A DNA stretch of 64,000 nt from the NCBI RefSeq assembly GCF_001484685.1, contig NZ_CP012200.1:428321-492320 (forward strand). The letters are read 5' to 3'. Made by a program: the position numbers and the translations under genes. Below are positions 1-64,000 of this stretch, piece by piece; position 1 is the first letter of the stretch, and each line of letters starts with the position of its first letter. Source of the stretch: Thermococcus sp. 2319x1 (lineage in GTDB: Archaea > Methanobacteriota_B > Thermococci > Thermococcales > Thermococcaceae). Under the pieces are notes generated by a model. That model worked only from the letters and a program-made list of their open reading frames with translations. It ran no database searches and was not told where the DNA came from.

Positions 1-535
1 CATGATGGAAATCCTGAGGTCTCACAGATTTGAGCCGTATTCTCCAGAAAAAGGCTCCATGAGGGATATCTGCATGCACTACGGTGGTTTAACGAGGCCC
101 TCTCAAACAGCCTCATCCCAAATATCAGAGCTTGGGAAGGATGTACACTGGTTTACGGGGACTTCGCTTCCATGTTTGAGCATCTTCAAGCCGATATCTT
201 TTGAAGGCGGGATTCCAGAGTCAGAGACACCTACGAACCGCTATAACCCCAAAAACTACTGGTGGAGAATTGAAAAGTTCCACAGGCTGTTCCAGACCAA
301 CCATCAAAAGTACATTGGAAGATTCTCAGAGGAGAGAGATGAGCTGCAGATGGAGATAATAAGAAGGGCGAGGGAAGTTAAAGAGAACGAAAGCCCTGCA
401 GAACTCACAAAGTGGGCTTTTGAAAGAGAAAAAGAGCTTGTAGAAAAATGGGAGAAGAAGATTGTTGAAGGCAAGTATTCTCTGGTGTATGGTATGAGGT
501 GGAAGAAGGAGAACCAAAAGGCTGGCTTGAGATAA
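1..535 (+). CDS. Secernin/U34-like dipeptidase, C-terminal part (5' truncated by window edge)
   Basis: The frame is open to the left edge, so only about the last 177 residues are visible. The stretch MRDICMHYGG followed by HWFTGTS and CLSIFKP matches the C-terminal half of the peptidase U34/C69 (secernin-like, Ntn-hydrolase) dipeptidases, where this region lies beyond the N-terminal catalytic Cys. The last 80 residues are a charged helical tail. The N-terminal nucleophile is outside the window, so activity cannot be judged. The next gene starts about 30 bp downstream on the same strand. Confidence 0.75.
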   Translation, partial: MMEILRSHRFEPYSPEKGSMRDICMHYGGLTRPSQTASSQISELGKDVHWFTGTSLPCLSIFKPISFEGGIPESETPTNRYNPKNYWWRIEKFHRLFQTNHQKYIGRFSEERDELQMEIIRRAREVKENESPAELTKWAFEREKELVEKWEKKIVEGKYSLVYGMRWKKENQKAGLR

Positions 536-566
536 GTTTTTTAACTTCTCTCCATTTACGTTTTTG

Positions 567-1043
567 GTGTCAAAAGTGAACGGTCTGCTTGAGGTGTTTT
601 TACTCTCACTCCTTCCAACATTTGAGGGAAGATATGCCATAGTTTATGGTATCGGTAGGGGTTACTCTCTCCCCGGCACTTTGATAATGGCATCGCTTGG
701 GGTGCTGCTCCTCTCCTTAACTTTGCCCCTTATCTTACCTCTGATAGACTGGGTTATGCTTAAACTTGGAGATACCCCTTTAGGGAAGTTTGCGGAGCTC
801 TATTTGAAATATGTGGAGAGAGTTCGAAGAAAAGCACACCCATATGTGGAAAAGTGGGGGTTTTTAGGCCTTATAGTCTTTGTTGCCATACCTCTTCCGG
901 GAACTGGCGTATGGACCGGAAGCTTAGCGGCTTACATATTTGGGATGGAAAAAAGAAAAACAATACCCGCGCTGATAGTTGGAGGGCTTTTAAGCATTTT
1001 GATGACCCTCATACCAAGCTTGGGTCTGGTAAAAATAATTTAA
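567..1043 (+). CDS. Small multidrug-export family (COG2426) membrane protein
   Basis: About 158 residues with three to four hydrophobic segments (roughly residues 5-20, 30-60, 95-120 and 130-155). The segments PTFEGRYAI and IPLPGTGVWTGSLAAY are characteristic of the COG2426/Sm_multidrug_ex family of small integral membrane proteins. The transport role is inferred from the family name and not proven. No ATG fits; the likely start is GTG at 567 (TTG at 564 is the alternative), with no clear ribosome site. It lies 31 bp after the peptidase gene and ends facing tldE. Confidence 0.7.
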   Translation: MSKVNGLLEVFLLSLLPTFEGRYAIVYGIGRGYSLPGTLIMASLGVLLLSLTLPLILPLIDWVMLKLGDTPLGKFAELYLKYVERVRRKAHPYVEKWGFLGLIVFVAIPLPGTGVWTGSLAAYIFGMEKRKTIPALIVGGLLSILMTLIPSLGLVKII

Positions 1044-1065
1044 AAAGAAATTCGCCAGAGAAGGA

Positions 1066-2391
1066 TCACTTAGTAGCCTTCGTTATTCCCACATTCTTTA
1101 CGAGAACGTAGGGAGTGAACACTGGAGTGTTAACTTCCCACCAATGGATGTGGTAGAGGTCTTTTCCTAATGCTGCAATGCTCTCCAGTATGTGCTGGAA
1201 GTTATCGCTTACCCTTATGTTTCTTATGGGCTTTACTATTTCGCCGTTTTCAATTAAAAACGCTCCATCCCTTGGAATTGTTGAGAAATCCCCGGTAACA
1301 TAGTTTTGGAACCTTGTGTACCACACGTTGGTTATGTAGATTCCCCTCTTCACCTCGCTGAAGAGCTCCTCCTTTGAATAATCCCCCGGCTCTACATAGA
1401 CGTTCCAAGCTTCGGGCATCAATAGACCAGCATTTGCGGTGGTTTCCCTCTTGTATTTCCTTGCAAAGCTTGTGTTGAGGAGGTAAGTGTTCAGAGTTCC
1501 GTTCTCGATGATTGTGGTTTCCCTTGTAGGAACACCCTCATCGTCAAATTTCCTTGTGCCATAGGCGTTTGGCATGTTTCCAACGTCCTTAATTGTTACG
1601 TTCTCATTTGCCACCTTCTGTCCGAGTTTGCCCACCAAAAAGCTGAACCCGGCCTCTACGGCAAAAGCTGAAGCCATGAAGCTCATGTAGCTCATCAGGT
1701 TGGCAAATGCCAGCGGATCGAATATTACATCAAAAGTCCCGGCTTCGCCTTGAACCGGATTAACGGCCATCTTTGCTATCTCTCCGGCTTTTCTCCCCGC
1801 ACTCTCTGGATCAAACTTTTTAAGAACCCTCACCGAATTGGTCCCATGCCCGCTCTCTTCATCGCCTATAAATGCCCTTATGCTTATCTCTATTCCCGTT
1901 CCCTCGTCAAAGGCTTCAACACCGTTGCTTGTAGTTAGGTAGAGCTTGTTGTGATCTGTGTAAAGGACACCTGCAGTTCTTTTTGCCCCTTCTTCAAGTG
2001 CAGCATTTATTGCCCTCTCAACGTATTCATCTGGCTCATCAAGCTCAACTATTGCCCTATCAAAGGTCTCTGGAATATCCTTGTACTCAAAAGGCCCCTC
2101 GGCTATTCCGTAGTAGTCCTCCTTGGGAGCGAGGTTTTTAACGCTCTTCATCAGCATCTGGAGGGTTTTTTCTATTGTGCCCTCATCCAGAGCTGTTAAA
2201 GTTGTGGAGGCCAATCTCTTCTGGTACTCAACGAAAAGGTTTACCTTTTGCGTGTGCCAGTTCTTTGCAACCGTTATTTCGTTGTTAGCAAACCTCACCT
2301 GTCTTCTGTTTTGCTCGTAAGCCAATACAACGACATCGCCAAAGCCGAGCTCTTTCGCCTTTTTTAGGATTAATTCGTTAATCTCAAACAT
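1066..2391 (-). CDS. tldE: TldE/PmbA-family partner of TldD
   Basis: 441 residues, full length for the PmbA/TldE family, the non-zinc partner in the TldD-TldE metalloprotease heterodimer. In bacteria the complex removes the microcin B17 leader and degrades CcdA; the archaeal substrate is unknown. The start was set at ATG 2391 because GGAGGTGA lies just upstream; the longer frame would begin with GTG at 2400. The ribosome site sits inside the end of tldD, indicating translational coupling. No HExxxH motif is seen, as expected for this subunit. Confidence 0.9.
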   Translation of the reverse strand: MFEINELILKKAKELGFGDVVVLAYEQNRRQVRFANNEITVAKNWHTQKVNLFVEYQKRLASTTLTALDEGTIEKTLQMLMKSVKNLAPKEDYYGIAEGPFEYKDIPETFDRAIVELDEPDEYVERAINAALEEGAKRTAGVLYTDHNKLYLTTSNGVEAFDEGTGIEISIRAFIGDEESGHGTNSVRVLKKFDPESAGRKAGEIAKMAVNPVQGEAGTFDVIFDPLAFANLMSYMSFMASAFAVEAGFSFLVGKLGQKVANENVTIKDVGNMPNAYGTRKFDDEGVPTRETTIIENGTLNTYLLNTSFARKYKRETTANAGLLMPEAWNVYVEPGDYSKEELFSEVKRGIYITNVWYTRFQNYVTGDFSTIPRDGAFLIENGEIVKPIRNIRVSDNFQHILESIAALGKDLYHIHWWEVNTPVFTPYVLVKNVGITKATK

Positions 2392-2396
2392 CTCTT

Positions 2397-3815
2397 TCAC
2401 CTCCTCAAAATAACTTCCCTAAGCCTCGCATGTGCTCCCCCCATCCATACTGGCACTCCCTGTCCGGGTTCACCTTTTCCACACGTGCCAGGGTAGAATT
2501 CCACTTCCTTTCCAACGGCATCGACGCTGCTCCACAGCCCTCTGGTGGTTATCTCAAGAATTGGTCTCCTCACAGGGTGCTTTATTTCACCATTCTCGAT
2601 TAGATAAGCCTCTCTGCCTATATACCTCTGCTGGAATCTTCTATCGTCGATGTTCCACTCATTAAAGCTCACCATGTAGACGCCGAGCTTGACGTCCTCA
2701 ATAAGCTCCTCGAAGGAATAATCACCCGGGGCAAGGTAGGTGTTTGCCATTCTCACTATTGGCTCGCGGTCGTAGTTTATAGCTCTGGCTGCTGCGTTTG
2801 ATTTCATTCCAAGATAAGCAGCATATTCCCTGTTCATGAGAAACTCGTTTATTATGCCTTCTCTAATTAGGTACCTTGGCCTCGCCTTGACACCTTCGTC
2901 ATCGTATAGGTAGAAACCCCAGCTGTTTGGAATCGTGGGGTCTTCTATAACCGTCACAGCTTCGCTTCCAATTCTCTCTCCCAGCATTTCGGGCTTCACA
3001 AAGCTCTCTCCAGCCTGAGCAGCTTCTCTTCCCATTATTCTGTCAAGCTCATAGGGGTGCCCAACGCTCTCGTGAACTGCTATGCCAGCAACTTCTGGGC
3101 TTATAACAACGTCAACTTTTCCCTCCGGCGGCTTTTGTCCTTCTTTTATCAGCTTTTGGAGGGCTTTGACATCCTTAACAGCCCACTCCCATGGCTTGTC
3201 CTTCTCAATAAGCTCAAGCCCGCCTGAAAATGCCCTCTGAACGAAGGGAGCCTGCTCCATCTGTCCTTCCTCAAAGACAACAAGGTTGTATGTTATGGAA
3301 ACCCTCGGGATAAGGCTCTCAACGAGTGCCCCCTCGTTGTTCATGAAAACCTTGTGCCACATGAGGTCGCCATACCTCAAAAAGCGCATTGGTACGTTTA
3401 CGCCAGTCTCTTTTACCCTTTCCTCGATGAGCTTGAGGTACTCCATCTTTTCTTCAGCACTAACGTCTCGGAAGTCCTTCTTCATCTTCACTTCGTAGAA
3501 AACCTGGTGGAAGTCTTCCTCACTGAACTGTATGGGCTTATTTCTTAGCTTTGCCGCAGCTTTCGCAAGCTTCACAGCTCTTTTAACAGCCTCTTCCACG
3601 CTTTCCTTTGTTAAGACGTTTGTAGAAGCAAATCCCATCCCGCCGTTCACAAGAACCCTGATGCCTATGCCCCTATCGGCCAATATTCCAAGCCCTTCCG
3701 GGTTGCCGTTTTTCATGACTATCTCCGTTCCGTTCTTTTCCTCAAACCTTGCTTCCGCATAACCTGCACCCAGCTCCTGGGCCTTTTCAACGGCAAATTC
3801 AACAAGCTCATGCAT
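2397..3815 (-). CDS. tldD: TldD zinc metalloprotease subunit
   Basis: About 472 residues. The zinc motif HESVGH (HExxxH) is at about residues 248-253, followed by PYELDRIMGREAAQAGES typical of TldD. A Cys near the C-terminus (GTCGKGEPGQ) fits the third zinc ligand. ATG 3815 is preferred over the GTG at 3824 because AGAGGTGAT lies 5-7 nt before it. It is the first gene of a two-gene operon with tldE. TATA-like elements (gattttatac near 3868-3858 and cttttatatg near 3846) lie upstream on the minus strand. Confidence 0.93.
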   Translation of the reverse strand: MHELVEFAVEKAQELGAGYAEARFEEKNGTEIVMKNGNPEGLGILADRGIGIRVLVNGGMGFASTNVLTKESVEEAVKRAVKLAKAAAKLRNKPIQFSEEDFHQVFYEVKMKKDFRDVSAEEKMEYLKLIEERVKETGVNVPMRFLRYGDLMWHKVFMNNEGALVESLIPRVSITYNLVVFEEGQMEQAPFVQRAFSGGLELIEKDKPWEWAVKDVKALQKLIKEGQKPPEGKVDVVISPEVAGIAVHESVGHPYELDRIMGREAAQAGESFVKPEMLGERIGSEAVTVIEDPTIPNSWGFYLYDDEGVKARPRYLIREGIINEFLMNREYAAYLGMKSNAAARAINYDREPIVRMANTYLAPGDYSFEELIEDVKLGVYMVSFNEWNIDDRRFQQRYIGREAYLIENGEIKHPVRRPILEITTRGLWSSVDAVGKEVEFYPGTCGKGEPGQGVPVWMGGAHARLREVILRR

Positions 3816-3947
3816 GCATATCACCTCTGGTTAATGCATATAAAAGTGCTCTCTTGAAGTATAAAATCGTTTCGTTTCGATAAATGTAGAAATGATGTTC
3901 CCACCATTCATCAATTCATGACAAAAATGAGAAAAAAGGGAGATGGG

Positions 3948-6080
3948 TTAAATTTCGCCTGCTAGCCATAGTAATACTCCTTTCAAGAAGGGCCAGTTGC
4001 TGGCTATGTATCTTCCGTAATAGTCATCGCTTAGGGCTTTGCTTGATCCATAGGCTACCATTCTTCCCTTTCCAACTTCAACAGCTGCTGCCACAACTGG
4101 CTTCGAGCCCTTTTCTTTTACTACCTTCTCACTTCCATCTATCGCGTAGGCAGTTGGGTATCCCCTAATAACCCATACAGCGTTTCCGCTCACCTCTAGG
4201 GTATCTCCGTTGTAGTAGAGCTGTGAAGTCTCATTAAGGAATTTTGTAGCTGGGTGATCAAAGTTGAATTCACCAACTAATGGGAAGTACGGACGTCCTG
4301 TATTTTGGTCATCGTCCATAAGCTCATCTGGATTGAATTTAATTCCAAACTCCTCTGTAACCCTGTTGAGGCTCTTGTAATAAACGTATCTGTACCAGTC
4401 CCCGGTTATGAGCAATCCTCCACCCTCTTTTACCCACTCTTTGATTGCCTGGGCTTCTTCTTCGGTAATGTCTTCTCTCGGATTTGTTATAATAAGCACG
4501 TCATACTTTGAGAGAAGCTCCCTGTTAAGTTCTTCTTGATGGTTCACATCGACCAACCATCCGAGCTCTTCTTTTATTCTGTTTATCAGCCCGCTGAGTT
4601 TTTGATCATTATAATATTGGTCGTGGCTTGAATCGATGAGAACTCTGACTATTTTGACCGTTATTTGGGTTTGATTCATGGTTTGGTTTGAAGGCTGCGT
4701 GATGTTGCTTGGCCCCGGAGTTGTTTCATTTTCCGTTGGTAGGGTTTGGTTTGCCTGTTGGGCAATTAGCTCCCTGACTTCTTGGAGGGTTGCATTCAAT
4801 ATTGGCAGTATTTCTTTTATCTTTTCTTCGGTTTCCCTTGTAAGGAAGTATGCTTTCCTGATATGGGTCACTGGCGTTAGCGGGTATTCAGTCCAGTAAA
4901 TTGACTTTAATTCAAGATACTTTGAATAGTGTTCTTCTATCTGTTTGACCTTTTCGTTTATTTCGTTAATTCTGTCTTCAATTGGCCCCAAATCTACGCC
5001 ATAACCTCGTAGCTCTGTAAGGATTTCTGAATACTGGGCATATTGTTTTTCAAATATCGGTCTCAGCCCTCTCGTATACCTAAAATCGTAGAACTTCAAA
5101 AGATAGTTGATTACAATTCTGGGATGCTCAACAACCTCTATTGACAGGTATTTTGTATCATAGCCAACAATCTCTGCCTTAATCTCATAACTGCCGAGGT
5201 TTTGAGGTGTCCATTCGTATTGAACTGTTTCAGTTTCTCCGGCTTTGATTTCCAGAGTTTTATTGATTACAATTGTCCCCCCTATTGAAAGAACAGCTGT
5301 AACGTTCTCATCAAAGTTTCCTTCGTTTTTAATGTCCATTTCGATTAAAATGGAAGTGCCTTTATAAGCTACCATTGGTGCTGTGAGGGTAGTTATTTTT
5401 ACTGAGGGGATATACTCTTTTATATCATCTGCACTTCTTGGCTCTATCTTGAAGTTTCCAAAAGAATAGTAAACTACCCCAATTATGTACTCAAATTTTT
5501 GTCCTTTTTGGGGAGTATACTTATATATGAGGTCATCTATCCTAACGGGACCGCTTCCGTCATTAACTTCCCATTCTCCGTATCCCAGATTCTCATTCGT
5601 GACTTCCACTTTCTCCACTTTTATTAGTACCCCTTCCCATTGCTCCTGAGAGACATTTCCCGTTGGAAGCACAACGGGTTCTGGAACTGGAGCGGTCCCT
5701 AGAACAGTCACGTAATTACCTTTATCTTTGTCTATAGAAAGCTCAGTGAGTCCGTGGTACTCCGTTACATTACCCTTGACTTCTACGTAACTTCCAATAG
5801 TTAGATCATTGGGCATTGGATAATTACGGAGATACACGTAGACACCGCTCCAAGGGCCAGTACCGTTCTGTATGAAGAACCCTTTGCTTCCCTGGACAGC
5901 CGTGACCACTCCCCTTGTAATCACAGTCTGTCCTTTGTAAGGTGAATCCCCACTTGGGTCGGTGGTATATTGAATGTCGTGTATTGGGACATAAGGGGCA
6001 GCGCTTACGAAGTTTAGTGGTATTGTTGGGGCTAAACTTAACAGCAAAATTGCTATCAAAAACAAGGCTCTCCTTTGCAT
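3948..6080 (-). CDS. Large secreted protein: OB-fold, CARDB-like, coiled coil, DUF4350/GATase-like domains
   Basis: 710 residues from ATG 6080, preceded by GGGTGA. Residues 1-27 form a Sec signal peptide ending near SAA. Next comes an OB-fold region like those of secreted nucleases (GVVTAVQGSKGFFIQ, VEVKGNVTEY), then an adhesion-like CARDB domain (near residues 230-320), a long helical/coiled-coil stretch, a Thr/Asn/Pro linker with N-glycosylation sequons, and a C-terminal domain with VLIDSSHDQ and EWVKEGGGLLITGD resembling DUF4350/glutamine-amidotransferase-like folds. No C-terminal anchor is visible. Likely cell-surface or extracellular; function unknown. It is divergent from the adenosyltransferase gene. 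Confidence 0.7.
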   Translation of the reverse strand: MQRRALFLIAILLLSLAPTIPLNFVSAAPYVPIHDIQYTTDPSGDSPYKGQTVITRGVVTAVQGSKGFFIQNGTGPWSGVYVYLRNYPMPNDLTIGSYVEVKGNVTEYHGLTELSIDKDKGNYVTVLGTAPVPEPVVLPTGNVSQEQWEGVLIKVEKVEVTNENLGYGEWEVNDGSGPVRIDDLIYKYTPQKGQKFEYIIGVVYYSFGNFKIEPRSADDIKEYIPSVKITTLTAPMVAYKGTSILIEMDIKNEGNFDENVTAVLSIGGTIVINKTLEIKAGETETVQYEWTPQNLGSYEIKAEIVGYDTKYLSIEVVEHPRIVINYLLKFYDFRYTRGLRPIFEKQYAQYSEILTELRGYGVDLGPIEDRINEINEKVKQIEEHYSKYLELKSIYWTEYPLTPVTHIRKAYFLTRETEEKIKEILPILNATLQEVRELIAQQANQTLPTENETTPGPSNITQPSNQTMNQTQITVKIVRVLIDSSHDQYYNDQKLSGLINRIKEELGWLVDVNHQEELNRELLSKYDVLIITNPREDITEEEAQAIKEWVKEGGGLLITGDWYRYVYYKSLNRVTEEFGIKFNPDELMDDDQNTGRPYFPLVGEFNFDHPATKFLNETSQLYYNGDTLEVSGNAVWVIRGYPTAYAIDGSEKVVKEKGSKPVVAAAVEVGKGRMVAYGSSKALSDDYYGRYIASNWPFLKGVLLWLAGEI

Positions 6081-6198
6081 AGCGTCACCCAATAGAAGAG
6101 GGCATCTAAGTATTATTAAGTTTTCTTCGATGAACAATAATATAATATCCCGCAACAAGATTTAATTGTGATGAACGCTAATATTAAGCGGTGATGCC

Positions 6199-6714
6199 AT
6201 GTCGATAACAACAAAAACTGGAGATAAAGGAACAACGGGAATTTTCACTGGAGAGAGAATAGCTAAGTTCTCTCCGATAATAGAGGCCAACGGTACCATC
6301 GATGAGCTGAGCTCCTTTTTAGGGGAGGCAAAGCACTATCTCGATGAAGAATTTAAGGAAATCCTCGAGAAGATCCAGATTGAGCTCTATTCGCTCATGG
6401 CTGAAATTGCAAGCAAAGGAGAGTACAAAAAAGTTGGAGAAGAGGAAATAAGGTATTTGGAGGAACTCATTGAGAAGTTTGAGAGGGAAGTAAAGCTCGA
6501 AGGATTCGTTGTTCCGGGCTCAACAATAGCTAGCGCGAAGCTTGACGTCTGCAGAACAATTGCGAGAAGGGCCGAAAGGAGAGTTTCAAAAGTGGTTTTG
6601 GAATATGGAACTGCCAAGGACGTTCTGAGATATCTCAACCGCCTGAGCGATCTGCTCTTTATAATGGCCCGCTACATTGAGCTTAAAGAAGGGAAGATCA
6701 AGTACGTAAAGTGA
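6199..6714 (+). CDS. ATP:cob(I)alamin adenosyltransferase, PduO type
   Basis: 171 residues, full length for the PduO family. It transfers the adenosyl group of ATP to cob(I)alamin to make adenosylcobalamin. [10 protein letters not shown] at residues 5-14 is the ATP-binding N-terminal signature, and [13 protein letters not shown] with [12 protein letters not shown] are the conserved C-terminal motifs of the five-helix bundle. The start follows GGTGATGCC. A TATA-like gatttaatt lies at 6161-6169, giving a short leader. It overlaps or abuts the aspartate racemase gene, probably one transcript. Confidence 0.92.
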
Positions 6715-6719
6715 TTGAC

Positions 6720-7406
6720 ATGGAGAAGGTCATAGGGATTTTAGGCGGCATGGGCCCTCTTGCCACTGTGGATCTCTTTAAGAGAATAGTACTGAAAACT
6801 CCCGCAAAGAAAGATCAGGAGCATCCGAGAATAATTATCTACAACAACCCCAAGATTCCAGACAGAACTGCCTACATTCTCGGAAAAGGCGAAAATCCAC
6901 TTCCAGAACTCATTGACAGCGCAAAAAAACTTGAGAAATGGGGGGCAGATTTTATAATCATGCCCTGCAATACCGCTCATTACTTTGCGGACGAGATTCA
7001 AAAGGCCATCAAAATACCGCTGATAAACATGATAGAGGAGACCGCATCCCACGTAGAGGCACTGGGCGTGAAAAGAGTCGGCATCCTTGCAACAACCGGA
7101 ACAATAGTGAGCGGGATCTATCAAAAAGCCCTCGAAAAGAGAGGAATTGAAGCGCTCGTTCCCTCGGGGGAGGATCAGGAAAAGGTTATGAAAGCTATCT
7201 ATGAAGGAGTAAAGGCCGGGGATATAGAACCCGGAAGGAAACTGCTTCTCGAGGTCGCAAAAAAACTTGAAAATGAAGTTGAAGCTATAATAGCCGGCTG
7301 TACGGAAGTAAGTGTGGCTCTAAAGCCGGAAGATCTAAGCGTCCCCCTTGTAGATCCCATGGATATACTGGCTGAGAAAGCCGTGAAGCTTGCCCTTGGT
7401 TTATAA
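6720..7406 (+). CDS. Aspartate racemase (Asp/Glu racemase superfamily)
   Basis: 228 residues from ATG 6720 (an in-frame GTG at 6711 overlaps the previous stop; AAAGTGATT serves as the ribosome site). It is PLP-independent and uses two cysteines as acid/base: Cys83 in MPCNTAH and Cys194 in AGCTEV. These match the Cys82/Cys194 pair known for the Pyrococcus horikoshii enzyme. The N-terminal [11 protein letters not shown] is the family signature. The 3' end overlaps by 6 bp the end of the broken corA gene on the other strand. Confidence 0.93.
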
Positions 7407-8287
7407 CCATCCTTTCTTTTTGAAGTAATAAAGCATTCCGAGAGCTATTATGAGCATAGCCAGAAGTGTGGCCGGATAGCCATAATACCAGTTGAGTTCG
7501 GGCATGTTGTAGGGAGAAACATGGGTGTTAGAGTTCATTCCGTATATACTAGTCCGTTGGCCATTTCTCTCTGGTTTTCTATTATATCAAGAACCTCCAT
7601 CACATGGTTGTAGAGCTCCTCTAAGTACCCTTGTGTCTCTTCACTGAAGAGTTCTTTTCCTTCCAGTCTCAACCTCCTAAAAACCTCCAAAAGCGGGAAT
7701 ATCGTTCTCCTAACGAACAGGATTCTTCTCCTTATTCCATGTATTTTTCGGAGCACTTCTTTATTTCCATCCTTTAGAACTTTGGTCTCTATAACTTCCA
7801 TTTGCGAGCTGATGTTCTCTAGAATTGGGACGTAGTTCTCAACTATAGCATCGAGGAGTGCAAAGAGCAGATAATCCGCACCTTTTTCCCTGAAAATTCC
7901 TTCTCCGTGTCGTATGCTTTCCCTGATTGTGTTGAACACGTCTCCCGGCCGTTCCTGCATTGTTATGATAAAGTTGTCTTTCAGAAAAACCGCAGTCCTT
8001 TCTTTTTTCAGGCCCCCTTTTAGCTCGTAGACTTGATGAAGAAGGACAAAAATGTGGTCTTTTAAAATGGAAACTCTTGCCCGGGTCTTTGCTCTGAGAA
8101 TTGACTTAATGGCCACCTCATGAAACCCAAAGGTCTCTTTGAGTTCTTGGAGATAGCCAATACCGTCTATATTCACCCAAACTACCCTGTAGTCTTTGTA
8201 TCTAAGGGCGTCTTCAACTCTTTTAATCCTCTTTTCCTCAAATTTGTCATCCGAGCATGCAAAGATAGTTATCTTTGGCTCATCCAT
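7401..8287 (-). pseudogene. corA: corA magnesium/cobalt channel, disrupted by internal deletion and frameshift
   Basis: The first frame (ATG 8287 to stop at 7535) encodes 250 residues of the CorA cytoplasmic domain, ending REMANGLVYTE just where family members continue into transmembrane helix 1. In the next frame, from about 7548 to the stop at 7401, the sequence reads IYGMNSN, then PELNWYYGYPA, a hydrophobic helix, and YYFKKKGWL. That is the GMN selectivity motif, the periplasmic loop and transmembrane helix 2. So the helix-1 segment (order of 100 bp) has been lost near 7540-7550 and the reading frame broken. The product would have no membrane anchor. The promoter seems intact (actataagt near 8333-8324). 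Likely a pseudogene. Confidence 0.85.
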
Positions 8288-8323
8288 GGTGAGCACCACA
8301 ATGAAAGCCGCTAATTTGAATTC

Positions 8324-8333
8324 TACTTATAGT
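8324..8333 (-). promoter_or_regulatory. TATA-like box of the broken corA gene
   Basis: aactataagt on the minus strand lies about 40 nt upstream of the corA ATG at 8287, normal spacing for an archaeal promoter with a short leader. Confidence 0.4.
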
Positions 8334-8394
8334 TTTCTCCCTTCTGATTTCCTCCACACCGTGAAGGGCGAGGCTTTCAAAAGAGAAAATAACG

Positions 8395-8500
8395 TTGAGA
8401 ATTCGGGCTGATTTGGTGGAGTTTGCGAAGAATAACGGCATTAACATGCCTCAATTGCTTGAAGAAGCCCTTCTAAATATTTATCTTCAGAATAGTTCTT
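8395..8500 (+). pseudogene. Remnant of an SSV-type integrase N-terminal part, left copy
   Basis: The frame encodes RADLVEFAKNNGINMPQLL, resembling the right-hand copy at 22807-22900 (VRVDLVEFVRKEGIKMSQLL). It then runs in frame through the tRNA-His repeat (FLGPGPGFEPGLGDPQ) into the C-terminal integrase part. It lacks a promoter and a plausible start, so its 5' end is truncated. In SSV-type elements the N-terminal segment, the tRNA-derived attachment site and the C-terminal segment are contiguous only in the free circle, so finding them joined here suggests a second, older integration at this site. Confidence 0.55.
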
Positions 8501-8547
8501 TTCTGGGGCCGGGGCCGGGATTTGAACCCGGGCTAGGGGATCCACAG
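8501..8547. repeat. Left attachment-site repeat (3' part of tRNA-His)
   Basis: 47 bp identical to 23148-23194: it runs from ttctggggcc through the T-arm and acceptor strand of tRNA-His to gatccacag in the anticodon loop, in the same orientation. The copies diverge immediately outside (cctgag here, tcccct in the intact tRNA). This is the att core expected when an element integrates by recombination at the 3' half of a tRNA gene. Confidence 0.85.
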
Positions 8548-9260
8548 CCTGAGAGAGCTTTATTCGTCAAAAGAAGGTCGGAAATGACAGAAAAATTTGG
8601 AGAACAAAACGTCGCCATGCCAACATTTGTACATAACGAGCGGACGACAACCAGTACATAATAACAAAAAGACACCTTGACATTCTTTTACTCGAACTAA
8701 AGGCCAACAACGTTGCAGGATACCATCTAAAGTTCGTGAACCGTGTGGTCCATAAATTCCTGGACAAAACAGCCCAACACGGTGATTAATGGTCGTTCAC
8801 GGTTGAAAATCTGATTTCACACCTCCAGGAGCTTCAGAAGCAGTATTCGCCCTCGATGTACCGTAAGCACATCACGTATCTCAAAAAGCTCTTTAGAATC
8901 GCCAACATTCCGCTTGAGCACAACCTCAAGAGCCCGAGATACGTTGGAGTGGACATGACGGCCATCACCGTGCAGGACGTTCAAACCCTCCTAAAGATAA
9001 TACACAGGGTTCAATTCGCGAAAAGGGAAGAAGTCTCACGAAGAATCGCCAACAAACTCGCCCTGGGCCTCTTAATAATGGCGACGAGCGGTCTTAGAGT
9101 GTATGAGCTCACTAAGTTGCCACTTTCATATATCGACTTGGACAAGAGACTTATCAGGGTGCCCCCAAGCGTCGCCAAGACGGGCCAGCCAAGGGTAACG
9201 TTTATAACAAAGGAAGTTCGGAGTCTGCTCAAGCAGCATCATAAACCACCCGCCCCATGA
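8548..9260 (+). pseudogene. int: SSV-type tyrosine integrase, C-terminal part, decayed
   Basis: Pieces of one integrase: from 8548 to about 8643 the frame gives MTEKFGEQNVAMPTFVHNER; after a frameshift it continues in another frame from about 8643 with KRHLDILLLELKANNVAGY, hits an in-frame TAA near 8784 after KTAQHGD, and resumes with WSFTVENLISHLQELQ to 9260. The core-binding domain and the first catalytic Arg box (ATSGLRVYEL) are present. The HxxR box, the second Arg and the Tyr nucleophile are missing, because the gene is cut after RSLLKQ near 9240. At least three inactivating changes make self-mobility unlikely. Confidence 0.85.
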
Positions 9261-9265
9261 TGAAG

Positions 9266-9376
9266 TTATATTTCCTTTAGGAGATTTGCTAAGAACATTC
9301 CGTCGTTGATTTCATTCTCAGCTAAAAACGCAATGTAAAACGAGCTGTCTCCCACCACAGACTCCCTTCGACTCAT
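9266..9376 (-). pseudogene. Truncated PIN-domain (VapC-like) toxin fragment
   Basis: 36 residues starting MSRRESVVGDSSFYIAFLAE. The first strand with an acidic residue followed by SSF is typical of PIN nucleases, which are usually about 130-150 residues. The frame stops at 9266, immediately beside the truncated end of the integrase on the opposite strand, so one deletion probably removed the 3' ends of both genes. The start overlaps the stop of the upstream gene by ATGA (9373-9376), typical of toxin-antitoxin pairs. Non-functional as it stands. Confidence 0.6.
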
Positions 9377-9995
9377 ATTATCCACCTTGCACTCTTTGCT
9401 CTTTGGAGGAGGGCCGCCTTCATGTCTTCGGTTATTATGCCCTTCCTGACAAGGCGATTAACGATACTCTCGGCATTTTTCAAGACATCGCGAGATAACT
9501 CAGATTTAATCGAATACTCCTTGTTGGTCTCGTCAGTATAAAGCAGGAAAAGGAGTTCGTCCCACGAAAGCTTAGTGTAAAGCGGAACTATAAGCTCAAC
9601 GGCGGAGAGAATGGCGAGAGCATCCTTGTCTTCCTAGGCTTTCTTTTCAACCCTTCAATAAGCTTTCCATAAACCCTTTTACCCTTATCTGTAATTACGA
9701 GGTATCCACCTTTGGCCTTCTCAGCTTTTGACTTGTTTCTCGGGGGACGGTATTCCCAGCAGTCCACAACGTAAAGGGGATTTTTTATCGCATCGTCCAG
9801 ATCATCAGAGAACGGCCCTTTCAGATGGGGCACGAACTCCACAAGCCGTCTTACCTCCGGGTGGAACTTCCAGAGGAAAAAGAATATCTTCTGCAGGTGG
9901 AGAACGCTAATCTCGCCACCAGCCTTCCCCAGGATAAGCAAGATGAGGTATTCGATGGTTTTGAGATCATTCTCGTCGTGAAACTCCTGGGACAT
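9373..9995 (-). pseudogene. Antitoxin-like partner of the PIN fragment, frameshifted
   Basis: ATG 9995 opens a frame (TIEYLILLILGKAGGEISVL, LHLQKIFFFLWKF, GPFSDDLDDAI) that ends early at 9588. From about 9635 another frame continues without stops, EDKDALAILSAVELIVPLYT, then KLSWDELLFLLYTDETN to KSARWII and TGA at 9373. Joined, the protein would be about 207 residues. The shift lies near 9630-9640 and needs a one-base change. The N-terminal part looks like a winged-helix/Panacea-like regulatory domain, but I do not recognise the family firmly. Overlap with the PIN start suggests a toxin-antitoxin operon. TATA-like aaatttaaat lies near 10052-10043. Confidence 0.6.
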
Positions 9996-10103
9996 CCCTC
10001 CACCCGCACCAACGGCACATTAAGACAATCGCTCAATCTCTGATTTAAATTTTTTGAAAGTTACTGAAGCAATGCATCAGTGTCACAAGACCGTAAGCAT
10101 GCT

Positions 10104-10556
10104 TCAGATTCCTGTCCTCTTCAAGATCTCCCTGTACTCGCCCTCTTTGATGTATCTTCCAGAGACCGCGATGAACCTCTTCGGCTTGACGATTTTCGGG
10201 TACTTCCGTATATTCTTCAGCTTCACTACCATCCACGGCCTTGGCCTTCTTCCCCTTGAGTGCCACTTTGCCCTGTCGCGCTCGTATTTCCTGAGCTCCT
10301 CGGGGGTGAGGAAGAGCTCTTCCCTGTATTTTTTAATAATCTCCTCAACGTTCGTGAAGTGCTCGACGCTCTCGACCTCCGCCTCGCCATGCCAGCCCTG
10401 ATCCTCGTGGGAAGCGTAAAAGACCAGCTTCATGCCCGGTTTGAGCCTAAGCGTCGAGGGCTTGACGAAGACGGTCTTTCCCTCGTCGAGTATCCTTCCC
10501 AAAAGCGGTTTCGGAACTGGAAAGGTTGCACCGATGGCATCTTCACTCGTTGTCAT
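10104..10556 (-). CDS. DUF365 protein (PUA/ASCH-like fold)
   Basis: 150 residues. TFPVPKPLLGRILDEGKTVF, VKPSTLRLKPGMKLVFYAS and the helix after GEAEVESVEHFTN match archaeal DUF365 proteins, small PUA-like RNA- or nucleobase-binding proteins. The start at 10556 follows GGTGAAAAACG, and a TATA-like ctaataagg lies further upstream. It is transcribed away from the defence operon inside the element. Function unknown; by fold it may bind a modified base, as EVE/ASCH proteins do (inference). Confidence 0.65.
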   Translation of the reverse strand: MTTSEDAIGATFPVPKPLLGRILDEGKTVFVKPSTLRLKPGMKLVFYASHEDQGWHGEAEVESVEHFTNVEEIIKKYREELFLTPEELRKYERDRAKWHSRGRRPRPWMVVKLKNIRKYPKIVKPKRFIAVSGRYIKEGEYREILKRTGI

Positions 10557-10646
10557 CGTTTTTCACCGAAGGTACTTCACTCTTGATCCTTATTAGATTT
10601 ACTGTCCAAATTAGTCGTAACGCTAAAAAGACGCGGGAGGAGATGA

Positions 10647-11222
10647 GTTGGGGTTTGCCACAGTGGGACAGGGGACCTCATAATCGCCATTGACAAAGAA
10701 GTTTCAGCCGTTGCGATAGTAAGTGTGTCGCACCAATACCTCGATAAAGTCACGGACGAGTTCTCTGAAATCAAACACATAAAAGAGATGGAGGACGACA
10801 GGGATAGATACCTGAAGGAATACTTTAAACCCCTTCTGGAAAAAGTCCGGGACAAGTATCCCATTGAGATCAGGAATTACCTCAAGGTCGACCATTACTT
10901 CTGGGAGGACCTTGAATATCTCTCCAAGTGGGGACTCGAACTCATCGTGGACGACGGCCTGTGGACGGCCGTAAAGGACAGGTTCGGGGGCACTCAAATA
11001 TCACTTGTTAAGGAGGGTGAGATAAGAAAGCGCATTCGAGAGCTCAAGAAAAGATTCAGAGAAGCAAAGCGGAGGAAAGACACCTTAGAAGAAGATGAAA
11101 TCATGAGAGAGCTAAAAATCGAGAGAAGAAGACGCATCTTAATAATGATCGCCGATAATTACCTCCACTTGAAAAATCGTGGTATTGGTCCCATACGTGG
11201 GCAGAAGAACAAAAAACATTAA
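10647..11222 (+). CDS. Unrecognised charged helical protein, start uncertain
   Basis: The unambiguous part (GTG 10725 to 11222) encodes 165 residues, rich in Lys/Glu/Arg, with a long helical C-terminus (residues 95-145) and no recognised domain. The frame is open upstream to 10647 and gives a plausible hydrophobic strand (GDLIIAIDKEVSAVAIVSV), but with no start codon there. An ATG at 10643 with GGGAGGAG before it opens a different frame (MSWGLPQWDRG) that would join after a one-base shift near 10670. Either the gene is frameshifted or it begins at 10725. It lies between the DUF365 gene and the defence operon. Confidence 0.45.
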   Translation, partial: VGVCHSGTGDLIIAIDKEVSAVAIVSVSHQYLDKVTDEFSEIKHIKEMEDDRDRYLKEYFKPLLEKVRDKYPIEIRNYLKVDHYFWEDLEYLSKWGLELIVDDGLWTAVKDRFGGTQISLVKEGEIRKRIRELKKRFREAKRRKDTLEEDEIMRELKIERRRRILIMIADNYLHLKNRGIGPIRGQKNKKH

Positions 11223-11406
11223 AAGCGACAGAAACCGCCTGCTCCACCGCCCCTTCATACCCCATTCCGGGGTCGTGGCGGGGAACGGGCGAGAGATTCT
11301 CGTTAACGTTGCTGTCTCCACTCTTCCTTAGTGTGAATCCCCTAATAACGGTTTCGTCTGTGACCACATCTGGGGGCGTTATCCGATGTATCGCCCATCA
11401 TCAAAA

Positions 11407-11415
11407 GGTATTTAT
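11407..11415 (+). promoter_or_regulatory. TATA-like promoter element of the methylase operon
   Basis: aaaaggtatttatcg (TATA core at 11407-11415) lies about 36-44 nt before the ATG at 11451, placing a transcription start near 11435. The region 11223-11400 between the previous gene and this promoter holds no gene I can support. Confidence 0.55.
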
Positions 11416-11450
11416 CGCATGCCGTGTTAAACATCAAGGGTGTGAACAAC

Positions 11451-14400
11451 ATGGAGAGGAGATTCATCGAAAGCCCCCGGTTTCCAATCTGGGAGGTCAA
11501 TGAAAAGAGCCTCAAAGAGAAGGGCCCGGCAAGGCCGCCGTACTGGGAGATGGTCTTTTACTGGACAAGAAAGCCCCTCATCGGAGCGAGGGCCGTTATC
11601 GCCGGTGCACTCCTGCCGGAGGAGATTGACGAGAACCGCTTTAAAACTCTCATAGGCTTAAATGAAAAGACTCCCCACCACCTCAACCCCAAGATTCCGG
11701 CCGAATGGGAGAAGTACTTCAGGGACAAGAGGCTCCTCGACCCCTTCGCAGGCTTTGGCTCAATACCGCTCGAAGGGCTTCGCCTTGGATTGGACGTTAC
11801 GGCCGTCGAGCTGTTGCCCACAACTTACGTCTTCCTCAAGGCCGTTCTTGAGTATCCGAAGAAGTTCGGAAAGCCCCTCGTGAAGGACGTCGAGAGATGG
11901 GGCAACTGGATTACCGAGCAACTCAAAAACGACCCCGAAATCAGGGAGCTTTACGATGATGACGTTGCCGTTTACATCGGCACCTGGGAGGTGAAATGCC
12001 CCCACTGTGGCAGGTGGACTCCGGCGATTGGCAACTACTGGCTCGCAAGAGTCAAGGATTCTAGCGGCTACAATAGGCTGGCCTACATGGTGCCCGAAAG
12101 GAACGATGAGGAAGTCGAGATAAGGGTGGTTGACCTCAACGAGGTCTTCGGCGACGTCTCGAAGGCCAAGGTGGACACGAAGGCTGAGGAGATTGTCTTT
12201 GAAGGCGAGGAGTTCGTTGAGAGGGCCCAGAAAGCCGTCAGGGAAGGAAAGCTGAAGGAGAAGGACTTCAGGGTCGAGGGCGAGAGGGTGATATTCAAGG
12301 TTCCCCACGCTAACATCGAGGCAAGGAAGAGTCAGCTCACCTGTTTGGCGTGCGGCAACGTGATTAAGTACGCCGATGAGGAGGGTAGGCACTACACCGA
12401 GAGGAGGAAAGGCAACAACGAGTTCTACGTGAAGTTCGCCCTGAGGAAGTACCACGAGGGCAATGAGAGGTTTGCAAGGCAGAGGCTCCTCGTGAAGGTG
12501 AAAGTCAAGGACGGGGACTTAGTCTTCGAGCCCGCCAGCAGAGAGGACAACGAGAGGCTCTGGAGGGCGAAGGAGAAGGTCAAGGAGATGCTCGAGGGAA
12601 ATGATCCAGACGTGCCGACTGAACAGATACCCCTTTATGACTCAAGAAATATCTGGGTCATTGCCTATGGTTTCCATAGATGGTTCCACCTTTTCAACCC
12701 CCGCCAGCTCCTCACGCTGGTTAAGATTGTGAGGCTCATCCGCGAGGTGGGAAAGAAGGTCGAGGAGGAGAAGCTCAAGGAAGGCTGGGACGAGGAGAGG
12801 GCCTTCGAGTACGCGGAGGTGGTGGCGACGTACTTGAGTATGGCGATGTTGAAGTATGCAAACTACAGCTCTGTGGTTACAGTATGGAATCCATCTTTAA
12901 TTATGGGCCATACATTGTCAATGAGAGGTATTGCTATGACTTGGAATTATTTCGAGGTACCTCCGTATGCGAGGTGGACCGGCTCATGGAGACAAGGAAT
13001 CGAGCACACAATTTCAAGATCTCTTAAGTATCTCACCACCGCCCTCGCTTCCTCTTCCCAGAAGACCCTCACTGACTTCACGAAGACGAATTCTGTAAAA
13101 GTTCTCCAGGGCGATGCGACCTCTCTCAACCTCGGCGAGAAGTTCGACGTGATTGTAACCGACCCGCCTTATGCCGACGATGTCCCGTACACCGAGCTGA
13201 GCGATTTTTACTACGTCTGGCTCAAGCGCGCTTTGAGCGACTCCGACGGGAGGAAGCTCGTCCCAAGATTCCACAGGAGCGCGTTCTTCAAGAAAATCGG
13301 CCCCAAGTGGGTTGAGATAAAGACGCAGTGGGAGGAGTTCGCTAAAAAAGAAGTCTCAACCAACCCCGGCCGCTTCATGGACGACGAGAACAAGAAGGAG
13401 AAAGCCGTCCAGCACTTCGAAAACCTCTTTAGCCAAGCATTCGTTGCGATGAGGGAGCACCTCAAGGACGACGGAATCATCGTTACCTACTACGCCCACA
13501 CCGACCCGGAGAGCTGGGCGAACCTCATCGAGGCCGGCTGGAAGAGGGCGAAGCTCCAGATAACGAGGGCGATTCCAATCGGCACGGAATCAACGACGAG
13601 CATCGTGAGCAGGGGCAAGCTCAGCCTCGACACCTCGATTGTGGCGGTCTGGAGAAAAACCGATGGAGAGAGGAAGCAGGTTCAAATCTCCGTCCTCAGG
13701 AGTGAGATGGAGAGAAAAGCTAAGGACTCCGCCAGGGAGTTCATCAGGTACGGTTACGCCGGCCTCGACCTGCTCTACGGCGTTATGGCTGCTGTGCTTG
13801 AAGAGGTGACGAAGTACTCTGAAGTCCTCTCGCCCAGGGGCCCGCTCCCGACGAAGGAACTCCTCAACGATTACGTTTACCCTGCAACGATAAGGGGCAT
13901 CATCGAGGCCATCGCGGAAATTGAGGAGGGGCAGACGATAACCTCGAACGAGGCGGTCTTTTACACCGCTTACAAGGTGCTTTTCGGCAACAAGACCCTC
14001 AAGCCCAACGACATAATCCTCCTAAACCTCGCGACCTTCACCGATTCCAGCGGTCTCATAAAGGCGGGAGTGTTAAAGGAGAAGGGCTCGGCCAGCAAGA
14101 AGGAGTTCACACTCTACAGCGTTGACCTCCTCGGAAAGAAGGCCCTCGATGCCAAGGAGCTCCAGAAGTTCCTTTACGAGAAGGGCATCAACCCGCTTGA
14201 GCCAGAGCCGAGGAACGCGATTGACGTCCTCCAGCTCCTTGAGTACCATGCATTACTTGGAAAATCCCGCCTTGAGGAGGCCAGCGAAAGGCTCAGGAGG
14301 AAGTGGAGCGCAGAGGTTGAGGAGGCCCTCGCGATTGCGAGGCTCGTGAGCGAGTATTACACCGCCGTTTACGGCCAGCTCCTGGCCCCGCTGGGTGGCA

Positions 14401-14510
14401 GGATAAAGGCCGATGAGCGTGATATTGAGAAGGAACTCGAAAAGGACGGCCACTTTGAGGTTCTCCTCATGAGGAGGCTCCTCAGGAGTATTGGGGGTGG
14501 AATATTATGA
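11451..14510 (+). CDS. DUF1156 adenine-type DNA methylase
   Basis: 1019 residues from ATG 11451, preceded by AGGGTG; the 9 extra upstream residues of the longer frame were rejected. The SAM-binding motif DPFAGFG is at about residues 97-103 and the catalytic DPPY at 571-574, an amino-methyltransferase pattern. Two CxxC pairs (CPHCG near 183, CLACG near 298) suggest a zinc ribbon inserted between the motifs. The N-terminal block (PIWEVNEKSLKEKGPARPPYW) is the DUF1156 signature. The methyl target is unknown. It overlaps the DUF499 gene by 4 bp (ATGA), so translation is coupled. The G+C-rich codon use differs from the host flanks. Inferred role: self-DNA marking in a defence system. Confidence 0.9.
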   Translation: MERRFIESPRFPIWEVNEKSLKEKGPARPPYWEMVFYWTRKPLIGARAVIAGALLPEEIDENRFKTLIGLNEKTPHHLNPKIPAEWEKYFRDKRLLDPFAGFGSIPLEGLRLGLDVTAVELLPTTYVFLKAVLEYPKKFGKPLVKDVERWGNWITEQLKNDPEIRELYDDDVAVYIGTWEVKCPHCGRWTPAIGNYWLARVKDSSGYNRLAYMVPERNDEEVEIRVVDLNEVFGDVSKAKVDTKAEEIVFEGEEFVERAQKAVREGKLKEKDFRVEGERVIFKVPHANIEARKSQLTCLACGNVIKYADEEGRHYTERRKGNNEFYVKFALRKYHEGNERFARQRLLVKVKVKDGDLVFEPASREDNERLWRAKEKVKEMLEGNDPDVPTEQIPLYDSRNIWVIAYGFHRWFHLFNPRQLLTLVKIVRLIREVGKKVEEEKLKEGWDEERAFEYAEVVATYLSMAMLKYANYSSVVTVWNPSLIMGHTLSMRGIAMTWNYFEVPPYARWTGSWRQGIEHTISRSLKYLTTALASSSQKTLTDFTKTNSVKVLQGDATSLNLGEKFDVIVTDPPYADDVPYTELSDFYYVWLKRALSDSDGRKLVPRFHRSAFFKKIGPKWVEIKTQWEEFAKKEVSTNPGRFMDDENKKEKAVQHFENLFSQAFVAMREHLKDDGIIVTYYAHTDPESWANLIEAGWKRAKLQITRAIPIGTESTTSIVSRGKLSLDTSIVAVWRKTDGERKQVQISVLRSEMERKAKDSAREFIRYGYAGLDLLYGVMAAVLEEVTKYSEVLSPRGPLPTKELLNDYVYPATIRGIIEAIAEIEEGQTITSNEAVFYTAYKVLFGNKTLKPNDIILLNLATFTDSSGLIKAGVLKEKGSASKKEFTLYSVDLLGKKALDAKELQKFLYEKGINPLEPEPRNAIDVLQLLEYHALLGKSRLEEASERLRRKWSAEVEEALAIARLVSEYYTAVYGQLLAPLGGRIKADERDIEKELEKDGHFEVLLMRRLLRSIGGGIL

Positions 14511-17500
14511 GGCTCGGTTCCTTTGAGGTCTGGGACGACGTGATGGATGAGGCCCTCGACAAGCAGGTGGCCCCGGAGCTTGGGGACGTTGTGAGCGGAA
14601 ACGCCCCTGAGATATACACCGACTCAAGGGAGTTCTTCAGGAGGACTTACTTCACGGACTCGATGCTCGAAATCATCGGCAAGCTCGTCAAGACCCTCGA
14701 AGGTGGCGAGAGGCACAACATATTCCTCATTTACTCCCTCTTCGGCGGTGGTAAGACCCACACGCTCCTCACCCTTTACCATGCCTTCAAAGAGCCGGAT
14801 GCGATGCTTGACCCTGAGGTTCTGGCCGGCCACGACCCTGAGAAGAGGGAGAAAATCAGAGGTCTGGCGGAGAGGATAAAGGCCCTTGGCGGTGTTAAAA
14901 TCGTCCCAGTTTACGGCAAGGGCAGGCTCGGCCAGCCGAGCAAGCCCCTTGAGGTCGGGCCGTACAGGGTGAGAACCGTCTGGGGTTACATCGCCCACGC
15001 CCTCGGGAGGTATTACATCGTCGAGAGAGACGACGAGAATGCCACGGTTCCGGAGATTGACACCCTGAGGGAGCTCTTCAGGGGAGAGAGGGTTATTCTC
15101 CTCGTTGATGAGATCGTGGATTACTTCGACAACCTTTACAATTCCGGAAGTGAGGACGACAGGCGCTATGCCAAAAACGTGGACAACTTCTTTGACAGGC
15201 TTTCCACGGCCCTGCTCGGCTCCGGAAGCGCGATGGTCATGACGCTCCCGATGGAGAAGAAGGAGGGCATGTTCGAGGTCGAGAAGGAGTACAACAGGGA
15301 GGTCGTCATGGCCATCTGGGGCGCCGTCAGCAGGGTCGGCGGTTCCGAGCTTTACTCCCCGCTGAGGACTTCTGGAGCGGGCAACGAGCTCGTTGAGGTT
15401 CTCAAAAAGAGGATTTTCAAGGGAATTAACGACGAAGAGAGGGTTAAGACCCTGACCAGAATGCGCTCGGAGCTCAGCAACACCGACGTCTTCGGTCATG
15501 CGCACAACCTTGAGGACGAGCTCCGGAGGAGTTACCCGTTCCACCCGGAGTACGTGGACGTCCTCAGAACGATAATCGAGAGGACCGGCTTACAGAGAAC
15601 GAGAGACATGCTCAGGATCACGAGAATCGTTGTGAGGGAGCTTGTCAAAAATTACCTTGAGACTGGCTTTGCTCCTTCGATGGTAATGCCCCACCACATC
15701 AACCTCAGGAACGAGAAGATAAGGGGCATGCTGTTCGGCAAGAGCGAGACCTTCATGGACTACGCTACCATCGTCGATACCGACCTTGAGGGGGACAAGT
15801 TCAAGGACTTCACCAACCCGGGACTCGCGGAGATAATTCTCAAGTACGTTTTCCTCAAAACGTATCCCTTCGACTCGCCCGTTCCCCTGCCCGGTTTCCC
15901 AACGGCCGATTCAATCGCGAGGGGCGTTTACGAGCCGAACGAGTTTGACGCCAACAGGTGGCTCCCAACGGACATTGGGGATACGGTTGAGGAGATAACC
16001 GCGAGCGTCCGCTTTGTTTATCTCAACAAGAAGGATAATGTCCTTTGGTTCTGGCGCGTTGCCAACGTGGCCCAGATGGTGGACAGCAAGGCCAAGGAGC
16101 TCCTCGAAATGAGGCCCGGTGAGGTGTGGAACAGGCTCGTCGAGTACGTGAACAGGATGGTCAGGGAGAGAAAGAGCCTCACCTCAACGAGAGGAAAGGG
16201 GGCGAAGATTGAGGACCACGTGACGTTCTTTAAGGAGCAGTACATCATCGTGGCGAAGGACCCGCAGGAATTCCACGACACTCCTGATTACAAGCTCCAG
16301 GTGCTCGTGAGGGACGACGTTGATGAGAGAACCCTGAGGAAGCTGATTTACGCTTATGGAACCGGTACGAGGACGTACAGGAACACGGTCGTCGTCTGTT
16401 ATCCGGTCGAGGGGAGCTTTAAGCCTCTCCTTGAGACGACGGCGAGGATAATGGCGTGCGATGAGGTCACCAGGGACATCGAGGTCAAATACGGCAAGTT
16501 CGGCGAGGAAGTCGTCAAGATACAGATGAACATGGTGAAGGACATCAGGAGCAAGGCCCTCGAAGACCTTGAGGCCCAGATTGTGAACTCCTTCAGGCAG
16601 GTGGCCTATCCGGAGGATGACGGGGTCCGCGTCACCAAGGCCCCGTCCAGCTCAAAGTCGGTCGTTGAGAACGTGTACTCCGCCCTTCTCAGCAAGGGCA
16701 AAATCGTGGATGAGTTCGACTTTGACTGGCTCGTGGAGCTTCTCAGGGACGTCGGTGTGGAAGTTCTGAGGCCCGAAGGTTACAGGGTCTCGGAGCTCAT
16801 TGCCATAATAAGGATGAACACCCGCCTGCCGATGATTGAGGACAGCCGCATTAGTGAGGCCATAAAGAACGCCGTTCTCGACTTGAGAATTGGCCTTGAA
16901 CGTGATGGGGAAGTGTTCTTCAAGAAGGTTTACAATGAGGTTCCAAGCTCTGAAGAGGAGGGTAATCCACCCAGTGCCGTTAAGCCAATGGATCTAATCC
17001 TGCCGAGGGAAGTCGCCCTCCACAAACAGGTCTGCAATCTGCTGAAGAAGGAAAAGGATTTAATCGTGCCCAGAGGGGACAGGGATTTCCGGGTGAAGAC
17101 CTGGTATGAGGTTTATTCGCCGTCATCGGACATTGGGATCCCGCTGAGGAGTCTTGTAACCGGCGAAGAAGACTGCAGGGTAAAGGACGAGTATCTCGAC
17201 ATGGTTCTTTGGGGGCACATTGTTGAGAAGAGGGAGGAGACCCCAATAACGGAGGGTGAGTTTGAGATTGAGGTTGAGATGCCTCAGGTGAAGGAAAAGC
17301 CAGGGAAGCCGGTTCAGCTCGAGGTAAGGGTCGTGCCCCTCGGAAGAGACTCTTTCACGGTGGAGCTCTCGGTGAACCATGGAGAGCTCGACTCTTACGA
17401 GGTTAAGCTTGAAGACGGAAAACCTGTTGAGGTTACTTGGACAATAATCATGCCAGAGACGAGGACAATCGCAACGATTGAAGGGCGGAGCCCCAAGAGA

Positions 17501-17893
17501 ACGCATTACAGGGACGTGAGTTTAATTCCTGACCTCGGCACGGAAATCGTTGAAACTGACACCCTCAAAGAGGAGCACAAGGGCATGTTCCTGACTTCAA
17601 TCCTCGACATTGAGGACGTTGATACGCTTGGCCTCATCCCCGAGAACGTTAAGGGCATCGTAAGCGGAAGCCTGAGGATTGACAGGCCGCTGTGGGAGGG
17701 CCGCTTTGAGGGCGTGGACAGGGAAGTGCTGGCTTATCTCCTCAGGGAGATGAAAGAGCTCTTCGAAGGAAAGGCAGTCCTTAAAGCAGACCTCAGCCTC
17801 TTAGAGGAAGTAATGATTGATGACCTCCTCTTCGAAAAGCTCAGGCCCCTCAATGGAAAGGTTCGGTTCAGGCTCAGGAAGGAGGAGGATTGA
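14507..17893 (+). CDS. DUF499 AAA-like ATPase of the defence operon
   Basis: 1128 residues. Walker A GGGKTH is at about 80-85 and Walker B LLVDEIVDY near 198-206. This is the DUF499 ATPase family that accompanies DUF1156 methylases in predicted antiviral loci. YPFHPEYVDVLRT (near 345) and the stretch GLQRTRDMLRI are further family hallmarks. The C-terminal third is a beta-rich, Glu/Lys-rich region of unknown role. It is coupled to the methylase by ATGA and to the next gene by a GGAGGAGG ribosome site inside its own end. Likely an NTP-driven motor or switch acting with the helicase (inference). Confidence 0.88.
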   Translation: MRLGSFEVWDDVMDEALDKQVAPELGDVVSGNAPEIYTDSREFFRRTYFTDSMLEIIGKLVKTLEGGERHNIFLIYSLFGGGKTHTLLTLYHAFKEPDAMLDPEVLAGHDPEKREKIRGLAERIKALGGVKIVPVYGKGRLGQPSKPLEVGPYRVRTVWGYIAHALGRYYIVERDDENATVPEIDTLRELFRGERVILLVDEIVDYFDNLYNSGSEDDRRYAKNVDNFFDRLSTALLGSGSAMVMTLPMEKKEGMFEVEKEYNREVVMAIWGAVSRVGGSELYSPLRTSGAGNELVEVLKKRIFKGINDEERVKTLTRMRSELSNTDVFGHAHNLEDELRRSYPFHPEYVDVLRTIIERTGLQRTRDMLRITRIVVRELVKNYLETGFAPSMVMPHHINLRNEKIRGMLFGKSETFMDYATIVDTDLEGDKFKDFTNPGLAEIILKYVFLKTYPFDSPVPLPGFPTADSIARGVYEPNEFDANRWLPTDIGDTVEEITASVRFVYLNKKDNVLWFWRVANVAQMVDSKAKELLEMRPGEVWNRLVEYVNRMVRERKSLTSTRGKGAKIEDHVTFFKEQYIIVAKDPQEFHDTPDYKLQVLVRDDVDERTLRKLIYAYGTGTRTYRNTVVVCYPVEGSFKPLLETTARIMACDEVTRDIEVKYGKFGEEVVKIQMNMVKDIRSKALEDLEAQIVNSFRQVAYPEDDGVRVTKAPSSSKSVVENVYSALLSKGKIVDEFDFDWLVELLRDVGVEVLRPEGYRVSELIAIIRMNTRLPMIEDSRISEAIKNAVLDLRIGLERDGEVFFKKVYNEVPSSEEEGNPPSAVKPMDLILPREVALHKQVCNLLKKEKDLIVPRGDRDFRVKTWYEVYSPSSDIGIPLRSLVTGEEDCRVKDEYLDMVLWGHIVEKREETPITEGEFEIEVEMPQVKEKPGKPVQLEVRVVPLGRDSFTVELSVNHGELDSYEVKLEDGKPVEVTWTIIMPETRTIATIEGRSPKRTHYRDVSLIPDLGTEIVETDTLKEEHKGMFLTSILDIEDVDTLGLIPENVKGIVSGSLRIDRPLWEGRFEGVDREVLAYLLREMKELFEGKAVLKADLSLLEEVMIDDLLFEKLRPLNGKVRFRLRKEED

Positions 17894-17894
17894 G

Positions 17895-18425
17895 GTGGAG
17901 GGCAGCGTCGAGTACCAGGTTAATCTCAGGTACATCAAGAAGGCCTTCCTCCCGGTAACGCGGGAGCAAAAGCTTGCCGAGTTCGTACCGGTTTTCAACG
18001 TTATGGGCACTGGAGAGCAGAAAAAGGTCCCGGGAAAAGTTGAGGCGAGGGCGAGGGTATACCTACCCGAATTTCTCAATTTTGGCAAGAAGCTGGGATT
18101 TAAGGTCGAAGCGGAAGAGAATCTCCTCAAGTGGCTGACCCTGCCTCCGTCAAAAAGAGAAAGGCTGGAGTACAGCGGGAACAAGAGGATAATCCTGAGG
18201 ACAAACGATGATTACGCTTATCTCCGCCTGATGGTTTACGGCGTCGTTATGAGTGTTCTTAAGACGCCGGCGGAATGGGGGCCGCTTGAGGAATACGTGC
18301 TCTCGATGGAGCCGATACAGCTCCGTTTTTGGTCTTCGAAGTTTAAAAATACTTACTGGAAGTACAAGAACCGGAGGAAGCTTGATTACCTCGCAAGACG
18401 CTTCTTGGAGGTGGAGTGGATTTGA
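17895..18425 (+). CDS. Unrecognised 176-aa component of the defence operon
   Basis: The start is set at GTG 17895, seven bases after GGAGG; this lies 1 bp past the DUF499 stop, and the longer frame that starts inside DUF499 is not needed. The protein begins VEGSVEYQVNLRYIKKAFLP and is basic with mixed alpha/beta character, ending WKYKNRRKLDYLARRFLEVE. I do not recognise a domain, and no catalytic motif stands out. Its stop overlaps the helicase start (TGATG), so it is co-translated. Position suggests an adaptor between ATPase and helicase, or a DNA-binding subunit (inference). Confidence 0.8.
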   Translation: MEGSVEYQVNLRYIKKAFLPVTREQKLAEFVPVFNVMGTGEQKKVPGKVEARARVYLPEFLNFGKKLGFKVEAEENLLKWLTLPPSKRERLEYSGNKRIILRTNDDYAYLRLMVYGVVMSVLKTPAEWGPLEEYVLSMEPIQLRFWSSKFKNTYWKYKNRRKLDYLARRFLEVEWI

Positions 18426-21421
18426 TGGAGGATGTTGGGGGGGCCGTCTTGAGGGATGTCCTCCTCCACAGTCCTGCACTGTTTTACACCGCTTTGACTG
18501 CTCCGGCCAGGAGACCAATAACCCCATTCAAGCATCAGTTCCAGCCCCTTTACCATGCTATGATCACCCGGCCGGTGAGAATACTGATCGCCGATGAGAT
18601 CGGGCTTGGAAAGACCGTCCAGGCGCTTGCAATTGCGAGGTATCTCCAGCTGAGGGGCGAGGCCAGGAGAATTCTTGTCCTCGTGCCGAAGATTCTCCGC
18701 GAGCATTGGAAGCAGGAGATAAGAAGGGTTGGAGGCTTCCCAACCGTAATCGAGAACGGTCACGAGGTCGAGAGCAAGCTGAGAAACACGTACGGTTATA
18801 CTGTCGTCTCAATTGATCTTGCCAAGAGGTCCCCCCATCGCGAGAGGTTCCTCGATATTAAGTGGGACTTGATAATCGTTGATGAGGTTCACAACGTTAC
18901 CCTCGGCACCCAGAGGTACGAGTTCCTTAGGGCCCTTGTTGAGAAGGGCGGAGAGGACCTCAACCTGATTTTCCTTTCAGCGACGCCCCACAGGGGCAAT
19001 CCCAAGGATTATCTCGCAAGGATTGCCCTCCTTGACCCGACCCTTACCGATCAGTACCAGAAACTTGACAAGCCCAGTTTTTACAGTAAAACTCAGGATA
19101 CGCTCGTCATGAGAAGGACCAAAAAGGTCGTCAACGAGCTTGAGGGTAGGGAGGTCTTCAAGAAGTGTTATTTTGGGGCAGTTGTCGTTGAGATAAGCGA
19201 CGCTGAAAGGGCCTTTTTCGATAAGCTCGATAAAGCGCTCTTCGAGATGATAAAAGGTGCCAGGGAGGACTCTCCGGAGGCCCTTCTCGCGGTTCTTGTC
19301 AGGAAGAGGGCTTCATCGAGTTATGAGGCGGCAGTAAAGACAATCAGTAAGATTGCTGAGAGTACAAACTCTGAAGGGAGCGGGAAGGCAGAAAAGGTTA
19401 GCAAATACATTAAAAGTCTCTTTGGCCTCGGTTATGATGAGATTGAGCTGGAGGACTTCAACGAGCTTGACGATGCCGTTGAGAAGATAATCGAGGAGTA
19501 TTCTCCCCTGCTCGACAGAAAACAGGTCGAATCATTCAGGGAACTTCTTGAATTAGCAAAGCAAATCAAAGAGAGGGACAGTAAGCTCCAAATGGTGGCG
19601 GAGATTGCCGCGTATCACATCAAGCAAGGGGAGAAGGTGATAATCTTCACGGAGTTCAAGGACACGCTGGAATACATAAAGCGAAAGCTTCCCAAGATTC
19701 TGGCCGACGAGTACGGCGTTAGATTGGAAGGCCGTGAGATTTCCCTCCTTTACGGGGGAATGTCGAGCAGAGAAGTGGAAGAACAGATGGCCCGATTTGA
19801 GCGGCATGGGAAGCTCTTGATATCAACTGACGTTGCCTCCGAGGGTTTGAACCTTCAGATTGCCAGCGTTGTCATAAATTACGAGGCTCCCTGGAGTCCG
19901 ATAAAGCTTGAACAGAGGGTCGGGAGGATATGGAGGCTCAGTCAGCCAAGGGAGACAACCGCTTACACCCTGTTCCTGGCGGCAGAGACAGACCTCTACG
20001 TTCTGGAGAACCTTTACCAAAAGATTATGAACATAACTGAAGCCATTGGGAGTGGTCCGCGCCTTGGCAAACCTGTTTTCGGAAAACAAATGTTCTCTGG
20101 GGATTTCGAGGTACTGTGGAAGGAAGAAGCCTCCGAAGAGGGTGCCAAGGGAGAACAGCCTTCCGAGTACGACCTTGTGATTGCGTCAATAAGGAGGGAA
20201 CTTACAGGTTACGCGGGGGCCATAATACACACTCTAAAGAGTCTCCGACAGAACATTGAGAAAATGGTTCCCTCTGATACGGCAAAGCAGGTTCAGGAGG
20301 AGCTTGAGCATATACTCACTCCGAGAGACTTTGACAGGGAGGCGGTCTCAGAAGTGCTGAGGACTTATCTCACTGAGGTTCTTGGCAAGAGGAACATTCC
20401 CGAAATTTCCCCGATTCTCCATGATGTCGTTAAGGAAGGCCCCTCAAGCCTAATGCCAATGAAGATTGGTGTTAAGGGCAGGGATGGTGTTGAATACCTT
20501 TATTTTGTAAGGTTGGTTGATGAGGAAGATGGTCGGGAGTTCCATCGTTATCCCGTCCTCGTGAGGAGGAACGGTGGAAAGCTTGAGTTCCTTTATGGCG
20601 TTGACCTGTTGAAGCGCCTTATTGAGGTGTTCTCGCAGGATTTCGTTGTTATTGGCCGGCCCGAACCCACCATGGAAGAGAATTTAATATCTTCCCAGCT
20701 CAGGACGCTCGCAAGGGATGGGTTTTATAGGCCCAGGACAAAGTACAGAAATTACGAGCTGGTATTTTCAAAGGGCAAACTGAAGAAGGGGCGCCTCTTC
20801 AAGAACACGAAAATTGAAACAACTGAAGTGTTGAGGATCGAGGGCATCAGCGAGGAGAGGTTCAACATACTAAAGTACGTTCCAAGTGGTATTCTCGACG
20901 TTTATGGGCTCTCGGAGAAAGACGTGGAACCGCCCACCGATGAATACAGGCGCATCACCGAGAGGAACTTCGTGCCCCTGGAGGATATCCTGAAGAGCGA
21001 ACGGAAGGCAATGGAGATCGTCATGGAGCTTGAGCGGAAAAGGTTGGAAAAGAAATATGGCCCCGGTGGAGGCTGGGAAGTCAAAGACGTCTCATTGAAG
21101 GAACATTATGACATCAAGGTCGTTGAGCCGAATGGAGAGAGGTACATTGAGGTTAAGGGCCACAAGCCACTCCTGCTTACTGCAGAGGTCACGCCCGCGG
21201 AGTATGAATTCGCGACGGACTCCAAAAACGTTGATAAGTACTGGATTTATATCGTCGCAAACCTCGGAAAGAAAAAGCCGGTCATATTGAAGGTTTTCAG
21301 GCCTTTTGAGAGGGATGCCAGGGTTTATGCGGTCCTCGAAGACGGGAAGGAAGTCGAGATTACCGGAAAGGTCAGCATCAACATTAAGAACAAGATTCGA
21401 AAGGTGCTCTCGGTGGAGTAA
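18425..21421 (+). CDS. SNF2-like helicase with C-terminal DUF3883 domain
   Basis: 998 residues from ATG 18425 (GTG at 18416 is an alternative). Superfamily 2 motifs: GLGKT (about 60-64), DEVH (153-156), SATPHRG, TDVASEGLNLQ and QRVGRIWR (about 497-504). The C-terminal 100 residues show the DUF3883 pattern with D(I)KV, then IEVKG near 908-912, the acidic-x-Lys spacing seen in PD-(D/E)xK-like nucleases, so this subunit could both translocate and cut; nuclease activity is inference. It is the last gene of the four-gene operon, followed by about 240 bp of AT-rich sequence. Confidence 0.9.
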   Translation: MEDVGGAVLRDVLLHSPALFYTALTAPARRPITPFKHQFQPLYHAMITRPVRILIADEIGLGKTVQALAIARYLQLRGEARRILVLVPKILREHWKQEIRRVGGFPTVIENGHEVESKLRNTYGYTVVSIDLAKRSPHRERFLDIKWDLIIVDEVHNVTLGTQRYEFLRALVEKGGEDLNLIFLSATPHRGNPKDYLARIALLDPTLTDQYQKLDKPSFYSKTQDTLVMRRTKKVVNELEGREVFKKCYFGAVVVEISDAERAFFDKLDKALFEMIKGAREDSPEALLAVLVRKRASSSYEAAVKTISKIAESTNSEGSGKAEKVSKYIKSLFGLGYDEIELEDFNELDDAVEKIIEEYSPLLDRKQVESFRELLELAKQIKERDSKLQMVAEIAAYHIKQGEKVIIFTEFKDTLEYIKRKLPKILADEYGVRLEGREISLLYGGMSSREVEEQMARFERHGKLLISTDVASEGLNLQIASVVINYEAPWSPIKLEQRVGRIWRLSQPRETTAYTLFLAAETDLYVLENLYQKIMNITEAIGSGPRLGKPVFGKQMFSGDFEVLWKEEASEEGAKGEQPSEYDLVIASIRRELTGYAGAIIHTLKSLRQNIEKMVPSDTAKQVQEELEHILTPRDFDREAVSEVLRTYLTEVLGKRNIPEISPILHDVVKEGPSSLMPMKIGVKGRDGVEYLYFVRLVDEEDGREFHRYPVLVRRNGGKLEFLYGVDLLKRLIEVFSQDFVVIGRPEPTMEENLISSQLRTLARDGFYRPRTKYRNYELVFSKGKLKKGRLFKNTKIETTEVLRIEGISEERFNILKYVPSGILDVYGLSEKDVEPPTDEYRRITERNFVPLEDILKSERKAMEIVMELERKRLEKKYGPGGGWEVKDVSLKEHYDIKVVEPNGERYIEVKGHKPLLLTAEVTPAEYEFATDSKNVDKYWIYIVANLGKKKPVILKVFRPFERDARVYAVLEDGKEVEITGKVSINIKNKIRKVLSVE

Positions 21422-21623
21422 TTTACTGCGTCTCTTTTATTCCTAATTTCTGTCTCAAAATTCCAAGCGGTTTTATAAAAACGTCTGAATTTTTGAGACT
21501 TTGAGACCATCAGGGGAAACGTGACCTTTTAGATTACTCGAGCATTCATAAATTCGTGTGATTGTGTCATGAGTATCTTCGATAAAAAGTGAATAATATC
21601 TTGGCATTTAACGAATCAAAAAG

Positions 21624-21633
21624 GTTATTTATT
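21624..21633 (+). promoter_or_regulatory. TATA-like element before the small membrane-protein pair
   Basis: aaaaaggttatttattcc, with TATA core gttatttatt, lies about 32-41 nt before the ATG at 21665, giving a very short leader. It sits in an AT-rich 243-bp gap after the helicase gene, so the pair seems separately transcribed. Confidence 0.55.
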
Positions 21634-21664
21634 CCAGGATTGTAAACCATACTGGTGGGTTTAG

Positions 21665-21928
21665 ATGGACCTTGGAAAGGCGGTTTTCGCTTTTATTGGG
21701 CTTGGGATAACACTGTTTTTGACACTTAGTGTCCCGAGTATTGAACAGGTAATTTACGATGCTTTCACACCCCTTGTATTTCAAGCTTCTCAAGAAATTC
21801 AGGCATACGACTGGTCAACTGCATTTCTCATCAAAGCAACTTGGATTCTTGTGGGAGTGTCCGTGATTATTTCGATTGTAACTCCAATAATGGATGCACT
21901 TATGGAGCTTATATCTTCGCTGAGGTGA
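21665..21928 (+). CDS. Small two-helix membrane protein A
   Basis: 87 residues with two hydrophobic helices (about 7-28 and 58-80) separated by a short polar loop (EIQAYDWSTAF). The start follows GGTGGGTTTAG. The next gene begins 1-4 bp after its stop. No family is recognised. Small two-helix proteins occur as structural proteins of archaeal spindle-shaped viruses and also as membrane effectors in defence loci; the sequence does not decide between these. Confidence 0.7.
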   Translation: MDLGKAVFAFIGLGITLFLTLSVPSIEQVIYDAFTPLVFQASQEIQAYDWSTAFLIKATWILVGVSVIISIVTPIMDALMELISSLR

Positions 21929-21932
21929 TATG

Positions 21933-22211
21933 ATGGATGCCCTGGAACCCCTGGAACAACTTGCTGAGACCTTTGAGGTACTGAGTAAGATGCTTCTTGA
22001 AATGGCCCTTCCAAGCGCACAGTTCATAATGGCACTGACTTTTTATAGTCTTATATTATATATCGGGAACATCTTAGGAGTGACTTCCGATACTCCAATT
22101 TACGGTATGACTGTGATGGATCTCTCCGATGCCCTTTGGGTTGGGATTAGCTTATTGGGACTTGCAGGTACATTATCTGCGTTGAGGCATCTGGAAGAGC
22201 TTCCATTCTAA
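21933..22211 (+). CDS. Small two-helix membrane protein B
   Basis: 92-93 residues (ATG at 21930 or 21933, after GAGGTGAT). Two hydrophobic segments lie at about 22-47 and 65-85. The N-terminal 20 residues are acidic and helical ([18 protein letters not shown]). It is tightly coupled to protein A, so the two probably work together. No family is recognised. The promoter of the EVE gene starts right at its stop codon. Confidence 0.68.
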
Positions 22212-22216
22212 TGACA

Positions 22217-22228
22217 ACTTATTTATCC
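22217..22228 (+). promoter_or_regulatory. TATA-like promoter of the EVE-domain gene
   Basis: aacttatttatcc lies just after the stop of the preceding gene and 25-36 nt before the ATG at 22253. This both supports a separate transcript and rejects the longer reading that would start at 22211. Confidence 0.55.
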
Positions 22229-22252
22229 TTTTTCTCTGGTTGGGTGAGTGGA

Positions 22253-22684
22253 ATGAAGTACTGGCTCTGCATCACCAACCGTGACAACTGGGAGGTTGTC
22301 AAAAAGAGGAACGTCTGGGGAGTCGCGAAGAGGCATAAAAACATCATTGCCAAGGTCAAGCCCGGGGATAAGCTCGTCATTTACGTGAAACAGGAGCGTG
22401 AGAACAAGGAAGTTCTCGAACCGAAGATTGTCGGCATCTTCGAGGTCGTGAGCGAGCCTTACACCGACTCAAGCAGAATCTTCAAGAGCCCACCACACCT
22501 CAATGAGACGTACCCGCTGAGGGTCAAGATCAAGCCAGTGAAGCTTGGTGAGCTGGACTTCAAGCCCCTCATTCCAAAGCTGGAGTTCATTACCAATAAG
22601 AAGCGCTGGAGCGGGCATTTAATGGGCAAGGCGATGAGAGAAATCCCAGAAGAGGATTACAGGTTGATTGAAAGCCTTCTTTGA
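22253..22684 (+). CDS. EVE-domain protein (PUA-like)
   Basis: 143 residues starting [20 protein letters not shown], then [10 protein letters not shown] and [12 protein letters not shown], the standard EVE-domain layout. EVE domains belong to the PUA superfamily; several bind modified cytosines and are fused to or sit near modification-dependent restriction enzymes. ATG 22253 follows GGGTGAGTGGA. Placed two genes downstream of a DNA-methylase operon, it may read modified bases on host or invader DNA (inference). Confidence 0.85.
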
Positions 22685-22762
22685 GTTGTCTCAATTTCTC
22701 TTCCAACTTTTTAAGGTGGCTTTTCCCTCTTTTTGGTATTGGGCTGTGGGGCCAAATGCGTG

Positions 22763-22780
22763 TAAATACACGTGTATTTA
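22763..22780. promoter_or_regulatory. Perfect 18-bp palindrome over a TATA box (operator candidate)
   Basis: TAAATACACGTGTATTTA is a perfect palindrome, extending to 24 bp (22760-22783) with one mismatched pair. Its right half overlaps a TATA-like gtatttata just before the integrase N-terminal remnant. This is the expected form of an operator repressing the integrase promoter. The binding protein is unknown. Confidence 0.55.
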
Positions 22781-22806
22781 TACAGGTGATGCGCAGAAGG
22801 GGGCAC

Positions 22807-22925
22807 CAAAGTGGAAGGTTACGCCGTTGGTCAGGGTGGATTTGGTTGAGTTTGTAAGGAAAGAGGGCATCAAAATGTCTCAATTGCTTGAAAAAGCTTC
22901 ACCAAAAGAACTCCCTTCCTGCTGA
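22807..22925 (+). pseudogene. int: SSV-type integrase N-terminal part, right copy
   Basis: The frame reads KWKVTPLVRVDLVEFVRKEG then IKMSQLLEKA, like the left copy, and stops at 22925. It is oriented toward the tRNA, as required for the N-terminal half of a split integrase. No start codon fits this frame: a GTG at 22814 is off by one base. The expected run-in to the attachment site (present in the left copy as NSSFLGPGPG) is separated from it by about 240 bp without a gene. So this copy is also damaged. Confidence 0.55.
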
Positions 22926-23147
22926 ACTGGCAGGGGATCAAGCGTGCACTCCAAACTTGCCTATGAAAACGGGTTTAACATTAAACCGGGACTTTTTGTG
23001 AGTTCCACTTTTATTCTTCTCCCCTCGGACGCCTTGTTGAGAGTGGAACACTGTAAAACCGCCAGTTAAAGAGTAAACCACTTGAAAACAGGCACCTTCA
23101 GAAGGGCACGCCTTCTTTCCGTCAACGCTTTGCGGAGCAAAGGGTTG
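22926..23147. other. Gene-free stretch between integrase remnant and tRNA-His
   Basis: No convincing coding frame. It holds two short hairpins: GAAGG/CCTTC at 23101-23115 and CTTTGC-gga-GCAAAG at 23128-23142, the latter directly before the attachment core. Compared with the left copy this looks like an insertion or replacement within the integrase N-terminal segment. Confidence 0.4.
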
Positions 23148-23194
23148 TTCTGGGGCCGGGGCCGGGATTTGAACCCGGGCTAGGGGATCCACAG
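23148..23194. repeat. Right attachment-site repeat inside tRNA-His
   Basis: 47 bp identical to 8501-8547, covering three bases beyond the CCA end, the acceptor and T-arm, and up to the anticodon loop of tRNA-His. The element therefore supplies the tRNA 3' half and keeps the gene intact. Confidence 0.85.
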
Positions 23195-23228
23195 TCCCCT
23201 GTGCTAACCAGGCTACACCACCCCGGCC
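23151..23228 (-). tRNA. tRNA-His (anticodon GTG)
   Basis: The reverse strand folds as a cloverleaf: acceptor GCCGGGG/CCCCGGC, anticodon stem GGGGA/TCCCC with loop CTGTGGA (anticodon GTG), T-stem CCGGG/CCCGG with loop TTCAAAT. An extra 5' G (23228) facing C73 is the G-1 hallmark of tRNA-His. The CCA end is encoded (23151-23153). It is the integration target of the element. Confidence 0.96.
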
Positions 23229-23369
23229 ATGTCCACTTTAGCTATCTGGGATATCTTTATAAACTTTTCGCCAAAATATGTTCGAAAAGTGCTAAGAATG
23301 GATTAATGACCAATTAATCACCTCAGAGAGAGTTTATTGAAGAAGAATGCCTTTAGAGGTGAGTTAAAA

Positions 23370-24957
<1,588 letters not shown>

Positions 24958-24970
24958 CTAATTCCTCAAT

Positions 24971-24984
24971 GGGGTTTATATAGC
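24971..24984 (-). promoter_or_regulatory. Promoter of ribose-1,5-bisphosphate isomerase
   Basis: On the minus strand gctatataaaccc forms a strong BRE/TATA about 35-48 nt before the ATG at 24936. It shares a 259-bp divergent intergenic region with the aminotransferase promoter; the centre of that region is AT-rich without other features I can support. Confidence 0.65.
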
Positions 24985-25099
24985 TCACTCCTACCTTTCA
25001 ATTTCTGTTCGTTGATGTTTTTATATGTTCCTTGGTGTACATAAATCTGTTATATTCTGAATCTTTACAAATATAAAGGCCATTTCCGACCAACGCCGA

Positions 25100-25112
25100 A
25101 AGCTTTATATTT
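25100..25112 (+). promoter_or_regulatory. Promoter of the aminotransferase gene
   Basis: cgccgaaagctttatattt contains a BRE-like purine block and TATA core. The predicted start near 25133 leaves a leader of about 60 nt before the ATG at 25196, longer than most in this window, so a regulatory leader is possible. Confidence 0.6.
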
Positions 25113-25195
25113 AATTGCCACAAAACTATCAATGCATAAAATAGGGTACGTGTTCACTTTAGTACATCAAATAAACTGCCTGGAGGAAGATTAGG

Positions 25196-26449
25196 ATGGA
25201 GCTTGAGAAAAGGCTTAAGGAGAAATTGGAGGCACCAACTTTGGATTATGAAAAGTACTTCTCGGAAAAGGCTCTTGGGATGAAGGCTTCAGAAATTAGG
25301 GAGCTTTTAAAGCTCGTTGAGACTTCAGATGTGATCTCACTTGCGGGTGGCCTTCCAGCGCCTGAAACCTTCCCAGTGGAGATAATTGGGGAAATTACCA
25401 AGGAAGTTCTTGAAAAGCACGCGGCTCAGGCACTTCAATATGGAACCACCAAAGGTTTTACTCCTTTGAGGCTTGCTATTGCCGAGTGGATGAGGAAGAG
25501 GTACGATATCCCCATCTCCAAAGTAGATATTATGACCACAAGCGGATCACAGCAGGCTCTTGACCTAATAGGCAGGGTCTTCATAAATCCGGGGGATATT
25601 ATTGTGGTTGAAGCCCCAACTTACCTTGCTGCCCTTCAAGCTTTCAAGTATTACGAGCCTGAATTTGTCCAGATACCTCTTGATGATGAGGGAATGAACG
25701 TTGACCTCCTTGAAGAGAAGCTGCAAGAGCTGGAAAAAGAAGGGAAGAAAGTGAAGATAGTCTACACAATACCAACTTTCCAGAATCCGGCTGGTGTAAC
25801 AATGAACGAAAAGAGAAGAAAAAGGCTCCTTGAACTTGCAAGTCAATACGACTTCATAATAGTTGAAGATAACCCATATGGAGAGCTCCGCTATTCTGGT
25901 GAGCCGGTAAAGCCCATTAAGGCATGGGACGAGGAGGGCAGGGTTATATACCTCGGAACGTTCTCCAAAATCCTTGCACCGGGCTTTAGAATTGGATGGA
26001 TAGCTGGAGAACCACACTTCATAAGAAAACTTGAGATAGCCAAGCAGAGCGTTGATCTCTGTACAAACACCTTCAGCCAGGTTATAGCGTGGAAGTATGT
26101 AGAGGGAGGATATTTAGACAAGCACATACCGAAGATAATTGAATTCTACAAACCAAGGAGAGATGCAATGCTGGAAGCCTTGGAAGAGTTCATGCCAGAG
26201 GGCGTTAGGTGGACAAAGCCAGAGGGTGGAATGTTCGTTTGGGCAACTGTTCCTGAGGGAATAGATACGAAGCTCATGCTTGAGAAGGCCGTTGCGAAAG
26301 GTGTGGCATATGTTCCGGGGGAGGCTTTCTTTGCCCACAGGGATGTTAAGAACACAATGAGGCTTAACTTCACCTACGTTCCAGAGGAGAAGATTAGAGA
26401 GGGTATAAAAAGGCTTGCCGAGACAATAGAGGAGGAAATGAAGAAATAG
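25196..26449 (+). CDS. PLP-dependent aminotransferase (class I, MocR/2-aminoadipate-like branch)
   Basis: 417 residues. Fold-type I aminotransferase: SGSQQALDLIGR (cofactor phosphate region), NPAG, EDNPYGELRY, and the PLP lysine in GTFSKILAPGFRIGW. It closely resembles the broad-specificity aromatic/branched-chain/2-aminoadipate aminotransferases of Pyrococcus and Thermococcus; the exact substrate cannot be set from sequence. The start follows TGGAGGAAGATTAGG. It is monocistronic, followed by a GC-rich hairpin region. Confidence 0.88.
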   Translation: MELEKRLKEKLEAPTLDYEKYFSEKALGMKASEIRELLKLVETSDVISLAGGLPAPETFPVEIIGEITKEVLEKHAAQALQYGTTKGFTPLRLAIAEWMRKRYDIPISKVDIMTTSGSQQALDLIGRVFINPGDIIVVEAPTYLAALQAFKYYEPEFVQIPLDDEGMNVDLLEEKLQELEKEGKKVKIVYTIPTFQNPAGVTMNEKRRKRLLELASQYDFIIVEDNPYGELRYSGEPVKPIKAWDEEGRVIYLGTFSKILAPGFRIGWIAGEPHFIRKLEIAKQSVDLCTNTFSQVIAWKYVEGGYLDKHIPKIIEFYKPRRDAMLEALEEFMPEGVRWTKPEGGMFVWATVPEGIDTKLMLEKAVAKGVAYVPGEAFFAHRDVKNTMRLNFTYVPEEKIREGIKRLAETIEEEMKK

Positions 26450-26480
26450 CAAAGGTTATTAATGAAAAGTTCCAACTACA

Positions 26481-26528
26481 CCTGCCCGGGGAGCACCGCC
26501 GAAGGCGGAGTCGATGAACTCGGGCGGG
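26481..26528 (+). ncRNA. GC-rich foldable island, candidate small RNA
   Basis: A 48-bp block of about 75 percent G+C in AT-rich intergenic DNA. CCTGCCCGGG pairs with CTCGGGCGGG (10 bp with two G-U pairs), enclosing an internal loop and the hairpin CCGCC-GAA-GGCGG. The internal loop (GAGCA against AGTCGATGAA) has opposed GA steps that could form a kink-turn, the L7Ae binding fold. GC islands of this kind mark non-coding RNAs in AT-rich hyperthermophiles. Strand is not certain, and it could instead be the terminator of the aminotransferase transcript. Confidence 0.4.
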
Positions 26529-26562
26529 TTATTACCCCCTTTCTATAGGCAATTGCCGAAAA

Positions 26563-26570
26563 ACTTATAA
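26563..26570 (+). promoter_or_regulatory. TATA-like element of the HTH regulator gene
   Basis: gccgaaaaacttataac lies 24-31 nt before the ATG at 26594, so the transcript is probably leaderless or nearly so. Confidence 0.5.
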
Positions 26571-26593
26571 CAACCTAATGTGAGGAATTAATT

Positions 26594-27322
26594 ATGTTGG
26601 AGAAAGAGAAGGAAGCTCTGGCAAAAAGAATTGCCGGGGAAATAACCCTATCTTCAGATCCCGGAAAGACCATGAGAAAGTGGAGAGAAATATTTGGCGT
26701 AAGTCAGACAGAACTTGCCGAGTTTCTTGGTGTATCTTCTTCGGTGATCAGCGATTATGAGGGTGGTAGAAGAAAAAGCCCCGGTGCCTCTACAATTAGG
26801 AAATTCGTTGAGGCTCTCCTTGAAATAGATGAAAAGCGGGGAGGAAATGTCATAAGGGCTTTTAGCAGGACTATAGGTAGTGATCTCCCCACAAATGCTA
26901 TTCTCGACATAAGGGAGTTTGCCTTTCCCGTTACAGTGGCTGAGATAGTTGCCGCGGTAAAAGGAGAAATTGCCGCAAACGAAGATCTTCTTGGAAGGAA
27001 AATCTATGGTTATACCGTTATAGACAGCATACAGGCCATTTTAGAAATGAGCAGTGATGAGTTTTTGAAGCTCTATGGCTGGACCACTGAAAGGGCGTTA
27101 GTCTTCACCAAAGTGACCACGGGAAGGAGCCCAATGATAGCTATAAGAGTTCAAGGATTAAAACCAGCGGTGGTTGTCCTTCATGGGGTTAAAAGACTTG
27201 ATGAACTCGCTGTAAAAATAGCGGAGAGGGAGAGAGTCCCTCTGGTTATATCAAAAGCTAAAGACGAAAACGAGCTGATTGTAAGCCTAAGAGCTCTAGT
27301 AGAAAAAGCTGAAAAAATTTAA
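26594..27322 (+). CDS. XRE-type HTH transcriptional regulator with C-terminal ligand-like domain
   Basis: 242 residues. An HTH_3/XRE helix-turn-helix lies at about residues 28-70 (VSQTELAEFLGVSSSVISDYEGGRRK). The remaining 170 residues form an alpha/beta domain conserved in euryarchaeal COG1709 regulators, probably binding a ligand. The start codon follows a near-leaderless promoter. The 3' end overlaps the convergent pantothenate gene by 4 bp. Target genes are unknown. Confidence 0.82.
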   Translation: MLEKEKEALAKRIAGEITLSSDPGKTMRKWREIFGVSQTELAEFLGVSSSVISDYEGGRRKSPGASTIRKFVEALLEIDEKRGGNVIRAFSRTIGSDLPTNAILDIREFAFPVTVAEIVAAVKGEIAANEDLLGRKIYGYTVIDSIQAILEMSSDEFLKLYGWTTERALVFTKVTTGRSPMIAIRVQGLKPAVVVLHGVKRLDELAVKIAERERVPLVISKAKDENELIVSLRALVEKAEKI

Positions 27323-28107
27323 AGATTTTCTCTCCTCCAAACACCTTCTTCGGCTAATTTCTCTAGCCTGGACTTTATATAGCTTAAGACTTCACTGAGT
27401 ATTTTCCCGTTGTTGTATTCCGCCACTATCTTTTCAAGTTCCTTCCGGGGGAGTTCTTTCATTTCCTTGGCCAGCTCGATCATTCTTGGGTATGCCCTTA
27501 CTATGTTGTCAACTATGGTTATGTCGGCCATTCTTGCGCTCCGTGAGAGGGGGTTCAAATCGACTGTTATAACGAACTTGCCCATCTTCACGAGTGCTTC
27601 CGTTCTGTCTCCATCCTCCAATGGTACAACGACAACGTCTGCCTTCCATATGCCGTTCTCATCAACTTTGCCCCTTTCGCTTTCCAAGTTTGGAATTCTT
27701 TTGGTTGGGTTTATGCCGAGAAGCTCCACTTCCGGGTCATACTTCCTGAGTTCCTCCGCTATCGCCTTAACTCTTTCCTCTGTCCGGTAGAAGAGGTTTA
27801 TCTCAAGTTTTGCATTGAGAGCCTTTGCAAGCTCTATCGTCTCTTTTGGAACCAGTGCTGCCACGTTTCCATTTACCGAAATTACCGGATGCTTAGCCAA
27901 TAGAAGTTTCGCAACAGCGGCTTTCATAGCTTTCTCCGCCGGTTCAATTGTGGTTTCCCCGATAAGGTAATCAAAAGCTTCTCCCCTTCCATGGGCAATT
28001 AACCCTGCTGTAGCTAAAATGCCCTTTTCAAGGGCTTCCTCCAGTTTATGCCTGTAATAAAGGCTCCAATATCTGGGATGAGACTTTGGGACAAAAAATT
28101 TTGCCAT
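27319..28107 (-). CDS. 4-phosphopantoate--beta-alanine ligase (phosphopantothenate synthetase)
   Basis: 262 residues from ATG 28107 (TCGGTGATAAAA upstream). In archaeal CoA synthesis it joins 4-phosphopantoate and beta-alanine with ATP, replacing bacterial PanC/PanK order. Recognised by PKSHPRYWSLYYRHKLEE, TAGLIAHGRGEAFDYLIGE, SVNGNVAAL and VDLNPLSRSARMADITIVD, all conserved in the Thermococcus enzyme. Monocistronic. Confidence 0.92.
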   Translation of the reverse strand: MAKFFVPKSHPRYWSLYYRHKLEEALEKGILATAGLIAHGRGEAFDYLIGETTIEPAEKAMKAAVAKLLLAKHPVISVNGNVAALVPKETIELAKALNAKLEINLFYRTEERVKAIAEELRKYDPEVELLGINPTKRIPNLESERGKVDENGIWKADVVVVPLEDGDRTEALVKMGKFVITVDLNPLSRSARMADITIVDNIVRAYPRMIELAKEMKELPRKELEKIVAEYNNGKILSEVLSYIKSRLEKLAEEGVWRRENL

Positions 28108-28153
28108 TTTTATCACCGAAGGGGTATAAGAGAGAGAAAATAAAAGTCTTTTC

Positions 28154-29686
28154 TTACCTCTTCAGGTGTCTCCAGAGGAGTGAAGCCATAGTGAAGAGCA
28201 GGATTATTGAGGGGCCGCAGATACCTTTGCTCTCTTCACTTGTGGTCGCAGAGCTCGTTGTTGAGGGAGTGGCTGTTGGAGAGGTAATTTCAGAAGAAGA
28301 TGTTTCTTTTTTAGTTGTGGTTGAAGGGGTAGAAGTGGTCTGTGGTGGGGAAGGGCTTTGGGCTGTTGTTTGCGTTGTGCTTGTTGTAGATATTGAAGGG
28401 CTCGTTTCTACGGAAGTTTTGGTGGTGGTCTCAACCTCACTCTTCTCTTTTCCGAATTTGAAGAACCATGCGTCGCCGTTTTTTGGGGAGTTTAACCTTC
28501 CGCTGACCGTCTTTACGAGGACTTTGTAGTCGGAAGATTCCAAGGTTATCTTCTTGGGTTCGGGTGAATATTCCCCTTCCGGTATGTCTAGGGGGCCATA
28601 TAGGGTTTCCCATGTAACTTTTGAAACATTAGGAACGATGAATCTCTTAGAGAAATCCTCAGTGTAACCGGCTGCGTATATGACGCCATCTTTTAGAATC
28701 CCTTTGGCAACTATATCCTCTTTTCCTCCTTGGATTATTCCAAACCATTGCAGCTCTCCCGTTTCATCAAATTTTGAGATTATTCCATCGCGGTTGCCAG
28801 AGGTAAAGTTGCCTGTGTAACCTAAGAGAACTATTTCGGAATTGTTGAACATTATGGAAACGAAATTGTCTCCATACCCTATTCCAAAGTGCTTTTTCCA
28901 TATGGTATCTCCATTTTGTGAAATCCTCAGTAGGAAGGCATTCCCAAACCCTATGTCATCCTTTGTGCTTCCGGCTACATAAACGTCGTTTTTGAACTCA
29001 ATTGCCTCCACATCTTTCAATGGATACGCCTTAGCCCACCTTAGCCTTCCGATTAAATCAAAGGCACACACAAAAATACCCTTATCATAAGTTCCGGCAA
29101 CGTAGATGAGGGACTGGGTGGCTTTCACTGCAGTTGCTTTGGCGTTTTCATTTCCGAATTCCACTACCCAGTTTACTTTTCCCTCAAGAGACAATTCCGC
29201 TAAGAATGCCCTTTGGATACTCCCCGTCGGGCTCGTATAGCCGACTATGTAAATTCTGTCATTTGCTATATCCATTGCTTCAGCACCATCATTAAAGCTC
29301 CCACCAAAGGTTTTGAAATAGACAAGTTCTCCATTTACGTTGAGTACTCCCACAAATGCATCGGCATCCTGAAAGTTTATGGAACCTATCTGCCCCACCA
29401 AATATGTCTTGTCTCCGTAGAGGGTTGCATCCCTAATGAAGATTGGTTTGGAGGAGTAGATGAGCTTTTGAAATTCCAGACCTCCCTTATCATCGACTTT
29501 AACAATAAATCCTCCTCTCAGATCTTCAAAACTTTTGGTAGAGCCCACCAAAATGGAGTATCCCTCTCCCGGGAGGTAGGCTACACCACTATCTATCTCA
29601 TCGCCGCCCCATGTAAGGTATTCCAGCTCTTGGGCATATGCAAAGGGCAGCAAAAACAATAGCATAAACACCACTAACCTTTCCAT
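28154..29686 (-). CDS. Secreted beta-propeller-like protein with Ser/Thr stalk and CGP-CTERM anchor
   Basis: 510 residues from ATG 29686 after GGTGAATCTC. A signal peptide (residues 1-18, ending AYA) is followed by repeated blocks of the form GD..F(V/I)...NG(E/D) resembling a WD/PQQ-type propeller (residues 20-400), a Ser/Thr/Pro-rich stretch (about 410-480), and KGICGPSIILL with a hydrophobic helix and RHLKR tail. The last part matches the CGP-CTERM sorting signal of Thermococcaceae. It is therefore likely cell-surface anchored and glycosylated; ligand unknown. Confidence 0.8.
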   Translation of the reverse strand: MERLVVFMLLFLLPFAYAQELEYLTWGGDEIDSGVAYLPGEGYSILVGSTKSFEDLRGGFIVKVDDKGGLEFQKLIYSSKPIFIRDATLYGDKTYLVGQIGSINFQDADAFVGVLNVNGELVYFKTFGGSFNDGAEAMDIANDRIYIVGYTSPTGSIQRAFLAELSLEGKVNWVVEFGNENAKATAVKATQSLIYVAGTYDKGIFVCAFDLIGRLRWAKAYPLKDVEAIEFKNDVYVAGSTKDDIGFGNAFLLRISQNGDTIWKKHFGIGYGDNFVSIMFNNSEIVLLGYTGNFTSGNRDGIISKFDETGELQWFGIIQGGKEDIVAKGILKDGVIYAAGYTEDFSKRFIVPNVSKVTWETLYGPLDIPEGEYSPEPKKITLESSDYKVLVKTVSGRLNSPKNGDAWFFKFGKEKSEVETTTKTSVETSPSISTTSTTQTTAQSPSPPQTTSTPSTTTKKETSSSEITSPTATPSTTSSATTSEESKGICGPSIILLFTMASLLWRHLKR

Positions 29687-29728
29687 GAGATTCACCGAAA
29701 AATATGTTTAATTCCCCCTAAATAAGGT

Positions 29729-30187
29729 TTACCACTGCCTTCTTCTGTCCCCCAAGAAGACTTTCATAAAACCTGAGAATTCCTCTCCCCTAAAGTCCTT
29801 GTAGAGCTTTTGAGTTTCTTCCTCGCTCAGCCACTCCATGTCATCGGGAATGCCCTCAAAGAAATCGTAGTAAATCTCGTTACCTTTCCTCGCCACGTTT
29901 ATGGTGTAAATTTTCTTCTTAAGCTCTTGGGCGATTTGTATTTCCCTGCTAACGAGAGATGTAAACTTTCCCACTATGCCGACTGCCACGAATATTTCGG
30001 CGTCTTTTATCATGTGGTGTGTAGGCTTTAGCCCGTAATCTGAAGGAAGTATAATGTTGTTCGAATTGAGCCTTTCCTCAATAATCCTCAGCAGTGCCCT
30101 TTCGGTTTGGGTATGATAAATAATGGTGGGCTCACTCACATATATCAAAGCACCGTACTTTTTCTTCTTTTTGAAAAATTTGAACAT
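29729..30187 (-). CDS. Conserved hypothetical Rossmann-like protein
   Basis: 152 residues from ATG 30187 after AGGTGTGGAAG. A very basic N-terminus (MFKFFKKKKKYG) is followed by alternating strands and helices (ALIYVSEPTIIYH, DAEIFVAVGIVGKFTS) reminiscent of nucleoside-deoxyribosyltransferase or LOG-like folds, but no catalytic motif is certain. No membrane segment. The stop lies 43 bp from the CGP-CTERM gene on the same strand. Confidence 0.55.
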   Translation of the reverse strand: MFKFFKKKKKYGALIYVSEPTIIYHTQTERALLRIIEERLNSNNIILPSDYGLKPTHHMIKDAEIFVAVGIVGKFTSLVSREIQIAQELKKKIYTINVARKGNEIYYDFFEGIPDDMEWLSEEETQKLYKDFRGEEFSGFMKVFLGDRRRQW

Positions 30188-30366
30188 CTTCCACACCTCA
30201 GGTGGGGATAAAACGTCGTCACCACTCGGCTGGGATGACACTCATCATCGGTTATCCTTATTCTTGAGTTTTGGTGTGGTCTTAAAAACTCTTCCCTTTA
30301 TGAATTTAATATGGCAAAACTTTTTATTTCAATTTGGCAACCTTGTCTTAGACTGGGGGTGAGAGA

Positions 30367-30693
30367 ATGAAATTCTGTCCAAAATGCGGGAGCATAATGC
30401 TGCCAGATAAGAAGAAGGGAGTCTTTGTGTGCAGAAAATGCGGATATGAGGAACCTCTTGATCCGGAGACGGCAAACAGATACAAAATAACCCAAAAGGT
30501 CAGGCATGAGAGAGAAGACGTCCCCGTTATTGAGCAGGACATAGCTACACTCCCAAAAGTAAAGATAACCTGTCCAAAGTGTGGCAACGATGAAGCCTAC
30601 TGGTGGGAAATGCAGACAAGGGCTGGAGATGAACCTTCAACGATCTTCTACCGCTGTACAAAGTGCGGCCACACGTGGAGAAGCTACGAATAA
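30367..30693 (+). CDS. tfs: Transcription factor S (TFS/TFIIS-like RNA cleavage factor)
   Basis: 108 residues with two zinc ribbons: CPKCG..CRKCG (residues 4-25) and CPKCG..CTKCG (about 70-101). RAGDEPSTIFYRC holds the Asp-Glu pair that stimulates RNA cleavage by stalled RNA polymerase. TATA-like aactttttatttc lies at about 30316-30327. It heads a cluster with a small gene, PCNA and Gins51. Confidence 0.96.
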   Translation: MKFCPKCGSIMLPDKKKGVFVCRKCGYEEPLDPETANRYKITQKVRHEREDVPVIEQDIATLPKVKITCPKCGNDEAYWWEMQTRAGDEPSTIFYRCTKCGHTWRSYE

Positions 30694-30704
30694 CGGTGAA
30701 ATTC

Positions 30705-30875
30705 ATGGAGGGACTTGAAATAGAAGTGCTTAAACGTCTTGTAGAAAAAGCTTTAAAGGAGTTAGATGAAGCATATAGAAGGATACCCGATGTGAACAAT
30801 GGAAAAACTTATTTATGGAGGGGCAGAGAAAGGATAAGGTTGATGGCTAAAATTCTCAACGATACGGAGGGATAA
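30705..30875 (+). CDS. Small conserved helical protein between tfs and pcn
   Basis: 56 residues from ATG 30705 (GGTGAAATTC upstream). The longer frame that begins inside tfs has no site. It is entirely helical and charged (LEIEVLKRLVEKALKELDE). Function unknown. Two bases separate it from the PCNA ATG and its end carries the PCNA ribosome site (GGAGGGATAAAG), indicating co-translation. Confidence 0.65.
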   Translation: MEGLEIEVLKRLVEKALKELDEAYRRIPDVNNGKTYLWRGRERIRLMAKILNDTEG

Positions 30876-30877
30876 AG

Positions 30878-31627
30878 ATGCCGTTCGAGATAGTTTTTGA
30901 TGGGGCAAAGGATTTTGCAAGCTTGATTGACACAGCAAGCAATTTAATCGATGAGGCGGCCTTCAAAGTTACGGAGGAAGGCATATCGATGAGAGCAATG
31001 GATCCAAGCAGGGTTGTTTTGATTGACCTCAACCTCCCCGCTGGAATCTTCAGCAAATACGAAGTCGAAGGAGAAGAAACAATCGGCGTTAACATGGACC
31101 ACTTTAAGAAAATCCTCAAGAGAGGAAAGGGCAAAGACATCCTTGTCCTTAGAAAGGGAGAAGAGAACTTCCTTGAGGTAATCCTTGAGGGAACTGCAAA
31201 GAGAACATTCAGACTTCCCCTCATTGAAGTTGAGGAACTTGAGCTTGAGCTCCCCGAATTGCCCTTCACGGTAAAGGCAGTCGTTCTCGGTGAGGTTCTT
31301 AAGGAGGCAATTAAAGATGCATCTCTCGTTAGTGACTCCATAAAGTTTATTGCCAAGGGAAATGAGTTCATTATGAGGGCCGAGGGGGAGACTCAAGAGG
31401 TCGAGATAAGGCTCACGCTTGAGGACGAAGGCTTGCTTGACCTTGAGGTTGAAGAGGAAACCAAGAGCGCCTACGGCGTGAGCTACCTCGCGGACATGGT
31501 AAAGGGAATAGGGAAGGCTGATGAGGTAGTCCTCAGGTTTGGAAACGAGATGCCCCTCCAGATGGACTATCCCATTAGGGATGAAGGAAGGCTAACGTTC
31601 TTACTTGCTCCAAGGGTTGAGGAGTGA
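30878..31627 (+). CDS. pcn: PCNA sliding clamp
   Basis: 249 residues, the standard length for the homotrimeric archaeal DNA sliding clamp. MPFEIVFDGAKDFASLID, MRAMDPSRVVLIDLNLP and the C-terminal PLQMDYPIRDEGRLTFLLAPR are canonical. It tethers PolB, PolD, Fen1, ligase and EndoQ through PIP boxes. It is clustered with Gins51 as in other Thermococcales. Confidence 0.98.
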   Translation: MPFEIVFDGAKDFASLIDTASNLIDEAAFKVTEEGISMRAMDPSRVVLIDLNLPAGIFSKYEVEGEETIGVNMDHFKKILKRGKGKDILVLRKGEENFLEVILEGTAKRTFRLPLIEVEELELELPELPFTVKAVVLGEVLKEAIKDASLVSDSIKFIAKGNEFIMRAEGETQEVEIRLTLEDEGLLDLEVEEETKSAYGVSYLADMVKGIGKADEVVLRFGNEMPLQMDYPIRDEGRLTFLLAPRVEE

Positions 31628-31658
31628 CCTCTCCCATACTATTTTTTAGGTGGTTAAA

Positions 31659-32219
31659 TTGGATCTCGCAAAGCTCAGGGAACTTCTTGAGATGGAGTTA
31701 TCTTCAAATGAATTAACTTCCTTAGATGAGGAGTTTTACAAGGAGTTCGACAGCCTTGTAAAGGCATTGAAGCTTAGGGCAGAGTCTTCCAAGGAGAGGG
31801 GAGAAGAAATCGAGGAAAGACTGTACCTTGCAGAGATGAACGTTGCAGAAAAGCTAATCAAGGAGATACTTCGGGCAAGGCTTCATAAAATAGTGGACAT
31901 GGTCTTTGAAGGAAGACCACAAAACCTTGTCGGTGAAGAAAGGAGAATCTTTTCCCTTCTTTTGGCGTTTGTGAACAGGGAGCATATTCCCATGGAAGGT
32001 TTTGAGATGGTTGAGGAGGAAACAGAAGAAGAAATCCCAGAGAGCGGAAAACAAATTTGGGAGGCTTACCTTATTCTCGAAGATATCCCCAAGGTCATGG
32101 ACGAACGCCTGAGGGAGTACGGGCCTTTCAAGGCGGGGGATCTGGTTACTCTTCCAAGAACCCTCGGGCATGTTTTAGTTCAGAGGGAAGTTGCTAGAAG
32201 GGTGAGCATTTCCCCTTAG
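31659..32219 (+). CDS. gins51: GINS complex subunit Gins51 (Sld5/Psf1-like)
   Basis: 186 residues. The start is TTG 31659 (MDLAKLRELL), supported by AGGTGG five bases before; GTG 31650 would overlap the ribosome site. A helical A domain comes first (to about 115), then an acidic linker (EEETEEEIPE), then a small beta B domain (YGPFKAGDLVTLPRTLGHVL). This A-then-B order identifies Gins51 rather than Gins23. GINS joins MCM and GAN in the replicative helicase. Next gene starts 9 bp downstream. Confidence 0.88.
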   Translation: MDLAKLRELLEMELSSNELTSLDEEFYKEFDSLVKALKLRAESSKERGEEIEERLYLAEMNVAEKLIKEILRARLHKIVDMVFEGRPQNLVGEERRIFSLLLAFVNREHIPMEGFEMVEEETEEEIPESGKQIWEAYLILEDIPKVMDERLREYGPFKAGDLVTLPRTLGHVLVQREVARRVSISP

Positions 32220-32228
32220 GTGGTTCTA

Positions 32229-34127
32229 ATGTTTAGTGTGTGCATGAGAGACTGCTATGACACGTGTGCAATTATAAGCGAGCTCAAAAACGGAAAGCTT
32301 TTTGTTAGGGGGAATCCGGATCATCCAATAACGAGAGGTTTTTTATGTCAGAAGGGCGCTCTTCTGCCAAAGTGGTTCCACAGCGAAGAGCGGTTAAAAA
32401 AGCCGCTAATGAGGGAAACGCTGGAGGATAAATTCAGAGAGGTAGAATGGGACGAAGCTATCAAAGTAGTTGCAGAGAAGTTGAAAGAAACAATAGAGAG
32501 CTACGGAAGCGAAAGCGTTCTTGTTTATAACTATGCCGGCGATAGGGGGGTTGTTAATTATGCCTTCCCGTTGAGGCTTTTCCACTATCTCAACACCGCA
32601 ATGCTCGATTATGGAATATGCGATAGAGCCGGCCAAGAGGCTTTAAAAGACGTCTATGGAAGTGCAGTAGGAATGGATCCGGAGGAGCTGAAGAATCAGA
32701 AACTCATTGTGTATTGGGGAATAAACCCCCTATGGACGAACCTCCATGGGTTTATGCTTGCGAAAAAGCACAACCTCGAAAAATGGGTTGTTGATGTTAT
32801 AAGAACTGAAACTGCAAAAAGGAGCGAAAAGTTTTTCCAGATAAGGCCCAACACAGATGCTCTGTTTGCCCTGGGAATTGCGAAGGTAATCGTTGAAAAC
32901 GAACTCTACGATAAGGACTTCGTAAGAGAAAACGTATACGGGTTTGAAGGGTTTGCAGAATATCTCAAAAAGATAAACCTGGACTTTGTAAGCGAGGAAA
33001 CCGGAATTGAAAAGGAGAGAATAGAGGAGTTTGCCTTTGAGTATTCCGAGAAGAGGGGAGTTATCCACATCGGATACGGTTTTCAGCGCTCCCTCAATGG
33101 CGGAGAGGCCGTGAGAGCAATTTCCATTCTCCCAGCCCTTGTGGGACATAAGTTTGGCTTTATCTACGATATGAAAACAATCGATAAAAGCTATGCTGAG
33201 GGGGCTTTTCTAAGAACAAAACCGGTCAAGGGAATACCCCAGATGAAGCTTGCCGAATACATTGAGAGGGGAGAGATTAAGTTTCTCTACATATACAATG
33301 CCAATCCCCTGGCTTCGCTTCCGAATCAGAACAGATTAAGAAAAGCCATAATGGAGAACGATGTATTCGTTGTTACTCATGACATCTTTTTAACTGACAC
33401 AGCGCTCTATTCTCATGTGGTTTTACCTGCGAACACGTTTTTTGAGAGGTTTGACATTGCCGATTCCTACTACCACCGCTATGTTGCATTAAACGAGCCT
33501 GTGACGAGGCTCTATGGGAAGAGCAACAGTGAAGTAGCTAGAATGCTCGCTAAAGCCATGGGTATAGAGAATCCCTACCTTTATGAAAGCGATGAAGAGG
33601 TCGTGAGAAAGGTCTTGGAGATGAACGGTTTAAGCTTGGAGGAGCTCAAAAAGAAAGGCTTTGTAAAAGTTGAAGCAAAGGGGAGAAAATACGACACCCC
33701 AAGTGGAAAGATAGAGTTCTACTCTCAGAGGGCTCTTAGGAGAGGCCTTTCTCCTTTCCCCAAGTATAAACCGCTGAAAGGGAAAGGGCTCCAGCTTTTG
33801 AGTCCGACATGGAAGCTGACAATCACAAGCCAGTACCACAACACTTACAACATAATTGATCCTCACCTCTACATTAACCCCAAGGATGCCCAAGCAAGAG
33901 GTATCAAGGAAAACGATGAGGTGGAGGTTTTCAACGAATACGGAAAAATAAAAACGGTGGCGAAGATTAGCGAAGATGTTCCTGAAGGAGTCGTGATTCT
34001 CTACAAGGCATTTTGGGTTAGACTGCTCGGCTGGAATGTGAACTTCCTTACAAGCGATGAGACCGTTGAGAAATATGGAAACGCCTCAGCTTTTCATTCG
34101 ACATGGGTAGAGGTGAAAAAGGTTTAA
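32229..34127 (+). CDS. Molybdopterin oxidoreductase (formate-dehydrogenase/anaerobic dehydrogenase family)
   Basis: 632 residues from ATG 32229 (AGGTGGTTCTA). The N-terminal CMRDCYDTC with a later C in GFLCQKGALL binds a [4Fe-4S] cluster. The molybdopterin domains follow, with YNYAGDRGVVNYAFPLR, and a C-terminal MGD-binding barrel (LTITSQYHNTYNIIDPHLYI). No in-frame TGA, so no selenocysteine. It stands alone without iron-sulfur or hydrogenase partners, so electron carrier and substrate (likely tungsten-dependent in these organisms) are unknown. Confidence 0.85.
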   Translation: MFSVCMRDCYDTCAIISELKNGKLFVRGNPDHPITRGFLCQKGALLPKWFHSEERLKKPLMRETLEDKFREVEWDEAIKVVAEKLKETIESYGSESVLVYNYAGDRGVVNYAFPLRLFHYLNTAMLDYGICDRAGQEALKDVYGSAVGMDPEELKNQKLIVYWGINPLWTNLHGFMLAKKHNLEKWVVDVIRTETAKRSEKFFQIRPNTDALFALGIAKVIVENELYDKDFVRENVYGFEGFAEYLKKINLDFVSEETGIEKERIEEFAFEYSEKRGVIHIGYGFQRSLNGGEAVRAISILPALVGHKFGFIYDMKTIDKSYAEGAFLRTKPVKGIPQMKLAEYIERGEIKFLYIYNANPLASLPNQNRLRKAIMENDVFVVTHDIFLTDTALYSHVVLPANTFFERFDIADSYYHRYVALNEPVTRLYGKSNSEVARMLAKAMGIENPYLYESDEEVVRKVLEMNGLSLEELKKKGFVKVEAKGRKYDTPSGKIEFYSQRALRRGLSPFPKYKPLKGKGLQLLSPTWKLTITSQYHNTYNIIDPHLYINPKDAQARGIKENDEVEVFNEYGKIKTVAKISEDVPEGVVILYKAFWVRLLGWNVNFLTSDETVEKYGNASAFHSTWVEVKKV

Positions 34128-34186
34128 CCAAATTTGTCCAAAAATGTTTTTATGCATTCTCTCCAATCTTCAAACGGTGAGGAATA

Positions 34187-34507
34187 ATGAAAGTTTACAG
34201 AAGGGATAGGGAGTATCCTCAGGAATACAAAGAAGTTCTCGAGGAGTTGAGCACTGTTATTGATCCGATAAGCACGATGAATATACTCGATGCCGGTCTT
34301 TTAGCGGGACTTGACGTTAGTGATAACACCCTCAAGATATGGCTCGCCGTGGAGAGCAATGCATATTACAACATGATTGGGGGCGCTGCAATAGCTCATT
34401 CAAAGATAATTGGCGATATAATGGAACGCTTTGCCCTTGTGAAGTTTCCGAGGGTTTACATATATGACATGAAAAACAACCTCCTCGCAAAGTTTGAGAA
34501 GAAGTGA
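34187..34507 (+). CDS. DUF59/MIP18-family protein A
   Basis: 106 residues with the DUF59 core: VLEELSTVIDPISTMNILDAGLL, then an alpha/beta unit. DUF59/MIP18 proteins take part in Fe-S cluster handling. It lacks the usual conserved Cys. ATG follows GGTGAGGAATA, with TATA-like gtttttatg near 34147. It overlaps the second DUF59 gene. Confidence 0.75.
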   Translation: MKVYRRDREYPQEYKEVLEELSTVIDPISTMNILDAGLLAGLDVSDNTLKIWLAVESNAYYNMIGGAAIAHSKIIGDIMERFALVKFPRVYIYDMKNNLLAKFEKK

Positions 34508-34512
34508 GGAAG

Positions 34513-34872
34513 ATGGGATTTTTAGACTTCCTTAAAGAAAAGCCAAGAGGAAACCTGAGGGAGCTCCCTCCTGAGGTTAAAGAGGTCGTGGAGGAGCTTA
34601 GGAAAGTAAAAGACCCGGAAACGGAACTTAATATAGTGGACGAAGGGTTAGTGTATGGCCTAACTGTGGAGAATGAAAAGGTTATGGTATGGCTTCTCTT
34701 AGCGAGAACCACTCCAGAGTGCCACTTTTGTCAGGCGATTGCCATGAACGTGCAGAAGAGGATTATTAGAGACATCATTGGAGTATTAAGGGAAAAAGGT
34801 TTTAGGAGCGTTAAGGTGTATAATGAAATTGGACTTTTACTTGAGGAATGGAGGGATAAAGATGAGGGTTAA
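34513..34872 (+). CDS. DUF59/MIP18-family protein B
   Basis: 119 residues from ATG 34513 (the frame allows GTG 34504). It contains VKDPETELNIVDEGLVYGL and a CHFC motif (TTPECHFCQAI) that fits cluster binding, unlike its neighbour. Probably a partner of protein A in Fe-S delivery, possibly to the adjacent molybdopterin enzyme (inference). Its end overlaps the start of the aldo/keto reductase gene. Confidence 0.8.
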   Translation: MGFLDFLKEKPRGNLRELPPEVKEVVEELRKVKDPETELNIVDEGLVYGLTVENEKVMVWLLLARTTPECHFCQAIAMNVQKRIIRDIIGVLREKGFRSVKVYNEIGLLLEEWRDKDEG

Positions 34873-35698
34873 GGCGTTTAATGATCTGAAAAGAATTGGA
34901 GACGACAAGGTTACGGCCATCGGAATGGGTACATAGGGTGTAGGAGGCTGGGAGAGTCCGGACTACTCAAGGGATAGAGAACATGTAGAAGCCCTTAAAT
35001 ACGGGCTTGAGCTTGGAATGAACCTCATAGACACGGCGGAATTTTACGCCTCTGGCCACAGCGAAGAGCTCGTTGGAAAAGCCATAGAGGGGTTTGAAAG
35101 GGAAGATATTTTCATAGTGAGCAAAATCTGGCCCACCCATTTTGGATACGAGAGTGCCAAAAAAGCAGCAAGGGCAAGTGCAAAGAGACTTGGCACTTAC
35201 ATAGACCTCTATCTCCTTCACTGGCCTACTGAGGACTTCAGAAGAATAGAGGAAACCCTCCATGCTCTTGAAGAGCTCGTCGATGAGGGCCTTATCAGGT
35301 ACATCGGCGTTAGCAACTTCGACCTTGAGCTCCTCAAGAGGAGCCAGGAAGCTATGAGAAAATACGAGATCGTGGTGAATCAGGTAAAATACTCTCTAAA
35401 AGACCGAAGATCAGAAGAGAGCGGCTTGTTGGAGTACATGAAGAGGGAGGGCATCACGTTGATGGCTTACACCCCACTGGAAAAGGGAACCCTGGCAAGA
35501 AACGAGTGTTTGGCAGAGATAGGGAAAAAATACAACAAAACCGCCGCTCAAGTTGCATTGAACTGGCTCATATGGAAGGAAAACGTTGTCGCAATTCCAA
35601 AAGCGACAAACAAGGAACACATTAGGGAGAACTTCGGTGCGATGGGATGGAGGCTGAGCAGAGAGGATTACGAAAAAGCCCTTGAATGCGTCCGGTAG
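34862..35698 (+). pseudogene. Aldo/keto reductase interrupted by an in-frame TAG
   Basis: From ATG 34862 the frame gives MRVKAFNDLKRIGDDKV, then AIGMGT, TAG at 34934-34936, then GVGGWESPDYSRDREHVEA and a complete reductase to 35698. Family members read GMGTWG here, so a single TGG-to-TAG change at codon 25 explains it. Catalytic residues are intact (DTAEFYASGHSE with Tyr, the Lys in VSKIW, LLHW). Without it the protein would be 278 residues. Translation could restart at ATG 35018 but would lose the first barrel strands. Probably inactivated, or a base error. Confidence 0.85.
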
Positions 35699-35731
35699 TT
35701 TTATTAATATTTGTGTACCTTAAGTTAAGAC

Positions 35732-35971
35732 ATGAACATTTTCATCCCCCTTGTGCTGGGTGTCTTCGTGGGTTATCTGCTTAGGGATAGAATAAAGTTT
35801 AGCATGGACAAACCGATGAGTATTGCTTTGCTGTTTTTGATATTTTTCATGGGTGTTGAAGCGGGCAGAGTGGAAATAGACGCTTTCAAGCTTTTCATCT
35901 CTTCCCTCGTTTTTGCCTCTTTTACAATACTCGGAAGTCTTTTCATGGCGCTGCTGGGGGTGAGGAAGTGA
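35732..35971 (+). CDS. LysO-type exporter, small N-terminal subunit
   Basis: 79 residues with three hydrophobic helices (about 3-14, 28-45, 52-75). It matches the N-terminal part of LysO/DUF340 lysine exporters, which in bacteria are one chain of about 300 residues. The stop overlaps the next GTG by 4 bp. TATA-like gttttattaatatt lies near 35699-35710. Confidence 0.65.
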   Translation: MNIFIPLVLGVFVGYLLRDRIKFSMDKPMSIALLFLIFFMGVEAGRVEIDAFKLFISSLVFASFTILGSLFMALLGVRK

Positions 35972-36555
35972 GTTTTCTCTATCTGGTACTCTCATCCCTC
36001 CTCCTTGGCATGCTCGTTGGGAAGTACACGGGTTTAGAGTTCGGTAACCTCTACGAGCTCATGCTCTATCTCCTCATATTTATTATAGGCATCGACATTG
36101 GAAAGAGCAAGGGATTAAGAGAAGAGCTTAAACGACTTGGCAAAATGGCTCTTTTGCTTCCTTCTGCTACAGTTGTGGGCTCACTGATAGGGGGCCTTTT
36201 TGCTTCTCTCCTTTTGAAGGTTCCTCTTAAGTGGGGATTAGCAATTTCTGCGGGTTTTGGGTGGTATTCCTTAACGGGCCCTCTCTTGGCAACTTATTCT
36301 CCGATATATGGGGTAATTGGATTTCTGGCAAACTTAACGAGGGAAATTCTAACGATTATTTTCTACCCCCTTGCAATAAAGAAGATTCCAAAAGAGAAGG
36401 CGATAGTCATGGGGGGCGCAACGACCATGGATACAACCCTTCCACTGATGGCAAAGTTTGGGGGAACGGAGATAACGCTTCTTGCTTTTGTACATGGGTT
36501 TATTTTAACGGCAATAGCGCCTTTTTTGATTCCCCTAATACTTCAGCTTTTGTAG
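35968..36555 (+). CDS. LysO-type exporter, large C-terminal subunit
   Basis: 195 residues starting with GTG overlapping the previous gene. It has six or so hydrophobic helices, with GFGWYSLTGPLL and GGATTMDTTLPLM, the conserved core of the LysO/DUF340 family. Together with the 79-residue subunit it makes one full transporter. Substrate by family: lysine or related amino acids, not shown here. The 3' end overlaps the convergent ferritin-like gene by 13 bp. Confidence 0.75.
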   Translation: MSFLYLVLSSLLLGMLVGKYTGLEFGNLYELMLYLLIFIIGIDIGKSKGLREELKRLGKMALLLPSATVVGSLIGGLFASLLLKVPLKWGLAISAGFGWYSLTGPLLATYSPIYGVIGFLANLTREILTIIFYPLAIKKIPKEKAIVMGGATTMDTTLPLMAKFGGTEITLLAFVHGFILTAIAPFLIPLILQLL

Positions 36556-37105
36556 TGCTCCAATAGCTTCTCAAGCATCTTTTTATGCTGTTCTTTGTTG
36601 TTTTTGATGTCCTTTGCGATTCCCTTCAGCACTGGGTGCTTGGCTTTCTCCGAAAGCTTTTCGTAGTTCATTATGAGGGCTTCCTTGTTCTTTATGTATT
36701 CTCCTAACTTCTCCTTAATCTCTTCCATGAGCTCTCCCACAACGGGCTCCCCCGGGAATTCTCCGAAATACTCCTCTAAAATTTCATCTGTGGGGATTTT
36801 AGTGCCAATGGCGTCTACTTCCTTGGAAGAATTATCGTTGGCACCCCCGGGAAGAGGACGGCTGTTCCAAGTTCCGCTTCTTCCTCCGGGGTATACTCTC
36901 TCACAAGCTCTTTAACTTCCTGATAAGCCTTTTCCAGAGCTTCGGAGATGTGCTTGTGCAGTGTTTCGTCTATGGTCAGCTTTAGGAGAAAGTTTCTCAA
37001 GTCTGCGTATTCTGGATCTTTGAGCTTTTTAAGGAGTTTTTTGTAGCTCTCGAGCTCTTTTTCCTCCAGCCCTTTAATCTCATGAAGGAGCTCTTCCAGC
37101 ATCAT
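36543..37105 (-). pseudogene. Ferritin-like helical protein, apparently frameshifted
   Basis: ATG 37105 opens 96 residues (EELLHEIKGLEEKELESYKK to TIILPRK) ending at 36815. The following frame carries on directly, VDAIGTKIPTDEILEEYFGE, then a second helical block to 36543 (GELMEEIKEKLGEYIKNKEA). Neither half has its own good start at the junction, so one gene of about 187 residues with a shift near 36815-36825 is the simplest reading. His and Glu pairs (ETLHKH, NNKEQHKKM) suggest a di-metal or ferritin-like bundle; function unknown. Confidence 0.6.
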
Positions 37106-37168
37106 TGCCCCTCACCCCGATTTTTAGTAACATTTTGTATTTAAAAATTTTTCTGAGCTTCCAAAAAC

Positions 37169-37177
37169 GTTTTAAAG
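37169..37177 (+). promoter_or_regulatory. TATA-like element of the L44e/S27e cluster
   Basis: aaaaacgttttaaaggg lies about 90-100 nt upstream of the rpl44e ATG. The leader would be long for this organism and contains the foldable element at 37192-37241. Confidence 0.45.
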
Positions 37178-37191
37178 GGTTCTATGTTAGG

Positions 37192-37241
37192 GGTTCTCGG
37201 ACTGTCATGGGTTCATGCTCGGGGGTGTCCGTGAAGGAACC
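37192..37241 (+). ncRNA. Foldable GC-rich leader upstream of rpl44e (candidate regulatory or small RNA)
   Basis: Nested pairing: GGTTC (37192-37196) with GAACC (37237-37241), CGGAC (37198-37202) with GTCCG (37227-37231), and an inner CATG-ggtt-CATG hairpin. The internal loop on the 3' side is TGAAG. It is noticeably richer in G+C than the sequence on either side. It could be a leader that binds a ribosomal protein, or an independent small RNA; no family is recognised. Confidence 0.35.
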
Positions 37242-37268
37242 TACCGGGCGTGTTATGGAGGTGGAAGT

Positions 37269-37547
37269 ATGAAATACCCGAAGCAGATAAGGACATACTG
37301 CCCGTTTTGTAAGAAGCACACAGTTCATAAGGTGGAGAGGGTAAAGAAGAGACCTAGGAGTGAGCTTAGCGCTGGTCAGAGAAGATTCAGGAGAATCTTA
37401 AAGGGTTACAAGGGTTTCCCAAGGCCGAACCCAACTGGAAGGGAAAAGCCAGTGAAGAAGCTTGACCTTAGGTTTAGGTGCACAGAGTGCGGAAAGGCAC
37501 ACACAAGAGGCGAAGGGTTTAGAGTAAAGAAGTTTGAGCTCGTGTGA
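37269..37547 (+). CDS. rpl44e: 50S ribosomal protein L44e
   Basis: 92 residues from ATG 37269, preceded by GGAGGTGGAAGT; the 18 upstream residues of the open frame are rejected. Zinc ligands CPFC and CTEC, with [20 protein letters not shown] typical of L44e, which lies near the E site. First gene of the L44e-S27e-aIF2alpha-Nop10-PAC2 cluster. Confidence 0.97.
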
Positions 37548-37558
37548 GGTGAGAAAAG

Positions 37559-37756
37559 ATGGCAGTGCCTAAAAACCTCATCCCAATGCCAAGGTCAAGA
37601 TTCCTCAAGGTTAAGTGCATTGACTGTGGAAACGAGCAGATAGTCTTTAGCCACCCAGCAACAACTGTACGATGTTTGGTTTGTGGCTCAACTCTCGTCG
37701 AACCGGCTGGCGGAAAGGGAATCATAAAGGCAAAGATTCTCGAAGTTCTTGAATGA
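37559..37756 (+). CDS. rps27e: 30S ribosomal protein S27e
   Basis: 65 residues, full length. Zinc ribbon [13 protein letters not shown] (residues 20-43). The start follows GAGGTGAGAAAG, 11 bp after rpl44e. Confidence 0.97.
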
Positions 37757-37835
37757 CCTCTCTTATTTTTCTCCAAAACCTTAAAAACCTCATACAACTA
37801 CCTTTATTTGGTAAAATTTTTGGGAGATGATGAGA

Positions 37836-38663
37836 ATGCCGAGGAGAGCTAGAGAATTTCCGGAGGAAGGAGAGTTTGTTGTTGCTACCGTTAAGAGCAT
37901 TCACCACTACGGTGCGTTCTTGACACTTGACGAGTATCCCGGAAAGGAAGGTTTTATGCACATAAGCGAAGTCGCCCCAACTTTTGTGAGAAACATCAGG
38001 GATTACCTTAAAGAAGGCCAGAAGATTGTGGCAAAGGTTATACGCGTTGATCCAAGTAAGGGGCATATAGATTTAAGCCTTAAGAGGGTCAAGCAGCAGG
38101 AGAGAAAGGCAAAGATTCAGGAGTTCAAGAGGGCTCAAAAGGCAGAGAACCTCTTAAAGATGGCAGCCGAAAAACTCGGCAAAGATTTTGAGAGGGCTTG
38201 GAGAGAGGTTTGGGTGCCGCTTGAGGAGGAATACGGAGAGGTTTATGCGGCATTTGAAGATGCCGCTCAAAATGGCATTGAAGTTCTTAAAGATCTCATC
38301 CCCGATGAATGGTTACCGGTTCTTGAGGAGATAATAAAGAACTACGTTGAGATTCCAACCGTCACAATAGATGCGGAGTTCGAAATAACTGTCCCCACTC
38401 CTAATGGCATTGAAATCATAAAAGAAGCTCTCATAAGGGCCAGAGACAGGGCAAATGAAGAGCAGGGGATAGAGGTTAAGTTCAGCTATCTCGGGGCACC
38501 GAGGTACAGAATAGATATTACCGCTCCGGACTACTATAAAGCCGAAGATGTTTTGGAGAAGATAGCCTCGGAGATACTTCATGTTATAAAACAAGCCGGT
38601 GGAGAAGCTTCGCTCATAAGGAAAGAAAAGAAGATAAGGAAGATAAAGAGGAGAGAGGCATGA
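37836..38663 (+). CDS. eif2a: Translation initiation factor aIF2, alpha subunit
   Basis: 275 residues from ATG 37836 (two further in-frame ATGs lie at 37827 and 37830). N-terminal S1 domain (GEFVVATVKSIHHYGAFLTL), central helical domain and C-terminal alpha/beta domain that binds the gamma subunit. It is part of the heterotrimer that delivers initiator Met-tRNA. The stop overlaps the nop10 start by 4 bp (ATGA). Confidence 0.96.
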   Translation: MPRRAREFPEEGEFVVATVKSIHHYGAFLTLDEYPGKEGFMHISEVAPTFVRNIRDYLKEGQKIVAKVIRVDPSKGHIDLSLKRVKQQERKAKIQEFKRAQKAENLLKMAAEKLGKDFERAWREVWVPLEEEYGEVYAAFEDAAQNGIEVLKDLIPDEWLPVLEEIIKNYVEIPTVTIDAEFEITVPTPNGIEIIKEALIRARDRANEEQGIEVKFSYLGAPRYRIDITAPDYYKAEDVLEKIASEILHVIKQAGGEASLIRKEKKIRKIKRREA

Positions 38664-38839
38664 GGTTCAGAATTAAAAAATGCCAAAAATGTGGCAGATA
38701 CACTCTGAAAGATATTTGCCCGGTTTGTGGAGAAAAAACCAAATCGGCTCATCCTCCTAAGTTTTCCCCGGAGGATCCGTACGGGGAGTATAGGAGGAGA
38801 CTTAAGAGGGAACTATTCGGCGTTGGGGTGAAAAAATGA
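38660..38839 (+). CDS. nop10: H/ACA RNP protein Nop10
   Basis: 59 residues, MRFRIKKCQKCGRYTLKD with a second pair CPVCG (zinc ribbon), then the helical tail PPKFSPEDPYGEYRRRLKRE. It binds Cbf5 in the pseudouridylation and ribosome-assembly RNP. It overlaps both neighbours by 4 bp, so it is translationally coupled in the cluster. Confidence 0.95.
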   Translation: MRFRIKKCQKCGRYTLKDICPVCGEKTKSAHPPKFSPEDPYGEYRRRLKRELFGVGVKK

Positions 38840-39621
38840 AGGAAACGATGATAGTTGTTTATGAAAAGCCCGACATATACGACCCGGTCTTTATTGAAGG
38901 TCTCCCCGGAATTGGTTTAGTTGGCAAATTAGCTGCAGATCATTTAATTCAGGAACTCAAGGCAAAGAAATTTGCCGAGCTTTACTCTCCTCACTTCATG
39001 CACCAAGTTATAGTAAAGAAGGATTCGACAGTGGATTTAATGAGAAATGAGTTCTACTACTGGAAAAGCCCAGATGATGAGCACAGGGATTTGATAATAA
39101 TCACCGGAGACACTCAAGTACCTCCAACCGACAGCTACGGCCACTTTGAAGTCGTTGGGAAGATGCTTGACTTTGTGGAGCAGTTTGGAACGAGGGAGAT
39201 AATCACAATGGGCGGTTATCAAGTGCCAGAGCTTGAAGGAGAGCCAAGGGTATTGGCTTCTTTCACCGATTTGGAAACAAAGGAGAAATACAAACATCTA
39301 CCTGTTGTGTTTAGGGAAGACGAAGGGGGAGCAATAGTCGGAGCAGCAGGTTTGCTTTTGGGCATAGGAAAGCTCAGGGGAATGAGAGGGGCATGCTTCC
39401 TTGGAGAAAGCCTCGGCTACATAGTGGATGCGAGAGCTGCCAAGGCAGTTCTAAGCGTCGTTGCACAGGTTCTCAACTTAGAGATAGACATGAGTGCCCT
39501 CGACGAGAGGGCGAAAGAAACCGAGGAAATCCTTAGAAAGGTTCAAGAAATGCAGAGAGCGATGTTTGAGCAGCAGCTTCCACAACCGGGCCATGAGGAA
39601 GAAGATAGAGGCTACCTTTGA
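38836..39621 (+). CDS. PAC2-family protein (proteasome-assembly-chaperone-like, PbaB type)
   Basis: 261 residues. FIEGLPGIGLVGKLAADHLI and ITMGGYQVPELEGEPRVLAS are hallmarks of the DUF75/PAC2 family; Pyrococcus PbaA/PbaB of this family bind the proteasome through a C-terminal tail. The last 25 residues are Glu/Gln-rich and flexible, ending RGYL, which fits an HbYX-like or tail-binding role only loosely. Last gene of the cluster. Confidence 0.85.
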   Translation: MKETMIVVYEKPDIYDPVFIEGLPGIGLVGKLAADHLIQELKAKKFAELYSPHFMHQVIVKKDSTVDLMRNEFYYWKSPDDEHRDLIIITGDTQVPPTDSYGHFEVVGKMLDFVEQFGTREIITMGGYQVPELEGEPRVLASFTDLETKEKYKHLPVVFREDEGGAIVGAAGLLLGIGKLRGMRGACFLGESLGYIVDARAAKAVLSVVAQVLNLEIDMSALDERAKETEEILRKVQEMQRAMFEQQLPQPGHEEEDRGYL

Positions 39622-39649
39622 TTTTTTCCTTTTCTTTTGAGGTGCTTTT

Positions 39650-40915
39650 ATGATAGTTGACGCTGATCTGCACATCCACTCCCGCTATTCCAAGGCGGTC
39701 TCAAAGTTGATGACCTTTCCCATTTTAGCAGAAAACGCAAAGCTCAAGGGTCTTGAAATTGTGGGCACTGGGGATATTCTAAACCTCCAATGGGAGAAGG
39801 AGCTCTTAGAAGCTGCTCAAAAAGTTGATGAGGGGAGTTATGAAATAAAAGGCGTGAGATTTCTCCTTACGGCTGAGGTTGAGGACAGCAGGAGAGTTCA
39901 TCATCTCCTGATTTTTCCCTCTATTGACGCGGTAAGGGGGATGCGTGAAAGGCTCAAGCCCTACTCCAAGGATATTGAAAATGAGGGAAGGCCGCACGTA
40001 AATTTAAGTGCTGCCGAAATAGCTGATTTAGCAAATGAACTTGACGTTTTGATAGGCGCGGCCCATTCATTTACCCCATGGACAGCTCTCTACAAGGAGT
40101 ACAACAGCCTTAAAGAGGCATATGGTGACGCCAAGGTTCACTTCCTTGAGCTGGGGCTTTCTGCAGATTCCTACGTGGCCGACAGGATAAAGGCTCATCA
40201 CGGGCTTACCTATTTAAGCAACTCCGACGCTCATTCTCCAATGCCCCACAGGCTTGGCAGAGAATTCAACCGCTTTGAAATTGAGGATGCGACGTTTGAT
40301 GAGGTTAGAAAGGCCATCCTAAAGCGTGGGGGGAGGAAGATAATCCTCAACGTCGGGCTTGACCCGAGGCTTGGTAAGTACCATCTAACAGCCTGCTCAA
40401 AGTGCTACACCAAATACAGGCTTGAGGATGCTAAGGGGCTAAACTGGAGATGTGAGCTTTGCGGAGGAGTTATAAAGAAGGGGGTTCATGATAGGATTCT
40501 TGAGCTTGCCGATACAAACGAAAGGCCAAAGGACAGACCTCCTTACCTCCATTTGGCCCCTCTTGCGGAGATAATAGCCATGGTTCTCAACAAAGCTGTT
40601 GAAACCAAAGCCGTCAAAAGCATATGGGAACGCCTTTTGAGGGAGTTCGGCAGTGAAATTGCCGTTCTGGTCGATGTTCCGATAAAAAGCATAACCGAGC
40701 TGATTGGGGAAGAGATAGCCAAGGCAATCTGGGCGTTCAGGAATGAAAAGCTTATCGTAATCCCCGGTGGAGGGGGCAAGTACGGCGAGATTAGGCTCCC
40801 AGAAGAGATAAAGAAAGCTAAGCTTGAAGAAATAGGGGATATAAAAATAAAGCATGAGGATGTCTACTACAGACCAAAACAGAGCTCGATTTTGAGCTTC
40901 TTGAAGAAAGCCTAA
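39650..40915 (+). CDS. endoQ: Endonuclease Q (EndoQ, deaminated-base repair)
   Basis: 421 residues. PHP-type metal-dependent domain: DADLHIHSRYSKAVS, AAHSFTPW, LSNSDAHSP. A zinc finger CSKCYTKYRLEDAKG..CELCG lies near 245-270. EndoQ cuts 5' of deaminated bases (uracil, hypoxanthine) in Thermococcales. The C-terminus QSSILSFLKKA is PIP-box-like and fits the known PCNA interaction. ATG follows GAGGTGCTTTT. Its 3' end overlaps galT by 4 bp (convergent). Confidence 0.9.
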   Translation: MIVDADLHIHSRYSKAVSKLMTFPILAENAKLKGLEIVGTGDILNLQWEKELLEAAQKVDEGSYEIKGVRFLLTAEVEDSRRVHHLLIFPSIDAVRGMRERLKPYSKDIENEGRPHVNLSAAEIADLANELDVLIGAAHSFTPWTALYKEYNSLKEAYGDAKVHFLELGLSADSYVADRIKAHHGLTYLSNSDAHSPMPHRLGREFNRFEIEDATFDEVRKAILKRGGRKIILNVGLDPRLGKYHLTACSKCYTKYRLEDAKGLNWRCELCGGVIKKGVHDRILELADTNERPKDRPPYLHLAPLAEIIAMVLNKAVETKAVKSIWERLLREFGSEIAVLVDVPIKSITELIGEEIAKAIWAFRNEKLIVIPGGGGKYGEIRLPEEIKKAKLEEIGDIKIKHEDVYYRPKQSSILSFLKKA

Positions 40916-41892
40916 AAACACCTGCCCTCCGCGTTTAGCCTTTTTACAACTCTTCTGCAGGCCTCTCTGAGCTTTCTCGCGTTCTCCTCCGGGATGCCGT
41001 CATAAGTGAACTCCCACGTGCCCAATTCAATACCGGCAGTGTATTTGACCTTTCCGTTGTCCCTTAGGATTGGGTAGAACTCGATGTGCAGGTGGTAGAA
41101 GGGGTATTTCCCTTTAAACGGTGCCTGGAAGATCATCATCGCGTAGGGCATGTCCCTCTCTAAGACTTCATTTAGGCTTCCGGTAACAGCTTGAAGCACA
41201 TCGGCTAAATCTTTTGTCTCTTTGCCGTTAAGCTGAGTTAAATACTGAACGTGTCTCTTTGGATACACATGGATTTCAAAAGGCCAGCTGGCAAAGAAGG
41301 GCATGAAGGCAATGAAGCTTTCGTTTTCATAGATAGCTCTTTCTTCATTGGCTTCTTCCTTAAGTATTCTGCAAAATAGACATTCTCCAAAGCGGTGGTA
41401 GTAGTTCCTTGAGTTTTCAATTTTTAACCTCGCCTTGAGGGGGATAAAGGGAAGCGCGTAGAGCTGGCCGTGAGGATGAGTTAGGCTAACTCCTATCTCT
41501 TCCCCTTTGTTGCGAAAGATTGCGAGATAAGCCACTCTGGGGTTTTCCATGAGCTTGGCAGTTGTCTCTTTCCACAGCTCTACGACTTTTATCATCTGCT
41601 CCTTCGGAAGCTCGTTGAAATCCCTCAGTTCGTGTTCAGGGGTTTCCACTATAACACTGCACTGACCGAGGGCTCTGGCTTTTGTGTAAAATTTCTCCTG
41701 CTCCGGCTTTGGTGCATCAAAAGACAGCATGGGGAATCTATTTGGTAAAAGAAGAACTTCCCAGCCGTAACCGGTCTCCTCAGTGCCGGGACAGAAAGGG
41801 CAGAAGTTTTTAGGCCTCCAAGGGCGGTTCCTTCTAACAGCGGAAACCATAATCCACTGCCCGGTTAAAGGGTTATAGCGGAGTTCCCTCAT
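40912..41892 (-). CDS. galT: Galactose-1-phosphate uridylyltransferase
   Basis: 326 residues from ATG 41892 (ATG 41898 and GTG 41901 are alternatives). HIT-superfamily: THPHGQLYALPF contains the His nucleophile, HLHIEFYP is the second metal/His box and CPFCPGTEE holds a Cys pair. Leloir pathway: exchange of UMP between UDP-glucose and galactose-1-phosphate. Adjacent to GH1, GH57 and galK, forming a galactoside locus; divergent from the GH1 gene. Confidence 0.94.
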   Translation of the reverse strand: MRELRYNPLTGQWIMVSAVRRNRPWRPKNFCPFCPGTEETGYGWEVLLLPNRFPMLSFDAPKPEQEKFYTKARALGQCSVIVETPEHELRDFNELPKEQMIKVVELWKETTAKLMENPRVAYLAIFRNKGEEIGVSLTHPHGQLYALPFIPLKARLKIENSRNYYHRFGECLFCRILKEEANEERAIYENESFIAFMPFFASWPFEIHVYPKRHVQYLTQLNGKETKDLADVLQAVTGSLNEVLERDMPYAMMIFQAPFKGKYPFYHLHIEFYPILRDNGKVKYTAGIELGTWEFTYDGIPEENARKLREACRRVVKRLNAEGRCF

Positions 41893-41945
41893 AGCCATCA
41901 CAATGGATTTAAGTTTTCAGGGCAAATAAATGTTTGGTGAATGTC

Positions 41946-43208
41946 ATGCTTGTCTTTCCCGATTCCTTCCTCTTTGGAACAGCAACATCTTCCCATCAGA
42001 TTGAGGGGGACAATAGGTGGAACGACTGGTGGTATTATGAGGAGACAGGCAAGCTCCCCTACAAATCCGGCAAAGCCTGCAATCACTGGGAACTTTATAA
42101 GGAAGATATAGAGCTGATGGCTCAGCTCGGCTACAATGCCTACCGCTTCTCTATAGAATGGAGCCGCCTCTTCCCGGAAGAGGGCAAGTTCAACGAGGAA
42201 GCCTTCAACCGCTACCGTGAAATCATTGAGCTCCTCCTTGAGAAAGGAATAACGCCTAACGTCACGCTTCATCACTTCACCTCCCCATTATGGTTTATGA
42301 AGAAGGGAGGCTTTTTGAGGGAAGAGAATCTCAAGTACTGGGAGCAGTACGTTGATAAAGCCGCGGAGCTCCTCAAGGGAGTCAAGCTTGTGGCAACTTT
42401 TAACGAGCCGATGGTCTATGTTATGATGGGCTACCTCACGGCCTACTGGCCACCCTTCCTCAAGAGCCCCTTTAAAGCATTTAAAGTCGCCTCAAATCTT
42501 CTCAAGGCCCATGCAATGGCATATGAAGTTCTTGGCAACAGATTCGAGGTGGGAATAGTCAAAAACATCCCCATAATGCTCCCTGCAAGCAACAGAGAGA
42601 AAGACGTAAAGGCTGCTCAAAAGGCTGATTCCCTCTTTAACTGGAACTTCCTCGATGCAATATGGAACGGGAAATATAAAGGAGCTTTTGGGACTTACAA
42701 AACTCCAGAAAGCGATGTGGACTTCATAGGGATAAACTACTACACAGCCAGCGAGATAAAACACAGCTGGAATCCGCTGAAGTTTTTCTTCGATGCCAAG
42801 CTTGCAGACTTAAGCAAGAGAAAAACAGATATGGGTTGGAGTGTCTATCCAAGGGGCATATACGAAGCTATAGCAAAGGTTTCACGCTACGGAAAGCCAA
42901 TGTACATCACGGAAAACGGGATAGCTACCTTAGACGATGAGTGGAGGATAGAATTTATCATCCAGCACCTCCAGTACGTTCACAAAGCGCTGAGTGAAGG
43001 GTTTGATGTGAGGGGGTACTTCTACTGGTCTTTTGTAGATAACTTTGAGTGGGCTGAAGGCTTTAGACCGCGCTTTGGGTTGATTGAGGTGGACTACACG
43101 ACCTTTGAGAGGAGACCGAGAAAGAGCGCTTACGTATATGGAGAGATTGCAAGGGAAAAGAAAGTAAAAGACGAACTGCTGGCAAAGTATGGACTTCCGG
43201 AGCTATGA
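41946..43208 (+). CDS. GH1 beta-glycosidase (beta-galactosidase/beta-mannosidase type)
   Basis: 420 residues from ATG 41946 (GGTGAATGTC). Catalytic Glu154 in TFNEP and Glu323 in YITENG, with WSFVDNFEWAEGF near the C-terminus. Length and sequence resemble the P. horikoshii membrane-associated GH1 enzyme more than the 470-residue CelB. Adjacent Leloir genes suggest it releases galactose from beta-galactosides (inference). No signal peptide; cytoplasmic. Confidence 0.9.
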   Translation: MLVFPDSFLFGTATSSHQIEGDNRWNDWWYYEETGKLPYKSGKACNHWELYKEDIELMAQLGYNAYRFSIEWSRLFPEEGKFNEEAFNRYREIIELLLEKGITPNVTLHHFTSPLWFMKKGGFLREENLKYWEQYVDKAAELLKGVKLVATFNEPMVYVMMGYLTAYWPPFLKSPFKAFKVASNLLKAHAMAYEVLGNRFEVGIVKNIPIMLPASNREKDVKAAQKADSLFNWNFLDAIWNGKYKGAFGTYKTPESDVDFIGINYYTASEIKHSWNPLKFFFDAKLADLSKRKTDMGWSVYPRGIYEAIAKVSRYGKPMYITENGIATLDDEWRIEFIIQHLQYVHKALSEGFDVRGYFYWSFVDNFEWAEGFRPRFGLIEVDYTTFERRPRKSAYVYGEIAREKKVKDELLAKYGLPEL

Positions 43209-44534
43209 CGTCCCTTTTACAAGCTCCTCCGCTCTTTTTCTCAAAATTTCTCTGATTCTTTCTCTGTCTTCGGGGTAGCTCTTTCTTATCCAGAGCCACA
43301 CCAATGCACAGGGTATCCAGAAGAGGCTCCCTATTAGGAGCGTATATTGGTAAGCTAAAGCGTCTGAGTAGCCCATGCTCCTAAGTGTCTCTATTAAAAA
43401 TCCACCGAACAAGGGGCCAGTGGCTTTCCCAACGTTATCCAGGATGTTAAAGAGGCCAAACACAGTACCCCTGTCTTCTGGGAGGTTAAGTTGAGAAACT
43501 ATTGCCCTAACGTTTGGCCCAGCATAGGAAACGAACTGAACAAACACTATGGAATAGAGCGTTAAAGCTACCCAGTGAATTGGGATTAATTTGCTTGGGA
43601 GGGGATAAAGAATAAGGCCTATAGCAGCTATCATCCCGATGAAGATCGCCAGGCCGGTAATTACAGCCCTTCCGCCCCTCTGCCTTGCTTCGAAGTAATC
43701 CCCCACAAATCCGCCTATTAGACTTCCCATGACGCTTGAGATGCCAATTATAAGGAGGACAAACGTGGCGGTGCTTTTTTCCATTCCACGCGTCACAATG
43801 AAGAAAGAGATAAGCCAGTACATTATAACCCCCCATGGAACTGTTCCTATGATGCCCTGAAGGAAAATTAGGATGTTTGTCTTGGTCTTGAAGGACTTTT
43901 TGAGGGCTTCTTTGTTTAGCCGGTAAGTGTATTCATAGCCCCTCTCCAAAATCTCTTTAAGCTCCTTTTCTCCCTCTCCTCTCTTGGGTTCCTCTGCTAC
44001 GAAGTAGAAGAGCGGCGCGAGGATAAAGTTTGGAACCGCGGCGATTATAAATGGAGTCCTCCAGCTCACTATTAAACCTGCTATTATCATTCCGAAGAGC
44101 GTCCCAAAACCAAAGGCAGTCTCTATGTAAGCGTAACCCCTTCCCCTCTTTTCCTCCTCGAACATGTCGGCTATTAGGGAGTATCCTATGGGGATTATCG
44201 AGCCTATACCTATTCCCGTAAGGAAGCGCATTGCCAAGAGTTGCCAGTAGCTGGTAACGTAAGCCGTTAGGAAGCACGGGACTTCTCCAAGGAGAACTCC
44301 TATCACAAGGAGCTTCTTTCTGCTTTTTATGTCGGAGAGCATGCCCCATAAGATAGTGATCAAAGCACTCGTTGCAACAAAAATAGTTGAAACAAGGCCC
44401 ATTTGAGTTTCGCTTATACCGAATTCTGCCATTATCTGCTGGTAGTTTGGAGGAAGAAGGTTCTGATCTGCCATCAAAAAAGCCGCCATCAATACAAGCA
44501 GTGCAATCGAAACCCTTCTTCTAAGGTTCTCCAT
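43203..44534 (-). CDS. MFS transporter, probably for galactosides
   Basis: 443 residues, start MENLRRRVSIALLVLMAA after GGGGTGAAA. About 12 hydrophobic helices, with the MFS loop WGMLSDIKSRKKLLVIG between helices 2 and 3 and RFLTGIGIGSIIPIGYS in helix 4. Helix 5-6 includes APLFYFVAEEPKRGEGE. The 5' end overlaps the 3' end of the GH57 gene by 14 bp, so both are co-transcribed; substrate inferred from context. Confidence 0.82.
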   Translation of the reverse strand: MENLRRRVSIALLVLMAAFLMADQNLLPPNYQQIMAEFGISETQMGLVSTIFVATSALITILWGMLSDIKSRKKLLVIGVLLGEVPCFLTAYVTSYWQLLAMRFLTGIGIGSIIPIGYSLIADMFEEEKRGRGYAYIETAFGFGTLFGMIIAGLIVSWRTPFIIAAVPNFILAPLFYFVAEEPKRGEGEKELKEILERGYEYTYRLNKEALKKSFKTKTNILIFLQGIIGTVPWGVIMYWLISFFIVTRGMEKSTATFVLLIIGISSVMGSLIGGFVGDYFEARQRGGRAVITGLAIFIGMIAAIGLILYPLPSKLIPIHWVALTLYSIVFVQFVSYAGPNVRAIVSQLNLPEDRGTVFGLFNILDNVGKATGPLFGGFLIETLRSMGYSDALAYQYTLLIGSLFWIPCALVWLWIRKSYPEDRERIREILRKRAEELVKGTS

Positions 44535-45615
44535 TTTCACCCCTCCAATCGTTATATATAGCCCGGAAGGCGTCCAGCCTCCTCTCAGGGAGGGGCTCCC
44601 ATCCCCTTGCATCGCTGTTCTCGGCTAAAAAGGCAAGTTCGCCGTCCATACCAAAGGAAAGCATATTTAGCCTTGCGTTCCCCTCATCCTCCGTCCATAT
44701 CCTCAAGCTCTTATCTGGTGCCCAGCTTGAAGTCCGTAAGTAGAGCTCTCTTCCACTGTGCTTCAGCTCTGAGGGAAGGCACAGTTTCGAGCCGAGCTCG
44801 TCTATAACCTCTAACAACCCCTCAACGCTCATTCTGTGACCTGCAATGTCCCTATAGCCAATGAACTCTATGTCGGTGCCGTATAGGAGGATGTTGTCCT
44901 TGTCCTCTATCCAGCCCGCCACTTTCTTAGGATTCATAAGGGGAAGTCTTCCGATGCCGAGCATTACAGCCGTGTTCACGGACACCCAAACCGGTACGGC
45001 TTCGATGTTTTTGACTGCCTTTAGCGTTACCTTACCTTCAAAAACGAGCTTTATCGCCTTCCTAAGCTCCCTGAGACCGAGGAGATAGTTGATGTACCTA
45101 AAGCGCTTTTCCTTCTGGGCCTTTATGAGGTGCGGATAGAGCGGTTTAATTGGCTTTATCGCCGAGTTGAGGTGAGCTGAGAAAAGCATCGCCTCCCCGT
45201 CGGCGAATAGATATTCATAGCCGTTGTCCTTCAGTATGGCCGGTATTACCGGATCATAAGCAAGCTCTGGCAGCCAGAAGCCCTTAGGGGAGACCTCGAA
45301 GAGCTCTTCCTTAACCTCCCTATCCCTCTGAACTTGTGCTTCTACTCTGTTAAGGGGCAGGAGGGGGAGTATTGCATGGGTGTAGCTCGTTCCGATTATC
45401 TCTATCAGACCACTCGCGATGCCCTCCCTAACGAGATCTATGACCTTCTTCGGGAGGAGCTTTAAGGTATAGCCCGTTATGTTGAGCCCAAAAGGAATCT
45501 CTTCTTTAATCAGCGTCCCAATAGTTGGAGTGTATGCCTTCTCTATGACCTTTGGGATTTCGCTCTTTGGGATTTCGGCATACTGTAGGTTGCCATGAAA
45601 AACAAGCGCCCTCAA
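44521..45615 (-). CDS. GH57 alpha-galactosidase
   Basis: 364 residues, the exact length of the P. furiosus alpha-galactosidase whose catalytic residues are Glu117 and Asp248: here Glu117 is in FWLPELAYDP and Asp248 in LLYGTDIEF. It releases alpha-linked galactose. Stop-start spacing to galK is 0 (45615/45616). Forms an operon galK-GH57-MFS. Confidence 0.9.
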   Translation of the reverse strand: MRALVFHGNLQYAEIPKSEIPKVIEKAYTPTIGTLIKEEIPFGLNITGYTLKLLPKKVIDLVREGIASGLIEIIGTSYTHAILPLLPLNRVEAQVQRDREVKEELFEVSPKGFWLPELAYDPVIPAILKDNGYEYLFADGEAMLFSAHLNSAIKPIKPLYPHLIKAQKEKRFRYINYLLGLRELRKAIKLVFEGKVTLKAVKNIEAVPVWVSVNTAVMLGIGRLPLMNPKKVAGWIEDKDNILLYGTDIEFIGYRDIAGHRMSVEGLLEVIDELGSKLCLPSELKHSGRELYLRTSSWAPDKSLRIWTEDEGNARLNMLSFGMDGELAFLAENSDARGWEPLPERRLDAFRAIYNDWRGENGEP

Positions 45616-47688
<2,073 letters not shown>

Positions 47689-47692
<4 letters not shown>

Positions 47693-48396
47693 AATTCAAA
47701 CTTATACGTCAAAGCCGGCCATCTCGGAAGGTATTTCGCAACCTTGATGTATCCCGGCACGAAAACTTCTTCTTTTTCCTTTTCTATTGCCCTCATTATG
47801 GCATCTGCTACCTGCTCTGGTGAGATAGCTCCCTTCGGAGTTTTGTCCCAGAAGGGCGTGGCAACCTGCTTGGGATATACCCTTATGACCTTTATCCCCT
47901 TTTCCCGGAGCTCTTCGCTGAGTGTAAGTGATAAGTAGTGAAGAGCAGCCTTTGCGGCACCATACGCTGGAATTTCAGGAGTTCTAACAAAGGCAACACC
48001 GCTTATTACCATCACAACTTTTCCGCCCCTATGCATAAATGGCAGCAGCTCTTTGGTCATTAAAACCGGGCTTATCGTTAAAACTCTAAACAGCTTTTGG
48101 AGGTCTTCTTCGCTGTGTTCCAAAAGGGGCCTCATTAGGGCAAATCCAGCATTGTTTATCAAGACGTCAACCCTGTTTACCCCCAAATCCTCAAGAGCCT
48201 CCTTAACATCTTTTTCTGCATTTTCTTTGGCCAAGTCTTGGACTACATATTCAAAAGAGTCACCGAATCTGGCTTTAAGCTCCTCCAGTGCTTCTCTGCT
48301 CCTTGCTATCCCCACAACTTGGTAGCCCTTTTTGATTAACCTCTCAACCAAAAGACGGCCGATGCCCTTTGACGCTCCCGTAACTACAGCCAACAT
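47689..48396 (-). CDS. Short-chain dehydrogenase/reductase
   Basis: 235 residues from ATG 48396, preceded by GGTGAGCA. Rossmann TGASKGIG (residues 6-13), NNAG and the catalytic S..Y..K set (VISGVAF, IPAYGAAKAAL). NAD(P)-dependent oxidoreductase of the classical SDR class; substrate unknown. It faces the thiL gene and diverges from the regulator at 48496. Confidence 0.88.
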
Positions 48397-48495
48397 TCTG
48401 CTCACCGTCTAATCTTTTTTGAATCATCCTTGGATATAAGTCTAACTGAAACGGCTTTGGCAAAATTAATAACTTTTGCTTTCCAACTATCTTTG

Positions 48496-49161
48496 ATGCC
48501 TATGAAGAGGATAAAGTTCAAATTTCCCAATTTTTCGGAGCAGTTCTCAGAGTTTAAGTGGTTTATAGAGGCAATAGAATGGGCATATGGAGACACGCAC
48601 TTCATGGTTGGTGACGAGATTATAAAGCTCGTGGAAGTTAAGTTCAAAGAGGAAGCCAATCCCCAAGATATCGTAAATCGCATGAAGAAGCTTCCCTATG
48701 TCGAGGACATCAAGCTGATATCTCTAAAAAACGGTCATTACTACATGTACACACGTGCAAAGCTTCCAAAATACCCGAACTCAGAAGAAGCTTTCGACGT
48801 ACTTGAGCTCCAGAAAAGAGGCTTCGTAATATTCGAGAAAGGTACGATGACACCAGAGGAAAGTTTTCTCTACGTTGTCTGCGAGGAGAATTTCGTCTCA
48901 GAAATTATATCGGTTCTCAAGAAAACCTACAATGCGGAGGTTGTTGGCATAGAAGATTACACGCCAAAGGAGGACATATTCTCAAAGCTCACAGAAAAAC
49001 AGCTAAAAACCCTGTTAGTAGCTTACAAGAGCGGCTACTTCGACAATCCAAGGAGGATAACCCTCCGAGAACTGGCGCAAATACTCGGTCTGAGCCCCTC
49101 AACCGTGAAGGAGCACTTAAGGAAAGCGGAGAGGAAAATCCTTGGGGAATTGATAGGCTAA
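48496..49161 (+). CDS. Bat-like HTH transcriptional regulator
   Basis: 221 residues from ATG 48496 (or 48502); the earlier open frame overlaps the promoter. The C-terminal 50 residues, TEKQLKTLLVAYKSGYFDNP followed by ITLRELAQILGLSPSTVKE, form an HTH_10/bacterio-opsin-activator helix-turn-helix. The N-terminal 160 residues are a two-part alpha/beta sensor-like region. A TATA-like aattaataac near 48464 predicts a leaderless start. Target genes unknown; possibly the neighbouring SDR. Confidence 0.8.
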   Translation: MPMKRIKFKFPNFSEQFSEFKWFIEAIEWAYGDTHFMVGDEIIKLVEVKFKEEANPQDIVNRMKKLPYVEDIKLISLKNGHYYMYTRAKLPKYPNSEEAFDVLELQKRGFVIFEKGTMTPEESFLYVVCEENFVSEIISVLKKTYNAEVVGIEDYTPKEDIFSKLTEKQLKTLLVAYKSGYFDNPRRITLRELAQILGLSPSTVKEHLRKAERKILGELIG

Positions 49162-49163
49162 TT

Positions 49164-49195
49164 TTACCGAAATACTTAAATCTGTTTTTCGGTAA
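49164..49195. promoter_or_regulatory. Inverted repeat around the vapBC promoter
   Basis: TTACCGAAA (49164-49172) and TTTCGGTAA (49187-49195) are perfect 9-bp inverted repeats with 14 bp between them, enclosing a TATA-like atacttaaatc. This is the expected layout of an autoregulatory operator for the ribbon-helix-helix antitoxin encoded just downstream. Confidence 0.65.
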
Positions 49196-49214
49196 TTATC
49201 TACAGGTGAGACTT

Positions 49215-49484
49215 ATGGGGAAGATCAAAACCAGCATTTATATAGATGATAAACTATGGTGGGAGCTCAAAAAAGATGCTGCGGAAGAGAAAAAAGAGCT
49301 AAGTAAGCTTCTTGAAGAGATTATTTCTGAGGGCCTTTTATTGGATGTTGAAAGTGCCTTGGAGAAGATGTTAGAAAAATTCGAGAAAAAAATTGAGTTC
49401 GAACCAGTCCCTGCCAGGGGTTCTGTAAGTGGACTTGTTAGGAGGATGAGAGATGAACGAGAAGACAGCCTACTTGGACAGTAG
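49215..49484 (+). CDS. vapB: VapB-like ribbon-helix-helix antitoxin
   Basis: 89 residues from ATG 49215 after GGTGAGACTT. The N-terminal beta strand and two helices (IKTSIYIDDKLWWELKKDAA) form a ribbon-helix-helix DNA-binding domain; the acidic C-terminal tail (ESALEKMLEKFEKKIEFEP) should wrap the toxin. It overlaps vapC by 32 bp. Confidence 0.8.
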   Translation: MGKIKTSIYIDDKLWWELKKDAAEEKKELSKLLEEIISEGLLLDVESALEKMLEKFEKKIEFEPVPARGSVSGLVRRMRDEREDSLLGQ

Positions 49485-49905
49485 TGCTATAATAAAGCGC
49501 TACATAAAGGAAGAAAACAGCGAAAAAATAGTGGAGCTATACATTAGGGCATATCAAGGTGAAATTAAGCTGGCCTTTAGTTTGTGGAATATAGGAGAAG
49601 TTTTGGGGGTATTGGATAGAGCAAAGAGAATAAAACGGGTTGACAAAGAGAGTTATGAATTAGTTAGAGTCAGATTTCTTTCTGAAGCCCTTAGGATGAA
49701 GAAACTTGGGATACTAAAGATAATTCCGGTCCATGGCTCAATTCTAGCAAATTGTTGGAATCTTTTGGAGAAATATCATATCTACCAGGCGGATGCTATA
49801 CAAATTGAATCCGCAAAGCGAGTAAAGGCTTCTGAATTTTATACAGCGGACAAAAAATTACATCAAATAGCAATCTCAGAAGGACTGAATTCATTTCTTG
49901 TTTAG
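49453..49905 (+). CDS. vapC: VapC PIN-domain toxin
   Basis: 150 residues. PIN nuclease acidic positions: Asp9 in YLDSSAIIK, Glu in NIGEVLGVL, Asp in YQADAIQIES and Asp in FYTADKKLHQ. Overlaps the antitoxin gene, so a single transcript is likely. Substrate RNA unknown. Confidence 0.88.
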   Translation: MNEKTAYLDSSAIIKRYIKEENSEKIVELYIRAYQGEIKLAFSLWNIGEVLGVLDRAKRIKRVDKESYELVRVRFLSEALRMKKLGILKIIPVHGSILANCWNLLEKYHIYQADAIQIESAKRVKASEFYTADKKLHQIAISEGLNSFLV

Positions 49906-49912
49906 GCAGAGG

Positions 49913-49928
49913 CCCGCACATGTGCGGG
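49913..49928. terminator. Perfect palindromic GC hairpin after vapC
   Basis: CCCGCACATGTGCGGG is a perfect 16-bp palindrome 8 bp after the vapC stop, within an otherwise AT-rich gap before the ABC gene. It may be a terminator or processing stem; no T-run follows directly (ggttaactataac), so this is tentative. Confidence 0.35.
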
Positions 49929-49973
49929 GTTAACTATAACTACTTCAAAGCCCTATTTTAAATTGGTGGAAGC

Positions 49974-50825
49974 ATGCCTGTGATTGAGGTTAAGAATGTT
50001 AGAAAGTATTACGGCGATGTTAGGGGTGTTGAGAACCTCAGCTTCGAGGTCGGGGAAGGGGAAATCTACGGCTTTCTTGGACCAAACGGGGCCGGAAAAA
50101 CAACCACCGTCAAAATCCTCGTCAAGATAATCAGGGACTACGAAGGAACGATCAGGGTTCTCGGAAAAGACCTGCGCGAGTGGGGCAAGGATTACTACAA
50201 CAGAATCGGCGTCTCCTTTGAGTTTCCAGCGGTTTACTCCCGATTAACGGCCCTCGAAAACCTTGAGTTCTTCGCGAGCTTCTACAAAAAGCACCTCGAT
50301 CCGATGGAAGTGCTCAAGATGGTTGGCCTTGATAAAGAAGCAGACCAGCTTGTTGCCGGGTTTTCCAAGGGCATGAAGAAAAAGCTTGATCTGGCGAGAG
50401 CTCTACTTCCAGATCCAGACATACTCTTCCTCGACGAGCCACTTGAGGGCCTCGACCCGGCGAGCGCGAGAAAGTTCAAAGACCTCCTCCTTGAAATGAG
50501 GGAAAGCGGAAAGACGATTTTTCTAACCACGCACAACATGTACGTCGCTGATGAGCTTTGCGACAGGGTTGCCTTCATCGTTGACGGCTCCGTAAGGTTG
50601 GTTGACAACCCGGGCGAGCTCAAGGTGAAGATGGGGAAGAGGCTCGTTAAGATCGAGTACGTGGCGAGCAACGGGGTGAAAACGGCGGAGTTCCCGCTCG
50701 AGGGCATCGGCCAAAACGAGGAGTTCCTGAAGGTTCTGAAGGACCACGAGATAAGGAGAATCAACACGGAGGAGCCTACCTTAGAAGAGATATTCCTCAA
50801 GGTAACCGGGAGGCGGCTCGTATGA
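49974..50825 (+). CDS. ABC transporter ATP-binding protein
   Basis: 283 residues. Walker A GPNGAGKTT (residues about 37-45), signature FSKGMKKKL and Walker B PDILFLDEP. The C-terminal 80 residues are an extension typical of ABC-2 type exporters. GGTGG lies before the ATG. Overlaps the first permease by ATGA. Confidence 0.92.
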   Translation: MPVIEVKNVRKYYGDVRGVENLSFEVGEGEIYGFLGPNGAGKTTTVKILVKIIRDYEGTIRVLGKDLREWGKDYYNRIGVSFEFPAVYSRLTALENLEFFASFYKKHLDPMEVLKMVGLDKEADQLVAGFSKGMKKKLDLARALLPDPDILFLDEPLEGLDPASARKFKDLLLEMRESGKTIFLTTHNMYVADELCDRVAFIVDGSVRLVDNPGELKVKMGKRLVKIEYVASNGVKTAEFPLEGIGQNEEFLKVLKDHEIRRINTEEPTLEEIFLKVTGRRLV

Positions 50826-51523
50826 TGAAGAACCTGCTGAAGACGAACTTCGTCATCGGGGTGAGGAGTTATGTCTACCCCATATACGTGCTCATAGGCC
50901 TCGCCTACGGTTTAATGCTCATGGCGTTTCCAGAGCAGTACCTCCCGGCGATGGTGCCAATATTCCTCCTCTTCGAGCCTGGGCTTGTCGGGTTCATGTT
51001 CGTGGGCACGGAGATATTCGCGGAGAAGAAGGATGGTGCAATAGGAGCCTTAGCAGTGACTCCAATAGAATGGAGGAACTATATTCTGGCAAAAACGGTC
51101 ATAATGAGCGTTCTCTCGGTGGTTGGTGCCGTGTTTATAATGGGCATCGGCACACGCTCCCTCAACGGGCTTTCCTACATCATCTTGGGAGTCCTCCTGT
51201 GCTCCATAGTTTACACCCTCCTCGGAATAGCCATATCGGCGAAGTACCGCGACCTTGATGAGTACTTCGTCCCAATATTGGCCGTCATGGTGGTTTCGCT
51301 ACTTCCCTTTGCCCATTATCACGGCTACCTGACGCACTCAATCTGGAAAGCCCTCTACATTGTTCCCAGCTACCCAGCACTTTATTTCTTCAAGGCACCC
51401 TTTGAGGAGATTTCAAGGGGCACCCTGGCGCTTTCAGGAATAGCTTTGCTCCTCTGGTCGGCTATAGCATATCACCTCGCTAAAATAAGGTTTTACAAAT
51501 ATGCTGTGGAGGGATTGAGATGA
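50822..51523 (+). CDS. ABC-2 type permease A
   Basis: About 233 residues (ATG 50822, or 50825) with six hydrophobic helices and the fluoroquinolone-export-like layout (MFVGTEIFAEKKDGAIGALA). Coupled to the ATPase and to the second permease by 4-bp overlaps. Substrate unknown. Confidence 0.82.
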   Translation: MMKNLLKTNFVIGVRSYVYPIYVLIGLAYGLMLMAFPEQYLPAMVPIFLLFEPGLVGFMFVGTEIFAEKKDGAIGALAVTPIEWRNYILAKTVIMSVLSVVGAVFIMGIGTRSLNGLSYIILGVLLCSIVYTLLGIAISAKYRDLDEYFVPILAVMVVSLLPFAHYHGYLTHSIWKALYIVPSYPALYFFKAPFEEISRGTLALSGIALLLWSAIAYHLAKIRFYKYAVEGLR

Positions 51524-52224
51524 GTTTTGTCAAAAAGTTTGGAGCCATTTACAAGACCGACCTCAAGCTTTTAAGGAGGGATCCGATGCTGCTGTACAGC
51601 GTTGCCATGACGCTCGTCCTCCTCCTCATCGTCCGCTACTTCAAAGACCGTGTGGGAGTTTATTACTCCCTCCTGGCCCTCGTAGTGCTGGTGCTCATTC
51701 CCATGATATTCGGCATGTTGCCAGGCTTTATGATGGCCGACGAGAAGGAGGAAAAGACGGTTCAGGCATTGAAAGTTATCCCCATCTCGAGCGAGGCTTT
51801 TTTAGCGTATAGGCTGACCTGGGCTTCAATAGTAGTGGCTGTATTTACTTTCGTTGCCCCCTATATACTCGACATAGAAATACCCCAAAAGGGCCTCTTA
51901 GCTCTAATGACGCTCTTCCTCTTCGAGGCATGGACGTACGGCCTCATGATATCCTCGCTCTCCGAGTCAAGGATGCAGGCATTAACGGTGAGCAAAGTCC
52001 TCGGCTGGCTGCTCTTCCTGCCCCCGGCGATAAAGCTCATCGTCGTGTGGAGAAACCTCTCAACGGACTGGAGCAAGTTCACAGCTTTCCTCCCAACTTA
52101 CTGGCTCTATAAGGTCTTTGAGGAAATATCACTTAACGACTACAGCAATTTCCCAATAGCTCTTGCGGTGCATCTGGCGTGGCTGATACCTTTGGTGGTG
52201 ATGTTTAGGAAGAGAGTGCTGTAA
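51520..52224 (+). CDS. ABC-2 type permease B
   Basis: 234 residues with about six hydrophobic helices and the motif DEKEEKTVQALKVIPIS typical of ABC-2 exporter subunits. With permease A and the ATPase it forms a complete heterodimeric exporter. The gene ends 45 bp before the decayed secreted-protein gene. Confidence 0.8.
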   Translation: MSFVKKFGAIYKTDLKLLRRDPMLLYSVAMTLVLLLIVRYFKDRVGVYYSLLALVVLVLIPMIFGMLPGFMMADEKEEKTVQALKVIPISSEAFLAYRLTWASIVVAVFTFVAPYILDIEIPQKGLLALMTLFLFEAWTYGLMISSLSESRMQALTVSKVLGWLLFLPPAIKLIVVWRNLSTDWSKFTAFLPTYWLYKVFEEISLNDYSNFPIALAVHLAWLIPLVVMFRKRVL

Positions 52225-52268
52225 AGGGGTATCCATTTTTTGCTTGCTATTTCTTGTAGTCATGGTTT

Positions 52269-53415
52269 ATGCTTGGGGTGCTACTCGGGAGTTTATTTTT
52301 TATTGCGACAGAACCGAGCAGTAACACTCCTAAGCTGGGAGAAAGAGATGATGTTCAAGTAGAGACACTGAATTTCCAGAGCCATACGGTTTTCCCGCTC
52401 TACGGCACCCTGGAAAAGCCTCTAACACCAGCGCTAATCTCTTAAAAAATGAAGAGTATAATGGAATTAAGTAAAAGCAGGTATAAAATGTATGCAATCC
52501 CTATTGAAACTCCCGGCACCAATATAATCGGATATGGAGTAAAAATATCTCAAGATGGCTCAGTGGAAGTCAACATCCAGAGAGTGGTGGCAGATGGAAT
52601 CATAAACATCACTAAAATTCACGAAAACCTTAAGAAATGGGCAAAAGAACCCTTTCAGAGAGCTCCGGATATAAAAGCGGAGCGTCCTATTGGAACTCCA
52701 CATGGATACGAGGTAAAAGCTATAAAAAGCGATGGGACAGAAACCATGCTTGCCAGGGCACATCAGAGCCGTACTGACGTAACTTTGGTGCCGTGAAAGA
52801 TGAAGTTTTTTATCCCCCATATGGAGACATTTATGCAAAAGCTTACTACTGGGGGCTCTGGAATGACAATGATCCCATAGGGAGTATTTTATGGTAGCAG
52901 GCGATCAATATGGGACGTGGGCTTATTATAGAAGCGACCCGGGGTATGAGTTAAAAAATGAGTGGGGCTACTCCAATTATTTGCCCTATAGGAACTACAA
53001 AGGAAGCGTATATCATAAATGGAAGTTGGAAACGAGCCTTCTCCCGAACTTGGAAGAAGTTGGACCGGGAACTCCTTTGGATGGTCCAGCGACTTACCAG
53101 CTGTCGATAGGATATGGAGGAGTTTCTTTGCCTTTAGTAGTTGTGGTTCCGAGTTATGGTATGTATACGGCTGTTGATCAAGGTGGAGCGGGAGTTAAGT
53201 GGGGGCTCAACTTTGATATGTACTCCAATTCAGGAAAATACTCTTTTCAGACGAGAGTGGCATCAGTGGGAAGCGTAAGCGAAAGTGCCCTCAGGGATGG
53301 CCGGTGGCACAGCATTGTTGAAATAGACTACGAAGTTACGTTTGCCAATCCACTACATATTTCCGACTCTGGTACTGCTCATGTCGGCTGGGTTTGGATG
53401 ATAAAAGTTGGCTGA
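52269..53415 (+). pseudogene. Decayed gene for a secreted protein
   Basis: An ATG at 52269 opens a signal-peptide-like stretch (MLGVLLGSLFFIATEPSSNT), ended by an in-frame TAA at 52443. The same frame resumes (KSIMELSKSRYKMYAIPIET, NIIGYGVKISQDGS) to a stop at 52796. A second frame carries KDEVFYPPYGDIYAKAYYWG to about 52880, and a third (VAGDQYGTWAYYRSDPGY) to 53415. Joined, they would encode about 380 residues of an extracellular protein rich in Tyr, Trp and Gly. One stop and two frameshifts indicate a pseudogene; the family is not recognised. Confidence 0.65.
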
Positions 53416-53586
53416 TAAGGTTTGAAATGTGTTTAGAGATTTTTCCCTTTCTATTTTTGGGGTAGACCGCCTAAAAGAGGAGTAGGAATAACACTGATTA
53501 CTCCTGTTCTAACTTTATACAGCCACATTTTCTTCCTGAACCAAAAGCTTAAACTATAGTAAGTGCTATTTTAGAATGGTGGTTTT

Positions 53587-54633
53587 ATGAGAGAGGCTAT
53601 GTACTGGGAGCCCTTAGAGGGCAACAGGGTGAGATGTTACTTATGCCCCTTGAACTGTCTTATAGATGAAGGGCAAAGGGGTTCCTGCAGGGTTAGGAAG
53701 AACATTGGCGGTAAGCTTTACACCCTTAATTATGGGAAGGTATCCTCTATGGCTGCCGATCCGATTGAAAAGAAGCCGCTCTTCCACTTCTATCCCGGCT
53801 CTTGTGCATTCTCTATAGGCACAGTTGGGTGTAACATGCACTGCATCCACTGCCAGAACTGGGAGATAAGCCAAGCTGATGAGACTTTCCCCTACTTGGA
53901 GGATGCCACTTCAGAGGCTGTAGTGAGATTGGCCAAGCATTACGGATGCAAGAGCATAGCTTACACGTACAACGAGCCGACGATATGGTATGAATTCGTT
54001 CTCGAAACTTCAAAGCTCGCCAAAAGAGAAGGCCTCAAGAACATTCTCGTGACGAACGGCTACATAAACGAGGAACCCTTTAGGGAGTTAGCCCCCTACA
54101 TTGATGCAATGAACATAGACATAAAGGCATTCAAAGATGAGTTTTACAGAAAGATCTCGAAGGTGCCAAGTTTGGAGCCGAGCAAGAGGACTGCTGTTAT
54201 GGCCAAGAAGGAGTTTGGGATTCACGTTGAGCTTACATACCTCATAATACCAACGCTAAATGACAGCGAAGATGAGATAAGAGCTTTTGCGAGATGGGTG
54301 GTTGGGGAGCTTGGTGATGATACACCGGTGCACTTCTCACGCTTTTTCCCCCATTATAAGCTTCTCACGTTGCCTCCAACGCCGGTTGAGACCATTGAAA
54401 AGGCCTATCGCATAGCTAGAGCGGAAGGGTTGAAGTTCGTCTACATTGGTAATGTCCCGGGCCATGAGGGGGAAAACACCTACTGCCCAAAGTGTGGAAA
54501 ACCTTTAATAGTCAGGTGGGGCTTTACGATAGAGGAGTACCACATAAAGGATGGAAAGTGTGAATACTGTGGTGAGCCAATACCGATAATTGGCGAATAT
54601 AAGAAAAGACATTACGGAGGAATGTGGTGGTAA
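53587..54633 (+). CDS. amrS: AmmeMemoRadiSam-type radical SAM enzyme (AmrS)
   Basis: 348 residues. Cys82, Cys86 and Cys89 in GCNMHCIHCQ bind the SAM cluster; an additional set CYLCPLNC at 17-24 and CPKCG..CEYCG near the C-terminus mark AmrS proteins. AYTYNEPTIWYEF and IDIKAFKDEFYRKI are family motifs. The chemistry is not established. The two partners (MEMO and AMMECR1) are not adjacent here. Confidence 0.88.
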   Translation: MREAMYWEPLEGNRVRCYLCPLNCLIDEGQRGSCRVRKNIGGKLYTLNYGKVSSMAADPIEKKPLFHFYPGSCAFSIGTVGCNMHCIHCQNWEISQADETFPYLEDATSEAVVRLAKHYGCKSIAYTYNEPTIWYEFVLETSKLAKREGLKNILVTNGYINEEPFRELAPYIDAMNIDIKAFKDEFYRKISKVPSLEPSKRTAVMAKKEFGIHVELTYLIIPTLNDSEDEIRAFARWVVGELGDDTPVHFSRFFPHYKLLTLPPTPVETIEKAYRIARAEGLKFVYIGNVPGHEGENTYCPKCGKPLIVRWGFTIEEYHIKDGKCEYCGEPIPIIGEYKKRHYGGMWW

Positions 54634-54634
54634 T

Positions 54635-55459
54635 ATGGCAACAATGAGGGTTAGATTCTATATAGAGGCGCTCTCAAACCATAAGAAAGCTTTGGAAAGG
54701 GCCGTTGAGGAAATCATAACGTCCCTAAAGAATGAGACCAACGTAAAGGTTGAGAACATAAGAGCCGAGGATGTCCTTGAAAACCCTGAAGAGGAGATGC
54801 TCAAATACTCAAGCATGGTTGAGGCTGAGCTGGAGGGTTCTTTTGAAGAAATAGTGAAAGCCACCATGAAGTATGCCCCCGCAATAGTTGAGGTAATATC
54901 CCCGGCTAAAATTGAAACAGATGCCAAAGACCTTATGAGAATCCTTGGGGAAGTTTCTTTATTCATGGGCAAGCTCATGGAGAAGTTTGGGGGCCTTGTG
55001 GCATACCCATCGCTTGATGAGATTCCAAAGCCAAAAGTGGGCTACAGCAGGGAAGAGATTGAAGATATGATAATCGACGGCAAAGAAATTCTCTACCGCT
55101 TCGTTATTGAGACCTACGGGAAGGGCAAAGGGGAGATAGAGGAAACCATGCTGAAGGCCTTCGCATATGAGGGCTGTAAGATAAACAAAATAATTGTGAA
55201 GGTGCAGGAAGAAAGGGATGAAAGAGTCTACGCCCTTGTTGCGAGTGAGCTGATATCACCTTTTGAGGTTCTCTTCCAGCTTACGGCAAAATATGCACCG
55301 GTCGCAATATCGATAATCGAGCCGGAGATAGTTGACATATCTGCAACGGAGCTTCAAAATGCCCTAACCGATTTGGGTGGTTTTGTCCACGAACTCATCC
55401 ACAGGCCGCTTAAGAAAAAGCTTATAGAGAAGGACACCTTCAAGTTCAAGCTCTCCTGA
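54635..55459 (+). CDS. Conserved Thermococcales hypothetical protein
   Basis: 274 residues from ATG 54635, one base after the amrS stop. It contains two related halves: an alpha/beta unit (RFYIEALSNHKKALERAVEE) and a second unit beginning GKEILYRFVIETYGKG, each with charged helices. No known domain recognised. Its tight spacing to amrS suggests shared transcription. Confidence 0.6.
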   Translation: MATMRVRFYIEALSNHKKALERAVEEIITSLKNETNVKVENIRAEDVLENPEEEMLKYSSMVEAELEGSFEEIVKATMKYAPAIVEVISPAKIETDAKDLMRILGEVSLFMGKLMEKFGGLVAYPSLDEIPKPKVGYSREEIEDMIIDGKEILYRFVIETYGKGKGEIEETMLKAFAYEGCKINKIIVKVQEERDERVYALVASELISPFEVLFQLTAKYAPVAISIIEPEIVDISATELQNALTDLGGFVHELIHRPLKKKLIEKDTFKFKLS

Positions 55460-55655
55460 GCCTTTAATCTGTCGGAGGAAAAGATTATAAGCAGAGGCCA
55501 TCATTGCTGGTAGGGAATCTACTGCCATCTTCAACTCTTGTCGAGATATTATCGGCAAAAGGCGAATTGAGTGTAGGCATTAGGTAAATGCCACTTTTGG
55601 CCATCGGAGGAAAAAGACTGCTTTTCTAATCGTTAGAAAGGGTCTGAAAGCGAAA

Positions 55656-55664
55656 AGTATATAA
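55656..55664 (+). promoter_or_regulatory. Strong promoter of the S-layer gene
   Basis: cgaaaagtatataaacccc (BRE plus TATA at 55656-55664), followed by a predicted transcript start near 55687. The leader contains a TAGGGG-tttag-CCCCTA hairpin at 55703-55719 and a GGAGGTG ribosome site before the ATG. The 283-bp gap upstream otherwise holds nothing I can support. Confidence 0.7.
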
Positions 55665-55742
55665 ACCCCAAGGCACCTATAGGTAATGAAGAATACCATA
55701 GCTAGGGGTTTAGCCCCTACAAGGTATCGGAGGTGTGAAGAC

Positions 55743-57542
55743 ATGAAGGTAAGGAAGATCGCGGCCCTTGCAGTTGGTGCCGCAATGGTTGGAGCAACCC
55801 TTGGATACGCAAATGCTGCAATGCCGGGAAAGGAGTTCTTTGTTAAGGATGGAATGCCAAACGTTAAAATCGTAGTCGGTGCAAACGCACCATCAACTAT
55901 GGACGTCGCCTCAGCGGCAGACATAGCCCTTGCAATTGGAAGCTTACTCTACACATCTGAGGAAGTCAAGGCAAGCGGAGTTAGTGTTGTAGTTAAGAAA
56001 GACATCACAGACGACCCAGACGACATTACAATCTACAAGTACTTCTACTCAACAGTTAAAGGTCCAATAACTGCCGAGGAATGGTCAGACTTGCCAGGAG
56101 ACTACTGGTGGAATGGAAGTGCCTACAACGGTTCCTATGATGACTGGGTAGCTGCTTACCAAACCCTCCCATGGATGTACGAAGTAGAAGACATGGATGG
56201 GATAGATGAGGACTTCAAAGTTGACTGGGACTTCTCGATTGACGAAATACACCTAATACCAACTGATCCAGATGATTGGGATGAAAACGATATCGACCAA
56301 CCACCAAAAGACGCGAAGCTCCAAATTCCAAAAGGAGCATTCAAAGTTCTCCTGAACTACACAATCTCAAACTGGTCAGTGGAAGTTGACCTCGGAAAGG
56401 ACAGCCAGTGGGGAATCCCATACTCAGAGAGCTTTAACATAATAGATGATGACAAACCAGACCCAAATGAGATAGCAGATGAGTACGACGTTGATCCAAG
56501 TGACGTTAAAATAAACTTCAAAGGCTACGTGTACGAAGGAGTAGCTTCAGGAGATACATTTACCGTTCTTGGCAATAGTTACTATGTGCTCAATGTTATT
56601 GACAAAGCCTTTGAATACGGTAAGGATCACGGCGAAGTCTGGTTCAGGCTTGGAGACATCAAGGACTACGACGGCTACAAGGTTAAGGCCGTTGACATAA
56701 GCGTTTACGAGAACAGAGCACTGGTAGAGGTCACAAGCCCAAATGGAATTGACCAGCTCGTTATACTCAAGAAGGACGAAGAGAAGGATGTCTTTGGTAA
56801 CGGTGGAATAATCCTTACCCTTACCGACACATTCGTTGGTATCGACAGCAACTTGATTGCTACAATTCAAGTAGTTACAAATAAGAAGAAGATTGAAAGC
56901 GGTGACGAGTTAGTGGCTGGGTGGAAAGCAGAGATTACTACTGGCACAAACAGTGATGGAGACAAAGTCATCAAGTGGATAACACTAAGCAATGCAGATG
57001 ACATCGAAGAAAAGACTGTAGACGTCTTAGGAAAATACAAAGTCTACTACAAGCTCCAAACATGGACCAAAGACGAAGCAGATGCTAACTATGACATTAA
57101 TGATGATGGTGACAAGAAAGACGAGTTAATGACTGCAAAAGCTATGATTGTAATTGAACCAACAGAGAGAGTATATGAGACCAAGGAGCTTGCAGTTGGT
57201 GGCGAGCTTGACGGATGGATAATCGAGTCAATCAAGGGCGAAACCTACACCAAGGTTACACCAATGGTCCCAACAGAGCCAATCACAGTCCTTGACACCG
57301 AAGTTGACGTCAACGCAGTTGACAGCAACCTCATCCTCGTCGGTGGACCAGTTGCAAACGCAATCACCAAGTACCTCGTTGACCAAGGACTAAGCACAGT
57401 TGACTGGAAGAACAGCGATGGCGACCTAGAGTACATCGAAGATGCATTCGGAACATTCGACGTCCTCATCGTTGCCGGTAAGGACAGGTACGCCACAAGA
57501 GAAGCAGCCAAAGAGCTTATGCAATACTTGGCTCAACTCTGA
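55743..57542 (+). CDS. slp: S-layer protein
   Basis: 599 residues from ATG 55743 (GGAGGTGTGAAGAC), with a signal peptide cut after GYANA. The middle is highly acidic (many Asp), and the C-terminal region VLDTEVDVNAVDSNLILVGG, then AGKDRYATREAAKEL, is conserved in Thermococcus S-layer proteins. It forms the outer lattice of the cell. Strong promoter and hairpin leader suggest high expression. Confidence 0.93.
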   Translation: MKVRKIAALAVGAAMVGATLGYANAAMPGKEFFVKDGMPNVKIVVGANAPSTMDVASAADIALAIGSLLYTSEEVKASGVSVVVKKDITDDPDDITIYKYFYSTVKGPITAEEWSDLPGDYWWNGSAYNGSYDDWVAAYQTLPWMYEVEDMDGIDEDFKVDWDFSIDEIHLIPTDPDDWDENDIDQPPKDAKLQIPKGAFKVLLNYTISNWSVEVDLGKDSQWGIPYSESFNIIDDDKPDPNEIADEYDVDPSDVKINFKGYVYEGVASGDTFTVLGNSYYVLNVIDKAFEYGKDHGEVWFRLGDIKDYDGYKVKAVDISVYENRALVEVTSPNGIDQLVILKKDEEKDVFGNGGIILTLTDTFVGIDSNLIATIQVVTNKKKIESGDELVAGWKAEITTGTNSDGDKVIKWITLSNADDIEEKTVDVLGKYKVYYKLQTWTKDEADANYDINDDGDKKDELMTAKAMIVIEPTERVYETKELAVGGELDGWIIESIKGETYTKVTPMVPTEPITVLDTEVDVNAVDSNLILVGGPVANAITKYLVDQGLSTVDWKNSDGDLEYIEDAFGTFDVLIVAGKDRYATREAAKELMQYLAQL

Positions 57543-57587
57543 AGCCTTTTCCTTCTTTTTTAATTAACTTTTCTGGAGGTTTTGAGA

Positions 57588-58262
57588 TTGGATAAAAAAC
57601 TAGTTGCAGTGCTCCTTTTGGTTATCCTTGTGCTTGCTCCTTTGGGGGTCCTTACTTATGGGTATTTGCACTTTTCGAGTAATGTTTATCCGGACAAAGA
57701 ACCTTTGAGAAAAGTTCTTGTTAAGGTTCCTTATAAAGGAATCGACTATAAAATCCTTCTTGAAAGCTACAACACTGGAGATCCCCTCTTGGATTTAAAT
57801 CTAACCCTGAGAGGGAACGTATATGAGAGCATGACCCTCATCGTTGGAGATCCAATGTTTAGAAACTGTGATGCCAAGGCTCTTGGGGATGTGTGCATAT
57901 GGAGGACAAGGACAGTAACGGAAATAGCCGCTGTGTTGTCACCGGCGTTCACAGCAAATAGATACTGGTATTACATGGGAAAGGGATACGATGAGAATGA
58001 GTCCATGGCTATGGCTCAAGCCGATGTTGAAAAAATGCACACTGTCTCCCTTGGATTCATTCAGAAGGTCAAGATTGGACTTGGGATCGTTGGAAACAAA
58101 AAGCATCTCCTTGTCCTATTAAAGGGGCCTGCAGAAGGAGGAAAAATAGACCGCATATATTCCCCAAAAGAGGGTGTTGTAGTCCTCGAAGCAACAAGCG
58201 AGCAGACTCTCTTTGCGGAAGTTTTGCTGTTGAAAACCATCATAGCGTCGAGGGTTAAATGA
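57588..58262 (+). CDS. Signal-anchored extracellular protein
   Basis: 224 residues from TTG 57588, eight bases after GGAGG (TTG 57582 is closer). One N-terminal membrane helix (residues 4-26) followed by an extracellular alpha/beta domain with two Cys (FRNCDAKALGDVCIWR) that could form a disulfide. No family recognised. Directly downstream of the S-layer gene on the same strand; possibly co-transcribed. The 3' end overlaps the convergent radical SAM gene by 8 bp. Confidence 0.65.
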   Translation: MDKKLVAVLLLVILVLAPLGVLTYGYLHFSSNVYPDKEPLRKVLVKVPYKGIDYKILLESYNTGDPLLDLNLTLRGNVYESMTLIVGDPMFRNCDAKALGDVCIWRTRTVTEIAAVLSPAFTANRYWYYMGKGYDENESMAMAQADVEKMHTVSLGFIQKVKIGLGIVGNKKHLLVLLKGPAEGGKIDRIYSPKEGVVVLEATSEQTLFAEVLLLKTIIASRVK

Positions 58263-60000
58263 CCACCACATCCCTGTACATTTCCCTTTTCTCTGCTTCT
58301 ATAATTTCTAAAAACTCCTCCTTGCTTTTGAACGGTCTTTTTGCGAGGATTTTTGCAACTTTTTTCTTTCCAATTCCGGGCAGATAGCTTAAAACCTTTG
58401 AGCCCTCCCTGTTCACGTTTATGGGAATTGGTATACCGGTTATGCTCCTAAAGCCGTGGTCAACAATCAAAACGTCATAAAACCTGTTCAGCTCAATTTT
58501 CTTTGGGATTCCTACTATCAATGGATAACTCCCTATCTGCCTGCCGTATGTTAGGCCGTTATCAAACACCTCCGCCCTAACATCCCTCAAAATCGTCCCC
58601 ACCGGTACGAGCTTTTTAAGCATTGGGTAATCTATCTCGTGCCTTATCTTGTACTTGTAGTGCTTTATGAGACTTTTGTGCTTTTCGGTCTTTACCTTAT
58701 CCCTCATATACCACAAAGGGGTTCCTGGAAAGACAACGACCTGCCTTATGTTTATTCTCCTAACCAGTAACCCGTCGTCAAGGATTTTCTTTAAGAACTC
58801 GTAGGTAAGCTCGTAAGTCTTCTTAGTTTCTCCAGGAAGGCCGAAGAGGATGTTTATCCCTGGTAAAAGCCAGGGCATTCCGTTGTAGCCCCTTTTAGCG
58901 CCAACTTCATTCAAAATCCTGACCGCTTCGTAGGTTTCCTCCGCTGTGGAGTTCAAGTTGTTGATCCTCGCAACCTTTGGATCGGCCGTTTCAAGCCCAA
59001 AGGCAACGACGTTTCCAGGCGTGCCGTATTTTATAAGCGTCTTCGCAATTTTAATGCTTTCCTCGGGATAATTTGCTATAACCGCCGGGTTGGCATTGTC
59101 TACATGCAAGGTCTTCACATCCGGTGCAACTGTTCTAATCCCCTTGAAGAGCTTCTCAAGGGCTTCTGGATTTGGAATCGGAACCCTGCCGTTTGGCTTA
59201 GCCATGTATGAAAAGATACAGCTCTGCCTTCCTACCCTAAAGTGCCTTACTCCCAAGTTATAGAGCACTTCAACTTCCTTAACGATGTCTTCAATAGGTC
59301 GGTCTTCTATTGCTCTGTATCTCACGGGTTCGGTGCAGAAGGAACAGCCCCCCATACCTGCAGCTTTGGGACATCCCCTCTGGGTTTCGATTTCCACTAT
59401 AACGAAATCTGGATAATCGGGAAATTGCTTCACGACTTCGGCACCTAAGAGTGCGTAGTCCCTTAATTCCAAATAGTCCCTAAAGCGAAATGGATTTGCG
59501 TCCTTAGGGTTTGTGAAGAAGTCATAAAGAAAAGCCTCTAAGTCGCCGTAAACGATGTGGTCAAAAATTGCATGGGCAAGGGCTAGTTCCCTTGGGCTTA
59601 TCTTTGTCCCACCTTCATGGGCTGAGCCCATAAAAGCCGGCCCGCCGAGGATTTTAATGCCTTTGAAGGGTTTTATAAACTTTGCAACCTCTTCCACCTG
59701 AGAGGGAACCGCAGAGAGGTATTTTCCCGGAGTGTGCAGTCCACCGATGTATATGATCACATCAGCCTTCTCAAGGATTTCCTTTGTTTTATACACGTTG
59801 GGAGTTTTGTTCTTGGTTTTTATCCCCTGCTCGCCCTCAAAAGTAAAGCGGAGGTCATCTATCGTGAGGTAAAAAATTCTCGCATCTTTTCTGGCTTTTT
59901 TTATTGCACCGTAGGCGTATCTCGGGTAGATTCCTAAATAAGGGGGAACTCCGAGGCCAGCGGGTTCATCGGTGTAGCCGTCTATTATTGCAACTATCAT
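58255..60000 (-). CDS. Radical SAM protein with B12-binding-like N-terminus and C-terminal HhH
   Basis: 581 residues. The N-terminal 170 residues resemble a cobalamin-binding-like alpha/beta domain. The cluster motif is atypical: Cys210, Cys219 and Cys222 (CX8CX2C in RGCPKAAGMGGCSFC). A helix-hairpin-helix (YLPGIGKKKVAKILAKRPF) lies at about 541-559, suggesting nucleic-acid substrates. The family is known from archaeal genomes, but no function is assigned. Confidence 0.82.
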   Translation of the reverse strand: MIVAIIDGYTDEPAGLGVPPYLGIYPRYAYGAIKKARKDARIFYLTIDDLRFTFEGEQGIKTKNKTPNVYKTKEILEKADVIIYIGGLHTPGKYLSAVPSQVEEVAKFIKPFKGIKILGGPAFMGSAHEGGTKISPRELALAHAIFDHIVYGDLEAFLYDFFTNPKDANPFRFRDYLELRDYALLGAEVVKQFPDYPDFVIVEIETQRGCPKAAGMGGCSFCTEPVRYRAIEDRPIEDIVKEVEVLYNLGVRHFRVGRQSCIFSYMAKPNGRVPIPNPEALEKLFKGIRTVAPDVKTLHVDNANPAVIANYPEESIKIAKTLIKYGTPGNVVAFGLETADPKVARINNLNSTAEETYEAVRILNEVGAKRGYNGMPWLLPGINILFGLPGETKKTYELTYEFLKKILDDGLLVRRINIRQVVVFPGTPLWYMRDKVKTEKHKSLIKHYKYKIRHEIDYPMLKKLVPVGTILRDVRAEVFDNGLTYGRQIGSYPLIVGIPKKIELNRFYDVLIVDHGFRSITGIPIPINVNREGSKVLSYLPGIGKKKVAKILAKRPFKSKEEFLEIIEAEKREMYRDVVVI

Positions 60001-60035
60001 GTGTGGGGATTTTGGTTAGAGGTTTAAAAACCCAG

Positions 60036-60046
60036 CGAAAGTATTT
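60036..60046 (+). promoter_or_regulatory. TATA-like element before the 32-codon ORF
   Basis: cgaaagtatttaagttt lies about 38-48 nt before the ATG at 60084, in the gap beside the ksgA cluster. Confidence 0.4.
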
Positions 60047-60083
60047 AAGTTTAACTCAGATAGTTCGTACTGCGGTGTCCTTA

Positions 60084-61621
<1,538 letters not shown>

Positions 61622-61697
61622 GGTCTCTCCCCCCAAGAATATACAGCTTAGGGCTTTTAATACTTTTCGAGAAATTTTGAAAAAGAAGAAGAGAGCG

Positions 61698-62060
61698 CTA
61701 CTCTCTAAACTCTTCAAGGATTTCGAGTATCTTTTCTGCTTCTTCTTTGGTGGGCATGTGTTCTTCCTTGGCAAAGATGACCCTTATGTCAAAGTAGTCC
61801 TCGGGCATTATGTCAACAATTTTTGTTGCTATCCTTCCGTCGAGCCATTCAAAGAGGCCCGTTAGCTTTTCTCTAAGCTCTTTTGCCTTTTCTGCTGGAA
61901 GCTTTGAAAACCTCTCTGCATGCTCAATGCTGACCCTTGCCTCGTAGAATATTGGCTCCTCTGGGTTTTCCTCGACTCCCTCTTCTTTCCTTCTAAGCAG
62001 CAGCTCTTTTGCCTCTGGGATTGAGATGTATTCCTCCTTAAGCTTCTTGCGCCCTATCAT
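61698..62060 (-). CDS. rpo4: DNA-directed RNA polymerase subunit Rpo4 (RpoF)
   Basis: 120 residues from ATG 62060 (the frame also allows GTG 62069 overlapping the L21e stop). RARVSIEHAERF-like helical core and the C-terminal HRDC-like domain (PEDYFDIRVIFAKEEHMPT) match Rpo4, partner of Rpo7 in the stalk. Coupled to rpl21e. Confidence 0.93.
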   Translation of the reverse strand: MIGRKKLKEEYISIPEAKELLLRRKEEGVEENPEEPIFYEARVSIEHAERFSKLPAEKAKELREKLTGLFEWLDGRIATKIVDIMPEDYFDIRVIFAKEEHMPTKEEAEKILEILEEFRE

Positions 62061-62065
62061 AGCTC

Positions 62066-62359
62066 TCACTTCTGGGGTCTTAAATGGACTGGGTGAATAA
62101 AGAATGTCTTGGTCTTATCGCCATCAGTGAGCTGGACTATGTATGCATCTCCCCTCTTTCCAACCACTGTACCGGTTCTTCCATGGAACCTTGGATCGGG
62201 CATTCCTTTGTGGTAGCTTGGTTCAATCACTATGTGGACTTTCTGTCCAATCTCAAACTCTTGGAGGAACCTTGTTAATGGAGGAAGGCCTCTCCTCCTT
62301 GGTGACTTGCTAAGCTTACCTCTGGTTTTCCTTCTAACAGTATGGGCTTTCTGAACCAT
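62066..62359 (-). CDS. rpl21e: 50S ribosomal protein L21e
   Basis: 97 residues from ATG 62359 after [32 protein letters not shown] and [19 protein letters not shown] match L21e. First gene of the cluster with rpo4, DUF655 and ksgA. Confidence 0.97.
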
Positions 62360-62482
62360 ATCAATCACCTCTTAGAGCTTATTTAGGAGTTTCAACAACT
62401 TATACGTTTAGGAACAGGCTTTTATCAACTACGGGTCTTTCCCAGTACCATAAGCTCATTTGCTCGACCATTTATAAAGTTT

Positions 62483-63655
62483 TCACTGTTCATCCAGGAT
62501 GTTCAGCACATCAAGCTTTTCGCACCAAGCCTTCTTTCCTAATATCTCGCTCACTGAAGGGGTTGTCCTTCCCTTGTCCCCGGAAATCAGCTCCTTTATG
62601 TAGAGTCCTCCGTCAGCTATCAGGCGGAGTTTAAAATGCCTCTCATCTAAAAGCTCACCTTCAGCCTTATGGACTTTTCTTATCCTCACAATATCTGCCC
62701 TTCTCCCTAAAACCCTTCTGGGGGTTCTTTGATGAATAGTCGCCCCCTCGAGTGCCTTAACGACCTTTTCAACCTCTTCCCTGCTGATGCCCTCCTCAAC
62801 ATAAACAAGGGCCTCGTATTCTTTTTTGTGGTTTGACGTGAGAACCTTTTCGGCTTCTTCATTGGTTATAAACCTAAGCCCCAAAACCTCAACTTTCCCG
62901 CTCTTGTTGATTTCCTCTGCAATTTTCTCTAAGTCAACATGCCTTTTTATTGGTCTCTTAACCTCAACGACAAAAGGCCGCCCATTCCCAAGCATTCTCA
63001 CATCTACGTCCTCTCTTCCAGCCCCGTGGAATATGCATTCCCCTTTTGTCGCTTTTGAAAAAGGTTTGCAGATTATTGACGCAACACTCTCTTTGAATCC
63101 CCTCAAAGGCGTTTGAGGGATTCCCCTAACCAGCTTCCTATAGCGACCGTAGATGTAGATAGGCCTTATCTGGAGTTCCACCCTCTCATTGTATGGTTCC
63201 ACTATAAAAACAACATCCGGGTCGCTTTTGTTTACAGGCTTTTGAAGTATGAGTTCAAGGATTTTTCCAATTTCTCTGTTCAATTCTCTGTTTATTGGCT
63301 CGGCATACTTCAACCCAAACTTTTCAATTATCTCCCGTTCTTTCTCTACAATTTCCTTGGGAACCCTTGAGCCAACGAGAAAGCCCTCAAACTCAAGCCC
63401 AAGCCTTGAAGCCTTATCATAGCAAAGCCTTGCAAGATATTCGGTCTTCTTGAAGACATTTCCGCAAAGCTCACACTCTTGGGGCTCCTGAAATCCATCC
63501 TCCCCCCTAGCTTCTCTTTCCATATTAATGACCAACCTTATTGATTTCCCCCGGATGCGATTTTCTCCTTTCCCAAGCAGGGCAAAGGCTCTTCCTAAGC
63601 AGTGGTTACATAGCTTGTGCTCTTTGAGCATCTCTTCGGCCTTTTCCATTATCAT
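62483..63655 (-). CDS. pus10: tRNA pseudouridine synthase Pus10
   Basis: About 390 residues (ATG 63655 or 63649). The N-terminal zinc-binding region CNHCLGRAF..CELCG precedes a THUMP-like domain, and the catalytic Asp is in GREDVDVRMLG. It makes pseudouridine 54 (and 55) in archaeal tRNAs. GHGAGREDVD-like context and KVHKAEGE motif support Pus10. Monocistronic; divergent from the HTH gene. Confidence 0.92.
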   Translation of the reverse strand: MIMEKAEEMLKEHKLCNHCLGRAFALLGKGENRIRGKSIRLVINMEREARGEDGFQEPQECELCGNVFKKTEYLARLCYDKASRLGLEFEGFLVGSRVPKEIVEKEREIIEKFGLKYAEPINRELNREIGKILELILQKPVNKSDPDVVFIVEPYNERVELQIRPIYIYGRYRKLVRGIPQTPLRGFKESVASIICKPFSKATKGECIFHGAGREDVDVRMLGNGRPFVVEVKRPIKRHVDLEKIAEEINKSGKVEVLGLRFITNEEAEKVLTSNHKKEYEALVYVEEGISREEVEKVVKALEGATIHQRTPRRVLGRRADIVRIRKVHKAEGELLDERHFKLRLIADGGLYIKELISGDKGRTTPSVSEILGKKAWCEKLDVLNILDEQ

Positions 63656-63700
63656 CGCTCGCACCCTTAAGCTTTTTAATGCCCTTTCAGACTTTTCCCT

Positions 63701-63994
63701 ATGATGACGAGAAGACAGAAGATAATAAAGCTTTTGGAGGAGAGGGACTACAGTGTAAGTGAACTTGCAGTGCTCCTTGAGATGAGGGGCAAAGGGAGTA
63801 AAAAGGCAATCCTTGAAGACCTTAAAGCTATTTCAAATATTGTAAAGCGTGAAGGAAAGGTTCTCCTCATTCAACCAGCCCAGTGCAGGAAGTGCGGCTT
63901 CGTATTTAGACCGGAGATAAAGATACCGGGTAGATGTCCAAAGTGCAGGTCGGAATGGATCGAAGAGCCGAGGTTTAAAATAGAGGCCCTATAG
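63701..63994 (+). CDS. HTH protein with C-terminal zinc ribbon (COG3357-like)
   Basis: 97 residues. Winged helix at about 10-55 (YSVSELAVLLEMRGKGSKKA), then a CxxC pair (CRKCG, CPKCR) of a zinc ribbon near the C-terminus. No ribosome site is visible; probably leaderless with TATA-like gctttttaatg near 63670. Function unknown; the family is described as predicted transcription regulators. Confidence 0.82.
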   Translation: MMTRRQKIIKLLEERDYSVSELAVLLEMRGKGSKKAILEDLKAISNIVKREGKVLLIQPAQCRKCGFVFRPEIKIPGRCPKCRSEWIEEPRFKIEAL

Positions 63995-64000
63995 GGGCTA

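Follow-up and report, generated by a model that had tools for sequence, protein, structure and literature searches.

Four large genes in direct contact in Thermococcus sp. 2319x1 raise the question of what kind of system they encode, and what the third of them, labelled unknown in a sequence-only reading, contributes to it. The window analysed here, a 64,000-nucleotide stretch of DNA, belongs to a complete 1.96-Mb genome, and the four reading frames are all open and co-oriented on its plus strand, from 11451 to 21421:

11451-14510, plus strand: putative DUF1156 N6-adenine DNA methyltransferase (COG1743 / BR-MTase; PF06634, PADLOC and motifs)
14507-17893, plus strand: DUF499 AAA+ ATPase, ORC/Cdc6- and BrxC-like (PF04465, invariant motifs and tree)
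17895-18425, plus strand: P3, a 176-aa fourth subunit with a predicted alpha+beta fold (conserved position, AF2 model and hhalign to DUF7680)
18425-21421, plus strand: SNF2/RapA-like helicase with a C-terminal NOV_C (DUF3883) PD-(D/E)XK domain (Pfam, invariant motifs and C-terminal model)

The contacts reported in the sequence-only reading are confirmed: ATGA joins methylase and DUF499 genes at 14507-14510, a single base separates the DUF499 stop from the P3 start, and TGATG at 18423-18427 forms the P3/helicase junction. The genes are also as intact as that reading held, with uninterrupted frames and intact catalytic motifs, and its assignment of a DUF1156/DUF499/helicase set to an antiviral type of locus agrees with passages in which such loci are treated as predicted or BREX-related defence (PMC8565338, PMC7641849, PMC12839542). 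Three points go beyond this first reading: the third gene encodes a conserved additional (fourth) subunit, a tRNA-His island carries the operon, and no published subtype fits. Our data suggest that the locus is likely a mobile antiviral system of restriction-modification-like design that forms an archaeal subtype within the DUF499-centred BREX-related (BR) systems, with defence as its predicted function; for relatives, passages of PMC12839542 and PMC7641849 give that role as predicted or tested.

For the methylase, we favour the start at ATG 11451 over an in-frame GTG at 11424, a possible alternative, because a TATA-like stretch, GGTATTTATC, can be read at about 11408-11417, some 35 bp 5' of that ATG. 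The protein matches DUF1156 (PF06634, 6.6e-09, 36.2 bits against a cut-off of 24), PADLOC MTase_II (PDLC03352, 1482 bits) and also PADLOC HmaB (1.1e-51), and carries motif I (DPFAGFG) at residue 97, CxxC pairs at residues 183 and 298, and DPPY at 571, the last of which points to N6-adenine as the putative target base. A hypervariable block at about residues 361-560, just before DPPY, is only 27-75% identical among near-identical copies of the operon, across which P3 and the helicase are about 85-100% identical per block. Since it is mainly this recognition block that varies among such copies, the methylase is probably the specificity subunit. In BREX, both modification and defence take their specificity from the methylase (PMC11842806, PMC11341690), and from this precedent together with the variable block we infer that target choice by the complete complex lies with the methylase. 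Near-identical natural operons, distinguished by little more than one methylase block, amount to ready-made swaps, which makes specificity testable in an order with genetically tractable members.

The ATPase matches PF04465 at 1138 bits over 1014 residues (112-1125; cut-off 23) and contains an invariant Walker A (FGGGKTH) and Walker B (LLVDE). No HEPN match was found in this protein, and PADLOC HmaC is its top match in that collection (6.1e-42). In one relative (L055:7598-11017), the C-terminal part of DUF499 is replaced at about residues 881-1080, where the worst blocks are 27-40% identical compared with 87-100% elsewhere; we read this as a natural module swap.

Every SNF2 motif is present in gene 4, which matches SNF2-rel_dom (1.2e-15) and Helicase_C (3e-24), both above the Pfam cut-off, as well as NOV_C (1e-16) and PADLOC HmaA (7.9e-52). 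Its NOV_C motifs are HYD at 894-896 and IEVKGH at 908-913, within which D896, E909 and K911 are invariant. A model of the C-terminal half reached a pLDDT of about 90 across much of the last 140 residues, with lower values before them, and a PDB search with it placed archaeal Hjc resolvases (PD-(D/E)XK) on top, with a best E of 0.02, low TM and modest probabilities (0.66-0.96 for the first 17 entries). The proposal that cutting lies in the helicase C-terminus is supported by the invariant NOV_C residues and is consistent with these weak fold matches. The N-terminus is short: Walker A lies at residue 50-63 in Thermococcales P3-clade helicases, and a TUDOR-sized extension is absent from this helicase, the SNF2 core starting too early for one. 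Pfam likewise found no N-terminal HKD/PLD nuclease on it, and there is no space for one N-terminal of the core. At L050:4786-7790, the helicase is encoded as two overlapping ORFs with core and nuclease halves apart, either a natural split or a frameshift.

Is P3 a true component of the system? Its mechanically assigned start at 17817 is not supported, because most relatives align from residue 24-26, that is, from about GTG 17895. When 94 genomes of the order were scanned with a DUF499 profile, 14 had a locus scoring above 790 bits and a further ten had nothing but weak loci, at roughly 90-140 bits. A separate P3 search identified P3 in exactly the 14 strong-DUF499 genomes, one of which (G068) has one strong and one weak DUF499 locus. 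According to gene maps, each of the 14 strong-DUF499 Thermococcales loci runs methylase, DUF499, P3, helicase, a regularity far beyond chance; additional ORFs lie between methylase and DUF499 in L060 and L061, and in L054 the P3 ORF was masked in the mechanical map by a longer reverse-strand ORF and was read separately. The small genes that intervene between methylase and helicase in the P3-less Thermococcales loci L066 and L068 are not P3, and one of them encodes an Endonuc_Holl nuclease.

Outside the order, a DUF499-based GTDB scan found loci in Methanocaldococcus, Methanosarcinales, Culexmicrobium and Geoglobus (L085-L088), all with P3 between DUF499 and helicase, while the more distant DUF499 matches of that scan were without P3. 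A P3 profile search added two strong and two weak Halobacteriota matches and matches in 23 of 398 Thermoproteota genomes; among the P3-found loci inspected, DUF499 lies just upstream in nearly all and a helicase downstream in most. The Thermoproteota loci were picked via P3, so the unbiased test of co-occurrence consists of the Thermococcales and the DUF499-scan GTDB loci only. In a tree of DUF499 proteins, those with P3 form a single clade (support 100/100) that includes both Methanobacteriota and Thermoproteota-side archaea, and the P3-less DUF499s sampled fall outside it.

P3 also occurs in other company. At L140:3260-6712 and L142:3868-7256, methylase, DUF499 and P3 are followed by an McrB-like AAA_5 protein and a protein with weak PD-(D/E)XK matches, in place of an SNF2 helicase, which we read as an effector swap. 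P3 is not tied to the SNF2 helicase, because these two proteins replace it after P3 in these loci. At L149:5020-11645, a P3-like gene is flanked by a DEAD helicase on one side and by an nSTAND-like ATPase plus coiled-coil protein on the other, without methylase or DUF499; this is possibly a different system with the same small subunit.

P3 matched nothing in Pfam, PADLOC, NCBIfam or PHROGs. Its AF2 model (pLDDT 87.6, pTM 0.85) has a four-stranded sheet followed by a helical bundle, and a PDB fold search with the model returned no entry at E<=0.001. Haloarchaeal, cyanobacterial and Rhodococcus plasmids have mutually similar genes directly downstream of DUF499, one of which matches DUF7680 at 1e-33. 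On its own, P3 was not matched by PF24728 (DUF7680) in the Pfam scan. Aligned by hhalign with nine DUF7680-type sequences, the P3 profile scored 31.4 (P=2.5e-4), against a maximum of 15.9 in column shuffles (0/100 as high). With two intermediates added (L152 and L153), the probability was 86.7% and P 4.4e-6. The alignment is confined to the C-terminal helical half, and P3 appears to be a distant relative of DUF7680, a family that occupies the P3 slot in other lineages and for which our literature search found no publication using that name. Both intermediates are short P3/DUF7680 genes of Halobacteriota (L152:6439-6813 and L153:8699-9010), situated between DUF499 pieces and a methylase. In the tree, DUF7680-associated DUF499s form a separate clade (support 99/98).

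Alternatively, this could be an ordinary type-1 BR/Hma system whose helicase has lost its TUDOR or N-terminal module to a separate gene, P3, with no new function gained. The position of P3 directly upstream of the helicase would suit such an origin, as would a helicase-nuclease of the kind found in type 1 and a core that starts about 62 residues earlier than in P3-less Thermococcales helicases (the SNF2 match begins at residue 57 here and at 119-123 in L065/L066). However, Thermococcales P3s are 142-178 aa long, whereas the TUDOR domain has about 75 residues (PMC12839542), and the modelled sheet and helical bundle have no PDB match. Moreover, the DUF7680-family relatives keep their place after DUF499 even in operons that continue with the methylase instead of the helicase, and the P3-bearing DUF499s stand in a clade apart from the P3-less ones. 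We therefore regard a split-off module as unlikely, and favour a distinct fourth subunit.

A second candidate for kinship is DUF3780, the small protein of BR type 2. P3 and DUF3780 share the gene slot directly after DUF499, and the P3 model resembles the published description of the DUF3780 fold, a four-stranded sheet plus five helices (PMC12839542). None of 11 P3s matched PF12635 (DUF3780) even at E up to 10, and PF12635 was absent from 115 genomes of the phylum. An identification of P3 as DUF3780 was rejected: hhalign gave P values of 0.14-0.38, and the combined profile score of 14.3 was reached by 2/60 shuffles. DUF7680 aligned with DUF3780 at a score of 22.8, with a shuffle maximum of 22.5 (0/100 as high), and with the two intermediates added 4/100 shuffles were as high. 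Kinship with DUF3780 is thus suggestive only, both for DUF7680 on these alignments and for P3.

P3 was also found alone in a tailed-virus contig. The IMG/VR contig IMGVR_UViG_3300034683_000568 (L095/L127) encodes a stand-alone P3 at L127:7403-7867, which is 47% identical (E 1e-47) and keeps 35/41 conserved columns, together with a terminase, a D12 N6-adenine methylase, an Hjc-like gene and an HNH gene. A P3-HNH fusion in this contig was ruled out, the HNH gene being a separate ORF in a different frame. A related viral contig, which encodes terminase, portal, capsid and prohead protease, has only a P3 remnant at its end (L128:2-253); this remnant is in frame and runs into the gene that follows. 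The viral contigs yielded no DUF499, and P3 had no match in the plasmid and phage collections. With two contigs, the viral P3 is plausibly a decoy or subunit mimic, hence a candidate anti-defence gene, and one intact gene on one viral contig gives a first hint of a virus encoding P3 alone. More speculatively, P3, DUF7680 and DUF3780 might be one fast-evolving superfamily of small post-ATPase subunits that couple the effector in DUF499 defence, with the solo P3 of tailed viruses acting as a dominant-negative decoy; we hold this broader proposal to be doubtful.

How did the operon reach this site? The system is a component of a larger island, from 8501 to 23194, whose remaining features are:

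8501-8547, strand not assigned: attL, a 47-nt copy of the tRNA-His 3' half that bounds the island on the left (exact direct repeat of 23148-23194)
8856-9260, plus strand: decayed tyrosine integrase, C-terminal fragment (Phage_integrase 4.6e-07; NCBIfam XerA_Arch 1.1e-11, far under its cut-off)
9588-9995, minus strand: DUF4065-like fragment (weak PADLOC PDC-M19A/DarG-region matches)
10104-10556, minus strand: DUF365 protein, a recurrent divergent neighbour of the methylase (PF04033, 8e-42)
21665-22211, plus strand: two short ORFs (87 and 93 aa), both hydrophobic and conserved beside the system
22211-22684, plus strand: EVE-domain protein of a modified-base reader family (PF01878, 2.4e-25)
23148-23194, strand not assigned: attR, inside the intact tRNA-His gene (23151-23227, minus strand) and right end of the island (exact repeat; empty site in G075)

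The att repeats are exact over 47 nt and spaced by 14,647 nt, giving an island of about 14.65 kb, in which an Rfam scan matched the tRNA alone. A 64-nt direct repeat, 80% identical, lies near the island ends (8405-8468 and 22834-22897) and resembles the beginning of a gene for a ribbon-helix-helix protein. The flanking gene pair is separated by about 0.9 kb in genome G075, an empty site, and by about 22 kb in G078, where the att repeat is present at both ends. A 41-nt core of the repeat recurs adjoining the system in other genera, and tRNA-His adjoins the system in five other genomes, G078 included. Several neighbours travel with the operon: a longer integrase relative (345 aa) adjoins the system in L051, DUF365 homologues lie near the methylase in L049, L051, L053, L055, L056, L057 and L059, and homologues of the hydrophobic ORFs occupy the same helicase-EVE gap in L052, L053 and L055. 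Longer homologues of the DUF4065-like fragment (221-291 aa) were seen beside the system in L051, L052, L053 and L058.

Flanking TYW3 has 65-68% nucleotide identity to loci of another genus, whereas the island genes mostly have 76-94%. Compared with G078, of the same genus, the flanks are 91-92% identical but the system has diverged, with about 45% DUF499 protein identity. From these comparisons it follows that the slot is reused by different versions and that the present one arrived recently; the island has been transferred recently between genera. An operon that travels with a mobile island, here one whose integrase has decayed, might instead be mainly a methylation/toxin-antitoxin or maintenance (addiction) module of that island, with no antiviral effect, and a passage of PMC7641849 argues that such systems behave as toxin-antitoxin units too. 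However, the variable recognition block of the methylase and the swapping of different versions in one slot fit defence, the helicase-nuclease and methyltransferase architecture is common to the antiphage BREX, DISARM and Hma families, and the solo P3 in a virus suggests conflict. We consider a mainly maintenance role quite improbable, and prefer the antiviral reading.

The EVE gene bears on which DNA would be attacked. EVE is a published partner of the COG1743-DUF499 operon in archaea according to a passage of PMC7641849, which also contains the prediction that modified DNA may be recognised. Instead of unmethylated DNA, the target could accordingly be modified foreign DNA, which the EVE protein would read in type IV-like fashion. 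An EVE homologue lies near the system in 8/13 relatives (L050, L051, L052, L053, L055, L056, L057 and L060) as it does here, but it stands outside the operon, on either side of it, and none was seen in the stretch retrieved for each of the other 5/13 (L049, L054, L058, L059 and L061). Since a dedicated methylase argues for self-marking, we give the type IV-like reading very little credence.

In the restriction-modification-like reading that we prefer, the variable block of the DUF1156 methylase would read a target site and methylate adenine there as a self mark, and the methylase would serve all components as their specificity subunit, in the manner of PglX/BrxX in BREX. Where foreign DNA is unmethylated, the DUF499 ATPase would be recruited by the complex as motor and sensor, scanning or remodelling the DNA. 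P3 may act as an adaptor between ATPase and helicase, substituting for the missing TUDOR module, a role suggested solely by its position and the absent helicase extension. The SNF2 helicase would then translocate and its C-terminal PD-(D/E)XK domain cut, with the adjoining EVE protein as an optional reader of modified bases.

Among known systems, BREX was rejected as an identity because PglZ is missing: PF08665, typical of BREX and BR type 3, was absent across the whole genome, where two controls matched. DISARM was rejected as well, since no DrmB (DUF1998) model matched among the nine proteins scanned; the helicase matches DISARM DrmD in PADLOC (4.8e-71), but its NCBIfam score, 265.8 of 610 bits, is below the cut-off. 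The mention of Hma in the sequence-only reading was right as a family resemblance. PADLOC Hma (PMC8565338) likewise comprises helicase, methylase and ATPase, and the HmaA, HmaB and HmaC models match these three proteins in one operon, HmaC alone being the best model for its protein. Hma is, however, defined by three genes, and HmaB is described as an m5C enzyme whereas DPPY here points to N6-adenine. The archaeal COG1743-DUF499-SWI2/SNF2-nuclease-EVE loci discussed in a passage of PMC7641849, which names Thermococcus, have the same genes and the EVE neighbour, but the fourth gene is not mentioned in that passage. The haloarchaeal, cyanobacterial and actinobacterial DUF499-DUF7680 operons share a small protein after DUF499, putatively homologous to the C-terminal half of P3; unlike the present operon, complete ones are ordered DUF499-DUF7680-methylase-helicase, and their DUF499s form a separate clade.

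The closest framework is the BR superfamily, whose DUF499 AAA+ ATPase, DUF1156 methyltransferase and SWI2/SNF2 helicase are all predicted here. The published DUF499 classification recognises three subtypes, with a standalone small subunit described only in type 2: type 1 has three genes with a TUDOR-SNF2-REase, type 2 has DUF3780 and an HKD helicase without TUDOR, and type 3 has PglZ (PMC12839542). Type 1 shares with our locus the DUF499 ATPase, a DUF1156 N6-methylase with a TRD insert and zinc-finger cysteines, and an SNF2 helicase with a C-terminal PD-(D/E)XK domain, but consists of three genes only and has an N-terminal TUDOR on the helicase, whereas here P3 is constant, there is no space for TUDOR, and DUF499 lies in a clade apart from the P3-less ones sampled. 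Type 2, the NCBIfam 'anti-phage-associated' set, also has a helicase without TUDOR and a small gene directly after DUF499, but its nuclease is an N-terminal HKD rather than a C-terminal PD-(D/E)XK domain, DUF3780 is not detectable in P3, and the methylase comes first in the present gene order. Because the helicase extension and PglZ are absent and P3 is constant, no published BR subtype description fits: the locus would work like a BR system, yet misses a defining feature of each subtype as described (PMC12839542). The operon is of a kind already published, and it adds to that kind an archaeal DUF499 clade with its own constant fourth subunit, a distinct variant that goes beyond published descriptions.
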